DNA from: Methanobrevibacter sp.
GTDB lineage: Archaea; Methanobacteriota; Methanobacteria; Methanobacteriales; Methanobacteriaceae
Assembly: GCF_017410345.1 (NCBI RefSeq)
Contig: NZ_JAFQQZ010000021.1
Coordinates: 1-64,000, forward strand
Reading direction: 5' to 3'
DNA: 64,000 bases
Shown here: positions 1 through 64,000 of the stretch, one piece after another
Numbering within the stretch: the stretch's first letter is position 1
Layout: the number at the start of each line of letters is the position of its first letter
Notes under the pieces: model-generated
The model's input: the letters and a program-made list of their open reading frames with translations, nothing else
Database searches by the model: none
What the model was told of the DNA's origin: nothing
Translations under genes and position numbers: made by a program

Positions 1-2040
1 ATAAGCTTCACAACTTTGTCTATCCAATGCATGCTTGTGAACGTGCATATGCTTTATGCCGCTTTCTGTCTTGATTTCATCAATTATCTTGATTCCATCA
101 TGGGAATGTGAATGCTCGCCATCATTGTGGAAATGATAATGGCTGTGTTCCACATTTTCAGTATCTATCTTCTTTATTGAATCGTCGAATTTTCTGTCAT
201 AGAGCAATGCAGCATTCAATACGACAAGACATGAACCTGCATTATGAACAATAGCACCGGTTACCGGATTCAAGAGCCCCAATACGGAACAGACAATGGC
301 CGCTGCATTGATTGCCATTGAAATTATGATGTTTGCCTTGATTGTAAACAAGGTTGAATTTGAAAGTTTCTTAAGATATGGAATCTTGCCTATGTCATCC
401 CCTAAAAGTGCAATGTCCGCCGCTTCTATTGCAACATCACTTCCAACTGAACCCATTGCAACGCTTACATCAGCAGTCTTAAGTGCAGGAGCATCGTTTA
501 CCCCATCTCCAATCATACAGACTTTCTTGCCTTCCGCTTTAAGCCTTTCAATCCAATCAAGCTTTTCTTGAGGGAGCAGATTACCATATACCTTTCCGAT
601 TCCAACCTGAGAAGCGAAATAATTAGCAGTTTCAGTATTATCTCCAGTGAGTAATATAGTCTCAGTTCCTAAATCATGCAAGTTTTTAATCATATCTTTA
701 GAATCTTCACGTATTACATCAGATAATCCGATTAAACCTATTACTTCATCATTTAATGCGACAACAATTGAAGCTTTTCCTTCATGTTTCAACTGATTCA
801 ATATGGAATCAACATTTACATCAATATTGTTTTCTGATAGAAATTTGGAGTTTCCTGCATATACCTGACCATAAGAATTTTTACAGCTTACCCCTTTTCC
901 AGGATACATATTAAAGTCTTGTGGTTCTTCAATATCAATTTTAGCTTCTTTTGCCTTTTCAACAATAGCCTTAGCCAATGGATGCTCGCTTAATTTCTCA
1001 CAGGAGGCAACTATGTTCAAAACATCCATTTCATCCAAATCATCTTTTAGGGATATAATATCTGAAACCGCTAAATTACCGTAAGTCAAAGTACCTGTCT
1101 TATCGAAGACCAGGGTATTCAATCCGCCTAATGTTTCAAGGGCCTCACCAGACTTAATCAATACTCCATATTTTGTTGCCTGGCCGATGGCTGCCATAAT
1201 CGCTGTTGGAGTTGCAAGTATCAATGCGCATGGACAGAATACAACAAGCACTGTAACTCCCCTTTCAACATTTCCGGTTATTAGCCATGCGGCAATTGCA
1301 ATGAACAATGCTACAGGAACAAGCCAAGTTGCCCATTTGTCTGCAATCCTTTGGGTTGGAGCCTGCTTCTCATCAGCGGCCTTCACAAGGTCAATCAGTT
1401 TTTGGAGTGAGGAATTTTCTCCTAAACTGGTAGCCTTAATGTCGATTGCACCATACATATTCATGGTACCGCAGAAGACTTCGTCCCCCACTTCCTTATC
1501 AATCGGCAAGGATTCACCAGTCATGATTGACTGATCAAGAGAGGTGGTACCATTTATAATTTCTCCATCAACAGGTACGCTTTCACCAGGAAGAATTCTT
1601 AAGATATCTCCGATTTTAATGTCATCAACAGAAATCATCTCTTCCTTGCCGTCTACAATTCTTCTACCTGTCTCTGGAGTTAGATTAATAAGATTTCTCA
1701 ATCCTTTTTTTGCCCTTTCAACTGTCCAGTCTTCCAAAAGGGCACCTAAAGCCATAATCCATGCGACTTCTCCTGCAGCGAATATCTCACCAATGAGTAG
1801 TGATGCAACCATGGCTATTGCAATGAGGAGTGCAGATGAAACCCATTTTTCACGAATCAATCTGGTCATAGCCAAGAGGAGCATTGGAATACCGCTTATT
1901 ATCACAGCACCCCATGCAGGGTTCAGGTAAATTGGAACATCAATTCCAAATATCATGAATATGATAGCAATCAAGAGAAAAATACCTGAAATTATGGTCA
2001 TCTTCAAACCAAACAGGTAATCGGTTATTTCATCAATCAT
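1..2040 (-). CDS. Heavy-metal translocating P1B-type ATPase, C-terminus cut by window edge
   Basis: The frame is open from an ATG at 2040 to base 1 (680 codons) without a stop, so the C-terminus lies outside the window. The translation shows P-type ATPase hallmarks in order: membrane segments near the N-terminus, the TGES actuator motif near residue 174, the intramembrane CPC metal site near residue 268, the DKTGT phosphorylation site near residue 312, and a GDGVND hinge further on. There is no N-terminal CxxC heavy-metal-associated domain. Instead the visible C-terminus (about residues 625-675) is rich in His, which is probably a metal-binding tail. It should export a soft or transition metal ion across the cytoplasmic membrane; CPC-type pumps move Cu, Zn, Cd or related ions, and the sequence alone does not fix the metal. 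The next gene upstream is nicotianamine synthase-like and also metal related. Confidence 0.9.
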   Translation of the reverse strand, partial: MIDEITDYLFGLKMTIISGIFLLIAIIFMIFGIDVPIYLNPAWGAVIISGIPMLLLAMTRLIREKWVSSALLIAIAMVASLLIGEIFAAGEVAWIMALGALLEDWTVERAKKGLRNLINLTPETGRRIVDGKEEMISVDDIKIGDILRILPGESVPVDGEIINGTTSLDQSIMTGESLPIDKEVGDEVFCGTMNMYGAIDIKATSLGENSSLQKLIDLVKAADEKQAPTQRIADKWATWLVPVALFIAIAAWLITGNVERGVTVLVVFCPCALILATPTAIMAAIGQATKYGVLIKSGEALETLGGLNTLVFDKTGTLTYGNLAVSDIISLKDDLDEMDVLNIVASCEKLSEHPLAKAIVEKAKEAKIDIEEPQDFNMYPGKGVSCKNSYGQVYAGNSKFLSENNIDVNVDSILNQLKHEGKASIVVALNDEVIGLIGLSDVIREDSKDMIKNLHDLGTETILLTGDNTETANYFASQVGIGKVYGNLLPQEKLDWIERLKAEGKKVCMIGDGVNDAPALKTADVSVAMGSVGSDVAIEAADIALLGDDIGKIPYLKKLSNSTLFTIKANIIISMAINAAAIVCSVLGLLNPVTGAIVHNAGSCLVVLNAALLYDRKFDDSIKKIDTENVEHSHYHFHNDGEHSHSHDGIKIIDEIKTESGIKHMHVHKHALDRQSCEAY

Positions 2041-2422
2041 AAAGACACCTTCTTTGAAAATAATTTTTTAGAATTTTAATTGCAAATTTTACCTTTACCA
2101 AAATTTATTAAAAATTAAAAAGTATTACTTTTTTATAGTTTTTTATACTTTTAGTATTACTAATTATAATTTTATGCAATTAAATATATAAAAGTTATTA
2201 CTTTTTTTAGGTTTATTTATATACTAAGTATTACTTTTTGAAAAATCAGTGAAAAATTTAATCAAAAATAGCTTAAAAAAAATAGAGAAAATAAAAGTAA
2301 AAAAATTTAAAAAATTATGAGAATTATGAAAAATATAAAAAATTAATAAAAAATATAAGAATTATAAAAAATTTAAAAAAAATTAAAAAAGAGAAGTAAG
2401 AATTAAAATTAATTAATTCCAT
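2041..2422. other. Non-coding spacer upstream of the metal ATPase
   Basis: About 380 bases of A+T-rich sequence without a plausible gene. It carries the promoter of the metal ATPase and three exact GTATTAC motifs plus one near copy, described as a separate feature. The stretch 2270-2400 is simple A-rich sequence just past the stop of the nicotianamine synthase-like gene. Confidence 0.7.
2121..2235 (-). promoter_or_regulatory. Array of AGTATTACTTTTT motifs upstream of metal ATPase
   Basis: Exact GTATTAC copies lie at 2122-2128, 2154-2160 and 2228-2234, with a near copy (TTATTAC) at 2195-2201. All have the same orientation, most are followed by a run of T, and spacings are 32, 41 and 33 bp, close to whole helical turns. 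They lie about 80-195 bp upstream of the ATPase start. The same motif recurs upstream of other genes in the first 24 kb. Binding of a regulator is inferred. Confidence 0.45.
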
Positions 2423-3244
2423 TTAAACAATTTTTCTAATTAGAACAGAAGTATTGTTTGTTTTTCCTCTTGGGAGCAACATGACTTCCTGATGGAATCC
2501 TCTTGTGTCCTTATCAGTTACCGGAGAGTAAAGAATGGCTCTCATACCAGTATAGGTCCTGTAAAGAACAGGAGTCTTTTCATCAACAACATCCCAAACA
2601 TTGGCAAACACTCTGTCTTTAGGTTCAGCAAAGGCTGCAATCATCAGGATATCATAATCCAAATCTGCAATGGTCTTTTCAGTGCCAGTTACAATTTCAA
2701 TACCCTCATCAAGTTCTAAGCGTTTTAAAACTTTTCTTGACAATTCTGCAACCTCTGGGTCTTGTTCAATGCCTATGCATTTGCACCCAGTCACCATATT
2801 GAACATAATTATGGTTAATGGCAATGGTCCACTGCCTAGGAATACAAATGTCTTGTTTTCATTGAAATTAGCCAATTGCCTTTCATTATCTATAAGGCCA
2901 ATGTACCTGTCATAGAAATGGAAGGAATCCAAAGCTTCCTTAGGATTTTCAGACTCCAATATTGTCAAAGCGTTTTCCCTTTCCAATCTTGCACCGATAT
3001 AGACATAAAACTTACGGATCAATTGCAACGCCTTGCTCATCTTCTCATCATCAAGAATGTGCTTTGCTGAGTCAAAGTCTATCTCCTTATCGTGAGCAAT
3101 CACTTCAATCTCATCTAATACCTTTTTAATCTCTTCAATGTCAGTTCCATCCAAAGCGGATATGCCTTCATTATCCAGATCACCGAAACTGGAAAGTTTA
3201 TTGGCAATTTCTTCAATTTTGCCCCAGTATTTATAACAACTCAT
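2423..3244 (-). CDS. Nicotianamine synthase-like protein
   Basis: The 273-residue product matches the archaeal nicotianamine synthase-like family, whose characterised member in Methanothermobacter makes thermonicotianamine. The family transfers aminopropyl groups from S-adenosylmethionine and glutamate to build an opine-type metal chelator. The sequence starts MSCYKYW, has an all-helical N-terminal domain, and then a Rossmann fold with the glycine-rich FLGSGPLPLT near residue 135 and the acidic GIEQDPE strand end near residue 158. The conserved YRTYTGMRAILY block near residue 230 and NNTSVLIRK at the C-terminus are also typical. It lies between the metal ATPase and mch on the same strand. The chelator likely binds nickel, zinc or a similar ion; which ion is not visible from the sequence. 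Confidence 0.9.
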   Translation of the reverse strand: MSCYKYWGKIEEIANKLSSFGDLDNEGISALDGTDIEEIKKVLDEIEVIAHDKEIDFDSAKHILDDEKMSKALQLIRKFYVYIGARLERENALTILESENPKEALDSFHFYDRYIGLIDNERQLANFNENKTFVFLGSGPLPLTIIMFNMVTGCKCIGIEQDPEVAELSRKVLKRLELDEGIEIVTGTEKTIADLDYDILMIAAFAEPKDRVFANVWDVVDEKTPVLYRTYTGMRAILYSPVTDKDTRGFHQEVMLLPRGKTNNTSVLIRKIV

Positions 3245-3579
3245 TTAATCACAACACAAAAATTTAGAATAAAGCTCTTAAATCTATCTGAAATTTCTAA
3301 ATTTAATACTTTATATTTAATAATTATTAATATAATGCATAAAAATATTTCTAAAAAAAGTAATACTAAATTGCTTATTTTAAGTTAAAAAGTATTAATT
3401 ATTATAAAAATCAGTTTTTATTTTAATACGAATGAAGAATAATTGATTTTAAAAAGTAATGCTATTTGCATTAAAAAATAAAGAAAAATTATAAAAATAA
3501 TAAGAATAATGGAAAAAAAGAAAAAAGAAAATAGCTAAAATAACTATTATAATTAAAGTACTAAGAATAAATACTAAAT
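3245..3579. other. Non-coding spacer upstream of nicotianamine synthase-like gene
   Basis: About 335 bases of A+T-rich sequence between mch (which ends at 3580 on the minus strand) and the nicotianamine synthase-like gene. It holds the promoter of the latter and a set of motif copies listed separately. I see no ORF with a ribosome binding site. Confidence 0.7.
3360..3462. promoter_or_regulatory. GTAATAC motif copies at about 32-bp spacing
   Basis: One exact GTAATAC at 3360-3366 is followed by near copies GTATTAA (3392-3398), TTAATAC (3423-3429) and GTAATGC (3456-3462), with centres 32, 31 and 33 bp apart. The last copy is part of a perfect inverted repeat TAATGC-N5-GCATTA (3457-3473). The set lies 116-220 bp upstream of the nicotianamine synthase-like start. 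It resembles the array in front of the metal ATPase. The regulatory role is inferred. Confidence 0.35.
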
Positions 3580-4545
3580 TTATTCAATACCAAAGGATTT
3601 CTTAAGCAAGTCAGCGTTAACGAATCCTTCTTTGTATAATTTGCCGGTGGTCAAGTCGTTGATGACAACTTCAGCTGGTGCAAACATTCCTTTGTCGATT
3701 TGGTAGAAGTCAAATCCTGCGTCTTTAAATACGTCAAAGAATGGTTTACCGTATCCGTCAGCTGCGGAAGATGGTAATTGTGCTGCAACTGCTGCAATGT
3801 CGTCTCCTTCTTCAGATTTGACATAGTAGTAGGTTCTTCCACCGAATAAAACTGCATCGTTGGTCTTGCCCATAGCTTTTAATCCATCTGGGTCGATAGG
3901 AGCGATTGGTGCAATACCTGCTGCATGTACAACTTTCTTAACATCGAACTTTAAGAATTCCAACATCTTGTAGGTACCGTTTTCTACAACTCTTCCTGCA
4001 ATTTGGATGGATCCAACCAATGAAGCGGTAGGAGCTACAAGCAAGAATACGTTTGCTACATCTACACCACATTCATCTGCAATATATTGTGCTACATCTT
4101 CACCAGGCAATACGTCAGCTTCTAAAGTTAAGATTGCGAGGTCAGCTTCATCTTTATAATCGATTTCTTCATAGGTTTCAGCTGGTTTTAAGGACAATGC
4201 TCTAGCTGGACCGGAACCTAATGCAAAGAACTCACCTACAGAAACGGACCAACCTGCTTTTTGAGCACCTAAAGTGGAAATAGCTGGGAAATCGGTTTTT
4301 ATTTTTACAGAAGGCAAAGCGAATTTTTCAGATAAGTCTCCAGGAATTGAAATGCCTACGTCAGCTAATCCTCCAAGACATACTTTAGTATATAATTCAC
4401 CTGCTTTAAAACTACCAGCAACATTCACACCGCAGTCAATGACAGTTGCACCATTTCCTAATTTGGAAACAGCAATGTTAAGGTCGTCAGCTTTTTCAAT
4501 CATTACATCTACAGTTTTTTTAGCTTCTAAATTGACACTAACCAT
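3580..4545 (-). CDS. mch: Methenyltetrahydromethanopterin cyclohydrolase
   Basis: This is Mch, the cytoplasmic enzyme that converts formyl- to methenyl-tetrahydromethanopterin in the pathway from CO2 to methane. The 321-residue length is normal for the family, and the sequence is recognisable throughout, for example the N-terminal block around AKKTVDVMIEKA, the GLADVGISIPGD segment near residue 80 and the ALGSGPARAL segment near residue 110. The ATG at 4545 follows GAGGTTAAACT, a good ribosome binding site. It is monocistronic here, with about 240 bases of spacer on the upstream side. Confidence 0.97.
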   Translation of the reverse strand: MVSVNLEAKKTVDVMIEKADDLNIAVSKLGNGATVIDCGVNVAGSFKAGELYTKVCLGGLADVGISIPGDLSEKFALPSVKIKTDFPAISTLGAQKAGWSVSVGEFFALGSGPARALSLKPAETYEEIDYKDEADLAILTLEADVLPGEDVAQYIADECGVDVANVFLLVAPTASLVGSIQIAGRVVENGTYKMLEFLKFDVKKVVHAAGIAPIAPIDPDGLKAMGKTNDAVLFGGRTYYYVKSEEGDDIAAVAAQLPSSAADGYGKPFFDVFKDAGFDFYQIDKGMFAPAEVVINDLTTGKLYKEGFVNADLLKKSFGIE

Positions 4546-4782
4546 AGTTTAACCTCAATTAAAATATATTTTAATTTATAATTAGTTTATTCAAATAAAA
4601 ATAATTAAATTGATTTAAAAATATTGATTTAAATTGAATTTACTTATTGATAATGAATAAAATATTATAATGATATCTTTAATTAACTAACTATTTAAAA
4701 TTTTATAAAATTATTCCAGTTTAAAATGTTTCATTACACCTTATATTTAAGCCAGCTCCCACTTCAAAACTAACTAAAAAGA

Positions 4783-5601
4783 TCAATCATCCTTAAGGTC
4801 TTTTATCAGATTTTCAAGATTCTCGAATTTTTCATCATAACGATTTAGTTTACGATTGAAGTGAGCGATTAGAATTGCAGCACTTAAAGTGGCTGTAGCT
4901 GCTCCGGATATGATATAACCGCTCCATACCAGAAAAATACTGATGATTTTTCCTACGACACTTTCACCTGTAATCGCATACCCATTACTGGTAAATGCAT
5001 TAGACACCATGACCAAAGCGTTTAACGGATCCTCATTCTCGACAAAGAGAGTTAGGATAAAAGTGATAAAGATTATTGAAAAGAGCAGAAATATTGATTT
5101 TCCAAGATTATGTTTTGTTGTGAATGTCTTGAATTTATCATATAACATTTTCATAATGTATAATAATGCAGGAATACGTATAAAATCCCAGTATTCAATT
5201 ACGGACTCTCCAAACAGTAAAAATGCAATTGATGCAAGAGGGATTAAAAACACGATTAATATTTTGCTTTTTTTAGAGCCATCATAAATGTTTATTCCAA
5301 TATACATTGAACATATTATATCTATCACTGAATTAAACACATAAAACTCAGGACTGTTATGCATGATTATATCATTATCAAAAAAGAAGTTTACGATTGT
5401 TACAAACAGAATCAGAATTAAAAGCAGATAATAAAACTGCTTTAATGTTTTTATTTGTTCATCCGGCAGATACTCGTGAGGATTTAAAAAGAAATTTACC
5501 TTATGAAGGATTCTGTCCTTTAAAGTATATCCCATCAGAAAAATGATTCCAAAAATTAATAATGAAACTATTATCTGAAAAACTAAATAATTATTATTCA
5601 T
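4783..5601 (-). CDS. Six-TM ion channel-like membrane protein with atypical filter
   Basis: The 272-residue protein has about six membrane segments (near residues 7-27, 55-73, 86-106, 112-130, 167-187 and 218-245), with a re-entrant-like region between the last two, as in voltage-gated-like cation channels. Aligned by eye with a prokaryotic potassium channel, the canonical TVGYGD filter position holds TSNGYA (residues 204-209), followed by the conserved-looking VVGK before S6. The fourth segment lacks the arginine ladder of a voltage sensor. The C-terminus (about 250-272) is charged and could form a short coiled coil. It likely forms an oligomeric ion channel, but selectivity cannot be predicted from this filter. 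Confidence 0.6.
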   Translation of the reverse strand: MNNNYLVFQIIVSLLIFGIIFLMGYTLKDRILHKVNFFLNPHEYLPDEQIKTLKQFYYLLLILILFVTIVNFFFDNDIIMHNSPEFYVFNSVIDIICSMYIGINIYDGSKKSKILIVFLIPLASIAFLLFGESVIEYWDFIRIPALLYIMKMLYDKFKTFTTKHNLGKSIFLLFSIIFITFILTLFVENEDPLNALVMVSNAFTSNGYAITGESVVGKIISIFLVWSGYIISGAATATLSAAILIAHFNRKLNRYDEKFENLENLIKDLKDD

Positions 5602-5807
5602 ATGACCACAGTTTTTATTTTCTTTTTTTATTTTGTTTTTTATTCTCTTATTTTTACTTTCTTATTTTTATTTTAAATAGTTATTTATGATTTAGAATTT
5701 AGTATTAAGAAATGTGGAATTAAAAATAACAATAGTTAAATTAAATAAACAATAAAAAAATAACACAACTAATGAATTTTTTTTTACAAATTTTAAAAGG
5801 AGATGAA

Positions 5808-6440
5808 ATGGTTAAAAAAATAATAGCTGTTAATGCAGGACCAAGAAAAGGATGGAACACTGACACATTAATCGATGAGGCAATAAGAGGGGCGGAATCT
5901 GCAGGAGCAGAAGTTCAAAAGTTCAACTTGTTCCGTTTGGAAAAATACACAGGTTGCGTTTCATGCTTCGGATGCAAGAAAGAGAAATATAAAGGAAAAT
6001 GCATACGCAAAGACGGCTTGACAGAAGTATTGGATGCTATTCGTGAAGCTGACGGCTTGATTATCGGATCTCCAAACTATTTAAGTGAAATGACCGCATC
6101 ATTTAGAGCACTTTATGAAAGATTGGTATTCCAGAACCTGACATACAATGCTGAAACTCCATGCTGCAATGAAAATCCAATTCCAACATTGCTCATCATG
6201 ACAAGCAATGCCCCTGATACAATGTATGTGGAATTGCTTGAGAAATATCAAAACATATTCAACGGCTTTGTAGGGCCTACTGAAGTCTTTGTATCTGGAG
6301 AAACACTTCAGCTTAAGGATTACAGCAAAACAGATTGGCCATGGTTCTTCAATGCTGAAGAAAGATATGAAAGACATGAAAAGATTTTCCCAAAAGAAAG
6401 AGAAGCTGCTTTCGAAAAAGGAAAAGAATTAGTTAAATAA
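5808..6440 (+). CDS. Iron-sulfur flavoprotein, NADPH-dependent FMN reductase family
   Basis: The start is placed at the ATG at 5808, which follows AAAAGGAGATGAA; an in-frame ATG 36 bases upstream lacks such a site. The 210-residue product has the flavodoxin-like N-terminus with the phosphate loop AVNAGPRKGWNTD. A compact cysteine cluster, CVSCFGCKKEKYKGKC at about residues 47-62, is typical of Isf-type flavoproteins that bind FMN and a [4Fe-4S] cluster. GSPNYLSEMTASFRALYERL near residue 88 is the usual flavin-binding block. Such proteins transfer electrons, in some archaea to reduce oxygen or peroxide. A short stretch of decayed coding sequence follows directly. Confidence 0.85.
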   Translation: MVKKIIAVNAGPRKGWNTDTLIDEAIRGAESAGAEVQKFNLFRLEKYTGCVSCFGCKKEKYKGKCIRKDGLTEVLDAIREADGLIIGSPNYLSEMTASFRALYERLVFQNLTYNAETPCCNENPIPTLLIMTSNAPDTMYVELLEKYQNIFNGFVGPTEVFVSGETLQLKDYSKTDWPWFFNAEERYERHEKIFPKEREAAFEKGKELVK

Positions 6441-6525
6441 TTGATGAAATCGAAGAAGCTTTCAAGCTTATGGATGAAAAACCAAAAGACTTAATCAAAC
6501 ATATCACTTACACAGATGACTTATA
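6441..6525 (+). pseudogene. C-terminal remnant of a secondary alcohol dehydrogenase
   Basis: Just after the flavoprotein stop, a different frame reads IDEIEEAFKLMDEKPKDL and then IKHITYTDDL before a TAG at 6523-6525. The block EEA-LM-KPKDLIK is characteristic of the C-terminus of zinc-dependent, NADP-linked secondary alcohol (isopropanol) dehydrogenases. There is no start codon and no upstream domain, so this looks like the tail of a deleted gene. The alternative, a frameshifted extension of the flavoprotein, is less likely because flavoproteins of this family end near the existing stop. Confidence 0.5.
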
Positions 6526-6661
6526 GATTGGTCTTTTATATTTTCTTTTTTTATTTTTAATTTCTTTATTTTTATTTTTTTCTATTTTTTATTTAAACTA
6601 CTATTTTCTTATTTTAAAATAAATTAATATTCTCTTATTTTAAAATAAAATTAATATTTTC

Positions 6662-7210
6662 TTAAAATTCCAATTGTTCTGCAATGCACATTTTACAGAC
6701 TGCATTAGGAGAATCAGCATTTGCCTCCTTTACAGGGCAATAATACTTCCCATCTATTTCCTCTACATACAATGAACCTGGAAATGGAGTTCCCACAGGA
6801 TGTATTGGCTCTTCAAGAATAAAAGTAGTGTATAGTGATATGATAGCATAAACCAAAGGAAATTTTGTTTTATGGCTTAATGACTCAGAATCCTCATAGG
6901 ATTGCAATGTAGCCACTGCATCTATAAACTCATCCTTATCGATTTTATGAGTATAATGATTATTATTGGCCCTTACTTCATTTAAGCGAGCTAAAAAGTA
7001 TTTTGCATATATTCCATGACTTTTCTTTTTATAGCTGTCTTGAACATACTTGCTTTCCTCAATCAGTTCTGCATTGATTTCCATCAAGTCAAAGACAGAT
7101 ACTGTTCCTGCATAATCCTTTAATACCTGTAAAAGAGCATCATTGGATATGCTATCCTCTCCGATAACAACATTTGAAAACTCCTTATACATTTCCTCAT
7201 TTATAGTCAT
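6662..7210 (-). CDS. DUF2115 family protein
   Basis: The 182-residue product belongs to the DUF2115 (UPF0305) family, which is nearly confined to methanogens and has no established function. The N-terminal two thirds are helical and soluble. The C-terminus carries a conserved block YYCPVKEAN followed by CKMC, so three cysteines that could bind a metal ion or cluster. It stands alone on the minus strand, with gene remnants on its upstream side. Confidence 0.85.
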   Translation of the reverse strand: MTINEEMYKEFSNVVIGEDSISNDALLQVLKDYAGTVSVFDLMEINAELIEESKYVQDSYKKKSHGIYAKYFLARLNEVRANNNHYTHKIDKDEFIDAVATLQSYEDSESLSHKTKFPLVYAIISLYTTFILEEPIHPVGTPFPGSLYVEEIDGKYYCPVKEANADSPNAVCKMCIAEQLEF

Positions 7211-7223
7211 GAAATCACTCCAA

Positions 7224-7382
7224 TCAATTTAAAATAAATACGTCATCCCCAGTGTCAATCAAATAGTTTTGAAGGCTAGCGCGATATTTGACTGATGGAT
7301 CAAAACTTTCCATTCCTTCTTCGCCACCAAATGCAAAAGGCTGTAGCATAAATCCGTTTTCGTATGTTTTTATAGCAATGAT
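7224..7382 (-). pseudogene. N-terminal fragment, possibly of a metallo-beta-lactamase-fold hydrolase
   Basis: The minus strand reads IAIKTYENGFMLQPFAFGG and later FDPSVKYRASLQNYLIDTGD before a stop at 7224-7226. The pattern of a first strand followed by IDTGDDVFIL resembles the N-terminus of metallo-beta-lactamase-fold proteins. A strong ribosome binding site (AAGGAGG at about 7394-7400) lies upstream, but the start position reads ATC/ATT rather than ATG. The product ends before any HxHxDH site. It is probably a truncated gene that has lost its start. The family assignment is tentative. Confidence 0.45.
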
Positions 7383-7452
7383 TTAATGTTAAAACCTCCT
7401 TGTTTTTTAATTTTATTTAAGGAGTATTTAATTATATGCTTGGTTTTGGTCG

Positions 7453-7562
7453 TTAATTAATAACTGTGTCAAGTAATTCTGTTTGCCAATCATCTTGCAT
7501 AATTATCATTAATCTATTTTTTATAGTATATGTTGTTTTTTCATTTCCATAAAACTTTATGG
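7453..7562 (-). other. Short coding-like stretch downstream of the HEAT gene
   Basis: Immediately after the HEAT-repeat gene, in another frame, the minus strand reads YTIKNRLMIIMQDDWQTEL and stops at 7453-7455. It has no start with a ribosome binding site and no family I recognise. It may be the tail of another deleted gene, or chance. Confidence 0.25.
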
Positions 7563-8192
7563 CTAATTTTCTTCCAATGCATTTTTTGTAATTCTAACTG
7601 CCCCTTTGGAGTGAATTCTAACCACTGGATGCTCATCATTTTCGCCAATCCATTCCAATTTATCCAAATAAGGTTCAACATAATGATGTTTCCTTTTTCC
7701 TATCACCCTAAACATTTCAGGAACTTCCATTCGAACCTTTTCATTTGAATCGCTGATCATTTCATAAAAGATGTCCAATTTTTCACAAAACAATTCAGGA
7801 GCATTTGTCCCTATATTCTCACATGCCCAGATGAATGAAAGTCTAACTGCAGCATCTTCATCTTCCCTTGCTTTCATAAGCTTATCCAAATATGGAATTG
7901 CAAGCTCTTTATCCGCTCTGCCGATTCTTCCCAATGCATTTATAGACCTTTCCCTAAACTTTGGATTCTCATTTTCCAAGTATCCTGAAATCTCCTCAAT
8001 GTGGATTTTAACTAAATCCGGATATTGAAGTCCCATCTCCCCAAGCATCCATAATGCCTTTGCCCTGACATTATCTGAATAATTATCATTCAACTTAAGA
8101 GCAATTTCATCAATGTGACCTTTCCAATTTTCCTTATCCTTTTGAATGTCTCTTAATTCCTTCAATATCTCTTTTTCATCTTTTTTAAGCAT
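7563..8192 (-). CDS. HEAT-repeat protein (paralogue 1)
   Basis: The 209-residue protein is built of about five helical HEAT-like repeats, visible as recurring VRAKALWMLGEMG, FRERSINALGRIGRA, VRLSFIWACENIG and VRMEVPEMFRVIG units at about 35-40 residue intervals. These form a solenoid used for protein-protein contact. It has no catalytic motif. A close paralogue lies at 57197-57838, identical over long blocks such as WACENIGTNAPELFCEKLD. The binding partner is unknown. The long upstream spacer carries two exact copies of the GTAATAC motif. Confidence 0.85.
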   Translation of the reverse strand: MLKKDEKEILKELRDIQKDKENWKGHIDEIALKLNDNYSDNVRAKALWMLGEMGLQYPDLVKIHIEEISGYLENENPKFRERSINALGRIGRADKELAIPYLDKLMKAREDEDAAVRLSFIWACENIGTNAPELFCEKLDIFYEMISDSNEKVRMEVPEMFRVIGKRKHHYVEPYLDKLEWIGENDEHPVVRIHSKGAVRITKNALEEN

Positions 8193-8624
8193 TATTTAAC
8201 CCTATATTCTTTGTAAATAAAGATTGAAAGAACAGTTAACTCAACTCTTTCTTCTATTTAAACTATTTAAAAATACTAATATATGCTTTTTATCAAAGCT
8301 TCTGAATATAATTTCTGAATAAAAATTCTAAAAATAATTATGATAAAAATCTAATAATAATAAAAATTTTAAAAAAAGTATTACTAAAAATGGAAAAATA
8401 TGCAAAAACTTAATAATCAATGATTATAAAAATAACTTTACTAAAAAAAGCTCTTTAAAAAATCAATTTTATTAAATGACATATTTAATAAAATTCACTT
8501 TTTCAATTAAAATTAATAATTAAATCTAAAAAATGAATAAATTCAAATTATAGATTTAATTATGAGCTAAATTAATTTTAATTGAGATATAAGAAGATTT
8601 GGCATATTTAAATTAAATTTGATA

Positions 8625-8646
8625 AATATTACTGGGGAGTAATACT
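8625..8646. promoter_or_regulatory. Inverted pair of the GTAATAC motif around GGGG
   Basis: AATATTACT (8625-8633) and AGTAATACT (8638-8646) are inverted copies with one mismatch, separated by GGGG. It is one of the few G-rich points of the spacer. It lies about 450 bases upstream of the HEAT-repeat gene. The role is inferred from the recurrence of the motif elsewhere. Confidence 0.35.
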
Positions 8647-8833
8647 AAATTGATTTGATTTGTAAATTAATTTAAATATTATTGATTTGATTGTCAAATC
8701 TTCTTTTTTTTCGTCTGAATTTCGAGAATAAAAACTTTTTTTGTTTTGTTGTTTTGGAATTAGAAAAAAACAATATGGTTTTTACTTTTTTTACACTAAA
8801 CTTCTTTTAAAGTATATGAAGTTTTTTTAATTC

Positions 8834-8858
8834 TTGAAATAACTATCCATTATTTCAA
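8834..8858 (-). terminator. Hairpin downstream of the mvhD-like gene
   Basis: TTGAAATAA and TTATTTCAA form a perfect 9-bp stem with a 7-base loop, 73 bases beyond the stop of the mvhD-like gene. A second inverted pair, AAACTTC and GAAGTTT followed by T residues, lies at about 8807-8833. They may end transcripts or protect the 3' end. Confidence 0.4.
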
Positions 8859-8930
8859 ACAGGATTTACAATTAAAAAAATCTTTTTTTAAAATTCAAAT
8901 AATTGTTTTATTATTGTTCAACAGTCTAAA

Positions 8931-9332
8931 TTACTTATTTCTTGGTCCAAGTTGACTAACCGTATTATAGAACTCTTTCATGGTCCTTTGGAATTTTTCA
9001 CCTTCAGAAGCTGAAATCCATTCAAATCTGAATCGCTCCTTGTCAATTCCAAATTCCTCTATGATGTCTTTAGTCATCAATGCCCTTCTATTCCATTTGT
9101 AATTACCTGCATCATAGTGACAATCACCTATATGGCAACCGCCTACGAATACTCCATCGGCACCTTCTTTAAATGCCTTAAAGATCATAGAAGGATTGAT
9201 TCTTCCAGAACACATAACTCTTATAATACGCACATTAGGAGGATATTGCATACGTGCAGTACCTGCAGTATCAGCACCGCCATAACAACACCAATTACAA
9301 CAAAAACCTACTATTTTAACATCTTCTGCCAT
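8931..9332 (-). CDS. mvhD: MvhD/FlpD-like [2Fe-2S] electron-transfer subunit
   Basis: The ATG at 9332 is chosen because AGGAG lies nine bases upstream; a TTG nine bases earlier would sit directly on that site. The 133-residue protein matches MvhD, the delta subunit that carries electrons from F420-non-reducing hydrogenase, or from formate dehydrogenase, to heterodisulfide reductase HdrA. Conserved cysteines are seen in [11 protein letters not shown] near the N-terminus, the CSGRINP block and GCHIGDCHY in the middle. It follows the FdhB-like gene with only 15 bases between them, so it is part of the same operon. This arrangement points to an electron-input branch to Hdr rather than a stand-alone protein. 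Confidence 0.9.
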
Positions 9333-9347
9333 AATATTCAACTCCTA

Positions 9348-10499
9348 TTAAAAGTCTTCTTTCATTGGACTGTATAATGGAGGCTTTTCATCCCCAATAC
9401 CTGCAAGATATCCAGTTTGGCTTTCGTATTTCTTTTGCAATTTATGGAATAGCTTAGATACTGGAATTTCCATTGGACATACGTCATCACATTGACCGCA
9501 ATTTATGCAGCTTGGACTCATATGAGATAATCTTACACCATGGAATCCTAATGGATCAGGAGGTGATTGCGGGTCATCCTTAAAGTAAGGCTTTTCAAGT
9601 TCACATTCATGACACCAGCAGATAGGACAAACGTCACGGCAAGCAAAGCATTTTATGCATTTGTTCCATTGGGCTTCCCATTCCTCAAGGGATAGGCCAT
9701 CATCCAATTGTTTGCCAACATTTCTATTACCCATCTTAATCATGATGTTTTCAACTTTGTCCCTCATTTCTAAAGCCTTTTCAGAAGGTGCCTTGGTTTC
9801 AATGAATCCTTCTGCAATAGCTCCATCAATTATTTCCTGACCTTTTTCAGTGTTGATTTCAACAAATGTCCAACCAGGTTCGCTACCCCAGTTACCACAT
9901 GCAATGTCAGCATTACGAGGAACTTTAAGTTCACATCTTTGACAGTTGTCACGACGTCCGTAACCTTCCTCTTCCAAGTCATCAATCTTGATTCCGATTT
10001 CTTCACCATCATCAAGCTCAATGATGAATTTACCTTTGTCAATTTCTTCCTTAACGACTTTAGAAGGGTCAACCTTATAGAATTTTTCGATCATTTCCTG
10101 TGCCATTTCTGGCCTTACTGTACCACCACAGTTCAAACCGACAGTGATGATCTTATCACCATCAATTCTGTGTCTTTTAACCAATTCATTAATAGCCTTT
10201 GCATCACATGGCTTAACTGCAACAGCTATTCTTTCATCAGCTAAAAAATCAGAAATCAAGTCACTTACCATTGTAGGTGCACAATGCAAGGAACCGCATG
10301 TTTCAATGACTTCTTCTGCACTGGTTAAAAGTCTTGGAACACCATCATAGACATCAATGCCCTTATTAAGAGTCAATACTCCATCAACCAGTTCATTAGC
10401 TAATAAATATTGAAAAATAGAACTTACTGCTCCTCCACATGCTCCACTATCAGTTATTTCATTAGCCTTACTTTTAGCAAGAATTAATTTTTCACTCAT
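9348..10499 (-). CDS. fdhB: Formate dehydrogenase beta subunit-like (F420-binding FrhB/FdhB family)
   Basis: The likely start is the ATG at 10499, preceded by GGTGATAAA; an in-frame ATG at 10526 would overlap the upstream gene. The 383-residue product has the FdhB/FrhB domain that binds FAD and F420 in the first part, with KPCDAKAI and GRRDNCQRC blocks. The C-terminal part is ferredoxin-like, with CIKCFACRDVCPICWC and CINCGQCDDVCP motifs at about residues 300-360. In true formate dehydrogenases this subunit passes electrons between the molybdopterin subunit and F420. Its alpha partner here is truncated, so the electron donor is uncertain. Confidence 0.88.
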   Translation of the reverse strand: MSEKLILAKSKANEITDSGACGGAVSSIFQYLLANELVDGVLTLNKGIDVYDGVPRLLTSAEEVIETCGSLHCAPTMVSDLISDFLADERIAVAVKPCDAKAINELVKRHRIDGDKIITVGLNCGGTVRPEMAQEMIEKFYKVDPSKVVKEEIDKGKFIIELDDGEEIGIKIDDLEEEGYGRRDNCQRCELKVPRNADIACGNWGSEPGWTFVEINTEKGQEIIDGAIAEGFIETKAPSEKALEMRDKVENIMIKMGNRNVGKQLDDGLSLEEWEAQWNKCIKCFACRDVCPICWCHECELEKPYFKDDPQSPPDPLGFHGVRLSHMSPSCINCGQCDDVCPMEIPVSKLFHKLQKKYESQTGYLAGIGDEKPPLYSPMKEDF

Positions 10500-10512
10500 T
10501 TTATCACCGATA

Positions 10513-11589
10513 TCAAGCAAGCTCATTGAATATTTCCATTTCGCTTATATTATCATTTTCACATTCAACAGATATGTCAAAGCATTGTTCCAGACCTTCA
10601 CAGTTAGTGAAAGTACCACATTTTTCCGCCCAGGATTTTCCAGGGAGAATGACATCTGAGAGTTGAGCAAAACGATTGTTTTCACTGGAAATATTTACAA
10701 TGAAACCTTTTCCTTTAATGTCATCTTCAGATATGTAATCCAATGGATTATCTTTAACGACAATAAGTACTTTAGAGTCATCAATAATGTTCTTTATCTC
10801 TCCTTCGTCCCATGAATCCAATCTGTTCATTGCACCTTTCATGTTAGGTGCATTGAAAACAGGCAATAGCTTTGCACCGGTATCGGCAGACAATGATTCC
10901 AATAATGCAAAGTCATCCTTGCAACAGATCTTGTTTGCAATGATTATTGAATTTTCATCCAAATTGCCTTTTACAGCATCTATCTTATCTTCAAGATGAC
11001 CGTCAAATTGAATGAATTCATCTGCATTCAAAGAAGTGATGGATTTTTCCACATCATCTAAATTAACGAGGCATGCGCCATTTTCTTTAGATATGACTAT
11101 TCTTCTAGCCAATAAAGGATTTTCCCTATAAATGTCCCCAATAGCCAATATGGTGTTTGCACTTGCTATATCATCATAGCTTGCTACATCAGCTGAGAAA
11201 TTAGGGAAGTTATATCCATAAAATCCTATTTTTTCACAACCAAAGCCATCAGCAAATTCTTTAATCTTATCAAGCTCTTCATTAGTGCTGTTACCGGAAC
11301 AGATAATGGCTAACTCACTTTTATCTATGGAAGCTAACTGGTCTTTAACAAGGTTTAAGACAGTTTCACAGTCAGATCCCTCAAGTTCGCCATTTTTCAC
11401 TATTGAAGGTTCCTCAATTTGATTATCAAATTGCAGGATGGAATTTCGACCGTTTAAACAATTTTTTCCTTCATTGATAGGATGTCTCTTATATGGATAG
11501 GTTCCAACTACTGCTCCATCTTTTGAAACAATATTCAAACCGCATCCTACAGAACATGAAGGACATATTGTATGTTTTATGTCTAACAT
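10513..11589 (-). CDS. Truncated formate dehydrogenase alpha-like molybdopterin oxidoreductase
   Basis: The 358-residue protein begins with the molybdopterin-oxidoreductase [4Fe-4S] pattern (Cys9, Cys12, Cys16 and Cys44), followed by the FdhA-like NEGKNCLNGR. It ends just after SWAEKCGTFTNCEG, a landmark that lies about two thirds along a full FdhA of roughly 680 residues. The C-terminal cofactor-binding domain is absent, as is the active-site Cys/Sec block of catalytic FdhA. It is therefore unlikely to oxidise formate as such, but may still carry an iron-sulfur cluster. It is the first gene of an operon with the FdhB-like and MvhD-like genes. It resembles the formate dehydrogenase-like (flp) clusters known in Methanobacteriales; that link is from memory and not tested. 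Confidence 0.75.
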   Translation of the reverse strand: MLDIKHTICPSCSVGCGLNIVSKDGAVVGTYPYKRHPINEGKNCLNGRNSILQFDNQIEEPSIVKNGELEGSDCETVLNLVKDQLASIDKSELAIICSGNSTNEELDKIKEFADGFGCEKIGFYGYNFPNFSADVASYDDIASANTILAIGDIYRENPLLARRIVISKENGACLVNLDDVEKSITSLNADEFIQFDGHLEDKIDAVKGNLDENSIIIANKICCKDDFALLESLSADTGAKLLPVFNAPNMKGAMNRLDSWDEGEIKNIIDDSKVLIVVKDNPLDYISEDDIKGKGFIVNISSENNRFAQLSDVILPGKSWAEKCGTFTNCEGLEQCFDISVECENDNISEMEIFNELA

Positions 11590-11654
11590 AAAATTCTATC
11601 TCCAAAATTTTATCAACCAGATATAAAAATATATCTTAATTAAAAATTATTCTC

Positions 11655-11693
11655 TTATTACTTAATTATCAAAATAATACGTTTTAGTAATAC
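11655..11693 (-). promoter_or_regulatory. Promoter-proximal GTAATAC motif cluster
   Basis: TTATTAC (11655-11661), ATAATAC (11674-11680) and GTAATAC (11687-11693) lie 66-104 bp upstream of the operon start. The outer two are inverted with centres 32 bp apart, the spacing also seen in front of the metal ATPase and nicotianamine synthase-like genes. Confidence 0.35.
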
Positions 11694-11770
11694 AATTTTC
11701 AAAAAAAGGAATGTAAAACCTTTTAAAATGAATATTATACCATAAACACTTAAATTTTAATAAATAAGCG

Positions 11771-11798
11771 AGTGTGATTAAAATAAAAAAATCACACT
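11771..11798. promoter_or_regulatory. 28-bp inverted repeat AGTGTGATT-N10-AATCACACT
   Basis: Two perfect 9-bp arms are separated by 10 bases of A+T. It could be an operator for a dimeric regulator or, less likely, a hairpin. It lies 182-209 bp upstream of the truncated FdhA-like gene. It has no sequence in common with the GTAATAC motif, so a second regulator is possible. Confidence 0.4.
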
Positions 11799-12142
11799 TT
11801 TTATATATTTAGTAATACTTATTTAAACATTTTGAAAAAATAGCTAAAATTTAAATCGATTAAAACGGATATTTTTAAAAAATAATTCCATATTTAAGTT
11901 AAAATTAGAATAAAAGATAAAATTGACAATAAAAGTTAATTTAATCCTTTAAAAATTCTCAATTTTAAAAAAGTAATAATTTTATTAAAAATAATTTTTC
12001 ATTATATAAAATTTAATCACTAAAAATAAATTTAAAGACTTTATTTATTAAAATTAAGATTAAATTAATCTATTTTAAGGAAATAATAAATTTTTAATTG
12101 TTTTTTTAGAAATAAAGCCAATTTTATTGGATATAAAAATTA

Positions 12143-12198
12143 GTAATACTTTTTTTAAAATTTGTATTAAGTAATACTTTTTTTACAATTCGTATTAT
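12143..12198. promoter_or_regulatory. Tandem 28-bp operator-like units GTAATAC-N14-GTATTA
   Basis: Unit 1 (12143-12170) and unit 2 (12171-12198) abut exactly, and 25 of 28 positions are identical. Each unit has GTAATAC at the left, a 14-base A+T spacer, and GTATTA at the right. The 21-bp centre-to-centre spacing of the arms is two helical turns, the geometry of ribbon-helix-helix tetramers such as NikR. The regulator's identity is an inference. Confidence 0.45.
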
Positions 12199-12313
12199 TG
12201 AAATAAGTGTGAAAAATAAGTGTAAAAATAAGTGTAAAAAATTAAAAAAAATGAAAAACTAAAAGGAGAAAATAGAATAAAAAAGTGAAAAGTGAAAAAT
12301 AATCTAAAAAGAG

Positions 12314-13270
12314 TTAATTAAACTCTTTAGCCAAATCAGAAATTATTTTTAGCTTTTCTTTTGCAATTGGAATATCCACTTTTCTAAGTCCACAATCAGG
12401 ATCAAGAAGCATATTTTCCTTGCCAACTGCTGCAATTCCCCTTTCGACCAAAGCTTTAACTTCCTCTTTGTCATCAACAGCATTTACAGCAGAATCAACA
12501 CAACCAAATCCTAATTTCTTGCCTTTAAGCAAATCAGCATTTCCTTCTAGAATGCCAATATTCACATTGTTTCCTGCAAATTCACAATCTAAAATATCAA
12601 TAGGAAACTTAGCAATATCCTTAAAGCATCCATCAAGATTACCGCAAACGTGCATTCCCATAGGCATTTCAATGCCATCGGTAAGGATTCCTATCGCTTC
12701 TTTTGCAACCTTCAAATCAACCATACCAGTAGATAAGAATGGCTCATCTATTTGAACATATTTTGCTCCAGCCTTCTCTGCTGACTCCACTTCACGTCTT
12801 AATGCATAAGCGCAATCAATGATAGCAGGATTTCGCTCCTTGTAAAATGATTCAACTCTTGAAGAGTGGACAATTGTGGAAGGTCCTGTCAACATAAGCT
12901 TGACTCCCTTTTTGCTTGCCTCATCCTCACTCATGTTCCTATCCTTAATCTCTTTTTTAAGGACATTTAGAGCAAATTTCAAGTCCTTGATCATTATATC
13001 AACTTGAGGGGCCCTTATCTTGGATACAATGACAGAGGAATTCATTTCATATGAGAATCCTGGAATATGCTTTACAAAGGAACCTACCATATCCCCTCTT
13101 GGCTGACCGTCCCCTATAATGTCTATTCCACAGTCCAATTGCAGTTTGACTGCCTCTTCAATAGCTATCTTATATGGATCATACAATCCAATTGAAGACT
13201 TTATCTTTTCACCAAGAGTTTCAGGTTCCTTCAAATCAATCCCAAAACTACCTACAACAGTTGTAATCAA
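12314..13270 (-). CDS. Archaeal core-MetE methionine synthase (methylcorrinoid:homocysteine methyltransferase)
   Basis: The 318-residue protein corresponds to the catalytic C-terminal half of MetE, as found in methanogens. There it transfers a methyl group to homocysteine to make methionine, using a methylated corrinoid or corrinoid protein instead of methyl-folate. The zinc ligands are visible as His207 and Cys209 in MHVCGN, Glu230 in ILDCEF and Cys293 in LDPDCGLR. The QIDEPFLS block near residue 173 is also typical. The likely start is a TTG at 13270 after GGTGATTAT, a pattern shared by prs and the shikimate kinase here. It is followed upstream by DUF1894 and DUF1890 genes on the same strand. 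Confidence 0.88.
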   Translation of the reverse strand: MITTVVGSFGIDLKEPETLGEKIKSSIGLYDPYKIAIEEAVKLQLDCGIDIIGDGQPRGDMVGSFVKHIPGFSYEMNSSVIVSKIRAPQVDIMIKDLKFALNVLKKEIKDRNMSEDEASKKGVKLMLTGPSTIVHSSRVESFYKERNPAIIDCAYALRREVESAEKAGAKYVQIDEPFLSTGMVDLKVAKEAIGILTDGIEMPMGMHVCGNLDGCFKDIAKFPIDILDCEFAGNNVNIGILEGNADLLKGKKLGFGCVDSAVNAVDDKEEVKALVERGIAAVGKENMLLDPDCGLRKVDIPIAKEKLKIISDLAKEFN

Positions 13271-13320
13271 ATAATCACCATCAATAAACTAAAATAATTA
13301 ATTTAAATCGTTAATATTAA

Positions 13321-13629
13321 TTAAACACCAATATCCATTGCTCTGACATCTGCAATTTCTTCTGGACTAATTGGAATTTTAATAGCTGCAGTTCCATGGC
13401 AAGGCTTGGTATAGGTAATCAATATTGTTCCTTCATCCTCATTGATTCCCACAGGTATTGGAGGAAGACCTATCAATCTTGCGCCTAAGACCTTATCACC
13501 CGGATTTACATGAATGATTTCCTTTGCATTCTCTTCAATGAGCTTATAGCATTGCTTGACTCCTGAACGTTGAACGAGTATTTCATAATCATCATTTTGT
13601 TGCAAATAAGTTTCTAAACAGAAAGACAT
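13321..13629 (-). CDS. DUF1894 family protein
   Basis: The 102-residue protein belongs to DUF1894, a small methanogen-specific family of unknown function. It is soluble, with no signal or membrane segment, and has Cys4 in the MSFCLE start and a KPCHGT block near residue 80. It lies 50 bases upstream of the core-MetE gene and 63 bases downstream of DUF1890, so the three genes probably form one transcript. The context suggests a role in methyl transfer or corrinoid chemistry, but this is inference. Confidence 0.8.
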   Translation of the reverse strand: MSFCLETYLQQNDDYEILVQRSGVKQCYKLIEENAKEIIHVNPGDKVLGARLIGLPPIPVGINEDEGTILITYTKPCHGTAAIKIPISPEEIADVRAMDIGV

Positions 13630-13692
13630 CTAATCACCATCCTTTCTTTAATAAATAGTTAAGTATAATTTATCTCCAATTAAAATTTTTCC

Positions 13693-14151
13693 TTATTCCT
13701 CTAAAGTTTTTAAATATTTGTCAAATCTTACCTTAATTGGATTTGGATTATGGAAAGCTCTTACAGCAATGATATCTGCATCAGTAGAGGATTCAACCAT
13801 ATCTGCAAATTCAGCCACTTCTTCTGCATCCCTTGAGAATACAAGAGCCAATGACTTGCATTTCAATATATGGTAATATGTTATGAAGAAAGTAGCTGCT
13901 GCATCCTTGTGAACGCAACCCACCAATAAGTCATAATCTCCTTCCTCAATCTCATCCAAACATTTTTCAATATCAACTCTTTTTTTAACGTAAACCCCTT
14001 CAGGATCTGAAATATCCAATATCTTTCCTGCTGCTGGATTGCTTGATACAGTAACATCATAGCCCATCTGATTTAATTTATATGAAGCATACAATCCAAT
14101 AGGAGTTTGTGAAGGAGCTTCAGGACATCCAAGTAAAACTAATGCTTTCAT
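13693..14151 (-). CDS. DUF1890 family protein
   Basis: The 152-residue protein belongs to DUF1890, another family nearly confined to methanogens. The start KALVLLGCPEAPSQTPIGLY and the alternating strands and helices suggest a Rossmann-like fold that could bind a nucleotide or corrinoid. The conserved LLVGCVHKDAAATFFITYY block near residue 92 contains cysteine and histidine. It is the first gene of the DUF1890-DUF1894-core-MetE set. The function is unknown. Confidence 0.8.
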   Translation of the reverse strand: MKALVLLGCPEAPSQTPIGLYASYKLNQMGYDVTVSSNPAAGKILDISDPEGVYVKKRVDIEKCLDEIEEGDYDLLVGCVHKDAAATFFITYYHILKCKSLALVFSRDAEEVAEFADMVESSTDADIIAVRAFHNPNPIKVRFDKYLKTLEE

Positions 14152-14324
14152 TTTATCACTTTAATAATTTTTAATTTTAATATTATTTCTTAAAATAATT
14201 AATCACTTTATATTTCTGTCAATAGTTATAAATAAAATTAATTAATATAAACAGCCAATATAATTTTATAAAAATAGAAAAATGGAATCTTAAAAAAGAA
14301 AAATCTATAAAAATAACGATTAAT

Positions 14325-14870
14325 ATGACAACTAAAAAATTTAAAAGAAATGACTTATGCTTATCCTTATGCGGATTGAACTGCAGTTTATGCCCTATGC
14401 TTATTAGAGGCGGATGCACCGGTTGCCGTGAAGGCAGTTCATGTTATAAGATTTGCGGTTTTGCACCTTGCAGCATTGAACATGGGAATATTGATTACTG
14501 CTTTGAATGTGAAGAGTACCCTTGTGAAAAGTATGATGGAGTTGACTTGCATGATTCTCTAATTTCACATAGAAATCAAAAGAAGGATATGGAAAAAGCA
14601 AAAAGGATAGGAATAGAGAATTACAGAAAAGAACAGATGCTAAAAAAAGAAATTCTTAATAAACTTTTAGCAGAGTATGATACAGGCCGTAGAGATGTAT
14701 TCTTTTGCTTAGCAGTTAATTTGCTTGAATTGGATGATTTAGAAATCATACTAAAAGAAGCAGATGAAAAGACTGTAAACATGAACTTAAATGATAAATC
14801 TGACTTTATGAAAAAAGCTTTAAATGAGTGTGGTGAAAAACGAAACATTGAACTGAAATTACGTAGATAA
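14325..14870 (+). CDS. DUF3795 cysteine-rich protein
   Basis: The N-terminal 75 residues carry about twelve cysteines, in the pattern CGLNCSLCPM, GCTGCREGSSCYKIC and CFECEEYPCEKY, which identifies DUF3795. This probably binds zinc or iron-sulfur clusters. The rest (residues 80-181) is charged and helical. The function is not established. It is transcribed away from the DUF1890 set and toward the zinc-ribbon genes. The start has no strong ribosome binding site. Confidence 0.75.
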   Translation: MTTKKFKRNDLCLSLCGLNCSLCPMLIRGGCTGCREGSSCYKICGFAPCSIEHGNIDYCFECEEYPCEKYDGVDLHDSLISHRNQKKDMEKAKRIGIENYRKEQMLKKEILNKLLAEYDTGRRDVFFCLAVNLLELDDLEIILKEADEKTVNMNLNDKSDFMKKALNECGEKRNIELKLRR

Positions 14871-14953
14871 TTAAATAAAAATAGAAATAAAGTAAAAATA
14901 AACTAAAAATGAAATAAAAATAAAGTGAGAATAGAAATAAAATAAATTGTTAA

Positions 14954-15091
14954 TTAGTCATCACTACTGCCACCATTATAAACAGAACCTGGTGCAAAAG
15001 GATCCAATGGATGAGTTCTCATCCAATATCCACAGTTCCAGCAACGACCATCACTATCCAATGGATAACCGCAAATCGGACAAATAAGCAT
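14954..15091 (-). CDS. 45-residue zinc-ribbon microprotein
   Basis: The frame encodes MLICPICGYPLDSDG and then RCWNCGYWM, so two CxxC knuckles 13 residues apart, with an acidic end. This is a minimal zinc ribbon. It sits 28 bases downstream of a similar small gene and is probably co-transcribed with it. Such proteins may bind nucleic acid or a partner protein; nothing more specific can be read from the sequence. Confidence 0.65.
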   Translation of the reverse strand: MLICPICGYPLDSDGRCWNCGYWMRTHPLDPFAPGSVYNGGSSDD

Positions 15092-15118
15092 AATAATCAC
15101 CTAAATAAATGAGCCTCT

Positions 15119-15253
15119 TCAAGGCAAGTATTCATCATTAAAATCATCATAGTCATAATCATCTCCACTGCCAAAATGAGCCATATATCCACATACCCAG
15201 CAGTTTCCTTCGTCGTCTAATTCACTTCCGCAAGCAGGACATAAACCATACAT
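15119..15253 (-). CDS. 44-residue zinc-ribbon microprotein
   Basis: The frame starts at an ATG after AGGGGGAATTTT and encodes MYGLCPACGSELDDEG, then NCWVCGYMAHF, ending in a stretch rich in Asp and Tyr. The two CxxC knuckles match those of its neighbour at 14954-15091. The pair looks like a duplication. The acidic tail is longer than in the neighbour. Confidence 0.65.
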   Translation of the reverse strand: MYGLCPACGSELDDEGNCWVCGYMAHFGSGDDYDYDDFNDEYLP

Positions 15254-15383
15254 AAAATTCCCCCTATTTTATAACTTGAATATTTTATTTAATAATTATA
15301 ATGATTATAGTTACATTTAAAGTTTTCTATATTTGTTTAAGAGGAAATAATACAAGAGACAATGAGATATAATAATCCATTAA

Positions 15384-15875
15384 TCAATACTTGCGAATAG
15401 AATAAAGCTCATCCCTATAGAACACATGATTATAATCCAATTCACAGTCAAGATTAGACAATTTATAAGGCATATCCCCCCTCTGATAAATCAACAGATC
15501 AGTAGCGCTGAAATCGCTTAACTCATAAATGACACCGTCGATAATCATCTGTTCTTCTTTAGTAAAATTAAACAATGGAATCTCTCTTAAGTAATATCTT
15601 TTGATTAGGTAATAATAGTAGGCCTCTTGCCTATAATACAAATTATGAGACCTTATCAGCTGATTCATAGTGTCATTGAAATGCTTTGGGACTATCCCGA
15701 TCCTTGATTTTAAATAAACTTCATTAGTCAATGATTCGCCGTATAATTCATAATAATTGAAGTCAATGAAATAGAGCAAAATTGAAATGATCGTTTTTCC
15801 AAGATTTTCCTTATGTGTGCAACGTGATATAATGTATAGTATAATTTTTATGTACTTTTCTTTTTTAAAATCCAT
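15384..15875 (-). CDS. Panacea/SocA (DUF4065)-like protein without an obvious toxin
   Basis: The start is set at the ATG at 15875; an earlier in-frame TTG has no better site. The 163-residue product has the hallmark of the DUF4065 (SocA, Panacea) domain: a helix ending in ISILLYFIDFNYYELYGESL, then KSRIGIVPKHFNDTMNQLI at about residues 70-90. In bacteria and phages, Panacea proteins often act as antitoxins with varied toxins. No toxin-like gene is adjacent here. The next genes downstream are two zinc-ribbon microproteins, 130 bases away. The role as an antitoxin is therefore open. Confidence 0.6.
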   Translation of the reverse strand: MDFKKEKYIKIILYIISRCTHKENLGKTIISILLYFIDFNYYELYGESLTNEVYLKSRIGIVPKHFNDTMNQLIRSHNLYYRQEAYYYYLIKRYYLREIPLFNFTKEEQMIIDGVIYELSDFSATDLLIYQRGDMPYKLSNLDCELDYNHVFYRDELYSIRKY

Positions 15876-16042
15876 ATTAAACACCAATCATTAATTCAAT
15901 AATCAAATAAACCAAATAAAATGATTCAAATTTAATATTGTAAATTAAAAAAGAGTAACCATATGAACACTATAATATTAGTTTCAACTTGCTATTAAAA
16001 GAAAAGAAAGAGCATATGAAAATTAATGGAAAACAATTAAAA

Positions 16043-16104
16043 ATATTTATATAATATAAAATTAAAAGGTACCTATAGAAAAATAATTTAAAGGTACCTT
16101 TAAA
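16043..16104 (+). promoter_or_regulatory. Promoter and twin GGTACC operators of the ABC exporter operon
   Basis: A TATA-like stretch (ATTTATATAATATAA) lies at about 16044-16058. It is followed by two GGTACC cores at 16068-16073 and 16093-16098, 25 bp apart. The second core is the centre of a perfect 18-bp palindrome, TTTAAAGGTACCTTTAAA (16087-16104). The likely transcription start falls between or within these sites, so binding would block transcription. The MarR-type gene at the end of the operon is the natural candidate regulator. Confidence 0.6.
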
Positions 16105-16125
16105 AAAAATTATGGAAATAAAATT

Positions 16126-17931
16126 ATGGATTTTAAAAAAACACTGAAAACTATAGGAAAGCTTCTTAGCCCTTTAAAAAAGAGCATAATTCCACTTATT
16201 CTTATCGTTGCATTCCTACTCATTGATGTTTACTGTAACCTTACTCTACCTAAATACACTGCAGACATTGTAGATGTGGGTATACAGAACACAGATTTCA
16301 ATTATATAATAAGCGTAGGAACAATGATGCTGGCTATGGTCTTGATAGGAGTATTTGCTACAATAGGCCTTTCATACTTCTCAAGCAAGGTATCAGCAGC
16401 ATATGGAAGAGACTTAAGAAAGCTAAGCTATGAGAAGATTCTGAAATTCTCAAATTTTGAATTGAACCAGATATCAAGAGCATCACTCATCACACGTAAT
16501 ACAAACGATGTATACCAAATACAGATCTTTTTAGGACTGTTCTTTACAACAATACTGTTCTCACCGATATTAGGTATAGGAAGCATACTCAAGGCAATGG
16601 AACTTGGAACCAACCTTTTATGGATCATTGCAGTGACATTCGCTGCGGCAATGATTCCTTTCATCCTAATATTCATAAAAACCGTTCCTTACTTTAAGGT
16701 AATGCAGGAACTGACTGATAAGATCAATCAGATATCAAGGGAGATATTGATAGGAATACCAGTAATCAAGGCATTCGTAAGACAGGATTATGAAGAGGAA
16801 AGATTCAACCAAACCAATGAGGAATTCAAAGCAGTAAACTTAAGCGTATTCAGAATCCTCCTGGTCCTATTGCCTGCAATGAATCTGTTATTAAACCTAA
16901 TGATAGTTCTCATTTTATACTTCGGAGCATATGATGCAATCCAAGGAGAGATATTGACCGGAACAATCATAGCCTTCATCCAATATGCCACACAGATTGT
17001 AATGGCATTCTTAATGATGGGCGGATTCCTTGTCATGATTCCAAGAATCTTAGTCTCAGGAAGACGTGTAGCTGAAGTCATAAATACGGAAATATCAATC
17101 AGTGATGGGCCGATTGATGAAATTGATGATAATCCTACTATTGAATTCAAGAATGTAAGCTACGCATATCCTGGAAGCGAGAAGGAAACATTGAAAAACA
17201 TTAGTTTCAAATTGGAAAAGGGAAAGACAACTGCAATAATCGGAGGTACAGGAAGCGGAAAATCCACAATCCTAAACCTTATTCCACGTCTTCAGGATGT
17301 TACTGGTGGAGAAATATTGGTCAATGACAAGAACATCAAGGACTATAAATTGACAACACTAAGAGAAAGAATCTCCTACGCTCCTCAAAAGGCAATTCTC
17401 TTCGAAGGAACTATAAGGTCAAACATGCTGATAGGAAAGGAAGAAGCAAGTGATGCTGAAATCTGGAAAGCATTGGAAATGGCAGAAGTGGACTTCATAG
17501 ACAGTTTGGATGATGGAGTTTCACAGGGCGCCTCCAATTACTCAGGAGGACAGAAGCAACGTCTCCAATTGGCAAGGTCCATCCTATCCAATCGTGACTT
17601 CTACCTCTTTGATGACTGCTTCTCAGCACTTGACATGAATACTGAAGCTAAAGTGAAGGAAAACCTGAAAGGATTGAAGGAAAACTCATCAATGCTCATC
17701 ATCTCACAAAGGATTTCAACAATCATGGATGCCGATGAGATAATCGTGATCGATGAAGGAGAGATAATCGACAAGGGCACTCACGATTACCTGAATGAGA
17801 ACTGCAATATCTATAGGGAAATCGTATCCTCACAAATAGAACGTTCCAAAGAGCTATTGTATGATGATGAGGAATCCTCTAAGTTCCTCATAGATACAAG
17901 CTACATTAAAAAGACAGCAGGAGGTAAATGA
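16126..17931 (+). CDS. ABC exporter subunit with a degenerate ATPase site
   Basis: The 601-residue protein has an N-terminal six-helix exporter domain (about residues 15-310) and a C-terminal nucleotide-binding domain. Walker A is GGTGSGKST, and the signature is intact (YSGGQKQR). Walker B reads YLFDDCFSALD, with Asp instead of the catalytic Glu, and the switch reads SQRIST, with Gln in place of His. These changes make its own ATP site non-catalytic, as in heterodimeric multidrug exporters. It ends one base before the next subunit starts. The pair probably exports drugs, lipids or peptides. Confidence 0.9.
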   Translation: MDFKKTLKTIGKLLSPLKKSIIPLILIVAFLLIDVYCNLTLPKYTADIVDVGIQNTDFNYIISVGTMMLAMVLIGVFATIGLSYFSSKVSAAYGRDLRKLSYEKILKFSNFELNQISRASLITRNTNDVYQIQIFLGLFFTTILFSPILGIGSILKAMELGTNLLWIIAVTFAAAMIPFILIFIKTVPYFKVMQELTDKINQISREILIGIPVIKAFVRQDYEEERFNQTNEEFKAVNLSVFRILLVLLPAMNLLLNLMIVLILYFGAYDAIQGEILTGTIIAFIQYATQIVMAFLMMGGFLVMIPRILVSGRRVAEVINTEISISDGPIDEIDDNPTIEFKNVSYAYPGSEKETLKNISFKLEKGKTTAIIGGTGSGKSTILNLIPRLQDVTGGEILVNDKNIKDYKLTTLRERISYAPQKAILFEGTIRSNMLIGKEEASDAEIWKALEMAEVDFIDSLDDGVSQGASNYSGGQKQRLQLARSILSNRDFYLFDDCFSALDMNTEAKVKENLKGLKENSSMLIISQRISTIMDADEIIVIDEGEIIDKGTHDYLNENCNIYREIVSSQIERSKELLYDDEESSKFLIDTSYIKKTAGGK

Positions 17932-17932
17932 T

Positions 17933-19720
17933 ATGGCAAGAAAACCAAGAAGACAGCCCCCTGAAAAACCTGCAGATGCAAAGCAATCCATCAAGAACAT
18001 ATTCTCACTCCTGATAGGATATAAACTGAAATTAGGATTGACAGTCATTTGCGGAATCATATCTACAGTATTCTCAGTTATAAGTCCTCTTTTAATAGGA
18101 TTTGCCACAACAGCAATTTTCGATGGGATAAACTCCGGCAAGATGAATATGGAATACATAATAAACCTGCTCATAATAATAGTGGTCTTATATGTTGTAA
18201 GTGCGGTCTTCTCATATCTTCAAAGCTATCTCCTGCTTGACATAACAGCAGACATAAGCTACAAGCTAAGAAAGGACCTGGTTGAAAAGATCACCCATCT
18301 CTCAATGGGAGACTTGGACAAGAATACAAGAGGGGATATCCTATCAAGAATCACCAACGATGTGGACTCCCTGCAAACAGGAATCGTTCAGACATTCAAC
18401 CAATTGCTCACTGGTGTAATCACAATAGTCGGCGTTACAGTGATGATGCTCTCCATCAACCTATGGCTGACACTCACTACAATAGTCTTGGTTCCGGTTG
18501 CCTTCCTGATCATAACCTATGTGACCAAATACTCACAGGACTACTATCTAAAGCAATTGAGATACAGAGGTAACCTGAACGGACAGATTGAAGAGTCATT
18601 CACAGGCCATGAGATCATCCGCTCATTCAACCAGGAAGAGGAATCCATGAGAATCTTTGATGAGGAAAATGAAAGATGGTATGAACAGGAATGGAAATCC
18701 AAGTTCTTCTCAAGCCTCTCCGGTCCTTTGGTGCATTTCATCTCCAACCTGCAATATGTGATCATATCAGTTCTCGGAGCGGTCCTTGTGCTTCAAAGGG
18801 CAATAAGCGTCGGGGACATTTTGGCATTCATCCAATACTCCAAAAACTTCACAACCCCAATCGAACAGATCACAAGAATCATGAACATGATACAGACTGC
18901 AATGGCAGCAAGCGAAAGGATATTCGAATTCCTGGAAATAGACGTTGAGGAAAACCCATCTCAAGAGCAAATAACTGGAATGAATGATGAAATCAGCTTT
19001 GAAAATGTCTGCTTCGGTTACAGCGAAGACGAAATGGTCATAAAAGACTTGTCATTCAAGGTTAAGAAAGGAGAGAAGATAGCCATTGTAGGTGAAACTG
19101 GAGCAGGAAAGACCACAATAGTGAAACTGCTCATGAGATTCTATGACCTAAATAGTGGCGAGATAAAGATCGATGGTGTAAACATCAATCAATATGACAA
19201 GCACAGCATCAGATCCCTTGTGGGAATGGTGCTTCAGGACACTTGGCTCTTCAATGACACAATATACAACAACATCCGCTACGGCAAATTGGATGCGACA
19301 AGGGAGGAAGTGATAAACGCTTCTAAAGAGGCACATGCAGACAATTTCATCATGCAAATACCTGAAGGATACGAAAGGGAATTGAACGAGGATGCAGACA
19401 ACATCTCACATGGACAGAAACAATTATTGACAATTGCAAGGACAATCCTTTCAAACAAGCAGATACTGATTCTGGATGAGGCGACATCTTCAGTCGATAC
19501 AAGAACCGAAAAGATAATTCAGGAAGCAATGGATAAGCTGATGAAAGACAGGACAAGCTTCATCATTGCCCACAGGCTTTCAACAGTCAGAAATGCAGAC
19601 AAGATAATTGTGATTGATGATGGGCATATAATAGAGCAAGGGTCACATGAAGAGCTATTGGAGCAAAAAGGATACTATTACAATACCTTGAATGCACAAA
19701 GAAGGGAGGATGCCATATGA
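17933..19720 (+). CDS. ABC exporter subunit with the catalytic ATPase residues
   Basis: The 595-residue protein has the same exporter layout as its neighbour. Walker A is GETGAGKTT, Walker B is LILDEATSSVD with the catalytic Glu, and the switch is AHRLST. The signature is altered to SHGQKQ. With the changes in the first subunit, this gives one normal and one degenerate ATP site per heterodimer, which is a known arrangement. The start ATG is two codons after the upstream stop area, and the end overlaps the MarR gene by four bases, so the three genes form one operon. Confidence 0.9.
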   Translation: MARKPRRQPPEKPADAKQSIKNIFSLLIGYKLKLGLTVICGIISTVFSVISPLLIGFATTAIFDGINSGKMNMEYIINLLIIIVVLYVVSAVFSYLQSYLLLDITADISYKLRKDLVEKITHLSMGDLDKNTRGDILSRITNDVDSLQTGIVQTFNQLLTGVITIVGVTVMMLSINLWLTLTTIVLVPVAFLIITYVTKYSQDYYLKQLRYRGNLNGQIEESFTGHEIIRSFNQEEESMRIFDEENERWYEQEWKSKFFSSLSGPLVHFISNLQYVIISVLGAVLVLQRAISVGDILAFIQYSKNFTTPIEQITRIMNMIQTAMAASERIFEFLEIDVEENPSQEQITGMNDEISFENVCFGYSEDEMVIKDLSFKVKKGEKIAIVGETGAGKTTIVKLLMRFYDLNSGEIKIDGVNINQYDKHSIRSLVGMVLQDTWLFNDTIYNNIRYGKLDATREEVINASKEAHADNFIMQIPEGYERELNEDADNISHGQKQLLTIARTILSNKQILILDEATSSVDTRTEKIIQEAMDKLMKDRTSFIIAHRLSTVRNADKIIVIDDGHIIEQGSHEELLEQKGYYYNTLNAQRREDAI

Positions 19721-20295
19721 ACAAGGAAAATATCATTGAAGAGAGGATCAATGGATTTGATCAGTTAGACAATCGATTATTGTTCCATAAGTTCATCATG
19801 ATAAATGAGATTCTGGATAAAAGAAACAAAAAGCAGAATCCGGCAATGAAAAGCGTTACAAAAGGACAAGGCAGACTGATCATTTTCTTAAAGAGAAAGG
19901 ACAAGCTATCCACTAAAGCATTGTCTGAAATATTGAATGTCAGTGTCACTTCCCTTAATGAAACCTTAAACAAACTGGAGCAGCAGAATTTCATTAGAAA
20001 GGTTCCATCAGAGCAAGACAAAAGAGTTTTGCTTGTTGAATTGACAGAAGAGGGAAGAGCCCTTGAATTCAAGAACCATGAGGACATCGACATCTTTGAC
20101 TCCCTAAGTGAAAAGGAAAAGGAAAATCTCAATGAATACTTGAATCGATTAACTGCATCCCTTCATAATAAATTCAAGGAAGAGAATCCTGAAAGATATG
20201 AGAAAATTATTAAAAACAGAAATGAAATCTTTGAAAAGTACTTTAAGGACAACAATCATAATGAATGGTTGGAACTGATTGATTGTAAAAAATAG
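19717..20295 (+). CDS. MarR-family transcriptional regulator
   Basis: The 192-residue protein has a winged helix-turn-helix in its central part, with LSTKALSEILNVSVTSLNE as recognition region (about residues 64-82) and a wing with SEQDKRVLLVELTEEGRA. Helices on both sides would form the dimer. It overlaps the exporter gene by four bases (ATGA) and is translated after it. It probably represses the exporter operon from the palindromes near 16068-16104 and is released by a compound the exporter removes. Confidence 0.85.
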   Translation: MNKENIIEERINGFDQLDNRLLFHKFIMINEILDKRNKKQNPAMKSVTKGQGRLIIFLKRKDKLSTKALSEILNVSVTSLNETLNKLEQQNFIRKVPSEQDKRVLLVELTEEGRALEFKNHEDIDIFDSLSEKEKENLNEYLNRLTASLHNKFKEENPERYEKIIKNRNEIFEKYFKDNNHNEWLELIDCKK

Positions 20296-20368
20296 ATAAA
20301 ACTGATAAAAATAGCAAAAAATAAAAATTTAAAAAAATAATGGAAAAAAAGAAAAATAGTAAATGAAA

Positions 20369-21400
20369 CTATTTTTTAGAATTTCCCAATTCATAAGTCT
20401 TTTTTATGATCAATTCAAACAGATTATCTGTTTTGAGTTCAATAGGTTCATGTGGATTAACAATGAAATTCAAAGCCTGTTGAGTGATTTCATCCAAGTC
20501 AGTGGTCCTATACATCAATCCATTGTTTACATAGAACTGATCTACAGATAATGTGTCTCCAGGATAACATGAGATTACAGGAGTCTGTAGAATTGCCGCT
20601 TCCCTGTTCATTGTACCACCAGCACCGATTACAAGATCACATGCCTTGATAATGCTTGAAGTGTCAACAGGAGGCTTAAGTATTGTCACATTCTTGATTC
20701 CTTCAAAGATATCCGCCTGTTCCTTGAATCTAGGAAGAATGAGAATGTTCGCATACTCCTTCAATACATCAACAACAGGAGACAAGACTGATTTTCTGCA
20801 ATCTGTATTCAAATAGGAAGCAAGGGATGGTTCAGGCCTCATGAGTATAGTCCTTTGAAGTGGCAAGTCAAGTCCCAAATCATCAAAGATATTTTCATTG
20901 AACACAAAGTTGTTGAAGTGCATAAGCTCTGAAGTTCCATTATATTTTATGATGTCATTTGGATTTGCACCATATTGCATCAGTTTCCACTCATCGATAA
21001 TGCTTGGAACAATGATCTTGCTGCATAATGGAAGTGTCAACTTATTTGCAGCCATCGCATGCTCATTATCCAAAACAAAGAGGCTTGGAATTCCAAGGCC
21101 AAATGCCACTCTTGGAAGTTCGATTGAATGCTTTGAAAGGGCTACATCAAAGTTCTCACCAGCAACCAAATCCGCCAAATCCACTACACGCTGTGCACTT
21201 TCCTTAAGCTTTTCCTCTAATGTGACTCCATGCTTGCCTACTGATATGAAATCTATGTCATACATATCCATCAATTTATGAATGTCACCGAATCTGCGAG
21301 CTGTGACTAGAACATCTTCTCCCTCATCTTCAAAATACTTGATGACATCCTTGAAAAATCTTACATGGGGCGCATTTGATATATCAATCCAAATCTTCAT
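20369..21400 (-). CDS. DUF354 family glycosyltransferase-like protein
   Basis: The ATG at 21400 follows GAGGTGATTTC; an in-frame TTG 21 bases upstream includes this site and is unlikely. The 343-residue protein belongs to DUF354, related in fold to MurG and UDP-GlcNAc 2-epimerase. It starts MKIWIDISNAPHVRFFK, and has GAGGTMNREAAILQTPVIS near residue 275, a typical nucleotide-sugar binding loop. It probably acts in surface polysaccharide or glycolipid synthesis, but the substrate is unknown. An exact GTAATAC motif lies 51 bases upstream. Confidence 0.7.
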   Translation of the reverse strand: MKIWIDISNAPHVRFFKDVIKYFEDEGEDVLVTARRFGDIHKLMDMYDIDFISVGKHGVTLEEKLKESAQRVVDLADLVAGENFDVALSKHSIELPRVAFGLGIPSLFVLDNEHAMAANKLTLPLCSKIIVPSIIDEWKLMQYGANPNDIIKYNGTSELMHFNNFVFNENIFDDLGLDLPLQRTILMRPEPSLASYLNTDCRKSVLSPVVDVLKEYANILILPRFKEQADIFEGIKNVTILKPPVDTSSIIKACDLVIGAGGTMNREAAILQTPVISCYPGDTLSVDQFYVNNGLMYRTTDLDEITQQALNFIVNPHEPIELKTDNLFELIIKKTYELGNSKK

Positions 21401-21450
21401 GAAATCACCTCTTAATCTCAATTTTAGTACAATTAATAATTAATATTATA

Positions 21451-21457
21451 GTAATAC
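21451..21457. promoter_or_regulatory. GTAATAC motif upstream of the DUF354 gene
   Basis: Single exact copy in the context ATAGTAATACTTAATAAA, 51 bp upstream of the DUF354 start. This is close enough to overlap the core promoter. Whether it works as an operator is unknown. Confidence 0.3.
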
Positions 21458-21550
21458 TTAATAAATTTTAGTAAAATAGAGATAAAAAAATAAGATTCGG
21501 GGAAAATAAAACTCAAAAAAGATTAATTGAAAATAAAATATGAAAAAAAA

Positions 21551-21604
21551 GATTGATTAAAAAAATATTAAAAAAAAGATTGATTAAAAAAATATTAAAA
21601 AAAA
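21551..21604. repeat. 27-bp tandem repeat, two copies
   Basis: The unit starting GATTGATTAAAAAAATATT is present at 21551-21577 and 21578-21604, exact over its length, directly downstream of hypB. It is a simple A-rich duplication in a spacer, probably from slippage. Confidence 0.7.
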
Positions 21605-21623
21605 GAAATAAAAAAGAAAAAGA

Positions 21624-22382
21624 TTAGTGAGAATGCTCATGACTGTGTCCATGTCCATGGTCATGTTCATGACTGTGTTCGTGGTCATGGTCATGGTCGT
21701 GGTCATGATGATGGTGATGATGTTCAGCTCCGTGAGCCTTAGCCTCTTTAATGGCTTCAATCACTTCATCCAATCCTTTGCCTTCTTTCAAGCTGGTAGT
21801 AATGACCTTGACATCCGGATTGAGTTTTTTGGCATCAGCCACCATCTTGTCAGTGCTTGCACCGACAGCATCAGCCAAATCAATCTTATTGATGATGATC
21901 AAGTCAGAATCCTTGAAAATGTAAGGGTGTTTCTCTACAGTGTCGTCACCTTCGGTAACGCTTACAACAACAACTCTCATATGGGAACCTAATTGGAAGT
22001 CAACAGGACAAATCAAGTTTCCAACATTTTCAATGAATAAGTAATCGATATCATCAAGTGGAAGGTCGCCTAAACCATGGCTTACCAAGTGAGCATCCAA
22101 GTGACATTCGGTACCTGTGTTCAATCCTACAACAGGTGCATTGTGGGATTTGATCCTTTCAGCATCGAAATCACTGATTATATCACCTGCAAGCACACCT
22201 ACCTTTTCATCAAGGTTATCTATCAAATCTTCAATAAGAGCGGTTTTACCAGACCCGATTGCTCCTACAAAGTCTACACAAAATATATCGTGGTCTTCCA
22301 ATAAATGTAAGTTCTTATGTGCTAATTTGTCATTAGCAGCCATAATATTTTTAGCTATTTCTACATCTGCAATCTTATGCAT
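21624..22382 (-). CDS. hypB: Hydrogenase nickel incorporation GTPase HypB with C-terminal His tail
   Basis: The 252-residue protein is HypB, the GTPase that delivers nickel to NiFe-hydrogenase with HypA. The P-loop is GAIGSGKT near residue 42, the metal-site block TGTECHLDAHL follows near residue 92, and the NKIDLAD guanine motif is present. The last 35 residues or so (from about 218) are almost only His, Asp, Glu, Gly and Ser. In bacterial HypB proteins with a His-rich region it is usually N-terminal, so the C-terminal position is notable. The tail may store or buffer nickel. It follows hypA after about 150 bases. Confidence 0.95.
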   Translation of the reverse strand: MHKIADVEIAKNIMAANDKLAHKNLHLLEDHDIFCVDFVGAIGSGKTALIEDLIDNLDEKVGVLAGDIISDFDAERIKSHNAPVVGLNTGTECHLDAHLVSHGLGDLPLDDIDYLFIENVGNLICPVDFQLGSHMRVVVVSVTEGDDTVEKHPYIFKDSDLIIINKIDLADAVGASTDKMVADAKKLNPDVKVITTSLKEGKGLDEVIEAIKEAKAHGAEHHHHHHDHDHDHDHEHSHEHDHGHGHSHEHSH

Positions 22383-22534
22383 GTATATGATCCTCCGTAT
22401 AAATATATGATTTCATAATAAGTTTAATAATTTTAAAAATTTGGACAATATTATCAATGACCTATGAAAAAACTATCAAAATGATAAAAAGAAATTTTAA
22501 TTATATTAATAGAATTTCTTGTTGAGAATTTTGA

Positions 22535-22918
22535 CTAATTTTCATCATCATCTTTTTCAATGCTGATGCTTCTGACAGTAATTTCTTTACCATTTGTCAC
22601 TTCGACCCTATGGCTTTCACATTTAGGGCATAAGACCATAGGTGCATAATGGTCACTGTCGTCAACATTACCTTCACCTTCAAAGCCACAATTGTGACAT
22701 TTGATTTCAACATCAATAGTATTAATGATCATCTCGACGTTTTTTGTCAGTTCTTCTCCTTCACACATAACGCCAAGCATAAACTTCAATTGTTCCGGAT
22801 TCAACATAGCCAATCTTCCAATTTCAATAACCATTTCAGTTACTTCAATCGCATCATTAGCTTCTGCAGTGTCCATAACTGTGCTGAAAATACCTTGAGC
22901 CATAGCAAATTCGTGCAT
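22535..22918 (-). CDS. hypA: Hydrogenase nickel incorporation protein HypA
   Basis: The 127-residue protein is HypA, which binds nickel through its N-terminus (MHEFAMAQ, with the essential His2) and zinc through two CxxC pairs, here CHNC near residue 73 and CPKC near residue 98. It works with HypB in loading nickel into hydrogenase. In methanogens the target enzymes are the Frh, Mvh, Ech/Eha/Ehb-type hydrogenases. An exact GTAATAC copy lies 112 bases upstream of the start. Confidence 0.95.
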   Translation of the reverse strand: MHEFAMAQGIFSTVMDTAEANDAIEVTEMVIEIGRLAMLNPEQLKFMLGVMCEGEELTKNVEMIINTIDVEIKCHNCGFEGEGNVDDSDHYAPMVLCPKCESHRVEVTNGKEITVRSISIEKDDDEN

Positions 22919-23022
22919 TCTACATCTCCAAATATAAATTAATTAAATTACAATAATATAATATTTTAATTAATATAATATAAAACTATTGTTATTAATA
23001 AAAACAATTATTATTGCAATGA

Positions 23023-23036
23023 ATTACCAGTAATAC
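23023..23036. promoter_or_regulatory. GTAATAC motif in a short inverted repeat upstream of hypA
   Basis: ATTAC (23023-23027) and GTAATAC (23030-23036) form a short inverted pair, followed by a T run. It lies 105-118 bases upstream of hypA, similar to the position of the motif at the metal ATPase and nicotianamine synthase-like genes. Confidence 0.35.
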
Positions 23037-23147
23037 TTTTTTAAAAAATTTTAAAATAATGATGATAGAATAAATGAAAAAATAAACTAATCAAAAATAG
23101 AAAAATAAGAAAAAATAAAAAATGAAAAATATTTTTTAAAATAAAGT

Positions 23148-24068
23148 TTATCTTAATGCATCTGCAATCAATTTTGCTACAGAAATGCTGCTTACATCGG
23201 ATTTCAAGGTATCTGTACTTGACAAGTCACGAGCTCCAGCAGCCATAATCTTCAAGACAGCATCGTTTACAAGCACTGGGTGAACACAGCATACGTCAAC
23301 TGACTTTGCGCCATGTTCCTTTAAGATGCCTATTGCATTAACGATTGTTCCACCTGTAGCTATGATGTCATCAATGATGATTGCTTCCTTTCCTTCCACA
23401 GAGTCAATGTTGACCTTGGAACCCTTTTTGACCTTATCAAGATCTTCGCTGTCAAAATCACATTGAACATCGACGATTCTGGTTTCCACCTTATCAGGAC
23501 CTAATCTGACTTTGCTCATATATGTGCAGTTGCAGCCAAGGATTTCAGCTATTTCCTCTGCAAAGTCCATTGCCCCCTTATCCGGAGCTATGATGATAGG
23601 GTTTTCCACTTTGTCTGCAAGGTATTCTGCAATTGGAGGCATGGCGGAAAGGTTCGCAGTTGGAATATTGAAGAAGTCCCTGACACTGTCTTCGTGCAGG
23701 TTGATTGAAATGAATTCGTCTGCGCCGGATTCTTCAATCAAGTTAGCTACCAATTGTGCAGAGATGGCTTCACCATCCTTAAATCTTAATTCCTGTCTTC
23801 CATAACCTAAATATGGGACAACCACTTTAATGTGCTCTGCACCTAAGTCCTTGAGGGTTCTGAGTATGAAGAGTAATTCAATTAGATTTTCATCTTGAGG
23901 AAATCCGGTTGATTGAATGACTGTTGCGTTCTTTTCAACTTCCCCTTTGATCCTCACATATCTTTCACCATCTGGGAACTTTTTAGTTTCAAGAGGACAT
24001 AAGGTTTCTCCTAATTCCTTTGCAACATTTGCTGCCAATTTTTGTGATGCTGAACCACCAATTATCAA
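23148..24068 (-). CDS. prs: Ribose-phosphate pyrophosphokinase
   Basis: The protein makes PRPP from ribose 5-phosphate and ATP, for purine, pyrimidine, His and Trp synthesis. The start is placed at a TTG at 24068 preceded by GGTGATTAT, giving MIIGGSASQKLA, which is the usual archaeal N-terminus; an in-frame GTG lies three codons upstream. About 306 residues is normal. The catalytic HEDSV region lies near residue 125, and the PRPP-binding loop IIIDDIIATGGTI near residue 215. Confidence 0.93.
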   Translation of the reverse strand: MIIGGSASQKLAANVAKELGETLCPLETKKFPDGERYVRIKGEVEKNATVIQSTGFPQDENLIELLFILRTLKDLGAEHIKVVVPYLGYGRQELRFKDGEAISAQLVANLIEESGADEFISINLHEDSVRDFFNIPTANLSAMPPIAEYLADKVENPIIIAPDKGAMDFAEEIAEILGCNCTYMSKVRLGPDKVETRIVDVQCDFDSEDLDKVKKGSKVNIDSVEGKEAIIIDDIIATGGTIVNAIGILKEHGAKSVDVCCVHPVLVNDAVLKIMAAGARDLSSTDTLKSDVSSISVAKLIADALR

Positions 24069-24329
24069 AATAATCACCAAAAATATTGTCGTTAATCTTA
24101 AAGTTTCAATTAATTAAATAAATTAATTTTTATGATAATATCTTTATTGATATTTATAATTAAATATTACTATTTTTAAAAAAATTGGGAAAAATGAAAA
24201 ATAAATTTAATGAAAAACAATCAAAAAAAATATGAAATATCTTAAAATAAAAAAGTAAAGAATAAGTAAAAAAATTAGTAAAAAAAGTAAAAAATAATTA
24301 AAAAGTTTCAAAATGAAACTTAATAATAA

Positions 24330-25427
24330 CTATCTGCTCACAGCCTCATTGCTGTCTCTTCTAATGGTAACCGTATGGGCCAATACCAAAGATCCCAAGA
24401 AGAGGAAAGTCAATAAAGCCATACCGTTTACAGTCCTGTTGAATAGGAAAAGACCGATAATCGCTTGAGAGACAAAACCGGTAAGGGAACCTATTAAAAG
24501 AACCTCTTTACCTAAGTACTTTCTGTTCTTGCTTTCTCTCTTATGTCTATATTCTCTTAAGATTACCAATCCTACAATGATGGTTCCTAAAACTATCAAG
24601 AGCAATACAAGGAATGTAAGATATCCGAAGTCATAGGCATAACCGAAAATACCTGGAAGCATATAGTCGATTGTATCCTTTCTGGTTACCAAAAGACCGA
24701 AGAAAAGAGGGAACGGCAAACCAAACAATAGAATGAATTGCATTGGCAAGCTAATGTAACCATCTGCAAATCCGGAACTGTTGGACCAGTAAGAGGATGA
24801 AGGGTCATGCCCAATCAACCAAGTATTTCCAACTACAAGCTTTAGACTTGACAATGAATTTGTTGCAAGCCTTGAAATCCTAAGTACAGGTGAGAAAATC
24901 TCCATACCACTGATTCTTGCAACTATTTCCAATATTCCAAAAGCGACCAATGCCGCTCCGATAAACATTCCAATTCTTCTGACTGTGAGAATGGATTTTT
25001 GTCTGAATGATTTTGAAATAATGGTGTATCCTATAAATAAACCTACAAACCATAATAATAAGAAAGATCTGTGCATTGCTCCCCCAAAGACAGTGATACA
25101 TCCAAGAAGTATATAGACTATCCTTTTCAGCCTTGCCACATTAACTCCCGACTCTTCCATCACCTTCAGCGAAGCTAATGCAGTTATAATAGCTAAAAGA
25201 GCAATCGGACCGAACGGGTGAGTATACTCATGCTGACCAAATGACAATACCAAGAATATCAAATCTGTTCCGAATAGAATTGCAAATCCTGCAGATAAAA
25301 ACAATGACAGGAAAGTCACTACACTTAATGATAGCGGAACGAGATTCAAAATGAATATCATGGTAGCAAGTAAGATCAAACCCACTTCGACTATAAGTTG
25401 AAAATGATTTTGAGCTATTAATAACAT
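24330..25427 (-). CDS. Polytopic membrane protein of unknown function
   Basis: The ATG at 25427 is four codons after an in-frame TTG and follows GTGATTTC. The 365-residue product has about nine or ten hydrophobic segments spread over its length, with an extracellular-looking loop rich in Ser and Trp (SSSYWSNSSGFADGY) near residue 215. I do not recognise the family. The single-TM protein gene directly upstream on the same strand could encode a partner. Confidence 0.6.
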   Translation of the reverse strand: MLLIAQNHFQLIVEVGLILLATMIFILNLVPLSLSVVTFLSLFLSAGFAILFGTDLIFLVLSFGQHEYTHPFGPIALLAIITALASLKVMEESGVNVARLKRIVYILLGCITVFGGAMHRSFLLLWFVGLFIGYTIISKSFRQKSILTVRRIGMFIGAALVAFGILEIVARISGMEIFSPVLRISRLATNSLSSLKLVVGNTWLIGHDPSSSYWSNSSGFADGYISLPMQFILLFGLPFPLFFGLLVTRKDTIDYMLPGIFGYAYDFGYLTFLVLLLIVLGTIIVGLVILREYRHKRESKNRKYLGKEVLLIGSLTGFVSQAIIGLFLFNRTVNGMALLTFLFLGSLVLAHTVTIRRDSNEAVSR

Positions 25428-25657
25428 GAAATCACACAATAAATAATTTTAATATTTTAAATTTTTTTAATTAATAAATTGAATCATAAATAATCTTTAA
25501 AATGTCTATAATTATCTTTTAAGATTAGATATACATCATTATTTTTATTTAATTAAGTATTTAAATATTAGTAAAATTAGGATAAATTAATGAAAAATAG
25601 AAAAAATAAAAAAAAGAAAATGGTTAATTCTAACCATTGAAAAGATTTTGGTCAAGG

Positions 25658-25682
25658 TTTTTAAGGTCGAAGACCTTAAAAA
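25658..25682 (-). terminator. Strong hairpin after the 25689 gene, member of a repeated 3' family
   Basis: TTTTTAAGGTC and GACCTTAAAAA form a perfect 11-bp stem with a 3-base loop, starting a few bases after the stop codon. On the transcript strand the hairpin is followed by CCTTGACCAAAATCTTTTC. The same tail follows the hairpin after the thermosome gene. Confidence 0.65.
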
Positions 25683-25688
25683 ACTGGG

Positions 25689-26171
25689 TTAAACTATAAA
25701 GAATTTAATATTACCTAACAGGATATCCGGAATGATAGGCAATGGATTCACATGAGTAATACTCATAGCAACAGCATCTCCACGGGAGTTCCCTTCACCC
25801 CAGTCATGCTGACGGATTGTGTCTAATATATTGTCACCGAAAATATGTGCCGCAGCCTGATCGTTTATAAGAATTATGAAATGAGGGCTAACACCATAAG
25901 TATATTCCATTATCTCCTTAGCATCCTGATAAGGGTTATCGATCATGTAGATATTGTGAAGGGTATGACCGTTTGCATTATGTGAACTTCCCGGATAGAT
26001 CCAAGTAAAGCCGCCATGTATACTCCATAAGGCAGCCATATCCACTCCAGGAATTCCTCCTTCAGTATCATCTTCAGCTAAAATCAATACTCCGGTAAAT
26101 GCTGAAAACACTAAGAAAAAAACTATAACAGCCACCAGAATACCTAAAGCTCTTTTTAATGTAGTTGCCAT
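25689..26171 (-). CDS. Single-TM surface protein of unknown function
   Basis: The ATG at 26171 follows GGTGATAAA and gives a 160-residue protein; upstream in-frame starts overlap the site. One membrane segment lies near residues 10-30, and the rest appears to be extracellular, with conserved-looking blocks such as HGGFTWIYPGSS and YGVSPHFIILIND. The C-terminus ends in a hydrophobic stretch. I do not recognise the family. It is upstream of the polytopic membrane gene, and a strong hairpin separates the two. Confidence 0.55.
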   Translation of the reverse strand: MATTLKRALGILVAVIVFFLVFSAFTGVLILAEDDTEGGIPGVDMAALWSIHGGFTWIYPGSSHNANGHTLHNIYMIDNPYQDAKEIMEYTYGVSPHFIILINDQAAAHIFGDNILDTIRQHDWGEGNSRGDAVAMSITHVNPLPIIPDILLGNIKFFIV

Positions 26172-26499
26172 TTTATCACCACCATACACTAATCAATAAT
26201 TGATTAAAATGAATAATTAATAACAAGATGTTTTTTTACATCTAATTATTATTATAATTCATTTTAGATATATAAACTTTTTGTATATAGAGTAGTAAAA
26301 ATTAGTTAAAATGGCAATTTAAAGAAGAAAATAATGATAAAAAAAGTTAAAAAATAATAGAAAATCAATTCTAAAATTAAAAATTAATAAAAATAAAAAA
26401 AGTTAAAAAATAATAGAAAATCAATTCTAAAATTAAAAATTAATAAAAATAAAAAAAGTTAAAAAAAAGAAAAAGAATAAAAAATAAAGAATTAAGAGA
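26172..26499. other. Non-coding spacer with a tandem repeat
   Basis: About 330 bases between lonB (ending at 26500 on the minus strand) and the single-TM gene start. It contains the promoter of the latter and a 56-bp tandem repeat listed separately. No coding potential is visible. Confidence 0.7.
26345..26460. repeat. 56-bp tandem repeat, two copies plus four bases
   Basis: The unit starting AGTTAAAAAATAATAG begins at 26345 and 26401, and a third AGTT begins at 26457. The two full units look identical. It is A+T rich, without internal dyad symmetry, and is likely a slippage duplication rather than a CRISPR or operator array. Confidence 0.75.
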
Positions 26500-28581
26500 T
26501 TAGTTATGACTTGGTTGGGATAAAGTCATTGAATCAGTGGATACCTTACTGGTTACTGCACCACTTATCTCTCTCATTTTCTTAATTAGTCTTTCCTTTT
26601 TGCTTCCGTTAATCAAGATATTCTGCAAGACATCTTCAATTGTTTCAATAGGAACAATCTCAATCATGTCTTCATACTTCTTCTCAAGCATTACATCATC
26701 CATGTTGGATTTTGGCAAGAGAACTTTCTTAATACCTGCTTCCGCTGCCGCTTCGATTTTGGCGGTAGCTCCACCAATAGGCATTACATCTCCACGAACG
26801 CTTAATGAACCGGTGAGTGCAACTGATTGATCGATAGGAATTCCTTCAACAGCAGAAATTACAGCTGCAGTTATTGAAACGCTTGCACTGTCACCTTCCA
26901 CTCCATCATAGCTTTGGAGGAACTGGACGTGAATGTCATGATTGGAAATGTCAACTTGAGTGTATTTCTTAATGATTGCACTTACATTCTGAACAGAGTC
27001 CAATGCAATTTCACCAAGCTTACCGGTTACGATGATCTTACCTTCGTTTTTGCTGTTTGCAGGAGCCATTTCAGCAGCAATTGGCATTACGATACCGCTT
27101 CTGTCACCCATGACCGCCAAACCATTGACCATACCGATTTTTCCACCAGAGGAATGGAATACACTATATTCCTTTCTTTGGATGATTGACCTATCAACGA
27201 TTTGCTGTTCCAAGGTTCTTGCGAATTTTTTGGCAGTTACAACATGCTCTGCAGTTACCAAATCGGCACCCTCTTCAATGGCTACATCTCCAGATGAACG
27301 TACCAATCCACCTAACTCTCTTAGTCTAAGGGTTAAAGCATTCTTTCTGCCTGCTCTACGTTTAGCTTCCAAGATGATCTCATCAAGGGCATCGGTTGCA
27401 AAGTGTGGGATTCTTCCATCATTCTTGACTTCCTGAGCCACAAACTGAACGAGCTTTCTTCTGTTCTCTTCGGTATCTTCCATATAGTCTTTCATAAAGA
27501 CTTCATAACCATAACCTCTAATTCTTGAACGCATAGCAATGTGCATTCCTTCAAGAACTTGAATGTTTCCGGAAGCTACAAGAACAAAATCACAAGGAAC
27601 AGCTTGAGAGCGAACCATTGCACCACTGCTGTTTTCACTTTGACCAGTGATAGCATACTTCTTCTCTTGCATAGCGGATAAGAGTTCCTGTTGAGTCTTC
27701 ATGCTCATGGTACCGATTTCGTCAATGTATAAAACTCCCTTATGGGCCTTATGGATCATACCGCTTTCAACACGTTCGTGTGCAGGAGTTCCAAGACCAC
27801 CTGATTGGTAAGGGTCATGTCTTACATCACCGAGCAATGCACCTGCATGAGCTCCGGTAGCATCCATAAATGGTGCAAATCTTTTGTCTCCATTGTTGAC
27901 CAATAGTTTTGGAGCGCTGTTTGATACTTTAGGCTTGATTTGCATTGAAATAAAAATCACAAGCAATGCAGCGATAATGGCTTCAAAGATTCTTTGATAC
28001 ATCAATCCAAGAACGAAAATGGCTGCAGTGACAAACATGGTGATCATCATCTTCTTCTCGTCACCGCTTTTGGCATTTGCCTTGTTTGCCTTGACTATCT
28101 TCTTACCTTGACCAGCAGGAACGGTTCTAATCAAAGGATAATTGCTGTCTTCAGGATTCGGATAGACCAATACGTCTTGAAGCACTTCTGGAGGCAACAA
28201 TTCAGCCATACCTTTAGCCAACATTGATTTACCTACACCAGGATCTCCAATAAGAAGAACGTTTCTTCTTTGTTTTGCTGCTTTCTTGATGGTTTCAACA
28301 GATTCCTCATGACCAATGACCTGGTCAATAAGCAAAGGAGGCACTTCTATATCAGCAGTATTTGAAATTGATTCATAGTCAAGCATAGGTTTGATTCTGC
28401 GATTGCCTTCTTCATCTTCAACAAATTCGACTTCCAAGGAATCCTTTTCTTCAGCTACAGAATCTTCACTTTCCAATGCTTCTTCTTCATCAATTATATT
28501 TTCTTCTACAGAGGAGTCTACGATTTCTTCTTTAGACTCTAATTCCTCTACTTCTGCAGTTACTACTTTGTCTTCTTCCAT
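26500..28581 (-). CDS. lonB: Archaeal membrane-anchored Lon protease (LonB)
   Basis: LonB is the ATP-dependent membrane protease of archaea. The 693-residue protein begins with an acidic region of about 65 residues. The AAA+ domain has Walker A GDPGVGKS near residue 113. Between Walker A and B there is an insert with two hydrophobic segments (about residues 178-212), the LonB membrane anchor. The C-terminal peptidase domain has GDSASVSI with the catalytic Ser and the Lys in [12 protein letters not shown]. The Walker B region reads [11 protein letters not shown]. The acidic N-terminus is longer than I would expect for the family and looks disordered. Confidence 0.95.
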
Positions 28582-28878
28582 TTAAAACCTCCTAAAGTTT
28601 TTATAATTTAACATTTTTCTAGTTTTCTTCATAGTTTTCATAGTTTTATATTATATAAATATTCATTATAGTAATATATATTAAACTAATCGCTTAATAA
28701 CTTTATGATTTTAGTCATATAAAAAGGTTTGTATTTTAGTAACCTTAGTTAACTAAAATATCTATTGAAAAATCATAGATTAAAAAGGACATGCCAAAAA
28801 TTTTAAAACAAACTTTATTATTTATAAAAGATAAATGAATAATCATAATAAAAATCATATCAATTATAAGGTAAAATT
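28582..28878. promoter_or_regulatory. Divergent spacer with a TTAGTTAACTAA palindrome
   Basis: This 297-base spacer separates lonB and the cobyric acid synthase gene, which are divergent, so it holds both promoters. A perfect 12-bp palindrome lies at 28745-28756, flanked by ATTTTAGT and ACTAAAAT as a wider dyad (about 28733-28759). It is a candidate operator for either gene. I see no riboswitch. Confidence 0.35.
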
Positions 28879-30516
28879 ATGACAAAATGTTTAATGATTC
28901 AAGGAACCGCTTCCAATGCAGGAAAAAGTTTAATTGTTGCAGCCCTCTGCAGAATATATACAAAAAGAGGATATAAGGTTGCACCATTCAAGTCACAGAA
29001 TATGTCTTTAAATTCATATACCACTAAAGAGAATAAGGAAATAGCCATTGCACAGGTATTACAGGCAAAGGCAGCAAACATAGATCCTACAGTGGATATG
29101 AACCCTATACTCTTAAAGCCAAAAGGTGAATCCTGTTCACAAGTTATCATTCAAGGTGAAGCTGTAGGGAATAAGGACTTCTTTAGAAAGTATGACAAGA
29201 CCAAAGCAACTCAAAAGGACATAGACAACAATCTGATGGATGATGAAGACTATAGAATCATTGCAAAGGAAGCCGTAATAGACTCATTGAACAAGTTGAA
29301 GAAGGAATACGACATAATCATTATGGAAGGTGCAGGATCTCCTGCTGAAATCAACTTGAGAGAAGGAGACCTTGCAAATATGGGAGCTGCAGAAATAGCC
29401 GATGCAAATGTCCTTCTTGTTGGAGACATTGACAAGGGAGGGGTATTTGCATCAATAGCAGGAACTTTCCTATTGCTTGACGATGCAGACAGGTCAAGAT
29501 TCAAGGGAGTCATTATAAACAAATTCAGAGGAAAACAGGAATTGCTATGCTCTGGAATTGAAAGGCTTGAAGAAATCATTGAAGTTCCAGTTCTTGGAAT
29601 AGTTCCCTATGCAGAAAACTTGCAGCTTCCTGAAGAGGATTCCGCATCACTTAAAGAGCATGATTGGACAAAGGAATTCAAAGAAGGTGACAATCATATA
29701 ATAATCGGAGTTGTAAAGCTTCCGAAAATAGCCAATTTCACAGATATCGACCCATTTGACACAGAAGATGATGTTGAAGTGAGGATGATTGAAGTCTACA
29801 ACTATGAAGAGAAGATTAAGGATGTTGATGCTTTAATATTGCCTGGAACAAGAAACTCCACTGAAGACATTTCAGAGCTTGAAAAGTCAGGATTGGCAGA
29901 CAGGATAAGGGAATTGTCCAAAGAAAGAAAGATACCAATCATAGGAATCTGTGGAGGATACCAAATCTTGGGAAACAGGATTTATGATAAGGACCATAAG
30001 GAATCCAAACTTGATGAAGTGGAAGGATTAGGTCTTTTGGACATTGAAAGCGAATTCATTCGTGAAGGAAAGATTGTAAAGCAAAGCATTGCTAAAGTAG
30101 AAATAGACACTGATAATTACTCTAATCAAGATAATAAAGAAAATATGTTCCACGAAATCTTTTCCAAAATCAATGGCGAAGAGGTCACAGGCTATGAATT
30201 GCATGAAGGAACCACAAACCTGATAGGTGCAAAGCCATTGTTTAGAATAGAAAAGGGAATTGGAAACAATGACAATGACCAATTTGACGGAGCATATGAT
30301 GGAAATGTATTTGGAACCTATTTCCATGGAATATTCAACAATTACAATATAAGAAGGGAATTCTTAAACCATATCAGAAAAAGCAAAGGCTTGGAAGAAA
30401 GAACAGGTGAAGATCCATATGAAACCAGTGTTGAAAATTCCCTTGAAAAATTAGCGAATATTGTAGAGGAAGCATTGGATATGGATTATATTGATAAACT
30501 AATTTTTGAAGAATGA
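28879..30516 (+). CDS. cobQ: Cobyric acid synthase
   Basis: The 545-residue enzyme (CobQ, CbiP) amidates four side chains of adenosylcobyrinate diamide with glutamine during corrinoid synthesis, which methanogens need for Mtr and other methyltransferases. The N-terminal synthetase domain starts with the P-loop TASNAGKSLI, and the KSQNMSLN block follows near residue 39. The C-terminal glutamine amidotransferase domain has the nucleophile in GICGGYQILG near residue 360 and the FHGIF histidine near residue 478. It is longer than the bacterial protein by about 40 residues, with inserts rich in Asp and Glu in the amidotransferase half. Confidence 0.93.
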   Translation: MTKCLMIQGTASNAGKSLIVAALCRIYTKRGYKVAPFKSQNMSLNSYTTKENKEIAIAQVLQAKAANIDPTVDMNPILLKPKGESCSQVIIQGEAVGNKDFFRKYDKTKATQKDIDNNLMDDEDYRIIAKEAVIDSLNKLKKEYDIIIMEGAGSPAEINLREGDLANMGAAEIADANVLLVGDIDKGGVFASIAGTFLLLDDADRSRFKGVIINKFRGKQELLCSGIERLEEIIEVPVLGIVPYAENLQLPEEDSASLKEHDWTKEFKEGDNHIIIGVVKLPKIANFTDIDPFDTEDDVEVRMIEVYNYEEKIKDVDALILPGTRNSTEDISELEKSGLADRIRELSKERKIPIIGICGGYQILGNRIYDKDHKESKLDEVEGLGLLDIESEFIREGKIVKQSIAKVEIDTDNYSNQDNKENMFHEIFSKINGEEVTGYELHEGTTNLIGAKPLFRIEKGIGNNDNDQFDGAYDGNVFGTYFHGIFNNYNIRREFLNHIRKSKGLEERTGEDPYETSVENSLEKLANIVEEALDMDYIDKLIFEE

Positions 30517-30642
30517 AAATTCGTTAAAAATAATTAGAATAGATAAAATTAACTATTAAAAATAGTGAAAAGTAAAATTATAAAAAATAATAAAAAAAGA
30601 AAAGAAAGATTTTAGTCCAAATAGGCTAAAATCAACTTATTT

Positions 30643-31818
<1,176 letters not shown>

Positions 31819-31856
31819 TCATAAAATAATTATAATTAATTCCTCAACTCATCCTT

Positions 31857-32897
31857 CTATGCCATTCTAAGTTTTCCTTTAAATTTAGCATAAACTGCAT
31901 AATCAACATAAATCTTCTTAGAAAGGATCTCTTCAGTTGTAGGAGCTAAATTCTTAACTTCTTCAATTCTATCGTTTACAGTCAATGTAAATCCGTCACT
32001 ACCTGCACCGGAACCATATGATACTATGAAAATCTTGTCTCCAGGTTCCGCTTTGTCCAATACATTGGAAAGCGCTAAAGGAACAGCACCGGAATAGGTA
32101 TTACCTACATTAGGAGTTAAAAGACCATCCTTATATTGTTCAGGAGTGAATCCTAATTTAGTGGCTGCCCTTAAGTAAAATTTACCGTTAGGTTGATGGA
32201 AAATAGCATAATCATAATCTTCCACTTTTGTATCTGTTTTTTCCAGCAATCCTTTTGCTGCTCCGAATACATGTTTGAAGTAAGCTGGATCCCCGGTGAA
32301 TCTTCCACCGTGACTTGGATAAGGTTGACCTTCTCTTCTGTAAAAATCAGGAGTGTCAGTAGTGTAACTGTAAGTGGTTCCAAAGTCAGCAATGGTGTTC
32401 TTATCACCAATGATATAAGCTGCACCACCAGCAGATGCAGTGTATTCCAATGCATCTCCAGGAGCTCCTTGAGAAGTATCTGCACCAATGGCCAAACCAT
32501 ATTTGATCATTCCTGAGTCTACAAGACCCATAGTGGCTTGAATACCTGCAGTACCTGCCTTACAAGCAAATTCCAAGTCTGCTGCAGTCATATCAGGAGT
32601 AGCGCCAATAGCTTCTGCAACAATGGTAGCAGTTGGTTTTACTGCATAAGGATGAGATTCTGAACCAACATAAACTGCTCCAATGTCTTGAGGATCAATC
32701 TGTGCTCTAGCCAATGCATATCTTGCAGCGGTAACTGCAATGGTTGCAGTATCTTCATCAGAAGAAGGCACTGATTTTTCATTAACGATTAAACCGTTTG
32801 AGATTGAATCAGGGTTATCTCCCCATACTTTTGCGATTTCTTCTACTTTTATTCTATATGAAGGCACATTCGCCCCATATCCAACAATTCCTGCCAT
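31857..32897 (-). CDS. Hydroxymethylglutaryl-CoA synthase
   Basis: The 346-residue archaeal HMG-CoA synthase adds acetyl-CoA to acetoacetyl-CoA, the second step of the mevalonate pathway. The nucleophilic Cys lies in [13 protein letters not shown] near residue 111, and the active-site His in [10 protein letters not shown] near residue 233. The family's N-terminus [15 protein letters not shown] is intact. It is the first gene of a two-gene set with the thiolase. Confidence 0.94.
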
Positions 32898-33325
32898 TAA
32901 ATCACAACCATAATTTAGTTTTAATTAGAATAGCCAATAATTGCTATTAATTTTAATTTAATTTAAACAAATAAACATAATTTTAAATTTCAACAATAAT
33001 TTTTGCTTTAATATTAAAATATAAACTTAAAATAACTAAACGAGATTAATATAATCATTATAAATTTATATTAATATAATATTATTTTTTAATACATATA
33101 AACTTATTTAATAAAATAAAGAAAAAATCGATTTTAACTCATAAATTAAGGAATACTAAATCAAGTTAATGAGAAAATAGTTGAAAAAATGGATAAAAAT
33201 GAAAAAATTGTCTAAAAAATAATATTAAAAAAATAGATAAAAAAAGATAAAATTGCCTAAAAAAATATATTGAAAAAATAGATAAAAAAAAGATTTTGAT
33301 CAAACTTTTTCTAAAAGTTTGGGTA
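32898..33325. other. Non-coding spacer upstream of HMG-CoA synthase and after the tRNA pair
   Basis: About 430 bases, very A+T rich. It carries the HMG-CoA synthase promoter on the left and, on the right, A-rich simple sequence (33180-33290) that includes the 3' hairpin of the tRNA unit. No ORF or stable GC-rich RNA is visible. Confidence 0.65.
33294..33325 (-). terminator. Hairpin downstream of the tRNA pair, member of a repeated 3' family
   Basis: On the minus strand, CAAACTTTTAGAAAAAGTTTG forms a stem, followed by ATCAAAATCTTTTTTT. Nearly the same sequence follows the thermosome gene (35768-35790). It probably ends the tRNA transcript. Confidence 0.55.
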
Positions 33326-33399
33326 TGCAGCTGCCGGGATTCGAACCCGGGTTGTAGGCTTGGAAGGCCCAAGTAATAACCAGACTATACCACAGCTGC
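33326..33399 (-). tRNA. tRNA-Gly (anticodon UCC)
   Basis: On the minus strand the 74-base sequence folds as a cloverleaf: acceptor arms GCAGCTG and CAGCTGC, an anticodon stem with loop CTTCCAA giving UCC, and the T arm with GGTTCGAATCC. The CCA end is not encoded; the discriminator A is followed by TACCC. It follows the other tRNA-Gly by 12 bases and is probably co-transcribed with it. Confidence 0.95.
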
Positions 33400-33411
33400 A
33401 ATAAAAAAAAG

Positions 33412-33485
33412 TGCGGCGTCCGGGATTTGAACCCGGGTCTCTAACGTGGCAGGCTAGAGTCTTAACCAGGCTGGACTAACACCGC
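33412..33485 (-). tRNA. tRNA-Gly (anticodon GCC)
   Basis: On the minus strand the 74-base sequence folds as a cloverleaf: acceptor arms GCGGTGT and ACGCCGC with one G-U pair, an anticodon stem CTAGC/GTTAG with loop CTGCCAC giving GCC, and the T arm with GGTTCAAATCC. CCA is not encoded. With the UCC tRNA this pair reads all four glycine codons if UCC wobbles. Confidence 0.95.
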
Positions 33486-33516
33486 AATATACAACATATC
33501 TATGTTAGTTTACATA

Positions 33517-33524
33517 ATATATAA
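33517..33524 (-). promoter_or_regulatory. TATA box of the tRNA-Gly pair
   Basis: TTTATATA on the minus strand is centred about 35 bases upstream of the mature 5' end of tRNA-Gly(GCC), the expected place of an archaeal box A for a tRNA gene. Confidence 0.5.
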
Positions 33525-33608
33525 ATCTTTCTATAATTAAGATTTTTAATATAAAACATGAGAAAATGGACGATAATTGAAATTCAAACTAGGAAAATAC
33601 CTAGAATT

Positions 33609-33905
33609 TTAAAGCAAATGATAAATCAATGGAAGCATTGATTGAATTCCTAAAACAAAAATCGCAAATCCGCCAATGAATTCAATGTGTCTGGAGTATT
33701 TCATAGCTGCCTTTGTACCGAAAACACCAATGAATTGCCAAGTGATTACCAAACAGATACTTGCTGCAATGACAACAAATGGATTTGCTCCTTCGAGCAC
33801 ACCTTGAGCAGCCAAGACTAAGTTTTCTATGTTACCAAAGATCAATAATCCTAAAAAAGGCTTATATTCTTCAATGAAAGGTTTATATTTATCAAAAACA
33901 GACAT
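33609..33905 (-). CDS. Small membrane protein, twin of its neighbour (98 residues)
   Basis: The 98-residue protein has three hydrophobic segments, with a conserved GNIENLVLAAQGV near the first and FIGGFAIFVLGIQSM in the last. It is a clear paralogue of the 88-residue protein encoded just upstream (33914-34180), and a 51-base stretch of the two genes is identical. The ATG follows AGGTGAAAAG. Its size and pairing suggest half-transporters that assemble as a heterodimer, as in other two-part membrane carriers. I do not recognise the family. Confidence 0.6.
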   Translation of the reverse strand: MSVFDKYKPFIEEYKPFLGLLIFGNIENLVLAAQGVLEGANPFVVIAASICLVITWQFIGVFGTKAAMKYSRHIEFIGGFAIFVLGIQSMLPLIYHLL

Positions 33906-33913
33906 CTTTTCAC

Positions 33914-34180
33914 CTAACCCTTAACTGCCTCTATCATTGATTGAATTCCTAAAACAAAAATCGCAAATCCGCCAATGAATTCAATATATATGCCATAAGC
34001 TTCTAATTGTTGAGTGCATACAGTACCTATAATCAACCATGCCAGTACAACTATTAAACTGAAAATAGCAAGTTTTAAAGGATTTGCAGCTTTAACAACA
34101 CCTTGAGAAGCCAAAATTAAGTTTTCTATATTTCCAAAAACTATTAAGGAAATCAAGCCAATAGATAATCCATAAAACAT
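33914..34180 (-). CDS. Small membrane protein, twin of its neighbour (88 residues)
   Basis: The 88-residue protein has three hydrophobic segments and shares GNIENLILASQGVVKAANP and FIGGFAIFVLGIQSM with the next gene downstream, only eight bases away. The ATG follows GGTGATGAA. The two are surely co-transcribed. A transport or channel role is inferred from topology only. Confidence 0.6.
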   Translation of the reverse strand: MFYGLSIGLISLIVFGNIENLILASQGVVKAANPLKLAIFSLIVVLAWLIIGTVCTQQLEAYGIYIEFIGGFAIFVLGIQSMIEAVKG

Positions 34181-34399
34181 TTCATCACCATTTTCATCTT
34201 CATTGAATGATTATAAAAAATTAATCATAAACATATTTTATTATTACTTTCTAATATTTAAAATTTACTTAAGATTTTTAATTGTTCTTAAAAATTCGAA
34301 TAAATGTATAAAATTATTTGAAAATAAGAAAAAATAAGAAAAAAAGAAAAATTAAAAGAATAAGGGGAAATGGAAGAAGTTAAATTAAAAAAAGAATTT

Positions 34400-35077
34400 T
34401 TATTTTCTGGCAATTACACAAAGCCATCCTGTGACCAATTCCCTATTGACACTGTCGGGACCATCCTTAGAGAAGCATATTATATCTGAGAATCCTGCCT
34501 CTCTCAAATATTCATCAAATTCATCCTCTGAGAATATTTTCATATCCAAAAGGTCAATGAGCTCCTTTTGACGTTCGTCATCTTCATTTGGAATTGCCTC
34601 ATTGCAGATGAACATTATTCCATCATCTTTAAGAACCCTTCTGACTTCCTTTGAATCATTGACAAAATCAGGCCAGAAGTAAACGGTTTCAAATCCAGTG
34701 ATGATATCAAAGCTGTTATCTTCAAAAGGAAGTTCGGATACGGATCCCTGAATGATCTCACATCTTCCTTCATCAATGGCTGCCTGGTTTAACTTTGCAG
34801 ACTTTTCTACTGCAATCTCAGAGTAATCAAGACCATAAACCTTATTATCAGTCATCTTAAGGAATCTTTCCACATTGACTCCTCCGCCACAGCCAATATC
34901 CAAAATTACATCATCCTTTGAGATGTCCAAATGGCTTACACCCCACTGTGCAAGGCTTTCATGACTTTCATTCATGCGGTCCAATAACTGGTCTCCCAAT
35001 TCACCTTCAGGTTTTCGTGCATTGATTATCAATTCCTTCTCTTCCTGACTCCTTATGCTCTTTTCATTTTCAGTCAT
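34400..35077 (-). CDS. SAM-dependent methyltransferase, class I
   Basis: The 225-residue protein has a Rossmann methyltransferase fold: motif I is ILDIGCGGGVNVERFL near residue 60, the acidic end of the next strand is in VYGLDYSEIAV, and the post-motif block is FDIITGFETVYFWPDF. It resembles UbiE-like small-molecule methyltransferases. The substrate is unknown. The ATG follows AGGAGCCATAAA. It stands alone on the minus strand. Confidence 0.8.
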   Translation of the reverse strand: MTENEKSIRSQEEKELIINARKPEGELGDQLLDRMNESHESLAQWGVSHLDISKDDVILDIGCGGGVNVERFLKMTDNKVYGLDYSEIAVEKSAKLNQAAIDEGRCEIIQGSVSELPFEDNSFDIITGFETVYFWPDFVNDSKEVRRVLKDDGIMFICNEAIPNEDDERQKELIDLLDMKIFSEDEFDEYLREAGFSDIICFSKDGPDSVNRELVTGWLCVIARK

Positions 35078-35215
35078 TTTATGGCTCCTAAAATAATCAT
35101 TTTCAATATCATTTTATCGATATTTTCTTATCAATTATAATATTAATTGCATGATTAATAAATTTTAGTATCTGACAATGAAATGACTAAATAATAAAAG
35201 GAAGATTGAAGAATT

Positions 35216-35452
35216 TTAATCCTCAAAATAAACTTCCCTAATAAAGTCATGGATGCCTATATCAATCAAATCAAAAATATCAAAAAGACTTAATAATTCA
35301 AATTCATCCAAGTCATTACCCTCAAGTTCATCAAGATCTTGAACATCATTTTCCCCATCATGTTCATATTGGATTTCAATTTTATTTTCACTACTTATTT
35401 CTCCATTGCTTTCTTTGTGTTCATTGTTTTCCTTGTTTTTTTCTAAATACAT
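35216..35452 (-). CDS. Small acidic protein of unknown function
   Basis: The 78-residue frame starts at an ATG after AAAGGATTTGGTAAA and encodes a low-complexity N-terminus rich in Asn and Glu, then an acidic stretch with many Asp and Leu, ending in FDLIDIGIHDFIREVYFED. There is no cysteine. The ribosome binding site supports translation, but there is no family I recognise. Confidence 0.4.
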   Translation of the reverse strand: MYLEKNKENNEHKESNGEISSENKIEIQYEHDGENDVQDLDELEGNDLDEFELLSLFDIFDLIDIGIHDFIREVYFED

Positions 35453-35836
35453 TTTACCAAATCCTTTACATATTTTTTTAAAAAGATGCTTGAATAAAAG
35501 TTGTTTTTAAAAGAATATAAATCTAAACAGAGAGCATTTGAAAAGTAATATCAAAAATAAGCAAGTTTTTGTTGGTAAAATTAAGAATGAAACATAAATA
35601 GTAAACTATATTAAAAAATAAGCGTTATTATTAGAAATAATTTGATATATTAAACCATAATAGGAAAATCTAAAATTGAAAAAGTGAAAATAATGAAATA
35701 AATAAAAAAGTAAAAAAAAGAAAAGAAAATAATTAAGAGTTAAACACTCCTAACTATTAAAATATTTTAATCAAACTTTTTCTCAAAGTTTGGAAAATAT
35801 TTTGGTCAAGGTTTTGACCGAAGGTCAAAAGCTTGT
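35453..35836. other. Spacer downstream of the thermosome gene
   Basis: About 380 bases of A-rich sequence without a gene. Its right end contains two hairpins that follow the thermosome stop, listed separately, and its left end the promoter of the small acidic protein. Confidence 0.6.
35768..35836 (-). terminator. Double hairpin after the thermosome gene
   Basis: On the minus strand GCTTTTGACC-TTC-GGTCAAAACC forms a stem right after the stop, then CCTTGACCAAAATATTTTC follows, and then a second stem CAAACTTTGAGAAAAAGTTTG with ATTAAAAT. The first tail matches that after the 25689 gene and the second stem matches that after the tRNA pair. The arrangement is likely a transcript end or a 3' stability element. 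Confidence 0.6.
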
Positions 35837-37447
35837 CTACATCATTGGAGGCATGCCACCCATACCTGGGTCCATTGGCATGTCGCCTGCACTGGTTCCG
35901 CTGGAAGCAATTACGTCATCGATTCTTAAGATCATTTCAGCAGCTTCGGAAGCAGATTGGATAGCTTGTTTTTTGACACGTTTAGGTTCTACAACACCTT
36001 CTTCTTTCATGTCAGTAACATCACCAGTGAATACGTTTAATCCCATGTAAGGGGATTTTTCATGAGCAGCTCTTAAGTCTACTAAAGAGTCAATGCTGTC
36101 TAAACCAGCGTTTTCAGCTAAGGTCTTAGGAACAATTTCTAAGGATTCTGCAAATGCGGTTACTGCTAATTGTTCTCTTCCGCTGATTGATTGAGCATAT
36201 TCTTTAAGTTTTTTAGCCATAGCGATTTCAGGAGCTCCTCCACCAGCTACAACTTGACCGTCTTCTACGGTAGCAGCCACTACACCGATTGCGTCATCTA
36301 CAGCTCTGTCGATTTCAGCTACGATGTGTTTGGTACTTCCTCTGACTAATAAGGTTACTGCTTTAGGTTCTTGACATTCTTCTACGAAGATCATGTCGTC
36401 ACCGGAAATTTTCTTCTCGATTACGGAACCTGCGTGACCTAAGTCATCTTCAGTTAAGTCATCTAAGTTGGATACAACGGTAGCGCCGGTTGCTTTAGCT
36501 AATTTTTCTATGTCGGATTTCTTGACTCTTCTTACAGCCATGATTCCTGCTTTAGCTAAGTAGTGTTGTGCTAAGTCGTCGATACCTTTTTGTGCGAATA
36601 ATACGTTTGCACCGACATCTGCGATTTTGTTGACCATATCTCTGACCATTTGTTCTTCCTGTTCGATGAATGCTTGCATTTGAGCAGGGTCAGTGATTCT
36701 GATTTCAGCATCAACTTCAGTTTCCTTAACTTCTAAAGGAGAGTTGATCAAGACAACTTTTGCATCTTTAAGTTCAGATGGCATACCTGGGTGTACTTTT
36801 TCCTTGTCTACGATTACACCTTGGATTAAGGTGGATTCTTCCACTACTGCACCATCTTTCTTCTCAATCTTAATGTGATCAGTGTCAACTTCACCATCAT
36901 CAGCTACTTGTTGTACAGCGTCTACGATTAAGTTTGCTAAAGGTTCACGAGCTTTTTCAGTTCCTTTACCGGTCATAGCGGTCATAGCCACTTTGACTAA
37001 CATGTCACGGGAAATGTCTTCGATTGCGATGTCATCTAAGATTTCTTGTGCCTTTTCAGCAGCTTGTCTGTATCCCATAGCGATAATGGTTGGGTGAATG
37101 TCCATGTCTAATAAAGTTTCGGATTTTTTGAGTAATTCTCCAGCAATGATTACTGCAGTGGTGGTTCCGTCCCCAACTTCATCTTCTTGGGTTTTTGCAA
37201 CTTCCACGAGCATTTTTGCTGCAGGGTGTTCAATATCCATTTCTTTTAAGATAGTAACTCCGTCGTTGGTTACTACAATGTCTCCGAGTCCGTCCACTAA
37301 CATTTTGTCCATACCTTTTGGACCTAAAGTGGTTCTTACAGTTTCTGCTAATACTTTACCTGCTAAGATGTTGGTTCTTTGTGCATCTCTGCCTAACAAT
37401 CTGTTAGTTCCTTCAGGTAAAATGAAAATAGGTTGACCTTGTGCCAT
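35837..37447 (-). CDS. Thermosome subunit (group II chaperonin)
   Basis: The thermosome refolds proteins in an ATP-driven double ring. The ATG at 37447 follows GAGGTGTATAGA, and gives a 536-residue protein; an in-frame GTG three codons earlier lies in this site. The ATP-binding GDGTTTAVI block is near residue 90, and [14 protein letters not shown] near residue 445. The C-terminus is the usual Gly- and Met-rich tail. It is encoded alone. Confidence 0.97.
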
Positions 37448-37877
37448 TCTATACACCTCAATTTTTTTTAAAATAAATAATTTTTTTGATAGATTAAAAA
37501 TATATAATTTAATTTAAATCAATAGATTTAACTAATATTAAAATATTTAGTCTATAATAACAATGGGTTTAAAGTAATATATAAAGTTTTTGTTTTTATT
37601 ATGATTTTTTTGAAAATTATTATTTTGAATAAAAATTTATAAAAGTTGATAAATTATGAAGAAAATTATAATAAATTAAAAAAATACTGAACAAATTTAC
37701 ATTTATTTAATTTAGTTACAAAAATATATTAAAATTGAAAGTTCCTTTAAGGTTTACACTAGTTCCTTTGCGGTTAACACATCGAAACCATAGGTGAACT
37801 TAAGGGTTTATTCAAAAAATTATTATAATAAGATTAATACAAATTTAAATATGAACATATCCTAAAAAGGTGATTTT
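37448..37877. other. Divergent spacer between thermosome and TMEM175-like gene
   Basis: The 430-base spacer holds promoters of both genes. A more GC-rich island at 37741-37810 contains a direct repeat, listed separately. A TATA-like stretch AATTATTATAATAAG lies near 37817-37831, in the right place for the TMEM175-like gene. No ORF is visible. Confidence 0.6.
37741..37782. promoter_or_regulatory. 21-bp direct repeat with GTTCCTTT and GGTTWACAC blocks
   Basis: Copy 1 (37741-37761) and copy 2 (37762-37782) share GTTCCTTT, GGTT and ACAC in the same positions, 16 of 21 bases. The 21-bp period is two turns, so a protein would bind both on one face. It lies about 100 bp upstream of the TMEM175-like start and 290 bp upstream of the thermosome start. 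The regulator is unknown. Confidence 0.35.
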
Positions 37878-38597
37878 ATGATGGATGAAAAAAGTAGATT
37901 ATCCTCCAGTGAAGAAAATGACGGTGAAGAGACAAAAGAAAAGATGGGCAGTCACATTAGCTCCCATAAAGGGTTCTTAGAAGCCTTTTCACAACCGTTG
38001 GATATAGACCCTGGAAGAATAATGGGATTGACAGATGGGATATTTGGAATGGTAATGACCTTATTGATCTTTGGTATGGCTCTGCCAGAGGCAAAGATAG
38101 TAAATGATATTGGATTCATAAGTTTCGCATCTTCCCTTGCCCCTACAGTGGGAATAACCATCGTAAGTTTCATACTAATCGCATCATTTTGGATCTACCA
38201 CCATGAATTCATTAGAATAAAAAGCCTGAACATGCCATATCTATGGTTGAATATCTTCTTTTTGGCTTGTATATCCTTCATTCCATTTACAACATCAATC
38301 GTTGGAAACTACTCACACTTCTTCTTTGCAAATGTAATCTTTGGAGCCAACATATTCCTAACAATACTGTTCTTTTTATTGATGTTCCATTATGCACATA
38401 AAATGGGATTCCTTGAGGAGTATTCAGGAGAGGAAGATAAGAAATATGTTTACCACACCCTTTATATAATCATGGGAGTTACAGTTATTGTAAATCTGCT
38501 TGACTTTAATGTGAATCATCACTTCATCTATTTGTTCCTATTGGTCCCTATCATTTCAACAATAAGGGACATCCTTTATAAGATAAATCATGAATAA
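37878..38597 (+). CDS. TMEM175-family (DUF1211) potassium channel-like protein
   Basis: The 239-residue protein has a charged N-terminus of about 50 residues and then six hydrophobic segments. The signature of TMEM175, an RxxxFSDGVFAI-type motif on the first helix, is seen here as RIMGLTDGIFGMVMTLLI near residue 50. The SFWIYHHEFIRI block near residue 105 is also typical. Prokaryotic TMEM175 proteins form tetrameric potassium-permeable channels. The ATG follows AAGGTGATTTT. It is divergent from the thermosome gene. Confidence 0.8.
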   Translation: MMDEKSRLSSSEENDGEETKEKMGSHISSHKGFLEAFSQPLDIDPGRIMGLTDGIFGMVMTLLIFGMALPEAKIVNDIGFISFASSLAPTVGITIVSFILIASFWIYHHEFIRIKSLNMPYLWLNIFFLACISFIPFTTSIVGNYSHFFFANVIFGANIFLTILFFLLMFHYAHKMGFLEEYSGEEDKKYVYHTLYIIMGVTVIVNLLDFNVNHHFIYLFLLVPIISTIRDILYKINHE

Positions 38598-38774
38598 GAT
38601 AAATCATGAATCAGCCGAATCATCTTATGACAATAAAGAAGGTACTAAAAATTATAAAAAAAGGATTTCATGAAAAAAATCATCAATTACATGAAATGAA
38701 AAAATAGTTTAAAAATGTTAAAAATAGAAAAAAAGTAAAAATTATATGTAAAAAAAGAAAATAAGAAAGATTAA

Positions 38775-40424
38775 TTATTCTTCAGGTAAAGGAAGCTTTC
38801 TCCAGAAGAATATGTCATTCTCTTTTTTAGCCACTTCAACATAGCCTTTCCTTTCCAAACTTTTAAGAATGTTCTTTGTATTTCCAAAGGAAAGGTTCTT
38901 GAATGCAATGTCATTAAGGTACTCCTTAACTGACAAGGTATCCATAGCTTCATCCTCAGGAAGCAAGTGATAGATTTGAGACTGGATGGAATTTAAGTTC
39001 TTCAGTTGAGGTGCAGTTAACTTATCATAAACGAATTTGTACTTTTCCAATTCCTCAACAGTTGACTTATAACCTTCAAGTTCAAGTTCCAATCTCTTCA
39101 ATTCCTCTACATTATTCTGATTGAGGACATCAAGGGAAGCATCCACATCAGTGGAATCAATTAGATTAGCCATTTTTTCCAAGTCTTCGTCTTCAACAGC
39201 CCTGATTTTAAGATTATTCTCTTTAGCCAATTCCAATTCCCTTTTGATTTCATTCAATTCCATAAGTTCCCTATCTCCAACAGAAGTTTTATTAATAACC
39301 CCATCCTGAGATTGGTTGTCCAGGAAACTGTTGTCAGAGAGTTCAAAGAATAAGTCTTTAACTTCATTCAATCTTTGGATTTGGAGATCCTTTTTGGACA
39401 ATTCGTTTTGAACCTTGGCATATTCCTCACGGGAAACTGACTTGTCCTTCAATAGCTGGATTTGAACATCCTTTTCGCGAATGGCAACATCACGGGAATC
39501 AAGTTCCCTTTGCAATGCAACAAGATTGTCCTTATTTACAAGATTGTTCTTCAAGTCAAGGATTTCCTCGTTTTGGGAAGAGATTTGGGCATTGAGGGAT
39601 TGGATTTCCATATTCTTTTCATCAACAGTGCTTAATGTATTTGCCAATTTAAGGTTTGCTTCATTTTCCTTGATTCTGGCCTCTTCCAATTGGCGCTGAA
39701 CATCAGTCAATTTGTTTTCAGCAATCTTCAGGTCATTGGAAATTGATTGAATTTCATTTTCCTTGGAACTGACATCATTTAAAGCCTCCTTTAGCTTAAG
39801 ATTTGCTTGGCCTAATTCCAAAGTCTTGAAACTGTTGAATTCCTCATCAAAGGATTCCTTCATTTTAGAAAGAGAGTCGTTCATGTCAGAAAGCTCATTG
39901 ACCTTATCTGACAGGCTTTTGATGGTTTCATCCTTTGAATTCAATAGATCCTTGGATCTGTTCAATACCTCAATATTGGTATTTAAAGAATGAGTCAAGT
40001 TTTCGATTTCATATTTTTTATTGTTCAAGTCAGCTTCATATTTAGCCTTCATATCGATGATTTCATCATCCTTGGCCTTTATGTCCTTATCGAATTTGGC
40101 TAAAAAGTCGCTGAGCTCAAGACTTTTGCTTTTTAAATCTTCGTCATATTTAAGTTTTAAATCTGAAACTTCATTTACATGTTTACTTTTTAAATCAGAG
40201 ATTTCCACTTCATGTTTTGCTTTTAAATCAGAAATTTCATCTTCCTTCTGTTTCAATGATTCTTCAGATTCGTATTTCAATGTTTCATATTCATCATTTG
40301 GCATCAGTGAATTCTGCTCCTCTTTCAATTGAACAATTTCCATCTTAAGCTTGTTGATTTCTAAAAGAGAAGATTTCACCAATTTTTGTAACTTATACAT
40401 ATCGCTTGAACTTTCAAAACTCAT
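38775..40424 (-). CDS. Long coiled-coil protein with C-terminal winged-helix-like domain
   Basis: The 549-residue protein is mostly a heptad coiled coil from about residue 5 to 460, rich in Lys, Glu, Leu and Ser. Internal units such as DLKAKHEVE, DLKSKHVNE and DLKLKYDED repeat at about 11-residue intervals near residues 60-100. The last 85 residues are different, and read like a winged helix: SQIYHLLPEDEAM, then VKEYLNDIAF, KNILKSLERKGYVEVAKKEN and a short wing. There is no ATPase motif, so it is not an SMC protein. It may organise DNA or a structure, with DNA contact through the C-terminus; this is inference. Confidence 0.55.
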   Translation of the reverse strand: MSFESSSDMYKLQKLVKSSLLEINKLKMEIVQLKEEQNSLMPNDEYETLKYESEESLKQKEDEISDLKAKHEVEISDLKSKHVNEVSDLKLKYDEDLKSKSLELSDFLAKFDKDIKAKDDEIIDMKAKYEADLNNKKYEIENLTHSLNTNIEVLNRSKDLLNSKDETIKSLSDKVNELSDMNDSLSKMKESFDEEFNSFKTLELGQANLKLKEALNDVSSKENEIQSISNDLKIAENKLTDVQRQLEEARIKENEANLKLANTLSTVDEKNMEIQSLNAQISSQNEEILDLKNNLVNKDNLVALQRELDSRDVAIREKDVQIQLLKDKSVSREEYAKVQNELSKKDLQIQRLNEVKDLFFELSDNSFLDNQSQDGVINKTSVGDRELMELNEIKRELELAKENNLKIRAVEDEDLEKMANLIDSTDVDASLDVLNQNNVEELKRLELELEGYKSTVEELEKYKFVYDKLTAPQLKNLNSIQSQIYHLLPEDEAMDTLSVKEYLNDIAFKNLSFGNTKNILKSLERKGYVEVAKKENDIFFWRKLPLPEE

Positions 40425-40680
40425 TTTATCACTTAAATATAACTTAATTTAATGTTAATCAAGATAGATTAATCTATAATTAAAACTATTAATTAAAAAT
40501 ATGTCTAAACTCTTATTTAAACTTAATTAATTAACATTATTAAATTTGCATAAATATTCAAGTTTTGATTAAAAAAACAGTTAATTTTAAGAAAAATATT
40601 AGAAAAATAAGAATAAATAAGAAAAAATTATCTAAAAAAAGAAAAATAGGAAAAAATTAATTTTCCTAAATATTAAGTTT

Positions 40681-41142
40681 TTATATAGCGTCGGCGATTG
40701 GTTCCAGATTGTTGTTTTCATTGAATTTCATCAATTCATCATAACATGCTTTCCAATCATCAGGAGTTGTATTTTCAATATATGTATAAATGACATATTC
40801 CTTGCCTTCAAATTCCACTTCTTCCAAGACTCCATAAGTCAAACCGGCTTTTCCACTAGTCAGATATGAAAGGGCATTGCCTATTTCACTTTCAGTGTTT
40901 TCGGTAATGTTATATGTATTGTTGTCTCCTTCGACTATGCTGTAATCAGTTCCGTTCTGCAAATAATATTCCTGAACGTATTCATCATTTTCCCAAGTGC
41001 ATATGGTCATGCCTGTCTCATCATTGACAGAGAAATACTCAGTCACATCTTCAAAGCCATCATTGATCTTAAAGTCTGAAGCGCTTGCCGCTCCAATGAC
41101 TAAAAAGCTTAATATCAATAATGCAAACAATTTTTTGTACAT
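40681..41142 (-). CDS. Secreted protein of unknown function
   Basis: The 153-residue protein has a clear signal peptide (MYKKLFALLILSFLVIG, followed by an AASAS cleavage region near residue 22). The mature part is acidic, with several Asn-Xaa-Thr/Ser sites that could be N-glycosylated, and a lone cysteine near residue 48 with another near residue 132. I do not recognise the family. It ends just downstream of the UbiB-like gene on the same strand. Confidence 0.55.
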   Translation of the reverse strand: MYKKLFALLILSFLVIGAASASDFKINDGFEDVTEYFSVNDETGMTICTWENDEYVQEYYLQNGTDYSIVEGDNNTYNITENTESEIGNALSYLTSGKAGLTYGVLEEVEFEGKEYVIYTYIENTTPDDWKACYDELMKFNENNNLEPIADAI

Positions 41143-41200
41143 CTTTGCACCTCATAATTTTTTAGTTTCTATTAACTTTAGTCTTTATATGAATTCTGAT

Positions 41201-42793
41201 TTACCTTTCAGTGCGTATGAACTTAATGATAATGTATACTCCAAGAATTGCGCTGATTAGGAATCCGAAGAATCCGATGGCTGAAATGTCCCATACCCTT
41301 GGTCCCTTGTCCGCTAAAATAGCAATAGATGAACCGACAAGCAACGCGGAAATGATCAGTGATATGGACAATTGGTCCTTCAACTCATCCAAACCGGTGT
41401 GGTTCATATTGAGTTCGATTTCCCCTGCCTCAAGCTTATTGAGAGTGCTGTTGAGTCTGTCAGGCAAGTCTTTCAATAAGTGCTCGATTTCTACAATATA
41501 GTTGAATCCGCCACCTACAAGGTTTCCTGGTGCGAATTTTGATTTTATCATATCCTTAGCGAATTTTTCAAGCTCGCTTGTGAGATTGAAGTGTGGATCC
41601 AATTTGTCTCCAGCTTCCTCAATGAGGATTATTCCCCTTCCGATCATTACGAATTCCCTTGGAAGAATGATATTGTGGTTGATCATTACATTCATCAGGT
41701 CATCGAATATTCCATCCATTTGGTCCATGTCAACGCCGATGTATGAATTCAAAAGATCATCGACATCTTCCTGGAATTCCTCAGTGTTCTGTTCCGGACT
41801 TATGATGTTCATGTAAAGCATTTGATTGATCAAATGATGTGAGTTTCCATCCAATAGGAGAAGAATCAATTGAGCGAAGTTTGATCTGAAAGTGTCATTG
41901 ACCACTCCCATCATTCCAAAGTCAATGTAACAGAGTCTGTTGTCACGAGTTACAAATAGGTTACCTGGGTGTGGGTCTGCATGGAAGAATCCGTCAATCA
42001 ATACCTGTTTCAAATAGGATTGGCATCCGTATTGTGCGATTTCCGCATTGTTGATGCCTTCAACTTCAGTGTCATAGAGGTCAGGCAATTCGTATCCGTC
42101 AATGAGCTCCATGGTTATGACTTTGGAGGAACAGTATTCAGGATATACTTCAGGTATCTTGATATAGTCAATCTCTTCAAAGTTCTTTGTTATCTTATTG
42201 ATGTTCTTAACCTCTTCCATGTAGTTAAGTTCCTTGAAGATTGACCTTTCGAATTCCTTAGCCATTGCAGGCAGGTTATATGTTCTGGAACCTGAAACAT
42301 GCTTGTCTACGGTTCCGGCAACCTTATTCAATATCTTTACATCAGGTACGATGACATCATAGATGCCTGGCTTTTGAACCTTTACGGCAACTTCCATGTC
42401 ACGGTCTTTCAGTCTTGCCTTATATACCTGTCCGATTGAAGCGGAACCGAGAGGCTCTTCATTGAATTCTGAGTATATCTCTTCCAATGGCTGTCCGAGT
42501 TCATCTTCAATGACCTTTCTCATCTCATCAAAAGGAGTCACCGGAGTGTTGTCCCTAAGCAGCTTCAAGTCATCTGCTATGTCATTACCGACCATATCCG
42601 GCCTTGTAGCCAATAGCTGACCTAATTTGATGAATGCAGGACCGCACTCTTCCATTGCATATCTTAAGTCTGAAACTTCAAAGTCCTCATCGTCTTGGTT
42701 GTCCTTCAATAATTTTGCCAAGTGGTGTTTCTTTGCAACACCCATAATCTCATCAAAACGTTGTCTTGATGCTTTCTTATCTTCTTTCGCCAT
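41201..42793 (-). CDS. UbiB/ABC1-family kinase-like protein
   Basis: The 530-residue protein belongs to the UbiB (ABC1, ADCK) family of atypical kinases. The KxGQ-type motif appears as FIKLGQLLATRPD near residue 54, followed by the Ala-rich-loop region GSASIGQVYKARL. Catalytic elements are EVAVKVQKPG, FFHADPHPGNLFV and the DFG-like YIDFGMMG. Two hydrophobic helices at the C-terminus (about residues 475-525) anchor it in the membrane. In bacteria and mitochondria it supports quinone synthesis; methanogens of this order lack quinones, so its role here is probably in isoprenoid lipid handling, which is inference. Confidence 0.85.
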   Translation of the reverse strand: MAKEDKKASRQRFDEIMGVAKKHHLAKLLKDNQDDEDFEVSDLRYAMEECGPAFIKLGQLLATRPDMVGNDIADDLKLLRDNTPVTPFDEMRKVIEDELGQPLEEIYSEFNEEPLGSASIGQVYKARLKDRDMEVAVKVQKPGIYDVIVPDVKILNKVAGTVDKHVSGSRTYNLPAMAKEFERSIFKELNYMEEVKNINKITKNFEEIDYIKIPEVYPEYCSSKVITMELIDGYELPDLYDTEVEGINNAEIAQYGCQSYLKQVLIDGFFHADPHPGNLFVTRDNRLCYIDFGMMGVVNDTFRSNFAQLILLLLDGNSHHLINQMLYMNIISPEQNTEEFQEDVDDLLNSYIGVDMDQMDGIFDDLMNVMINHNIILPREFVMIGRGIILIEEAGDKLDPHFNLTSELEKFAKDMIKSKFAPGNLVGGGFNYIVEIEHLLKDLPDRLNSTLNKLEAGEIELNMNHTGLDELKDQLSISLIISALLVGSSIAILADKGPRVWDISAIGFFGFLISAILGVYIIIKFIRTER

Positions 42794-43067
42794 TTAATCC
42801 CTCATTCTTAAGAATTTAATATTTAAATTTATTAAGTATACAATCTTATTTTTGAATTAATATATATTTAAGATTTTTTATTAAATGAAAATTGTATAAT
42901 GAATTAGTAAAAAATTAAAATATTATTCAAATATGGAATAAGATATTGGTTACGGATTAAAAAAATATCAGTTTTTTGCAAAAAAAGAAAAACAATCAAT
43001 GAAAACAAATAGATTAAATAGCAATTAAAATCAAAATAATAGTATTGAAAGATTGCAAGGGGATTGT

Positions 43068-43190
43068 ATGATTGATGTAGCGGGAATCTTTTACAATAAT
43101 GAGAAAATAATATTCATATTTTTAGGAATAGTGATCTTTATGTTAATTAAATTCATTAAACATAGTTTTCGAACTAAAATAAGTTTCTAA
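43068..43190 (+). CDS. 40-residue single-TM microprotein
   Basis: The frame starts at an ATG after AAGGGGATTGT, a good ribosome binding site, and encodes MIDVAGIFYNNEK, one hydrophobic helix (IIFIFLGIVIFMLI) and a basic end. It is 41 codons with the stop. Nothing overlaps it. It is probably a real small membrane protein, but no family is known to me. Confidence 0.45.
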   Translation: MIDVAGIFYNNEKIIFIFLGIVIFMLIKFIKHSFRTKISF

Positions 43191-43355
43191 AATGAAAAAA
43201 AGTTAAAAATAAATGAAAAAGAAAGAAAAGTAGTAAAATTTTATTAATTAGAGCGTATAGCAATTTTAAAAAGAGGAGATTAAGGTAGATAATTCCCAAC
43301 AATCCCTAAAAATACTGCTTGCCATCAATGATTGGTTCAATTGAAATTAGAGCCT

Positions 43356-43589
43356 TCAATCGTCATCATCATCTTCATCGTCTTTATCGTTGTCTTCCTT
43401 ATCATTCTTGTCGTCTTTATCATCACTGCCAGAATCACTATGATCTACGGAATCACTTGAATCATCTGAATCTCCAGATGCATCACTGGCAGAATCATCA
43501 GAAGATCCTCCAATGCATCCACTTACAGCAACTACAGCTAAAAGAACGATTGTTAATAAGAGTAAAGCAAATACATTCTGTTTATTCAT
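43356..43589 (-). CDS. Small lipoprotein with a poly-Asp/Ser tail
   Basis: The start is set at the ATG at 43589, which follows AAGGAGTTGTTTTTA; the open frame runs further upstream but without a ribosome binding site. The 77-residue product has a signal sequence with a lipobox-like VAVSGC, so Cys27 would be the lipid-attached residue. The rest is almost only Asp, Ser, Gly, Lys and Glu, and ends in a run of Asp. It could bind cations at the cell surface. The tail is low complexity. Confidence 0.6.
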   Translation of the reverse strand: MNKQNVFALLLLTIVLLAVVAVSGCIGGSSDDSASDASGDSDDSSDSVDHSDSGSDDKDDKNDKEDNDKDDEDDDDD

Positions 43590-43750
43590 TAAAAACAACT
43601 CCTTTCCTGTAAAGATAAGTATGTATATTTTAATATTTATATATTGATACTTTAAACTGTTTAATAGTGAAAAAATTAAACATAATAAATAATTATATAG
43701 AAAAAAAATGAGAATTTGCAAAAATAACAATATTTTTTAAAAATTATCAA

Positions 43751-43800
43751 AAGTTTAATTTATTTCATTAAACCTTAGTTTTACGAAACCACTAAGATGA
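43751..43800 (-). promoter_or_regulatory. Copy 1 of an about 47-bp upstream element
   Basis: The element contains TTTACGAAACCA and AAGTTTAATTTA and is shared with 44599-44644, about 39 of 46 positions with one gap. It lies about 160 bp upstream of the poly-Asp lipoprotein gene. It is either a shared operator or a duplicated promoter segment. Confidence 0.45.
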
Positions 43801-43868
43801 ATTAGTTAAAATAATTTTGGCTTCACATCGGCCGTCTGCTCAACTAGAATTAAAGGGGAATTCAGGTC

Positions 43869-44510
43869 CTATTCAACATCAAAACCCTTTTCTATCATAC
43901 TGTTTTTAAGAATCTCCATGGCTTTTATCGTATCAGGTCCTGAAACCCTCTTAATCATGCGATTGTTTTCATTGAACCTTCCGATGAAATAATCCTGCTG
44001 CTCCTTGCTTACAAGGTCAAGTCGAGTATAGTTTGTAAGGCATTCCAGAAGTGCGAATACTCCCCTGTTTAAAGCCTTTGCACATGGATTGTTCTTGACG
44101 ATTTCCACAACATCACTGCTTATGATATAAGCTTCTCCATTTGATGTTACATGGTCTTTAATCGGGTCCATTTTTCTAATGTCTGTGACATCACAAATGA
44201 TATATGCCTCTGCATTCTTCAATATTGCAATGTCCTCATCATCTGTAAACTCTTCAATATCCAAGTTTCCGATGGTTGAATTTACAAAATTTATAGGATC
44301 AAAGGTTATATTTACAACATATTTCCGGGTTTCCATAATGTTTTTGAGGGTTTTGGTACCGACAAATAATCTGCATCCAAGTTTGTCCTTGCCTTTGCAT
44401 ACAATTCCTATTGGCGCTGCATTTTTTACACCATCCTTGCTCATGGTAGTGTAAATCCCTTCATATTTCTGTCCTTCTTCAATTCCGATATCTGTCAAAT
44501 CAATAGCCAT
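43869..44510 (-). CDS. DUF447 (FMN-binding split-barrel-like) protein
   Basis: The ATG at 44510 follows GGTGATGAA, so the first four codons of the longer frame are discarded. The 213-residue protein belongs to DUF447, an archaeal family with an FMN-binding split-barrel fold. The start IEEGQKYEGIYTTMSKDGV and the APIGIVCKGKDKLGCRLFVG block fit this. It may bind flavin, but the reaction is not known. Family members occur in most methanogens. Confidence 0.75.
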   Translation of the reverse strand: MAIDLTDIGIEEGQKYEGIYTTMSKDGVKNAAPIGIVCKGKDKLGCRLFVGTKTLKNIMETRKYVVNITFDPINFVNSTIGNLDIEEFTDDEDIAILKNAEAYIICDVTDIRKMDPIKDHVTSNGEAYIISSDVVEIVKNNPCAKALNRGVFALLECLTNYTRLDLVSKEQQDYFIGRFNENNRMIKRVSGPDTIKAMEILKNSMIEKGFDVE

Positions 44511-44598
44511 TTCATCACCCATAATAATTTAGATTTTCAATATTAATATCTATTCTTTAATCTAAATAAAAATTATTATAAAATTTTAGGCATAAATG

Positions 44599-44644
44599 AA
44601 GTTTAATTTAGTTCATTGAACCATAACTTACGAAACCAATGAGA
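44599..44644 (-). promoter_or_regulatory. Copy 2 of an about 47-bp upstream element
   Basis: It matches 43751-43800 and lies 90-135 bp upstream of the DUF447 start, and also about 105-150 bp upstream of the divergent gene at 44748. The conserved core on the minus strand is TGGTTTCGTAA. Confidence 0.45.
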
Positions 44645-44747
44645 AAATAATCATAAAACGAAAAAAGAAATATAAAAATAGAATTAAAAAAATAAAAAAA
44701 GAAATATAAAAATAGAATTAAACAAAAGAATGAATGGGGGAAAATTC

Positions 44748-45386
44748 ATGATAGGCGACGATGACTTTTTCATGCAGAATGCAGACTATCACTATGGAGC
44801 AAGCGATACAGAAAAGATGTATGGAAGAAACTATGATGATTCTGATCTTGGAGGATACTATCCAAGAACTTATGGAGGAACTGGATCAATCGGCCAAAAT
44901 GCTAGCTCTGAAAATGACAATAGCGGAAAATATTGCCTTGCAGGGATTCTGATTGTTCTTGGGATAATAGTTATAGCAACAGTTGTTGTACCTGCAGTCA
45001 CTAATTCCATGGCTAGCTCAGTCATCGTAGATGATTTGAAAATCACCAGATACATTCATTCAAGCCAGTATAATTCAAAAGTTTCTACAGAAGAAGGATA
45101 CGAGATTACATACAATCAGAGAAGCTTTGGAACTCATGCAATAAATGTTATCTTCTACTCAAAAAATGGAAAAGTGTTGTATAATGACAGCAACTATGTT
45201 GGAACTTGCTATCTTGGAGATGTGCCATACCAAGTGCATTTAGATGAAAAAGCGGATTATGCAATATTTGAAGTATACAGGACCCATTTGGATTATGGCA
45301 AGTGCATATATCGTGAAAGAGTGGATGTTGACAATGTTAATGTAAAAAAAGAGTTTATTAATTATGATACATTGTATGATTATTAA
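44748..45386 (+). CDS. Single-TM protein with extracellular domain, unknown function
   Basis: The ATG at 44748 follows GGGGGAAAATTC. The 212-residue product has a cytoplasmic N-terminus of about 60 residues rich in Tyr, Gly, Asp and Ser, one membrane helix (about residues 62-84, with LAGILIVLGIIVIATVVVPA), and a C-terminal domain of about 120 residues that is likely beta-rich and outside. Two cysteines near residues 153 and 187 could form a disulfide. I do not recognise the family. Confidence 0.55.
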   Translation: MIGDDDFFMQNADYHYGASDTEKMYGRNYDDSDLGGYYPRTYGGTGSIGQNASSENDNSGKYCLAGILIVLGIIVIATVVVPAVTNSMASSVIVDDLKITRYIHSSQYNSKVSTEEGYEITYNQRSFGTHAINVIFYSKNGKVLYNDSNYVGTCYLGDVPYQVHLDEKADYAIFEVYRTHLDYGKCIYRERVDVDNVNVKKEFINYDTLYDY

Positions 45387-45481
45387 ATATTTAATTAAAA
45401 AACTTTTAATTATGCTTAATTTACCTCTTTAAATAGGGGTTTTACAAAACTTAAAAAAAAAGATTTTTCCTAATTGAATAA

Positions 45482-46384
45482 TCATCTATTTTGAGAGTTT
45501 TCTGAGATTTCTCCAAACCAATTGGTTTTATTGCCAACATAATACATTATGATGAATAATATAATTAAGAAAACAATTGATGCCACAACTTCCCATAATT
45601 GTGGAGAGGAAGTTGATGCTTTAAGTCCAAGCATAACAAATAAGCCAACTGCAAAATTATTCGCAGTATGAAGGGCAGAGCTTATTTCCAAACCATTTGT
45701 TTTCCAAGCCAAAAATCCAAAACCAAGACCTGTAACTAATGTTTCAAAGAGTCCTAAGATGTTATATTGATGGCATACTGTAAATAATATGGCTTGAAGG
45801 ACTATCGCCAAAACTGGCATCTTAAACCAAGCCCCAAATGTCTGCATAATAAACCCTCTGAACATATATTCTTCTGCAATGCATTGGAGAGGTACAGAAA
45901 TAAAAAGTAAAAGGAGAAATGCTATTGAGAAATTAGATGTGCCTTCCGGTCCTTTAATGGCAGTTTCTGCAATCATATATACTATGAACAGTATCATCGG
46001 AATTATCAATGCCTTGAAATAGAGCTTGAAATTCCATCCTCCACGTGAAGAGGAATAAGATGAAAATGGCCTATCCTTAACAACTTTTGATGCAATATAT
46101 AATGAAGGGATAAACATAATGATAATTAAATCCATAAAGAACATCGCCATTGGAGATACAAGTATTTCATATCCTCCATAAAGAACAGCCCTTAAAAAAT
46201 CAGGACCCGCCATTTTGTAAAAAGCCGCTATTGTTAGTCCTGAGAGTATGGACATTATAATTATAGTCAGTACAAAAACAAGTATCGGTTTGTACCATCT
46301 ATATTTCTCAAAAGTTTTTGGAAAGGTAATATAATCAGCTATTTTATCATTCATTGCCATAACTATAATTTTCCAATTAGTCAT
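45482..46384 (-). CDS. CPBP-family intramembrane metalloprotease
   Basis: The 300-residue protein has about eight membrane segments and the CPBP (Abi, CAAX protease-like) motifs: EEYMFRGF near residue 170, with two Glu and an Arg, and two His-containing segments, VCHQYNI near residue 204 and ALHTANNF near residue 242. Members cleave or bind membrane proteins and are sometimes linked to peptide self-immunity. No peptide toxin gene is nearby. The start is uncertain; an ATG near residue 9 is also possible. Confidence 0.8.
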   Translation of the reverse strand: MTNWKIIVMAMNDKIADYITFPKTFEKYRWYKPILVFVLTIIIMSILSGLTIAAFYKMAGPDFLRAVLYGGYEILVSPMAMFFMDLIIIMFIPSLYIASKVVKDRPFSSYSSSRGGWNFKLYFKALIIPMILFIVYMIAETAIKGPEGTSNFSIAFLLLLFISVPLQCIAEEYMFRGFIMQTFGAWFKMPVLAIVLQAILFTVCHQYNILGLFETLVTGLGFGFLAWKTNGLEISSALHTANNFAVGLFVMLGLKASTSSPQLWEVVASIVFLIILFIIMYYVGNKTNWFGEISENSQNR

Positions 46385-46535
46385 ATAAATAATTATTATT
46401 TAAATTAATTGTTAATGCATTTAACTTAGCATTTTTAAATGAAAAAACGGATTTCTAGTATGAAGTTTTAAAAAAAAGTAAAAAAATAGTAAATTGAAGT
46501 AAAAAAATAAAAAATGAAAATCTTAAAAGTTATAT

Positions 46536-46856
46536 TTAAGATTTGAACCATTCTTCTAATTCAGGTCTTAGATTAACTACTCTAAATTCATAGATTGTGT
46601 AATCTACAATGTTTTTTGCTACAAATGGATCATTTGCCATAAGCTCTTCAGCTTCTTCTTTTGAATTAGTTTTCAATACCATGACTCCGCCTCCACCATA
46701 GGAGCCATCTTCTTGAGCATGGGGACCTGCAATAAGGACTTTGCCTTCTTCACTACATTTTGCGAAATATTTCAAGTGTTCTTTTAATATTGCCATTACT
46801 TCTTTTTGTTCTGGTATGTCTTCTCTAAAATGAGATACGACTGCATATGCATTCAT
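46536..46856 (-). CDS. YciI-like protein
   Basis: The 106-residue protein belongs to the YciI/YCII family, with a ferredoxin-like dimeric alpha+beta barrel fold. It has the family's His-containing N-terminus (AVVSHFREDIPEQ), GKVLIAGPHAQEDGSYGG and NDPFVAKNIVDYTIYEFR. The His and Asp in the family are thought to be active-site residues, but the reaction is not known. It stands at the left edge of a long spacer. Confidence 0.8.
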   Translation of the reverse strand: MNAYAVVSHFREDIPEQKEVMAILKEHLKYFAKCSEEGKVLIAGPHAQEDGSYGGGGVMVLKTNSKEEAEELMANDPFVAKNIVDYTIYEFRVVNLRPELEEWFKS

Positions 46857-47810
46857 TATATCACCTAATCAAATTTTTCATAATATTATGAAATTTAGTT
46901 CAATTTTAAAAAGTTTTGTTATACTTATGTTTACTTATATGACAATATATGTTTCATAATATATAACATTTCATTATTTTTTTGTAAGTGTCAACTTATA
47001 TGATTTTTTAATTATGAGTATTTGAACATGTCTATCGATAATTTCTAACATCATAGTTAAATAATTTCAAAAATCATTTCTAGTGGTTGTTCTTGAAAAA
47101 TTAACAAACTTGTTTCTTAGAATTTTTACAATGCCGTCAATTTTAGAATTTCATAATTTTTACCTTTCGATTTTTTTCACGTTTTTTCATGTTAATCTGT
47201 AGTTCATATTGAATTTTCTTGCAGGTGTGGATTTATGGAAGATTTTCTATTTTTTCTAATTTTCAGGGTGATTTGGAGTTTAATTTAATTATTTTTTTTT
47301 GAATATTTTCGTATAATTTTGACTGTTGGATCGATAATCATTTTTGGTAGGTATTTTTTTAGTTTTTAATTTATTCCATTGTTTTTAATTCCTTTTATTA
47401 ATTCTAGTTTTTTAATTATTTTATTCAATCTAATTTAATAATTTTTAATTAATTTTTAAATTAACTCTTAATTTTATTTAAAAATATTTAATTTGTTAAC
47501 CTAGAACTATTTTATTTTTTTAAATTTTTTTAATTTCAATTAGTTTTTATATGCTCTCTTAATATTTTTAAATATGATAAAATACATAGTAATATTAGAG
47601 AAAAATAATACATTAGGAATATATTAGACATTAATATTATTTTTTTACGAATTATATGGACTCTGGAATAATTATTTTGAATGAATGAGAAGTGAAACTC
47701 TAAATTAATAAAGATATTAAGTATATCAGCCTATGTAAGATTTATAATGTTCTTAAAACTGATATAGTGAAATTGTCGAATATATCCCACTAATGATAAG
47801 GAGGAAGACA
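46857..47810. other. About 950-base non-coding spacer left of the restriction-modification island
   Basis: No ORF with a ribosome binding site or family similarity is visible. The plus strand is strongly rich in T over A between about 46910 and 47560, unlike most spacers here. It contains near repeats such as TTATATGA (46935 and 46991) and TCGATAATC/TCGATAATT. It could be a decayed element, a non-coding RNA or only an expanded flank. The last 50 bases hold the promoter of the first methyltransferase. Confidence 0.55.
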
Positions 47811-48704
47811 ATGAATAAAAAACCAGAGACAAGTGAACCAGTTGTTATACCATTTGATTATATTTCAAACAATGATTGCATAGAAGGGATGAAGGATCTT
47901 CCTGATAATTGTGTGGACTTGATTATTGCGGACCCCCCTTATAACCTTTCAAAAAGTGGAGATTGGAAATGGGATAATAGTGTTTCTTTAGCTGGAATGG
48001 GTGGAAACTGGAATATTACGAATGAAAACTGGGACAATATGTCCCTTAATGATTATTTGAGCTTTTCTATAGCTTGGCTTTCTGAGGCCAAGAGAATACT
48101 AAAACCCACAGGGTCAATGTGGATTTTTGGAACGTATCATAACATAGGAATCATTAATATTGTATGCCAAATGCTAAATATTGAGATTATAAATGAGGTT
48201 ATCTGGTACAAGAAGAATGCATTTCCAAATCTTTCTGGTAGACGCATGACAGCAAGTCATGAGACTATACTCTGGGTTCATTCCGGAAACAAAAAAAGGG
48301 AATATTACTTTGACTATGAATATTCAAAAAATGGAGAATTTCCTGGTGATGAGCTAAAATCACCTGGCAAGCAGATGAGAACTGTATGGGATCTCTCTAA
48401 TAATAAGAAACGAGAAGAACTTAAATATGGAAAACATCCTACTCAGAAACCTATTAAAGTATTAACAAGAATGATTAAGCTGTCTTCTAAACCTGGGGAT
48501 ATTATGCTGACTCCATTCGCAGGTGCAGGAAGCGAATGTGTTGCAGCAAAGATGACAGGACGTCATTATATAGGTTTTGAAGTTGAAAAAGAGTATTGCG
48601 ATATTTCAGAGGAAAGACTATCACATACAGAAAAGGAAAGTGAGCAAATGACTTTATTCCAAGTATTGAAAGGAGAAAAAGAAAATGATAAAACCAGTGA
48701 TTAA
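47811..48704 (+). CDS. DNA adenine/cytosine-N4 methyltransferase, beta class
   Basis: The start is the ATG at 47811, after AAGGAGGAAGACA; the ATG 18 bases earlier overlaps this site. The 297-residue protein has the catalytic DPPYNLS block near residue 42 in the N-terminal half and the SAM-binding FAGAGSECVAAKMTGR near residue 233 in the C-terminal half. This motif order is that of beta-class amino-methyltransferases. The MTASHETILWVHSGNKK segment is like that of type II modification enzymes. It should methylate one strand or one half of the site read by the nuclease. It overlaps the next gene by 20 bases. Confidence 0.88.
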   Translation: MNKKPETSEPVVIPFDYISNNDCIEGMKDLPDNCVDLIIADPPYNLSKSGDWKWDNSVSLAGMGGNWNITNENWDNMSLNDYLSFSIAWLSEAKRILKPTGSMWIFGTYHNIGIINIVCQMLNIEIINEVIWYKKNAFPNLSGRRMTASHETILWVHSGNKKREYYFDYEYSKNGEFPGDELKSPGKQMRTVWDLSNNKKREELKYGKHPTQKPIKVLTRMIKLSSKPGDIMLTPFAGAGSECVAAKMTGRHYIGFEVEKEYCDISEERLSHTEKESEQMTLFQVLKGEKENDKTSD

Positions 48705-49488
48705 GTGGAGTGGAAGTAAACGCTCTCAGTCTGAAAAGATTAAATCTTTTCTTCCAAAAACTTATAATACATATTATGAACCATTTATTGGTGGTGGATC
48801 AATGCTATATGCAATTAGTCCTGAAAAGAGCGTATGTGGGGATATTTGTGAACCTCTGATTGATTTGTGGAAAGAGATACGTGATAATCCCCAGAAGCTT
48901 TCAGAAGAATACCGTGATAGATGGACAAGACTTCAGGAGGAAGGATATACTGCTTACTATGAGATTCGTGATGATTTCAATCGCGATAAGTCCCCTTATG
49001 ATTTAATGTTCCTATCTAGAACATGTGTAAATGGCCTTATTAGATTTAATAACAAAGGAGAATTTAACAACTCTCTGCATTATTCTCGTAAGGGTATAAA
49101 TCCCAATACATTAGACAAGATAATTATGGATTGGTCTCAGCATATACAAAATACAGAATTTTATGCGGAAGATTATAATATAACAACAGCAACAGCAAAG
49201 GCCGGTGATATTGTTTATTTGGATCCACCATATTTTCACACTAAAGGCAGATATTTTGGAACTATCGATTTTGATAGGTTCGTGGAATACTTAGAAGATC
49301 TCAATCAAAGGGGGATAAAGTGGATTTTATCATTTGATGGAAAAAGGGGAAAAGAAGATTACACAGTTGATATTCCAAGAGAATTGTACAAGAGACACGA
49401 GTTTATTACTTCAGGAAATTCAACTTTTAAGAAAGTAATAGATAAAGAGACCGAGAAGGTCCTCGAGTCTCTTTACCTAAACTATTAA
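48685..49488 (+). CDS. Dam-like DNA adenine-N6 methyltransferase, alpha class
   Basis: The 267-residue protein has the alpha-class order of motifs: the SAM-binding IKWSGSKRSQSEKI and YYEPFIGGGSMLYAI at the N-terminus, then the target-recognition region, and the catalytic LDPPYFHTKGRYF near residue 180. The RFNNKGEFNNSLH block is typical of Dam and DpnM relatives. The start ATG lies within the end of the upstream gene and follows GGAG, so translation is coupled. Two amino-methyltransferases in a row are the sign of a type II system with an asymmetric site, or of a DpnII-like system. Confidence 0.88.
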   Translation: MIKPVIKWSGSKRSQSEKIKSFLPKTYNTYYEPFIGGGSMLYAISPEKSVCGDICEPLIDLWKEIRDNPQKLSEEYRDRWTRLQEEGYTAYYEIRDDFNRDKSPYDLMFLSRTCVNGLIRFNNKGEFNNSLHYSRKGINPNTLDKIIMDWSQHIQNTEFYAEDYNITTATAKAGDIVYLDPPYFHTKGRYFGTIDFDRFVEYLEDLNQRGIKWILSFDGKRGKEDYTVDIPRELYKRHEFITSGNSTFKKVIDKETEKVLESLYLNY

Positions 49489-51546
49489 TTAATGAATAAA
49501 AAACTGATCATCACCAGAAGCGTTATATTTATCAATGATGAATTGTTTGACTATTGAAGCGCGATCTGTGGATGGGATAATTTCAATCGTCCACCCAATT
49601 TTTTTATCCGGCATAATAGGATCCATAACAAATAGAATTTCACAATTCTTTTTAAATACTTCATCAGATGGCTCTGCATAATCTTTTAAGTAAGCTGCAG
49701 CAGATATTGTCTCAAAATTGTTGAAATTAATTTGTTCATCCCCCCATGACCATTCACCAATTGAAGGTTTAACATGTCTTTTAGCACTTGGAACAAAATC
49801 CATTAATTTTTTGATGTATGTGACTAGTTTTGTTCCCACATCCTCCTCTAGGCCAATAGATCGTTCCTTTGACTCAATCGATAAAAGTAAAGGTTTATCA
49901 AATACACCAAATAGCTCAAGAATATGATCAGGGCGTTTACCCTTAATATCATCACTTACACGCGGTAAAGATAGCCAGCGATTTTCCATGGTGCCATCAA
50001 GAACAGAAAAACCACTCCAATCACCGCCAGGAGGATTACACAATCCTTCAAAACAATATTTACCTAGAATGTGTCCAAATAAGTAATGGATTGCAGTATC
50101 GACATCGTCTTCACCAAAGGTCATAGGAATACTTGAGAAAACAGGCTTATTCTTTAACTGTTGCTCTGTTCCACGAGCAGTATAAAAATCCTTTATTTTT
50201 GATGTATCATAAACTCGTTCGGCATCGTATTTTTTTGTTGCACGAACAGGTACATCAAGGATGAGGTAATTACTCAGGGCTAGGATAGAGCGCCATAAAC
50301 CGTTCTTATCTGCAAGTTTAATAGGGTCTGAGTCAAGAAGATTTAGATTTGCTTCTATCAGAGGACCATAAAGATAAGTTAGCACATCTACATCTGTAGA
50401 GGATAACATAATAACAAGAGGGAGAAGTCCTCTATCTGGCCGGTTGTCATCACCACGGGGTTTGAAGCCTTTGAATATAGCTACAATCAGATGTTTATCA
50501 TTGCAAGCAAGATTATTGATAATATCCTCGTTTGCCATAGGATACAATTGGGATAATCGATTAGCAAATTCTTCCCTTTTATCAGCTGAAATAATTCCAA
50601 AAGGCAGATTTCGGGATGCAAGACCGATACTAAGTTCATCAACGAGTTTTATTACATCCGCAGATACTCCATGATGGCTTTTGGCTGAAATGGTTTTGTG
50701 GAAATTGAAACGATTTTTCTTTACTGCATAGTCGACAATATCATCATGCTTTAAAGAGTATATGTCCTCCCATTCATCTGGAGTAAAATTGATGTTGCTA
50801 TCTAAGTGTGCTGCAAGAAATTGAACAACATTCATATTCTTTTTTAAGATGGTTTCTTTTTCTTGAGAGATATCCATTCCAAGCATCAATTTTACTATAT
50901 AGATTCCAAGAATGTCATCCCCGAAATCAGATTCATCGAAGTCTGCGATATGATCATCACGTGTTTTATCAAATTCTTCAGATTTCATATATAACTGAGC
51001 AACAAAATTTCCGGTTGTCTTAGAATAATTAACATAACTATAAGGAACAGCTGCGTTTGGAAAACGAAGGCTCTTTCGCTGCCGAGTTGTGTTATCCAGC
51101 TCATATTTGACAAAATCAACTATATATAAATAAGGACACCCGGTACGGCCTGTTGAGAAAGCTCTAGCACTTCTTTGCCAAGCTTGATTTCCTGCTTGTA
51201 AAGCTGAGCAAAATTCTATTCCAACAATGATTTGTTCTTCTCCATCTCTTATGTGTGAGATTATGGCATCAGGAGTTTCATCAAAGAAACTTCCCGCTTC
51301 TTTAAGAGCATCAAAAATATTCTCTTCCCATCTTTTTTTGGTGTTCTTATTGAAACCTGGAAGAAGTTCTAATCTCCAGTGAATAGGATTACCTGAAAAT
51401 GTGCATTTCATTTCAATAGTTAATGTCGATGGGGAGATGAGAAAGGTACGTATATTATCATCATCTGGATTTAATGTTGATACAATTATATCTGCTATAC
51501 GTTCACATTCAACAATATTATCTCCATGTATCCTAAATGTGTTCAT
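49489..51546 (-). CDS. Probable restriction endonuclease of the island
   Basis: The ATG at 51546 follows GGAGGATTACTA, giving 685 residues. It is convergent with the methyltransferase genes, and the two stop codons abut. Residues about 85-150 look like a nuclease core: PDAIISHI, then IIVGIEFCSALQAGNQAWQR and CPYLYIVDFV. The pattern of PD and a later acidic residue fits a degenerate PD-(D/E)XK site, but the usual Lys is not visible. The assignment as a nuclease rests mainly on its position next to two methyltransferases. I do not know a characterised relative. Confidence 0.6.
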   Translation of the reverse strand: MNTFRIHGDNIVECERIADIIVSTLNPDDDNIRTFLISPSTLTIEMKCTFSGNPIHWRLELLPGFNKNTKKRWEENIFDALKEAGSFFDETPDAIISHIRDGEEQIIVGIEFCSALQAGNQAWQRSARAFSTGRTGCPYLYIVDFVKYELDNTTRQRKSLRFPNAAVPYSYVNYSKTTGNFVAQLYMKSEEFDKTRDDHIADFDESDFGDDILGIYIVKLMLGMDISQEKETILKKNMNVVQFLAAHLDSNINFTPDEWEDIYSLKHDDIVDYAVKKNRFNFHKTISAKSHHGVSADVIKLVDELSIGLASRNLPFGIISADKREEFANRLSQLYPMANEDIINNLACNDKHLIVAIFKGFKPRGDDNRPDRGLLPLVIMLSSTDVDVLTYLYGPLIEANLNLLDSDPIKLADKNGLWRSILALSNYLILDVPVRATKKYDAERVYDTSKIKDFYTARGTEQQLKNKPVFSSIPMTFGEDDVDTAIHYLFGHILGKYCFEGLCNPPGGDWSGFSVLDGTMENRWLSLPRVSDDIKGKRPDHILELFGVFDKPLLLSIESKERSIGLEEDVGTKLVTYIKKLMDFVPSAKRHVKPSIGEWSWGDEQINFNNFETISAAAYLKDYAEPSDEVFKKNCEILFVMDPIMPDKKIGWTIEIIPSTDRASIVKQFIIDKYNASGDDQFFIH

Positions 51547-51752
51547 TAGTAATCCTCCGTAGATTCCATTTATATCGCATTCATCAATATTTACCACGAT
51601 TTAATTGTATCTTCATTTACCAATATGCGACTAATCCCTTTCTTGTTTAATTTCTTCCATATAACAGTTTTAGGAAACTAAGAAAAAAGAATAATAATTT
51701 TAAAAAAATGAAAATTAAAAAAATAAAAAAAGAAAAGAAAAAATTAATAAAA

Positions 51753-52802
51753 TTATAAAATTTGTTTATTAATCAATTCAGCATTCAATATAGAAGCACC
51801 AGCAGCACCTCTAATAGTATTATGCCCTACAAGAACATATTTGAAACTGTTATCAAATGCTTGATCTTTTCTGACTCTGCCTACTGTAGCAGCCATACCG
51901 CCATATGCCATTCTGTCCATTCTTGGTTGAGGTCTGTCATCTTCCTCTTTGACTATGACAGGTTGTTTTGGAGCAGAATGAAGATCTAATTCTTGTGGAA
52001 GACCTCTGAAGTCAGCCATTGTCTTTTTAATCTTGTCAATGTCTGCCTCTTCATCCAACTCTACGAATACCGCTTCAGTGTGACCGTCAATGACAGGCAC
52101 TCTGTGACAGGAAGCGCTTAATGAAAAGTTTGCAGGAACAACTTCATCCCCGTCAAGGGAACCTAATAAGTGCAATGTTTCACTTTCCATCTTCTCTTCT
52201 TCTCCACCGATGTATGGAACCAAGTTGTCCAAGATAGCCATTGAAGGAACACCGTTGTAACCTGCTCCTGAAACGGCTTGCATGGTTGAAACATAAATTC
52301 TGTTTATGTTGAAATTGTCATAAATCGGTTTTAAAGTTAAAGTCAATGCAATTGTGGAACAGTTAGGGTTTGTTACAATGAATCCGTCCCAGTTGTTGTT
52401 TTTCTGTTGTGCTTCAATCATATCCAGGAATTGTGGGTTTACCTCTGGAATTACTAAAGGAATGTCCTTTTTCATACGCATAGCACTTGCATTTGAAGCC
52501 ACTACAAAATCCTTTGCATATTCCGGTTCGACTTTAGCTGCAAAATCAGCAGGAAGTGAGGAGAATACGATTTCAACATCCTTGTCCATTTGTGCAGGAT
52601 CGGTTTCAATTACAGTAATGTCCCTTACGGATTCAGGCATTTCACTATTCATATACCAAGTGGTAGCGTCTTCATACTTTTTGCCTGCGGATCTTCCTGA
52701 TGCTGCAAGTGCAGCGATTTCAAAATCAGGGTGATCTGCCAACAGTTGGATGAATCTTTGACCTACCATTCCAGTTGCACCAAGTACACCTACTTTTACC
52801 AT
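51753..52802 (-). CDS. asd: Aspartate-semialdehyde dehydrogenase
   Basis: The 349-residue enzyme reduces aspartyl phosphate to aspartate semialdehyde, the branch point to lysine, threonine and methionine. The N-terminal NADP-binding loop is [13 protein letters not shown]. The catalytic Cys lies in [12 protein letters not shown] near residue 149, and the catalytic His region [11 protein letters not shown] near residue 238. It is the last gene of a dapA-dapB-asd set on the minus strand. Confidence 0.95.
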
Positions 52803-52873
52803 TTAAATCATCTCAATAATTATCATATATTAGTTATTAAAAGAATTAAAGGAATGAAATTAATTTAAATTAA

Positions 52874-53692
52874 TTAGATTCCTAAAACATCAGCCATATC
52901 ATTTACTTTTCCAGGCTCTGCTGAACCTACGAATCTTAAGGCTCTGATAACACCGGCAATGAATACCTCTCTGGTATGTGCCATGTGTTTCACTTCAAGT
53001 CTTTCACCATCTCCAACATACAATACTGTGTGGTCACCTACAATGTCTCCACCACGTACTGCATGCATACCGATTTCCTCTTTGGTTCTTTTGCCCACTT
53101 GACCTTGTCTGCCATAGATTCCCACTTCTTCCGGATTTCTTCCTAAAGCACCTGCAACTACTTCAAATGCAGTCATTGCAGTTCCGGAAGGAGCATCTGC
53201 CTTTTGATTGTGGTGAGCTTCAATGATTTCAATGTCAAAATCATTCAATATTGGAGTCAAGTCTTTCAATACCTTAAAGAACACATTTACTCCAATGGAG
53301 AAGTTGGAGGAAATTACAGCCTTGATGTTATTTTCCTTGATTACATCTGCATTTCCTTGAGCCATTTCTTCGGTAAATCCTGTGGTTCCTACAACAAGGT
53401 TCACTCCACAAGCAGCAGCTCTTTTAATAGTTTCAACAGCAGCAGGAGCAATGGTGAAATCAACCAAAACTTCAGCTCCAGATTCTTTCAATGCCTTTTC
53501 CAAGTCTTCTGAACCGACAATAGGAACTCCAATATTACCGATTCCAGCTTTTTCACCAGCATCTACGCCAGCTAAAGGAGTGTTTGGCATTTCAATAGCT
53601 GCCACTACTTCCATATCATCCTGTTCAGAGATTTTTCTTATAATACCGGAGCCCATTCTTCCAGCAGCTCCAGTTACAGCAACTTTTATCAT
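52874..53692 (-). CDS. dapB: 4-hydroxy-tetrahydrodipicolinate reductase
   Basis: The 272-residue enzyme carries out the second dap-specific step to diaminopimelate and lysine. The nucleotide-binding loop is VTGAAGRMGSGI near residue 5, and the catalytic EAHHNQKADAPSGTA block is near residue 159. It lies about 70 bases upstream of asd and 105 bases downstream of dapA. Confidence 0.96.
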   Translation of the reverse strand: MIKVAVTGAAGRMGSGIIRKISEQDDMEVVAAIEMPNTPLAGVDAGEKAGIGNIGVPIVGSEDLEKALKESGAEVLVDFTIAPAAVETIKRAAACGVNLVVGTTGFTEEMAQGNADVIKENNIKAVISSNFSIGVNVFFKVLKDLTPILNDFDIEIIEAHHNQKADAPSGTAMTAFEVVAGALGRNPEEVGIYGRQGQVGKRTKEEIGMHAVRGGDIVGDHTVLYVGDGERLEVKHMAHTREVFIAGVIRALRFVGSAEPGKVNDMADVLGI

Positions 53693-53797
53693 AATATCAT
53701 CTAATAATTAATTCGGTTAATAATAAAATTTTTCAAAAAATAATAATTAGAAAAATGAGATAAAATCCCAATTATCTAATAATCAAATACTCTTATT

Positions 53798-54691
53798 TTA
53801 TAAGATTCCAGCATCTTCCAATGCTTTTCTTAAGATTGCTCTGTTTTCTTCCAACATAGGAACTAAAGGTAATCTTAATGGTCCTGCAGGCATTCCCATC
53901 ATAGCCAATGCCTCTTTTGCAGGTGCTGGGCTGGTTTCAATGAACAATGCTTTGATCAAGTCATATTGTTTGTAATGGTATTCCAATGCTTTGTCATAGT
54001 CACCATCCAAAAGGCAGTTTACCATTTGAACCATGGTCCTTGGATCGATGTTTGCGGATGCGCTCACTACCCCTCTTGCACCAACGGACATTAAAGGAAG
54101 GGTCAATTCATCACTACCGGACAATATGACGATGTCATCTTCCAATCCTGCATCCCTTAAGAGTTTCATGGTTTTGGACACTTTGTCCACATTGGAGGAA
54201 GCCTCTTTCAAAGCGGTAATGTTGTCCACTTTTGCAAGCTCCACAATGGTTTCAGGAGCCATATCCAAACTGGTACGGGATGGAACATTGTAAGTGATCA
54301 AGTCAATGTCAACTGCATTTGCAATTTGAGTATAATGTTCAATTACACCATGTTGTTGCGGTTTGTTGTAATATGGAGTGATTAAAAGAGCCATGTCAGC
54401 TCCTGCATCATCTGCATATTTGGTCAAGTCCAATGCTTCGGTAGTTGCATTACTTCCGGTTCCAGCAATGGTGGTAACCCTGCCGTCAACCTCATCAATC
54501 ATGATGTCAAGAACCCTTCTGTGTTCTTCATGGGTCAATGTAGCGGATTCACCAGTGGTGCCTACAGCAACCAAACCATCTACATCTTGGTCAATCAACC
54601 AGTTAATATTTTGTCTGTATCCTTCTTCGTCTATGGTTCCATCTTCGTGGAATGGAGTGACCATAGCAACAGCAGTTCCTTCAAAACGCAT
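53798..54691 (-). CDS. dapA: 4-hydroxy-tetrahydrodipicolinate synthase
   Basis: The 297-residue enzyme condenses pyruvate with aspartate semialdehyde. The Schiff-base Lys lies in [11 protein letters not shown] near residue 161, and the catalytic Tyr region in [11 protein letters not shown] near residue 107. The GTTGESATL block near residue 45 binds pyruvate. It is separated from lysC by a 295-base spacer with a strong palindrome, so it probably has its own promoter. Confidence 0.96.
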
Positions 54692-54986
54692 AATAACACC
54701 TTTTTACTATATAATTATTTATTTTTTAATATTTGTTAATATAATGAATTTAATTCATTTAATGAATTTTAAACATTTATTTGAATTTTTAATTTTTAGA
54801 AAATCAAAATATTAATTTCAAATACTTAACATGTTAAAGTTCGTATCAATAAAAACCAAATATTTTTACGAGACTTTACGAGTATATTAAAATTAATATA
54901 CAAAAAACGAACAGAAGCTTTTACTTCGCTTTAATGAAAATAAAAGTAATCACTTCTTTATTGGGTTAAAAAGATAAAAGCGGAAG
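54692..54986. promoter_or_regulatory. Spacer between lysC and dapA with palindrome and direct repeat
   Basis: A perfect palindrome GTATATTAA-AA-TTAATATAC lies at 54882-54901. It is preceded by two direct copies of TTTACGAG at 54865-54872 and 54875-54882, 10 bases apart. The end of lysC is followed by an imperfect hairpin near 54915-54960. The set lies 170-210 bases upstream of dapA and could be an operator of the lysine branch. No gene is visible. Confidence 0.45.
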
Positions 54987-56204
54987 TTATAAAACTTCCT
55001 TTATTAAGTCGTATGCTACCTTACCATCTTCCCAGTTGATGAATAAGACGATAGCAGTTTGAGAAGATGAGATTTCGACAATGTTTATGTGGTTTTCCTT
55101 AAGCGGATTGGTGATTTCAGTGATTACACCTGGAGTTTCAATGAAGTCCGGATTGACCATGGTCAACATTGCAATGTCCCTTCCTAAGGAAATTGAGCTT
55201 AAACTGTCTTCAGCAATGACTAGATTGTGCAATAAATGGTATGCATCATCTGCATCGCATTTGTCCAAGAATAAAGTGATTGAATTCTGACCTGCGGAAA
55301 TACCATAAATGTTGATGTTTGCATCCGCTAAAGTAGTGGTCATTTTTGCAAGAAGTCCTATTTGGTTAAGCAAATCCTCTCCAACAAGAGCCACCACTGA
55401 AATAGGTTCGTGGTGCAAGGTCACTGATTTGCTCATTGAATCCTCAAAAGGACCTACAATTTCAGTTCCAGGGTCGGATAAGTCCCCTTTTTCAAAACTG
55501 ATAATTTTTGCATTTATTTCTGGGTCTTTGAATCTTAAGGCATGAGGGTGCAAGACTTGAGCTCCATGTGTAGCGAGATCCCTCATCTCTTCAACTGAAA
55601 TGTAATCCAATTTTTTTGCTTCAGTGATTTTTCTTGGGTCTGTGGACATGACTCCATCCACATCAGTTACAATGATCACGTCATCTGCATCCAGGCAATG
55701 ACCTAATAGGAATGCAGTTACATCACTGCCTCCTCTGCCTAGAGTGGTCACTTCCCCATCTTCAGTTCTTCCAAGGAAGCCACAGATGACCGGAATGATA
55801 CCTTCATCCAAAAGACTTAACAAGCCTTGAGATTGCTCTTCGGTTCTTTCAAAGTCTATTTTGGCTTTTCCGTAGTTGTTGTCAGTAATGACAGGCCATA
55901 GTTCATGGCCAGGATCGATGTATTCTGATTTTACACCCAATGATTCCAAGACTGATGAAAATACTCTGATGCTGGTTCTCTCACCCATGGATAAAATTTC
56001 CGCCAATTGCTTCTCGGTTACTTCTTTTCCAATGGATTCATCAGCAATGGCTACTAAGTCATCAGTAGTCTTATTGATAGCTGATACAACGACCACAACC
56101 TTCTTTCCGCTCATGTACTCATTAACGACAGATTGTGCAGCTTTCCTAATTCTTTGTCCATTTCCTATCGAAGTACCGCCAAATTTGGCTACAATTAATT
56201 CCAT
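54987..56204 (-). CDS. lysC: Aspartate kinase with two ACT domains
   Basis: The ATG at 56204 follows GGTGTGTAAACAA. The 405-residue enzyme phosphorylates aspartate at the head of the pathway. It starts [15 protein letters not shown], the family signature, and has the catalytic domain to about residue 265, including [13 protein letters not shown]. Two ACT domains follow (about 270-340 and 345-405), which usually bind lysine or threonine for feedback control. Confidence 0.95.
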
Positions 56205-56584
56205 TTGTTTACACACCTTTTTCTTTAAATTAAAAATTAAAATAATAAATTTTTGATAAAATTATATTTTATAGACTATTATCCATTTATTAATTTTATA
56301 AAAGGGTATTAATATATTTATTTATTAATTTTACAATTTTTTAATGAAAATTGGTGATCTGTTAATAAGAAATACTGAATAGTTAATAAGATTTTAGATA
56401 AAAAGTATTCCTTTTAAAATAAAATTGTATAAAAAATAGTTAAATATATTAAAAAAAGTGGTAGATTAAAATAAATTAATCTCAAAATTAGTTAAAAATA
56501 TTAAAAAAAGTGGTAGATTAAAATTATTTAATCTCAAAGTTGAGATCAAAATTAATTAATCATAAAAAAAGCAAAAAAATAAAA
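56205..56584. other. Spacer between S17e and lysC with hairpin-bearing direct repeats
   Basis: About 380 bases without a gene. It contains the lysC promoter at its left and, at 56449-56537, two direct repeats at a 52-base period that start TTAAAAAAAGTGGTAGATTA. Each has an inverted repeat; the second is perfect (AGATTAAA-N4-TTTAATCT). They lie just past the S17e stop and may end its transcript. A further perfect small stem, ATCTCA-N4-TGAGAT, follows. Confidence 0.6.
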
Positions 56585-56782
56585 TTATGCTTGGTTAGCT
56601 TGTTGTCTTACCAATCTGGTAATGTAACCTGCAATCTTATTTCTTAAGTGTTTAGTGCTTACAGTAGAGTACTCAGACACTAATTTTTTGTTTTCTTCAA
56701 AATCAGTTGTAAATTTACCAGGGTGAGTTTCAATTAATTCTTTTGATATACGTTTTACGAATGAAGTTCTAATATTTCCCAT
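56585..56782 (-). CDS. Ribosomal protein S17e
   Basis: The 65-residue protein is archaeal/eukaryotic S17e of the small subunit. It reads [18 protein letters not shown] and then [18 protein letters not shown]. The ATG at 56782 follows GGAGGAATGATT. It begins three bases after the chorismate mutase stop, so the two are co-transcribed, as is common in methanogens. Confidence 0.96.
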
Positions 56783-56784
56783 AA

Positions 56785-57108
56785 TCATTCCTCCAATAAT
56801 TCTCTCTGTTTATTTTTACTTAAAATTGTTAGCATGTTCATAATATCGCTAAGAATATCATCATCAATGTTTTTTTCTTGAGCCAATTTGCTTGCTTTGG
56901 CATGGACAGCATCTTCTCTTGACTTGTCATAAATCTCCATGCCTAAAAACACTTTAGCTGAGACTATATCCTTAGCAAGTGAAGTTCTTTCACTTATTAA
57001 GTTAACTAAATCATTATCAATTTCATCGATTCTTTTTCTAGACTCTTTAAGAACATTCTGAGCCTCTTCCTCATTTTCATACAAGCTCATTATCTCTTTC
57101 AGATCCAC
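56785..57108 (-). CDS. Chorismate mutase, archaeal AroQ type
   Basis: The 107-residue protein converts chorismate to prephenate for Phe and Tyr synthesis. It has the AroQ helical pattern: [19 protein letters not shown] at the N-terminus with the active-site Arg, then [13 protein letters not shown] with Lys, and [13 protein letters not shown] at 57108 after GGAGTTATTTTT is the likely start. A shikimate kinase gene lies a few kilobases away on the same strand, so the aromatic pathway is represented twice here. Confidence 0.85.
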
Positions 57109-57196
57109 AAAAATAACTCCATAGTTTTGATAATAAATATACTTTATATCTCATACTATTTAAATATAGTTACTGAAATTAAGATTTGAAAATAAG

Positions 57197-57838
57197 TTAA
57201 ATATTTTCACTTTCTTCCAATGCCTTTTTTGTGATTCGAACCGCACCTGCACAGTGAATGCGAACAACAGGATGAGTATCATTTTCTGAAATGAATTCCA
57301 GTTTTTTCAAATAAGGCTTTACGCAATCAGGCTTTCTCTTTCCAATCACCCGAAACATTTCTGGAGACTCAATCCGAACCTTCTCATTTTCATCAGATAT
57401 CATTTCATAAAAGAGATCAAGCTTTTCACAGAACAATTCAGGAGCATTTGTTCCTATATTCTCACATGCCCAAACGAATGCAAGGCGAACATTTGCTGAT
57501 TTGTCCTCTCTCATTTCCATCAATTTATCCAAATAAGGCAGAATAAGATTCTTATCAGCTCTGCCGATTCTTCCCATTGCATTGGTAGCCCTTTCCCGCA
57601 GTTTGGAATCATCATCTTCTAAATAAAAAATAATATTTTCAATATATGCTTCCACTTCCAATGGATATCTCAATCCCATTTCACCGAGAATCCATAATGC
57701 CTTTGCCTTCACTTCAACGGAATGATCCCCACTTATTTTTTCACCAACAAAATCAATCCTTGATTTCCAGTTTTCCTTATCCTTTGTTATATCTCTAAGT
57801 TCCTTGAGAATTTCATTTTCCGAATCGTTTGTAGACAT
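57197..57838 (-). CDS. HEAT-repeat protein (paralogue 2)
   Basis: The 213-residue protein is a close paralogue of the one at 7563-8192. It has the same five HEAT-like units and is identical over blocks such as VWACENIGTNAPELFCEKLD, minus the first residue. The differences lie mainly in the first 60 residues and in the linker units, which may set different partners. It has no catalytic motif. It is followed by chorismate mutase after about 90 bases. Confidence 0.85.
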   Translation of the reverse strand: MSTNDSENEILKELRDITKDKENWKSRIDFVGEKISGDHSVEVKAKALWILGEMGLRYPLEVEAYIENIIFYLEDDDSKLRERATNAMGRIGRADKNLILPYLDKLMEMREDKSANVRLAFVWACENIGTNAPELFCEKLDLFYEMISDENEKVRIESPEMFRVIGKRKPDCVKPYLKKLEFISENDTHPVVRIHCAGAVRITKKALEESENI

Positions 57839-58009
57839 TTTATCACTATAAATAACCTTAATATTTTCTCTATTTATATTTATCGATTAACTTTATTTTT
57901 CAATCATTTTTATTTTTCAAATGCTCTCAAAAACAATTAAATATATTAGAATAAATATTAAAATAGAAGAAGAAATTGATAATTGAAAATTAAACATTAA
58001 AGTGAAATC

Positions 58010-58879
58010 ATGCATTATGTAAACGCTAAAAGCATTCTGTCCCCCAAGAACGGCATGAACCTATACAGAGGATGTTCCCATGGCTGCATCTACTGCGACT
58101 CCAGAAGCAATGTCTACAATATGGACCATGCATTTGAAGACATTGAAGTCAAGGCAAATGGGCCTGAACTCCTTAAGAAAGCCCTGAAAAACAAGAGGGA
58201 AAAGGTCATGATCGGAACAGGTTCCATGACAGACCCATACATTCCACTGGAGAAGAAGATGCAGAATGTTAGGGAATCCCTTGAACTCATATACAAATAC
58301 GGACATGGATTCACTTGCATCACCAAATCAAATCTCATACTTAGAGATTTGGACCTTCTAAAAAAGATAAACGAAAAAACAAAAGTGGTCATTCAAATGA
58401 CATTGACCACCTATGATGAGGACTTATGCAGAATACTTGAACCGAATGTATGCACTACAAAGGAAAGAGTGAAAGTATTGAAAATACTCAACAAACATAA
58501 TATACCTACAATCGTTTGGCTAAGCCCTATCCTTCCTTTCATAAACGATACGGAAGAGAATATAAATGGAATGCTTGATTACTGCATAGAGTCAAATGTT
58601 AAAGGAATATTATGCTTTGGAATGGGAATGACATTGAGAGACGGAAACAGGGAATATTTCTATAAGAAACTGGACAATCATTTCCCTGGGCTTAAGGAAA
58701 AGTACATTGAAAGCTATGGGAACAGCTATGGCATATCCAGTCCAAATCACAATAAATTGATGAAGATCTTCTACAAAAGGACAAATGAACACAATATAAT
58801 GAATGATATTGATGAGATATTTGAATACTTACATGAGTTTCCAAGCAAGGATAAGACTAAACAAACTACTTTATTTTAA
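58010..58879 (+). CDS. Radical SAM protein of the SPL-like (SplB-related) family
   Basis: The 289-residue protein binds a [4Fe-4S] cluster through CSHGCIYC near residues 23-30, the CxxxCxxC radical SAM motif, after NLYRGC. TGSMTDPYIPLEKK near residue 80 is typical of the subfamily related to spore photoproduct lyase (Rv2578c-like proteins). The reaction of these archaeal members is not established. The C-terminus ends QTTLF, similar to clamp-binding tails of DNA repair proteins, which might indicate a DNA link. Confidence 0.8.
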   Translation: MHYVNAKSILSPKNGMNLYRGCSHGCIYCDSRSNVYNMDHAFEDIEVKANGPELLKKALKNKREKVMIGTGSMTDPYIPLEKKMQNVRESLELIYKYGHGFTCITKSNLILRDLDLLKKINEKTKVVIQMTLTTYDEDLCRILEPNVCTTKERVKVLKILNKHNIPTIVWLSPILPFINDTEENINGMLDYCIESNVKGILCFGMGMTLRDGNREYFYKKLDNHFPGLKEKYIESYGNSYGISSPNHNKLMKIFYKRTNEHNIMNDIDEIFEYLHEFPSKDKTKQTTLF

Positions 58880-58978
58880 AAAAATAGCTAAATAAAAAAA
58901 GATTAGATAAAAAATAATAAAAGATAAGTTAAAAATGTAAAAGATTAGATTAAAAATCTAATCCAAATAATCAAAATT

Positions 58979-59782
58979 TTATTGATTTAAGAACTCATTG
59001 ATAACTTTCTGGAACTCTTCAGACTGTTCCGCAAAGGCCATATGACCTGCATCCTTAATCAATGCGAATTCTGCACCATCTATGCCATCAGCCACTTCAC
59101 GACCCAATTCAGGTGGGTTGATTCCATCATACTCAGCACCAATGACCAATGTCTTGCAAGTTACCTTGTCATAATCATTTGAATTGTCGAAATTAGCCAA
59201 GGATGCATCTTCTGCAGCCTTTTCCTCCTCATTCAATTCATAGCTTTCCTCACCATTCAATATCTCATCAATATTGAATTCACCATTGATGGCTTTTTCA
59301 TAGGTTTGTGGAGCGAGACTTGCCTTTAATATTACAGCCATCATTTCTTCCTGGCTAACTTGAGTGATGTCAAGATCTGCTTCCTTTAAAAGTCTTGCAA
59401 CTGATGAAGTCTTTCCGTTAGGCTTAGTGCATGCTAAAATCAGATGGTCAATGTCATCGGATTTCACTTCAGCTGCCCTAAGGGCAATGTAGGAACCCAT
59501 TGAATATCCTAGAACATTGGCTTTTTCCAATCCCAATTCCTTAATGATTCCATGTACGTCATCTGCATGGTCATCGATTGTATATTCCTTAGGGCGTGTT
59601 GATTCACCATGACCTCTTGTATCAATTGTAATCACACGATAATCATCTTTAAACATGTCCCTTATCGGATACATGGTTGTCTTATCACCTGTAAGCCCGT
59701 GAATAAGCAATAACGCATTTTCACCCTCTTCTGTGTCATCTATACAAATTTCAATACCATTTACGTTTAAAAACTTTTTCAT
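58979..59782 (-). CDS. Alpha/beta hydrolase
   Basis: The 267-residue protein has the alpha/beta-hydrolase fold. The oxyanion region is LLIHGLTGDKTT near residue 28, the nucleophile elbow is GYSMGSY with Ser near residue 97, and the catalytic His lies in DAGHMAFAE near residue 247. A lid-like helical insert rich in Glu is seen near residues 165-190. The substrate is unknown; such proteins act as esterases, haloperoxidases or lyases. Confidence 0.85.
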   Translation of the reverse strand: MKKFLNVNGIEICIDDTEEGENALLLIHGLTGDKTTMYPIRDMFKDDYRVITIDTRGHGESTRPKEYTIDDHADDVHGIIKELGLEKANVLGYSMGSYIALRAAEVKSDDIDHLILACTKPNGKTSSVARLLKEADLDITQVSQEEMMAVILKASLAPQTYEKAINGEFNIDEILNGEESYELNEEEKAAEDASLANFDNSNDYDKVTCKTLVIGAEYDGINPPELGREVADGIDGAEFALIKDAGHMAFAEQSEEFQKVINEFLNQ

Positions 59783-59827
59783 AGCAAAAACTCCCTATTC
59801 TAATGATTATTTAATAAGTTTCAATCT

Positions 59828-60736
59828 TTAAATGAATCTGGTTCCCTGATTATCCACTTTTGTTTCAATGACTCTTCCCTCAAAGGCATCCCAAGCATCT
59901 TTAACTTCATCGATGGAGCTCTCATCCACAATAGCTACAAATGAAGATCCTGTTCCGGACAATCCTGAAGCAAGTGCTCCAGCCTGAAGCGCATCAAGTG
60001 CAATGTCATTGTCAAATCCTAATGCATTTCCATATAAAAGGCCATTCAAGGTCAATGCTTCCAGATACTCCTTATCCATTGCCTTTTCAAATGCCATACT
60101 GACAAATGGAGCAACCAATTTCATCCTATCAACATCAGAAGATCCGCTTAGGGATTCCTCATTCGGCATGAAAACCAGGACATCATAATCAGGCATTTTT
60201 TCCTGAAGCCAAATCTCACGGTTGAGATTGTCTGTTACGGTAACTCCTCCAAAGAATGATGCTGTGGCATCATCAAAAGCTCCGGTAATTGTTACTCCAG
60301 CTTCAAGAGATGCCTCAATTCCAAAGTTGATTATCTGCATATCCTTCAATGGCTCCAGGCAAAATTCCCCTGCAATCAATGCAGCGGTAGCCATGACGAC
60401 TGCATTGGACAATGCACTGCTTGAAGAAAGCCCTGAGCCTAAAGGCAAAGTGGATTTTGTTGTGACTTCAATACCTTGTCCATTTCCAAAATCCAGGCTA
60501 GGTATTATTTCATCAAAATCCAAGGCACTGCCTATCCCATAATGATCAAAAACCTTTTCCACACATAGGTTCATCAGATGAGGGTCAGCACCTATATCTG
60601 ATGTGCAGTTGACGCCAACCTTTGAAAACTTGGCTTCAGCCTCAATTGCAAGGCCTATTCCAAATGCAGAGCCGAAACCGGTTGAAATCGCATTAATGAT
60701 TGTTGCAGAACCTGGAGACAATACTTTTTTGCTCAA
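59828..60736 (-). CDS. Archaeal shikimate kinase, GHMP type
   Basis: The protein phosphorylates shikimate for aromatic amino acid synthesis; archaea use this GHMP-family enzyme instead of the bacterial AroK. The start is taken at a TTG at 60736 after AGGTGATTAT; an in-frame GTG lies three codons upstream. It has SPGSATIINAISTGFGSAFG at the N-terminus, the ATP-binding LPLGSGLSSSSALSNA near residue 100, and AGALASGLSGTGSSFVAIV near residue 255. The closely related pantoate kinase is an alternative. The ETKVDNQGTRFI end fits shikimate kinase. Confidence 0.8.
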   Translation of the reverse strand: MSKKVLSPGSATIINAISTGFGSAFGIGLAIEAEAKFSKVGVNCTSDIGADPHLMNLCVEKVFDHYGIGSALDFDEIIPSLDFGNGQGIEVTTKSTLPLGSGLSSSSALSNAVVMATAALIAGEFCLEPLKDMQIINFGIEASLEAGVTITGAFDDATASFFGGVTVTDNLNREIWLQEKMPDYDVLVFMPNEESLSGSSDVDRMKLVAPFVSMAFEKAMDKEYLEALTLNGLLYGNALGFDNDIALDALQAGALASGLSGTGSSFVAIVDESSIDEVKDAWDAFEGRVIETKVDNQGTRFI

Positions 60737-61020
60737 AATAATCACCTAAAATCCTAATATAATATATATAATACTCTTAAAATCAAATGATATATAGTTA
60801 ATGTAATTATAATAAAATTTTAAAAAAACTCTAAACTAATTTTTAAAAAAAAATAAATCAAATTACCAAAATTCTCTAAACTAATTTTTATAAAAAAATA
60901 AACTTTATATTAATGTAAGTAAATATATTATAATACAATATTTTTTTAAATATAATAATTAAATTCAATGAAGATTTTAAAAAAAAATGATGATTTTAAA
61001 TAAAACTAAGATGTGATACT

Positions 61021-61857
61021 ATGAGTGAAAACAATATAGATTGGCTTAGCATAGGAATAGGTGCCTTTATCATATTGGCCATAGTGTTGCTTTTAGTTCT
61101 TATCCTGCCATTCGGCAATTTGGTTGAACAGCAAGATGAAATAGCTGTCATAACAATCAATGGTGCAGTCACATACGATTCATCAAACTCCACAAAGATA
61201 TATACCAGCGCAAGCCATATTGAAAATGCATTGAATGATGCAAATTCAAATCCAAGCGTAAAAGCCATCGTTTTGGACATAAACAGCAAAGGCGGAAGCC
61301 AGGTGGCATGCCAGGAAATAGCTGAAATCATCAAGAATTCAGACAAGCCTGTCGTTGCATACATTGGAGACAAGGGATTGGATGAAAGCTATCTCATTGC
61401 AAGCGGTGCGGATTCCATTGTTGCAAGCACATCATCATCTGTTGGAGGAATCGGCCTCAGCTATATTGACAGCGGAAAATACTCCAAGGTCAAGCTTACC
61501 GGAGTGTACAATGAGGATTATCTCAAATTAAAGAAATCCAACGAGACAAATCCTGACAACCTTGCAAACGGTCAGAAAATGATTGACCAGGATTACACCC
61601 AATTCATTAAGATGATAGCTAAAAACAGGGATTTGGAACCTAATTACCTTGCAAAACTTGCTCACGGCAAAAAGTACAATGGAAACGAAGCCAAGAATCT
61701 TGGATTGGTCGACAAGATCGGAAACAAGAATAAGGCAATCGAATTGGCCGCTTCAAAAGCCAATGTGACCAATTACACTGCAACCAATTATCCAAAATCC
61801 AAAAAAAGCTTGACTGAAACCTTAAGCGAAAACAAGATATTCAATTTGGAATTATAG
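61021..61857 (+). CDS. SppA-like (S49) membrane protein with altered active site
   Basis: The 278-residue protein has one N-terminal membrane helix (about residues 10-31) and an S49 serine-protease fold. The first block is IAVITINGAV, then DINSKGGSQ, and VVAYIGDKGLDESYLIASGA. In active SppA the last block has SGGYY, with the nucleophile Ser; here the aligned residue is Asp121, in the sequence DESY. The Lys region is also not clearly conserved. The enzyme may be inactive or use Ser123, two residues away. It does not lie next to a NfeD gene. Confidence 0.75.
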   Translation: MSENNIDWLSIGIGAFIILAIVLLLVLILPFGNLVEQQDEIAVITINGAVTYDSSNSTKIYTSASHIENALNDANSNPSVKAIVLDINSKGGSQVACQEIAEIIKNSDKPVVAYIGDKGLDESYLIASGADSIVASTSSSVGGIGLSYIDSGKYSKVKLTGVYNEDYLKLKKSNETNPDNLANGQKMIDQDYTQFIKMIAKNRDLEPNYLAKLAHGKKYNGNEAKNLGLVDKIGNKNKAIELAASKANVTNYTATNYPKSKKSLTETLSENKIFNLEL

Positions 61858-62004
61858 GATTACTGTTTAAATAGGAATATTTATATACTAACGAACAATA
61901 ATATATAAATAAATTTGTAAAATAAGGATTTTATGAATTTATAATTACAATTTAACTATATACAAATAAAACTTAATTAAATTATTAAAATCAAAGGTGA
62001 TAAA

Positions 62005-62256
62005 ATGGTACACAAAATAGAAGTATTTACCTCACCAACCTGTCCACATTGTCCAGGTGCTGTGAAAGTTGTTGAAGAAGCAAAAGAAAAATTAGGTGAC
62101 AAAATAGATGTGCAAATCCTCTCCATTGCTGATCCTGCAAACAGGGATTTAGCTATTGATTACGGGGTACATGCAGTACCTGCAATTGCAATCAACAACA
62201 GCTTAGCATTTATTGGTGCTCCAACTCTTAAAGAACTATTAGAAAGATTAGAATAA
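62005..62256 (+). CDS. Small thioredoxin/glutaredoxin-like protein
   Basis: The 83-residue protein is of the small archaeal thioredoxin class, with the redox site TSPTCPHCPGA near residues 10-20 and the cis-Pro block HAVPAIAI near residue 57. Such proteins reduce disulfides, often with an unusual reductase system. The ATG follows AAAGGTGATAAA. The CPHC sequence is found in oxidase-like relatives too, but the size and cis-Pro region favour a thioredoxin. Confidence 0.9.
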   Translation: MVHKIEVFTSPTCPHCPGAVKVVEEAKEKLGDKIDVQILSIADPANRDLAIDYGVHAVPAIAINNSLAFIGAPTLKELLERLE

Positions 62257-62529
62257 TTGCATTTACAATTTTCTATAATTTTTCTTTTTTTACTATTTTT
62301 TAATATTTTTTAACTATCTTTTCTTTATCTCTTATTTTTAAACTATCTTTAAACTATTTCTAATTTCTTTAAGACTATTTTTTAAATAAAAATAAAATAA
62401 ATTTCTAAACTTTTTTTAAAATAAAAATAAATAGAATTAATAAAATATATTATAATAATTAGAATTTTTCTAAATAAAATTCATTCTATCAAAAATAATA
62501 ATCAATAAACTTTTTATAAGAGGTAAAAT

Positions 62530-63645
62530 ATGAAAATTGCAATGGTCGGACAGTTTCCACCACACATTGGAGGAGTTGGAGTTCATATACACACATTGGC
62601 AAAGGAATTAATAAAACAAGGCCATGAGGTCTATGTCATCACCTATCCCCACAAGGACATCAAGGACATTGATGGAATCCATGTTATCGGCACTAAAGGG
62701 GTAAACATTCCAGGACTTAGAGGATTATTCTTTGCAATCAATGCCAAAAAGGAACTTAAAAGGCTAATCAAAGAGGAAAACATTGACATAATCCATGGAC
62801 ACTACCTTTTCCCTGCAGGATGGGCAAGCGTAAGGGCTGGAAAAGCGACCAAAACCAAAACCTATGTGACCTCCCACGGATCAGACATGTTCGAACTCTA
62901 TAAGAAGCAAGCCTTCACACGACCTCTTATCAAAAAAGTGCTTAAGGATGCGGATGTTGTTCTTGCAGTAAGCAATGCATTGAAAGATGAAATCATAAAC
63001 ACCAAAATCCCAAATATTGAAGAAAAGACTAAATTGCACTGGAATAGTGTAGATGTCAATAAGTTTAAAACTACAAAAGAAAACGAAAGTAAATTTAAGA
63101 AAGAATTGGTCAAAGAATTCAACATAGAAGAAGACAAACCTATCATTTTATTCATCGGAAATATAATTAAAAGAAAGAATGTTGACCTGCTGATTGAAGC
63201 TAAAGAAATTATGGACACATCAGCCAATCTTGTCATTGTAGGTGACGGCCCTCATCTTGAAGATCTGAAGAAAAGATATGAAAAGGAACATTCCAATGGA
63301 AATATTGACAACGTATACTTTACAGGTTCCAGAAATGATGTTGAAGACATCATCCCAAGCTGTGATCTCCTTGTCTTGCCATCCCATAGTGAAAGTTTCG
63401 GACTTGTGCTCATTGAAGCCTTGGCATGTGGAAAGCCAGTCATTGGAAGTGATGTCGGCGGAATAAGGGAGATAATAACAGAAGAGGTCGGCCTATTGAT
63501 TGATCCGAATGATGCATCAGATTTGGCAAATACCATTGATAGGATATTGGGTGATGAGGAGCTTATGGAAAAGTTCAAGTCAAATGCGAGAAATAGGGCA
63601 ATGGACTTCGGGCAAACCAAATTGCCTTATGATGAATTGAATTGA
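62530..63645 (+). CDS. Glycosyltransferase, GT4 family
   Basis: The 371-residue protein has the GT-B fold of family 4 transferases. The acceptor-side loop is FPPHIGGVGVHIHTLAKEL near residue 9. The donor-side domain has ILFIGNIIKRKNVDLLIEA near residue 210 and the conserved ESFGLVLIEALACGKPVI near residue 305, which contains the two Glu of the family. It probably adds a sugar to a lipid, pseudomurein precursor or surface polymer; the donor and acceptor are not known. Confidence 0.88.
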   Translation: MKIAMVGQFPPHIGGVGVHIHTLAKELIKQGHEVYVITYPHKDIKDIDGIHVIGTKGVNIPGLRGLFFAINAKKELKRLIKEENIDIIHGHYLFPAGWASVRAGKATKTKTYVTSHGSDMFELYKKQAFTRPLIKKVLKDADVVLAVSNALKDEIINTKIPNIEEKTKLHWNSVDVNKFKTTKENESKFKKELVKEFNIEEDKPIILFIGNIIKRKNVDLLIEAKEIMDTSANLVIVGDGPHLEDLKKRYEKEHSNGNIDNVYFTGSRNDVEDIIPSCDLLVLPSHSESFGLVLIEALACGKPVIGSDVGGIREIITEEVGLLIDPNDASDLANTIDRILGDEELMEKFKSNARNRAMDFGQTKLPYDELN

Positions 63646-63898
63646 AAATTACAAATGCTTTAGAATACACAATCAAAGTGAAAAATGATAAGAACATTGT
63701 AAAATTGATTTAAGTTAATAAATTTCATTTAAATTAGAAAATAATAATTATTTAGCGAAATTACAATCAGATTTTAGATAATAGTTATTAATAATGAAAA
63801 ATAAAAGTTAAAATAGAAATAAAATCAAGCAAAATTTATGAATTAGAAATTGAAGCTAAAAAATATTTATCAAATTATCAATTAGTAGAGGTTATCAA

Positions 63899-64000
63899 AT
63901 GGGAGAAAAGGAATTTACTCATCTAACTGAAACTGGAGTTCATATGGTGGAAGTTGGAGAAAAGCCACAGCAAAGAAGAACTGCTGTTGCAAGCGGAAAG
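63899..64000 (+). CDS. moaC: Cyclic pyranopterin monophosphate synthase MoaC, N-terminus only
   Basis: The frame starts at an ATG after GAGGTTATCAA and runs past the window edge. The first 34 residues read EFTHLTETGVHMVEVGEKP and then RRTAVASGK, which is the MoaC N-terminus. MoaC makes cyclic pyranopterin monophosphate for the molybdenum/tungsten cofactor used by formylmethanofuran and formate dehydrogenases. Confidence 0.88.
   Translation, partial: MGEKEFTHLTETGVHMVEVGEKPQQRRTAVASGK

Follow-up and report, generated by a model that had tools for sequence, protein, structure and literature searches.

A predicted distal operator upstream of elpABC and its place in a putative nickel regulon of Methanobrevibacter

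The elpABC locus and the upstream doublet

The window, that is, the whole 64,000-nucleotide stretch of Methanobrevibacter DNA that was analyzed, carries elpA, elpB and elpC on its minus strand; the coordinates of these and other features are collected in Table 1. The gene described as FdhA-like in the initial annotation was identified as elpA because its product is short (358 aa, whereas full-length FdhA-like proteins in the genus have approximately 690 aa), because FdhB-like and MvhD-like genes lie next to it, and because it fits the description of ElpA in excerpts of PMC12350162. The elpABC genes specify a hydrogenase bypass that is made under nickel limitation (Nomura 2025). The position of a TATA box 5' to the proximal operator box is conserved in many genomes, and from this arrangement an elp promoter is predicted near 11811-11827. 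The inverted repeat directly downstream of the predicted promoter shows compensated base changes in relatives, GTGTTATT/AATAACAT and CGTTATT/AATAACG, as judged by eye, and is a candidate for a 5' hairpin or another operator. In the M. smithii-like and M. thermautotrophicus-like sequences (L215 and L228) elpA is separated from the elp promoter by a small ORF at the position of ElpX; no small ORF was seen there in the window.

Farther upstream lie two 28-bp units which, as originally described, abut with no gap and are identical at 25 of 28 positions. The other measurements made at the outset also held: the arms are 21 bp apart from center to center (7-mer centers at 12146 and 12167, and at 12174 and 12195), and the distance to the FdhA-like start, first put at approximately 550-600 bp, is 554 and 609 bp from the elpA start (11589). 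Each unit has a core, GTAATAC, that forms a palindrome within AGTA(A/T)TACT. Genome statistics were derived from pattern searches and fetched stretches of sequence. The exact pattern TAATAC-N14-GTATTA occurs twice in the window, compared with 0.01 expected; none of 100 shuffles reached two copies, and the two units are the only exact matches in the 1.84-Mb genome. There was no enrichment of the pattern in the window when up to 3 mismatches were allowed (29 versus 24 expected), nor in the whole genome with up to 1 mismatch (27 versus 28 for the reversed control). A one-mismatch copy of the 28-bp unit is located at 8358-8384 on the minus strand. Since the two copies may represent one site plus a tandem duplication, the local count alone is little proof, and it is conservation in relatives that decides for a real element. 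Absence of the units from close relatives had been named as grounds for abandoning them; instead, a doublet was found upstream of elpA in 7 of 7 other species examined (ElpA identity 63-90%). The weak arm, TAATAC, is retained in nearly all doublet copies of these seven relatives; L025 has one degenerate unit copy, and three unit copies are present in L022.

Table 1. Positions in the window of the elpABC genes, predicted control elements and other box-associated sites
Feature	Coordinates	Strand	Remarks
elpA	10513..11589	-	truncated FdhA-like subunit
elpB	9348..10526	-	FdhB/FrhB-like
elpC	8931..9341	-	MvhD/FlpD-like
Inverted repeat	11772..11797	-	GTGTGATT...AATCACAC; directly downstream of predicted elp promoter; by eye
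Proximal operator box (predicted)	11811..11819	.	AGTAATACT; adjoins elpABC TATA box
TATA box of elp promoter (predicted)	11820..11827	-	TTTAAATA; TTTATAT in relatives
Middle operator box (predicted)	11972..11980	.	AGTAATAAT; ATTATTACT on gene strand
Distal operator unit 1 (predicted from sequence and conservation in 7 other species)	12143..12170	.	GTAATACTTTTTTTAAAATTTGTATTAA; box AGTAATACT 12142-12150, weaker arm GTATTA 12164-12169
Distal operator unit 2 (predicted from sequence and conservation in 7 other species)	12171..12198	.	GTAATACTTTTTTTACAATTCGTATTAT; box AGTAATACT 12170-12178, arm GTATTA 12192-12197
Box cluster before metal P-type ATPase gene 1-2040(-)	2121..2235	.	boxes at 2121, 2153, 2227; weak box at ~2192
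Boxes before nicotianamine-synthase-like gene 2423-3244(-)	3359..3400	.	
Box before hypA (22535-22918, -)	23029..23037	.	
Two boxes between elpC and HEAT-repeat gene 7563-8192(-)	8377-8385, 8638-8646	.	261 bp apart

The general box and the genes beside it

The 28-bp unit is confined to elp, whereas the element found more generally is a 9- to 11-bp palindrome, AAGTAWTACTT. The window contains 12 AGTA(A/T)TACT 9-mers, compared with 0.45 expected. In the whole genome the single 9-mer box is barely enriched (59 versus 46 for a reversed-pattern control), so that the argument is carried by clustering and context rather than by counts. Pairs of boxes within approximately 40 bp numbered 111 in 19 congeneric genomes, versus 1 for the reversed control. 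Within the window's genome, strong boxes most often have a partner at 32 or 21 bp, and minor peaks occur at 31, 43, 52 and 53 bp; 21 bp is a secondary peak for weaker partners. Among the strong pairs listed, 48 of 75 are 31-33 bp apart, while 11 bp is found in 5, 28 bp (as in the elp doublet) in 4, and 21-22 bp in 2. The favored spacings indicate that boxes tend toward one face of the helix, three turns being the commonest step. Inspection of the 32-bp pairs for interleaved or hidden half-sites at 21 bp revealed none.

Boxes or box clusters were located 5' to hmd, hmdC, a CbiM-type importer, two NikA-like binding proteins and cfbA, which encodes the nickel chelatase of F430 synthesis, as well as 5' to the nicotianamine-synthase-like gene, the metal P-type ATPase gene and elpABC. 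Single boxes or clusters also precede frhA, mcrB and hypA. The identities of the genes other than elpABC were checked by profile search. Most of these targets recur next to box pairs in relatives. Boxes were sought and not found at the second elpA paralogues L034 and L042, and thus they are not a general feature of FdhA-like genes.

According to excerpts of an account of how Methanothermobacter marburgensis responds to nickel limitation, Elp and Hmd are induced, Frh and Mvh are lost, and Elp replaces the nickel hydrogenase Mvh (PMC12350162). The set of genes beside the boxes, taken together with this literature, defines a nickel regulon by content. The response described in those excerpts parallels the present gene list in elp, hmd, frh, the mcr isoenzymes and metal-chelation genes, and a NikR1 homologue is among the induced proteins; the same excerpts describe no operator, and the word "promoter" does not occur in them (PMC12350162). 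A further difference is that Methanothermobacter has no exact box pairs. The case of frhA shows that one simple repressor role is insufficient, since this gene has boxes and yet falls under nickel limitation in M. marburgensis. The frhA boxes stand far upstream of the apparent frhA TATA box and may act differently from those of elp.

Several box-associated loci deserve separate mention. The product of the nicotianamine-synthase-like gene is weakly similar to CntL of staphylopine synthesis; with two NikA/CntA-like binding proteins in the same regulon, it could possibly form part of a methanogen nickelophore system. A dense box cluster at L105 (G000:C54, 8997-9125) lies in a long intergenic stretch with no obvious adjoining gene and may mark an unannotated nickel-regulated transcript. 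At L052 (G000:C29, 11822-12313) a box is found approximately 50 bp upstream of a gene for a 163-aa protein without a Pfam match, possibly a new member of the nickel regulon.

NikR as the candidate regulator

The window's genome has one NikR gene (C55:6393-6854; PF08753 and PF01402). All four nickel ligands are present (H76/H87/H89/C95, in the pattern H-x10-H-x-H-x5-C), as they are in the other NikRs of the genus that were inspected, which usually also have a His-rich tail. The DNA-binding strand RISMSLP is invariant in the sampled members of the order, and both the strand and the ligand pattern agree with solved NikRs. In the window's genome the nikR gene is close to a likely hydrogenase maturation protease gene, as judged by eye. 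Weak boxes 21-22 bp apart are present upstream of nikR in G000. NikR is encoded in single copy in nearly all genomes of the genus that have boxes; it was not found in six draft genomes with box pairs (G008, G040, G063, G075, G099 and G120), several of which are incomplete. Genera that have no box pairs likewise encode NikR, so that co-occurrence does not single it out.

The half-site of the box is related to a published one: the delta-proteobacterial NikR motif is GTGTTAC-[N13/14]-GTAACAC, and GTATTAC matches its half-site at 6 of 7 positions (PMC545781). The delta-proteobacterial operators resemble those described here in having 7-bp half-sites one base different, in sharing the N14 spacing of the doublet, in preceding nickel transporter genes, and in a predicted hydrogenase target, hydAB2 (PMC545781). 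Unlike them, the box is a small perfect palindrome, strong boxes are mostly 31-33 bp apart, several copies stand far upstream at fixed distances, and the regulon is much wider. The E. coli NikR operator, GTATGA-N16-TCATAC, resembles the doublet in having inverted half-sites two turns apart and in serving a nickel uptake gene, but differs in half-site sequence, as the initial annotation had said of the enterobacterial site, and is a single promoter operator with no distal copies (PMC7055735). Published NikR half-sites are approximately two turns (20-22 bp) apart (PMC545781, PMC7055735). The original proposal of NikR-type geometry therefore stands for the doublet, with its conserved inverted half-sites at 21 bp, but not for the general box, for which two turns is not the prevailing arrangement; because of the prevailing 31-33 bp spacing, we do not assert that the general box belongs to the NikR class of sites. 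The gene context, with boxes before nickel transport and nickel enzyme genes, agrees with such a class, and NikR is probably the protein that binds the boxes.

One alternative is that the boxes are nickel-regulon operators of a different dimeric regulator, such as a winged-helix protein or some other ribbon-helix-helix protein, which would sense nickel or the state of hydrogen metabolism while NikR serves other targets. The dominant 31-33 bp spacing is unlike known NikR sites, NikR occurs in genera that lack box pairs, and part of the target set is linked to hydrogen supply as well. We nevertheless regard such a regulator as unlikely: the half-site is one base from a known NikR half-site, the doublet has the N14 geometry, the targets include nickel importers, CfbA and HypA, and NikR, in single copy in nearly all genomes, is the only recognized nickel-responsive regulator that was searched for.

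Fixed distances between the boxes and a proposed mechanism of control

In the window and in seven relatives (ElpA 63-90% identical) the doublet, the middle box and the TATA-adjacent proximal box are all present. The middle-to-proximal distance is 161 bp in 8 of 8 species of the genus, the window included. From the last box of the doublet to the middle box it is 170 bp (171 in L024 and L026), and the distal-to-proximal distance is thus 331 or 332 bp, with 331 in L022. By contrast, the distance from the proximal box to the elpA start varies between approximately 209 and 385 bp. In other genera of the family (14 genomes, ElpA approximately 40-44% identical) the middle-to-proximal distance is 151-152 bp and the distal-to-proximal distance is mostly 320-323 bp, with 310 and 313 bp also seen; most of the middle boxes in these genera match at least 8 of 9 bases, and a few weaker ones (7 of 9) rest partly on position. 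One interval therefore differs by 10 bp between this genus and the others, and the steps amount to approximately one helical turn. At hmd the distal gap takes two values, 108-109 and 119-120 bp, which likewise differ by one turn. Since the species are related, there are few independent one-turn changes, perhaps three. In L113, L114, L116 and L117, elpA is divergent to a second hypA-like gene (hypA2) and an mcrB isogene (mrtB-like). Box pairs in relatives are 322-323 bp apart at hypA2 and 333-335 bp apart at mrtB. Exceptions to the regular spacing are L148, with its distal site at 263 bp, and L151 and L154, where no distal site was found.

The sequence between the boxes is far less constrained. 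Spacer identity between G003 and the others is 0.34-0.49, compared with 0.31-0.35 expected from composition; many pairs of the other genus are at the expected identity, with spacers near saturation in distant pairs, and closer pairs reach 0.52-0.66. No consensus RNA structure of the spacer is conserved (-0.23 kcal/mol), and no open reading frame in it is shared among relatives. The length is thus kept more strictly than the sequence, as would be expected if proteins at distant sites must face each other. At the Methanothermobacter elp promoter (L228, the M. thermautotrophicus-like sequence, and L229) only the proximal box is present, directly after TTTATAT. The few genomes available suggest that the proximal operator is older and that the distal ones were added in gut Methanobacteriaceae.

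Bacterial repression loops of the LacI, GalR and AraC type employ several operators hundreds of base pairs apart with conserved helical phase, and NikR is a tetramer with two DNA-binding ends. At elp and hmd, operators more than approximately 100 bp apart likewise keep their helical phase. Unlike those bacterial loops, the present arrangement has three sites and an archaeal TATA promoter, and both the binder and the loop are putative. The two DNA-binding ends of NikR suggest that it could bridge separate sites. An early hint that DNA looping might explain the unusual distance of the doublet from elpA agrees with the phase-locked spacing, from which looping itself is inferred.

A second alternative requires no loop: the fixed distances would arise because archaeal histones package the DNA, the regulator marking or phasing what is wrapped, or because the regulator forms a continuous filament. 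Methanobacteriales possess histones; AT-rich, near-saturated spacers spanning 150-170 and 310-335 bp would suit such packaging, and one-turn steps fit any face-dependent contact. A filament, however, predicts regular boxes in the spacer, and none were seen; on the whole, we think this explanation rather unlikely, though worth bearing in mind. Far less credible is the earlier suggestion of an unannotated transcript, in the form of a promoter or start of an RNA or small gene, approximately 330 bp in length, between doublet and elpA. On the gene strand of the window, a TATA-like sequence, TTTTTATAT, does follow the doublet directly on its 3' side, and the length of the region is constant, but the spacer is near saturation in distant pairs; a search of the doublet-to-gene region against Rfam gave no match, and with no consensus fold or shared frame either, the suggestion was not borne out. 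A riboswitch or small RNA gene was rejected on the same grounds of no known family and no conserved structure. That the doublet is a functionless AT-rich palindrome, arisen by chance in a region of approximately 12% G+C where patterns with up to 3 mismatches occur at chance frequency and then doubled by recent tandem duplication, is refuted by its retention at homologous positions in 8 species with ElpA identity of 63-90%.

The box, its clustering before nickel genes, the conservation of the doublet and the base-pair-exact spacing maintained despite drift of the spacer are properties of the sequences themselves. On balance we consider it probable that the doublet is a distal operator of elpABC within a nickel-sparing and uptake regulon of gut Methanobacteriaceae, bound by NikR and acting in nickel-dependent repression by looping or wrapping. 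The ribbon-helix-helix end of NikR is the most likely candidate for the dimeric DNA-binding unit that would recognize AGTA(A/T)TACT, and the nickel-loaded protein would occupy the distal doublet, the middle box and the TATA-adjacent box. With its four half-sites, the doublet of 28-bp units would accommodate two adjacent tetramers. Repression would be exerted at the proximal box, with the doublet and the middle box serving as helpers that raise the local concentration. Joined into loops or one wrapped complex, the occupied sites would keep elp off at sufficient nickel; as nickel falls the protein would leave, and elp, hmd and the importers would be expressed. That the nickel-loaded form represses is deduced from a relative in which low nickel induces Elp and Hmd. 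The more specific proposal of a three-operator, phase-locked NikR loop or wrap, which would join boxes 150-335 bp apart in several genera and control elp, hmd and other genes as an archaeal long-range complex conserved in length but not in sequence, is offered tentatively, at slightly less than even confidence. Searches of the open-licence literature revealed no description of this operator or its spacing, nor of the regulon and the promoter architecture to which they belong.

For the rumen and gut methanogens, the analysis points to a defined operator, a candidate regulator and a set of genes through which cells may switch from nickel hydrogenases to the nickel-free Hmd-Elp route or back; this switch has so far been described at the protein level in other methanogens. 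With the spacing over 320-330 bp exact to the base pair and changing in steps of one turn, long-range control of the loop type can be tested directly in archaea.
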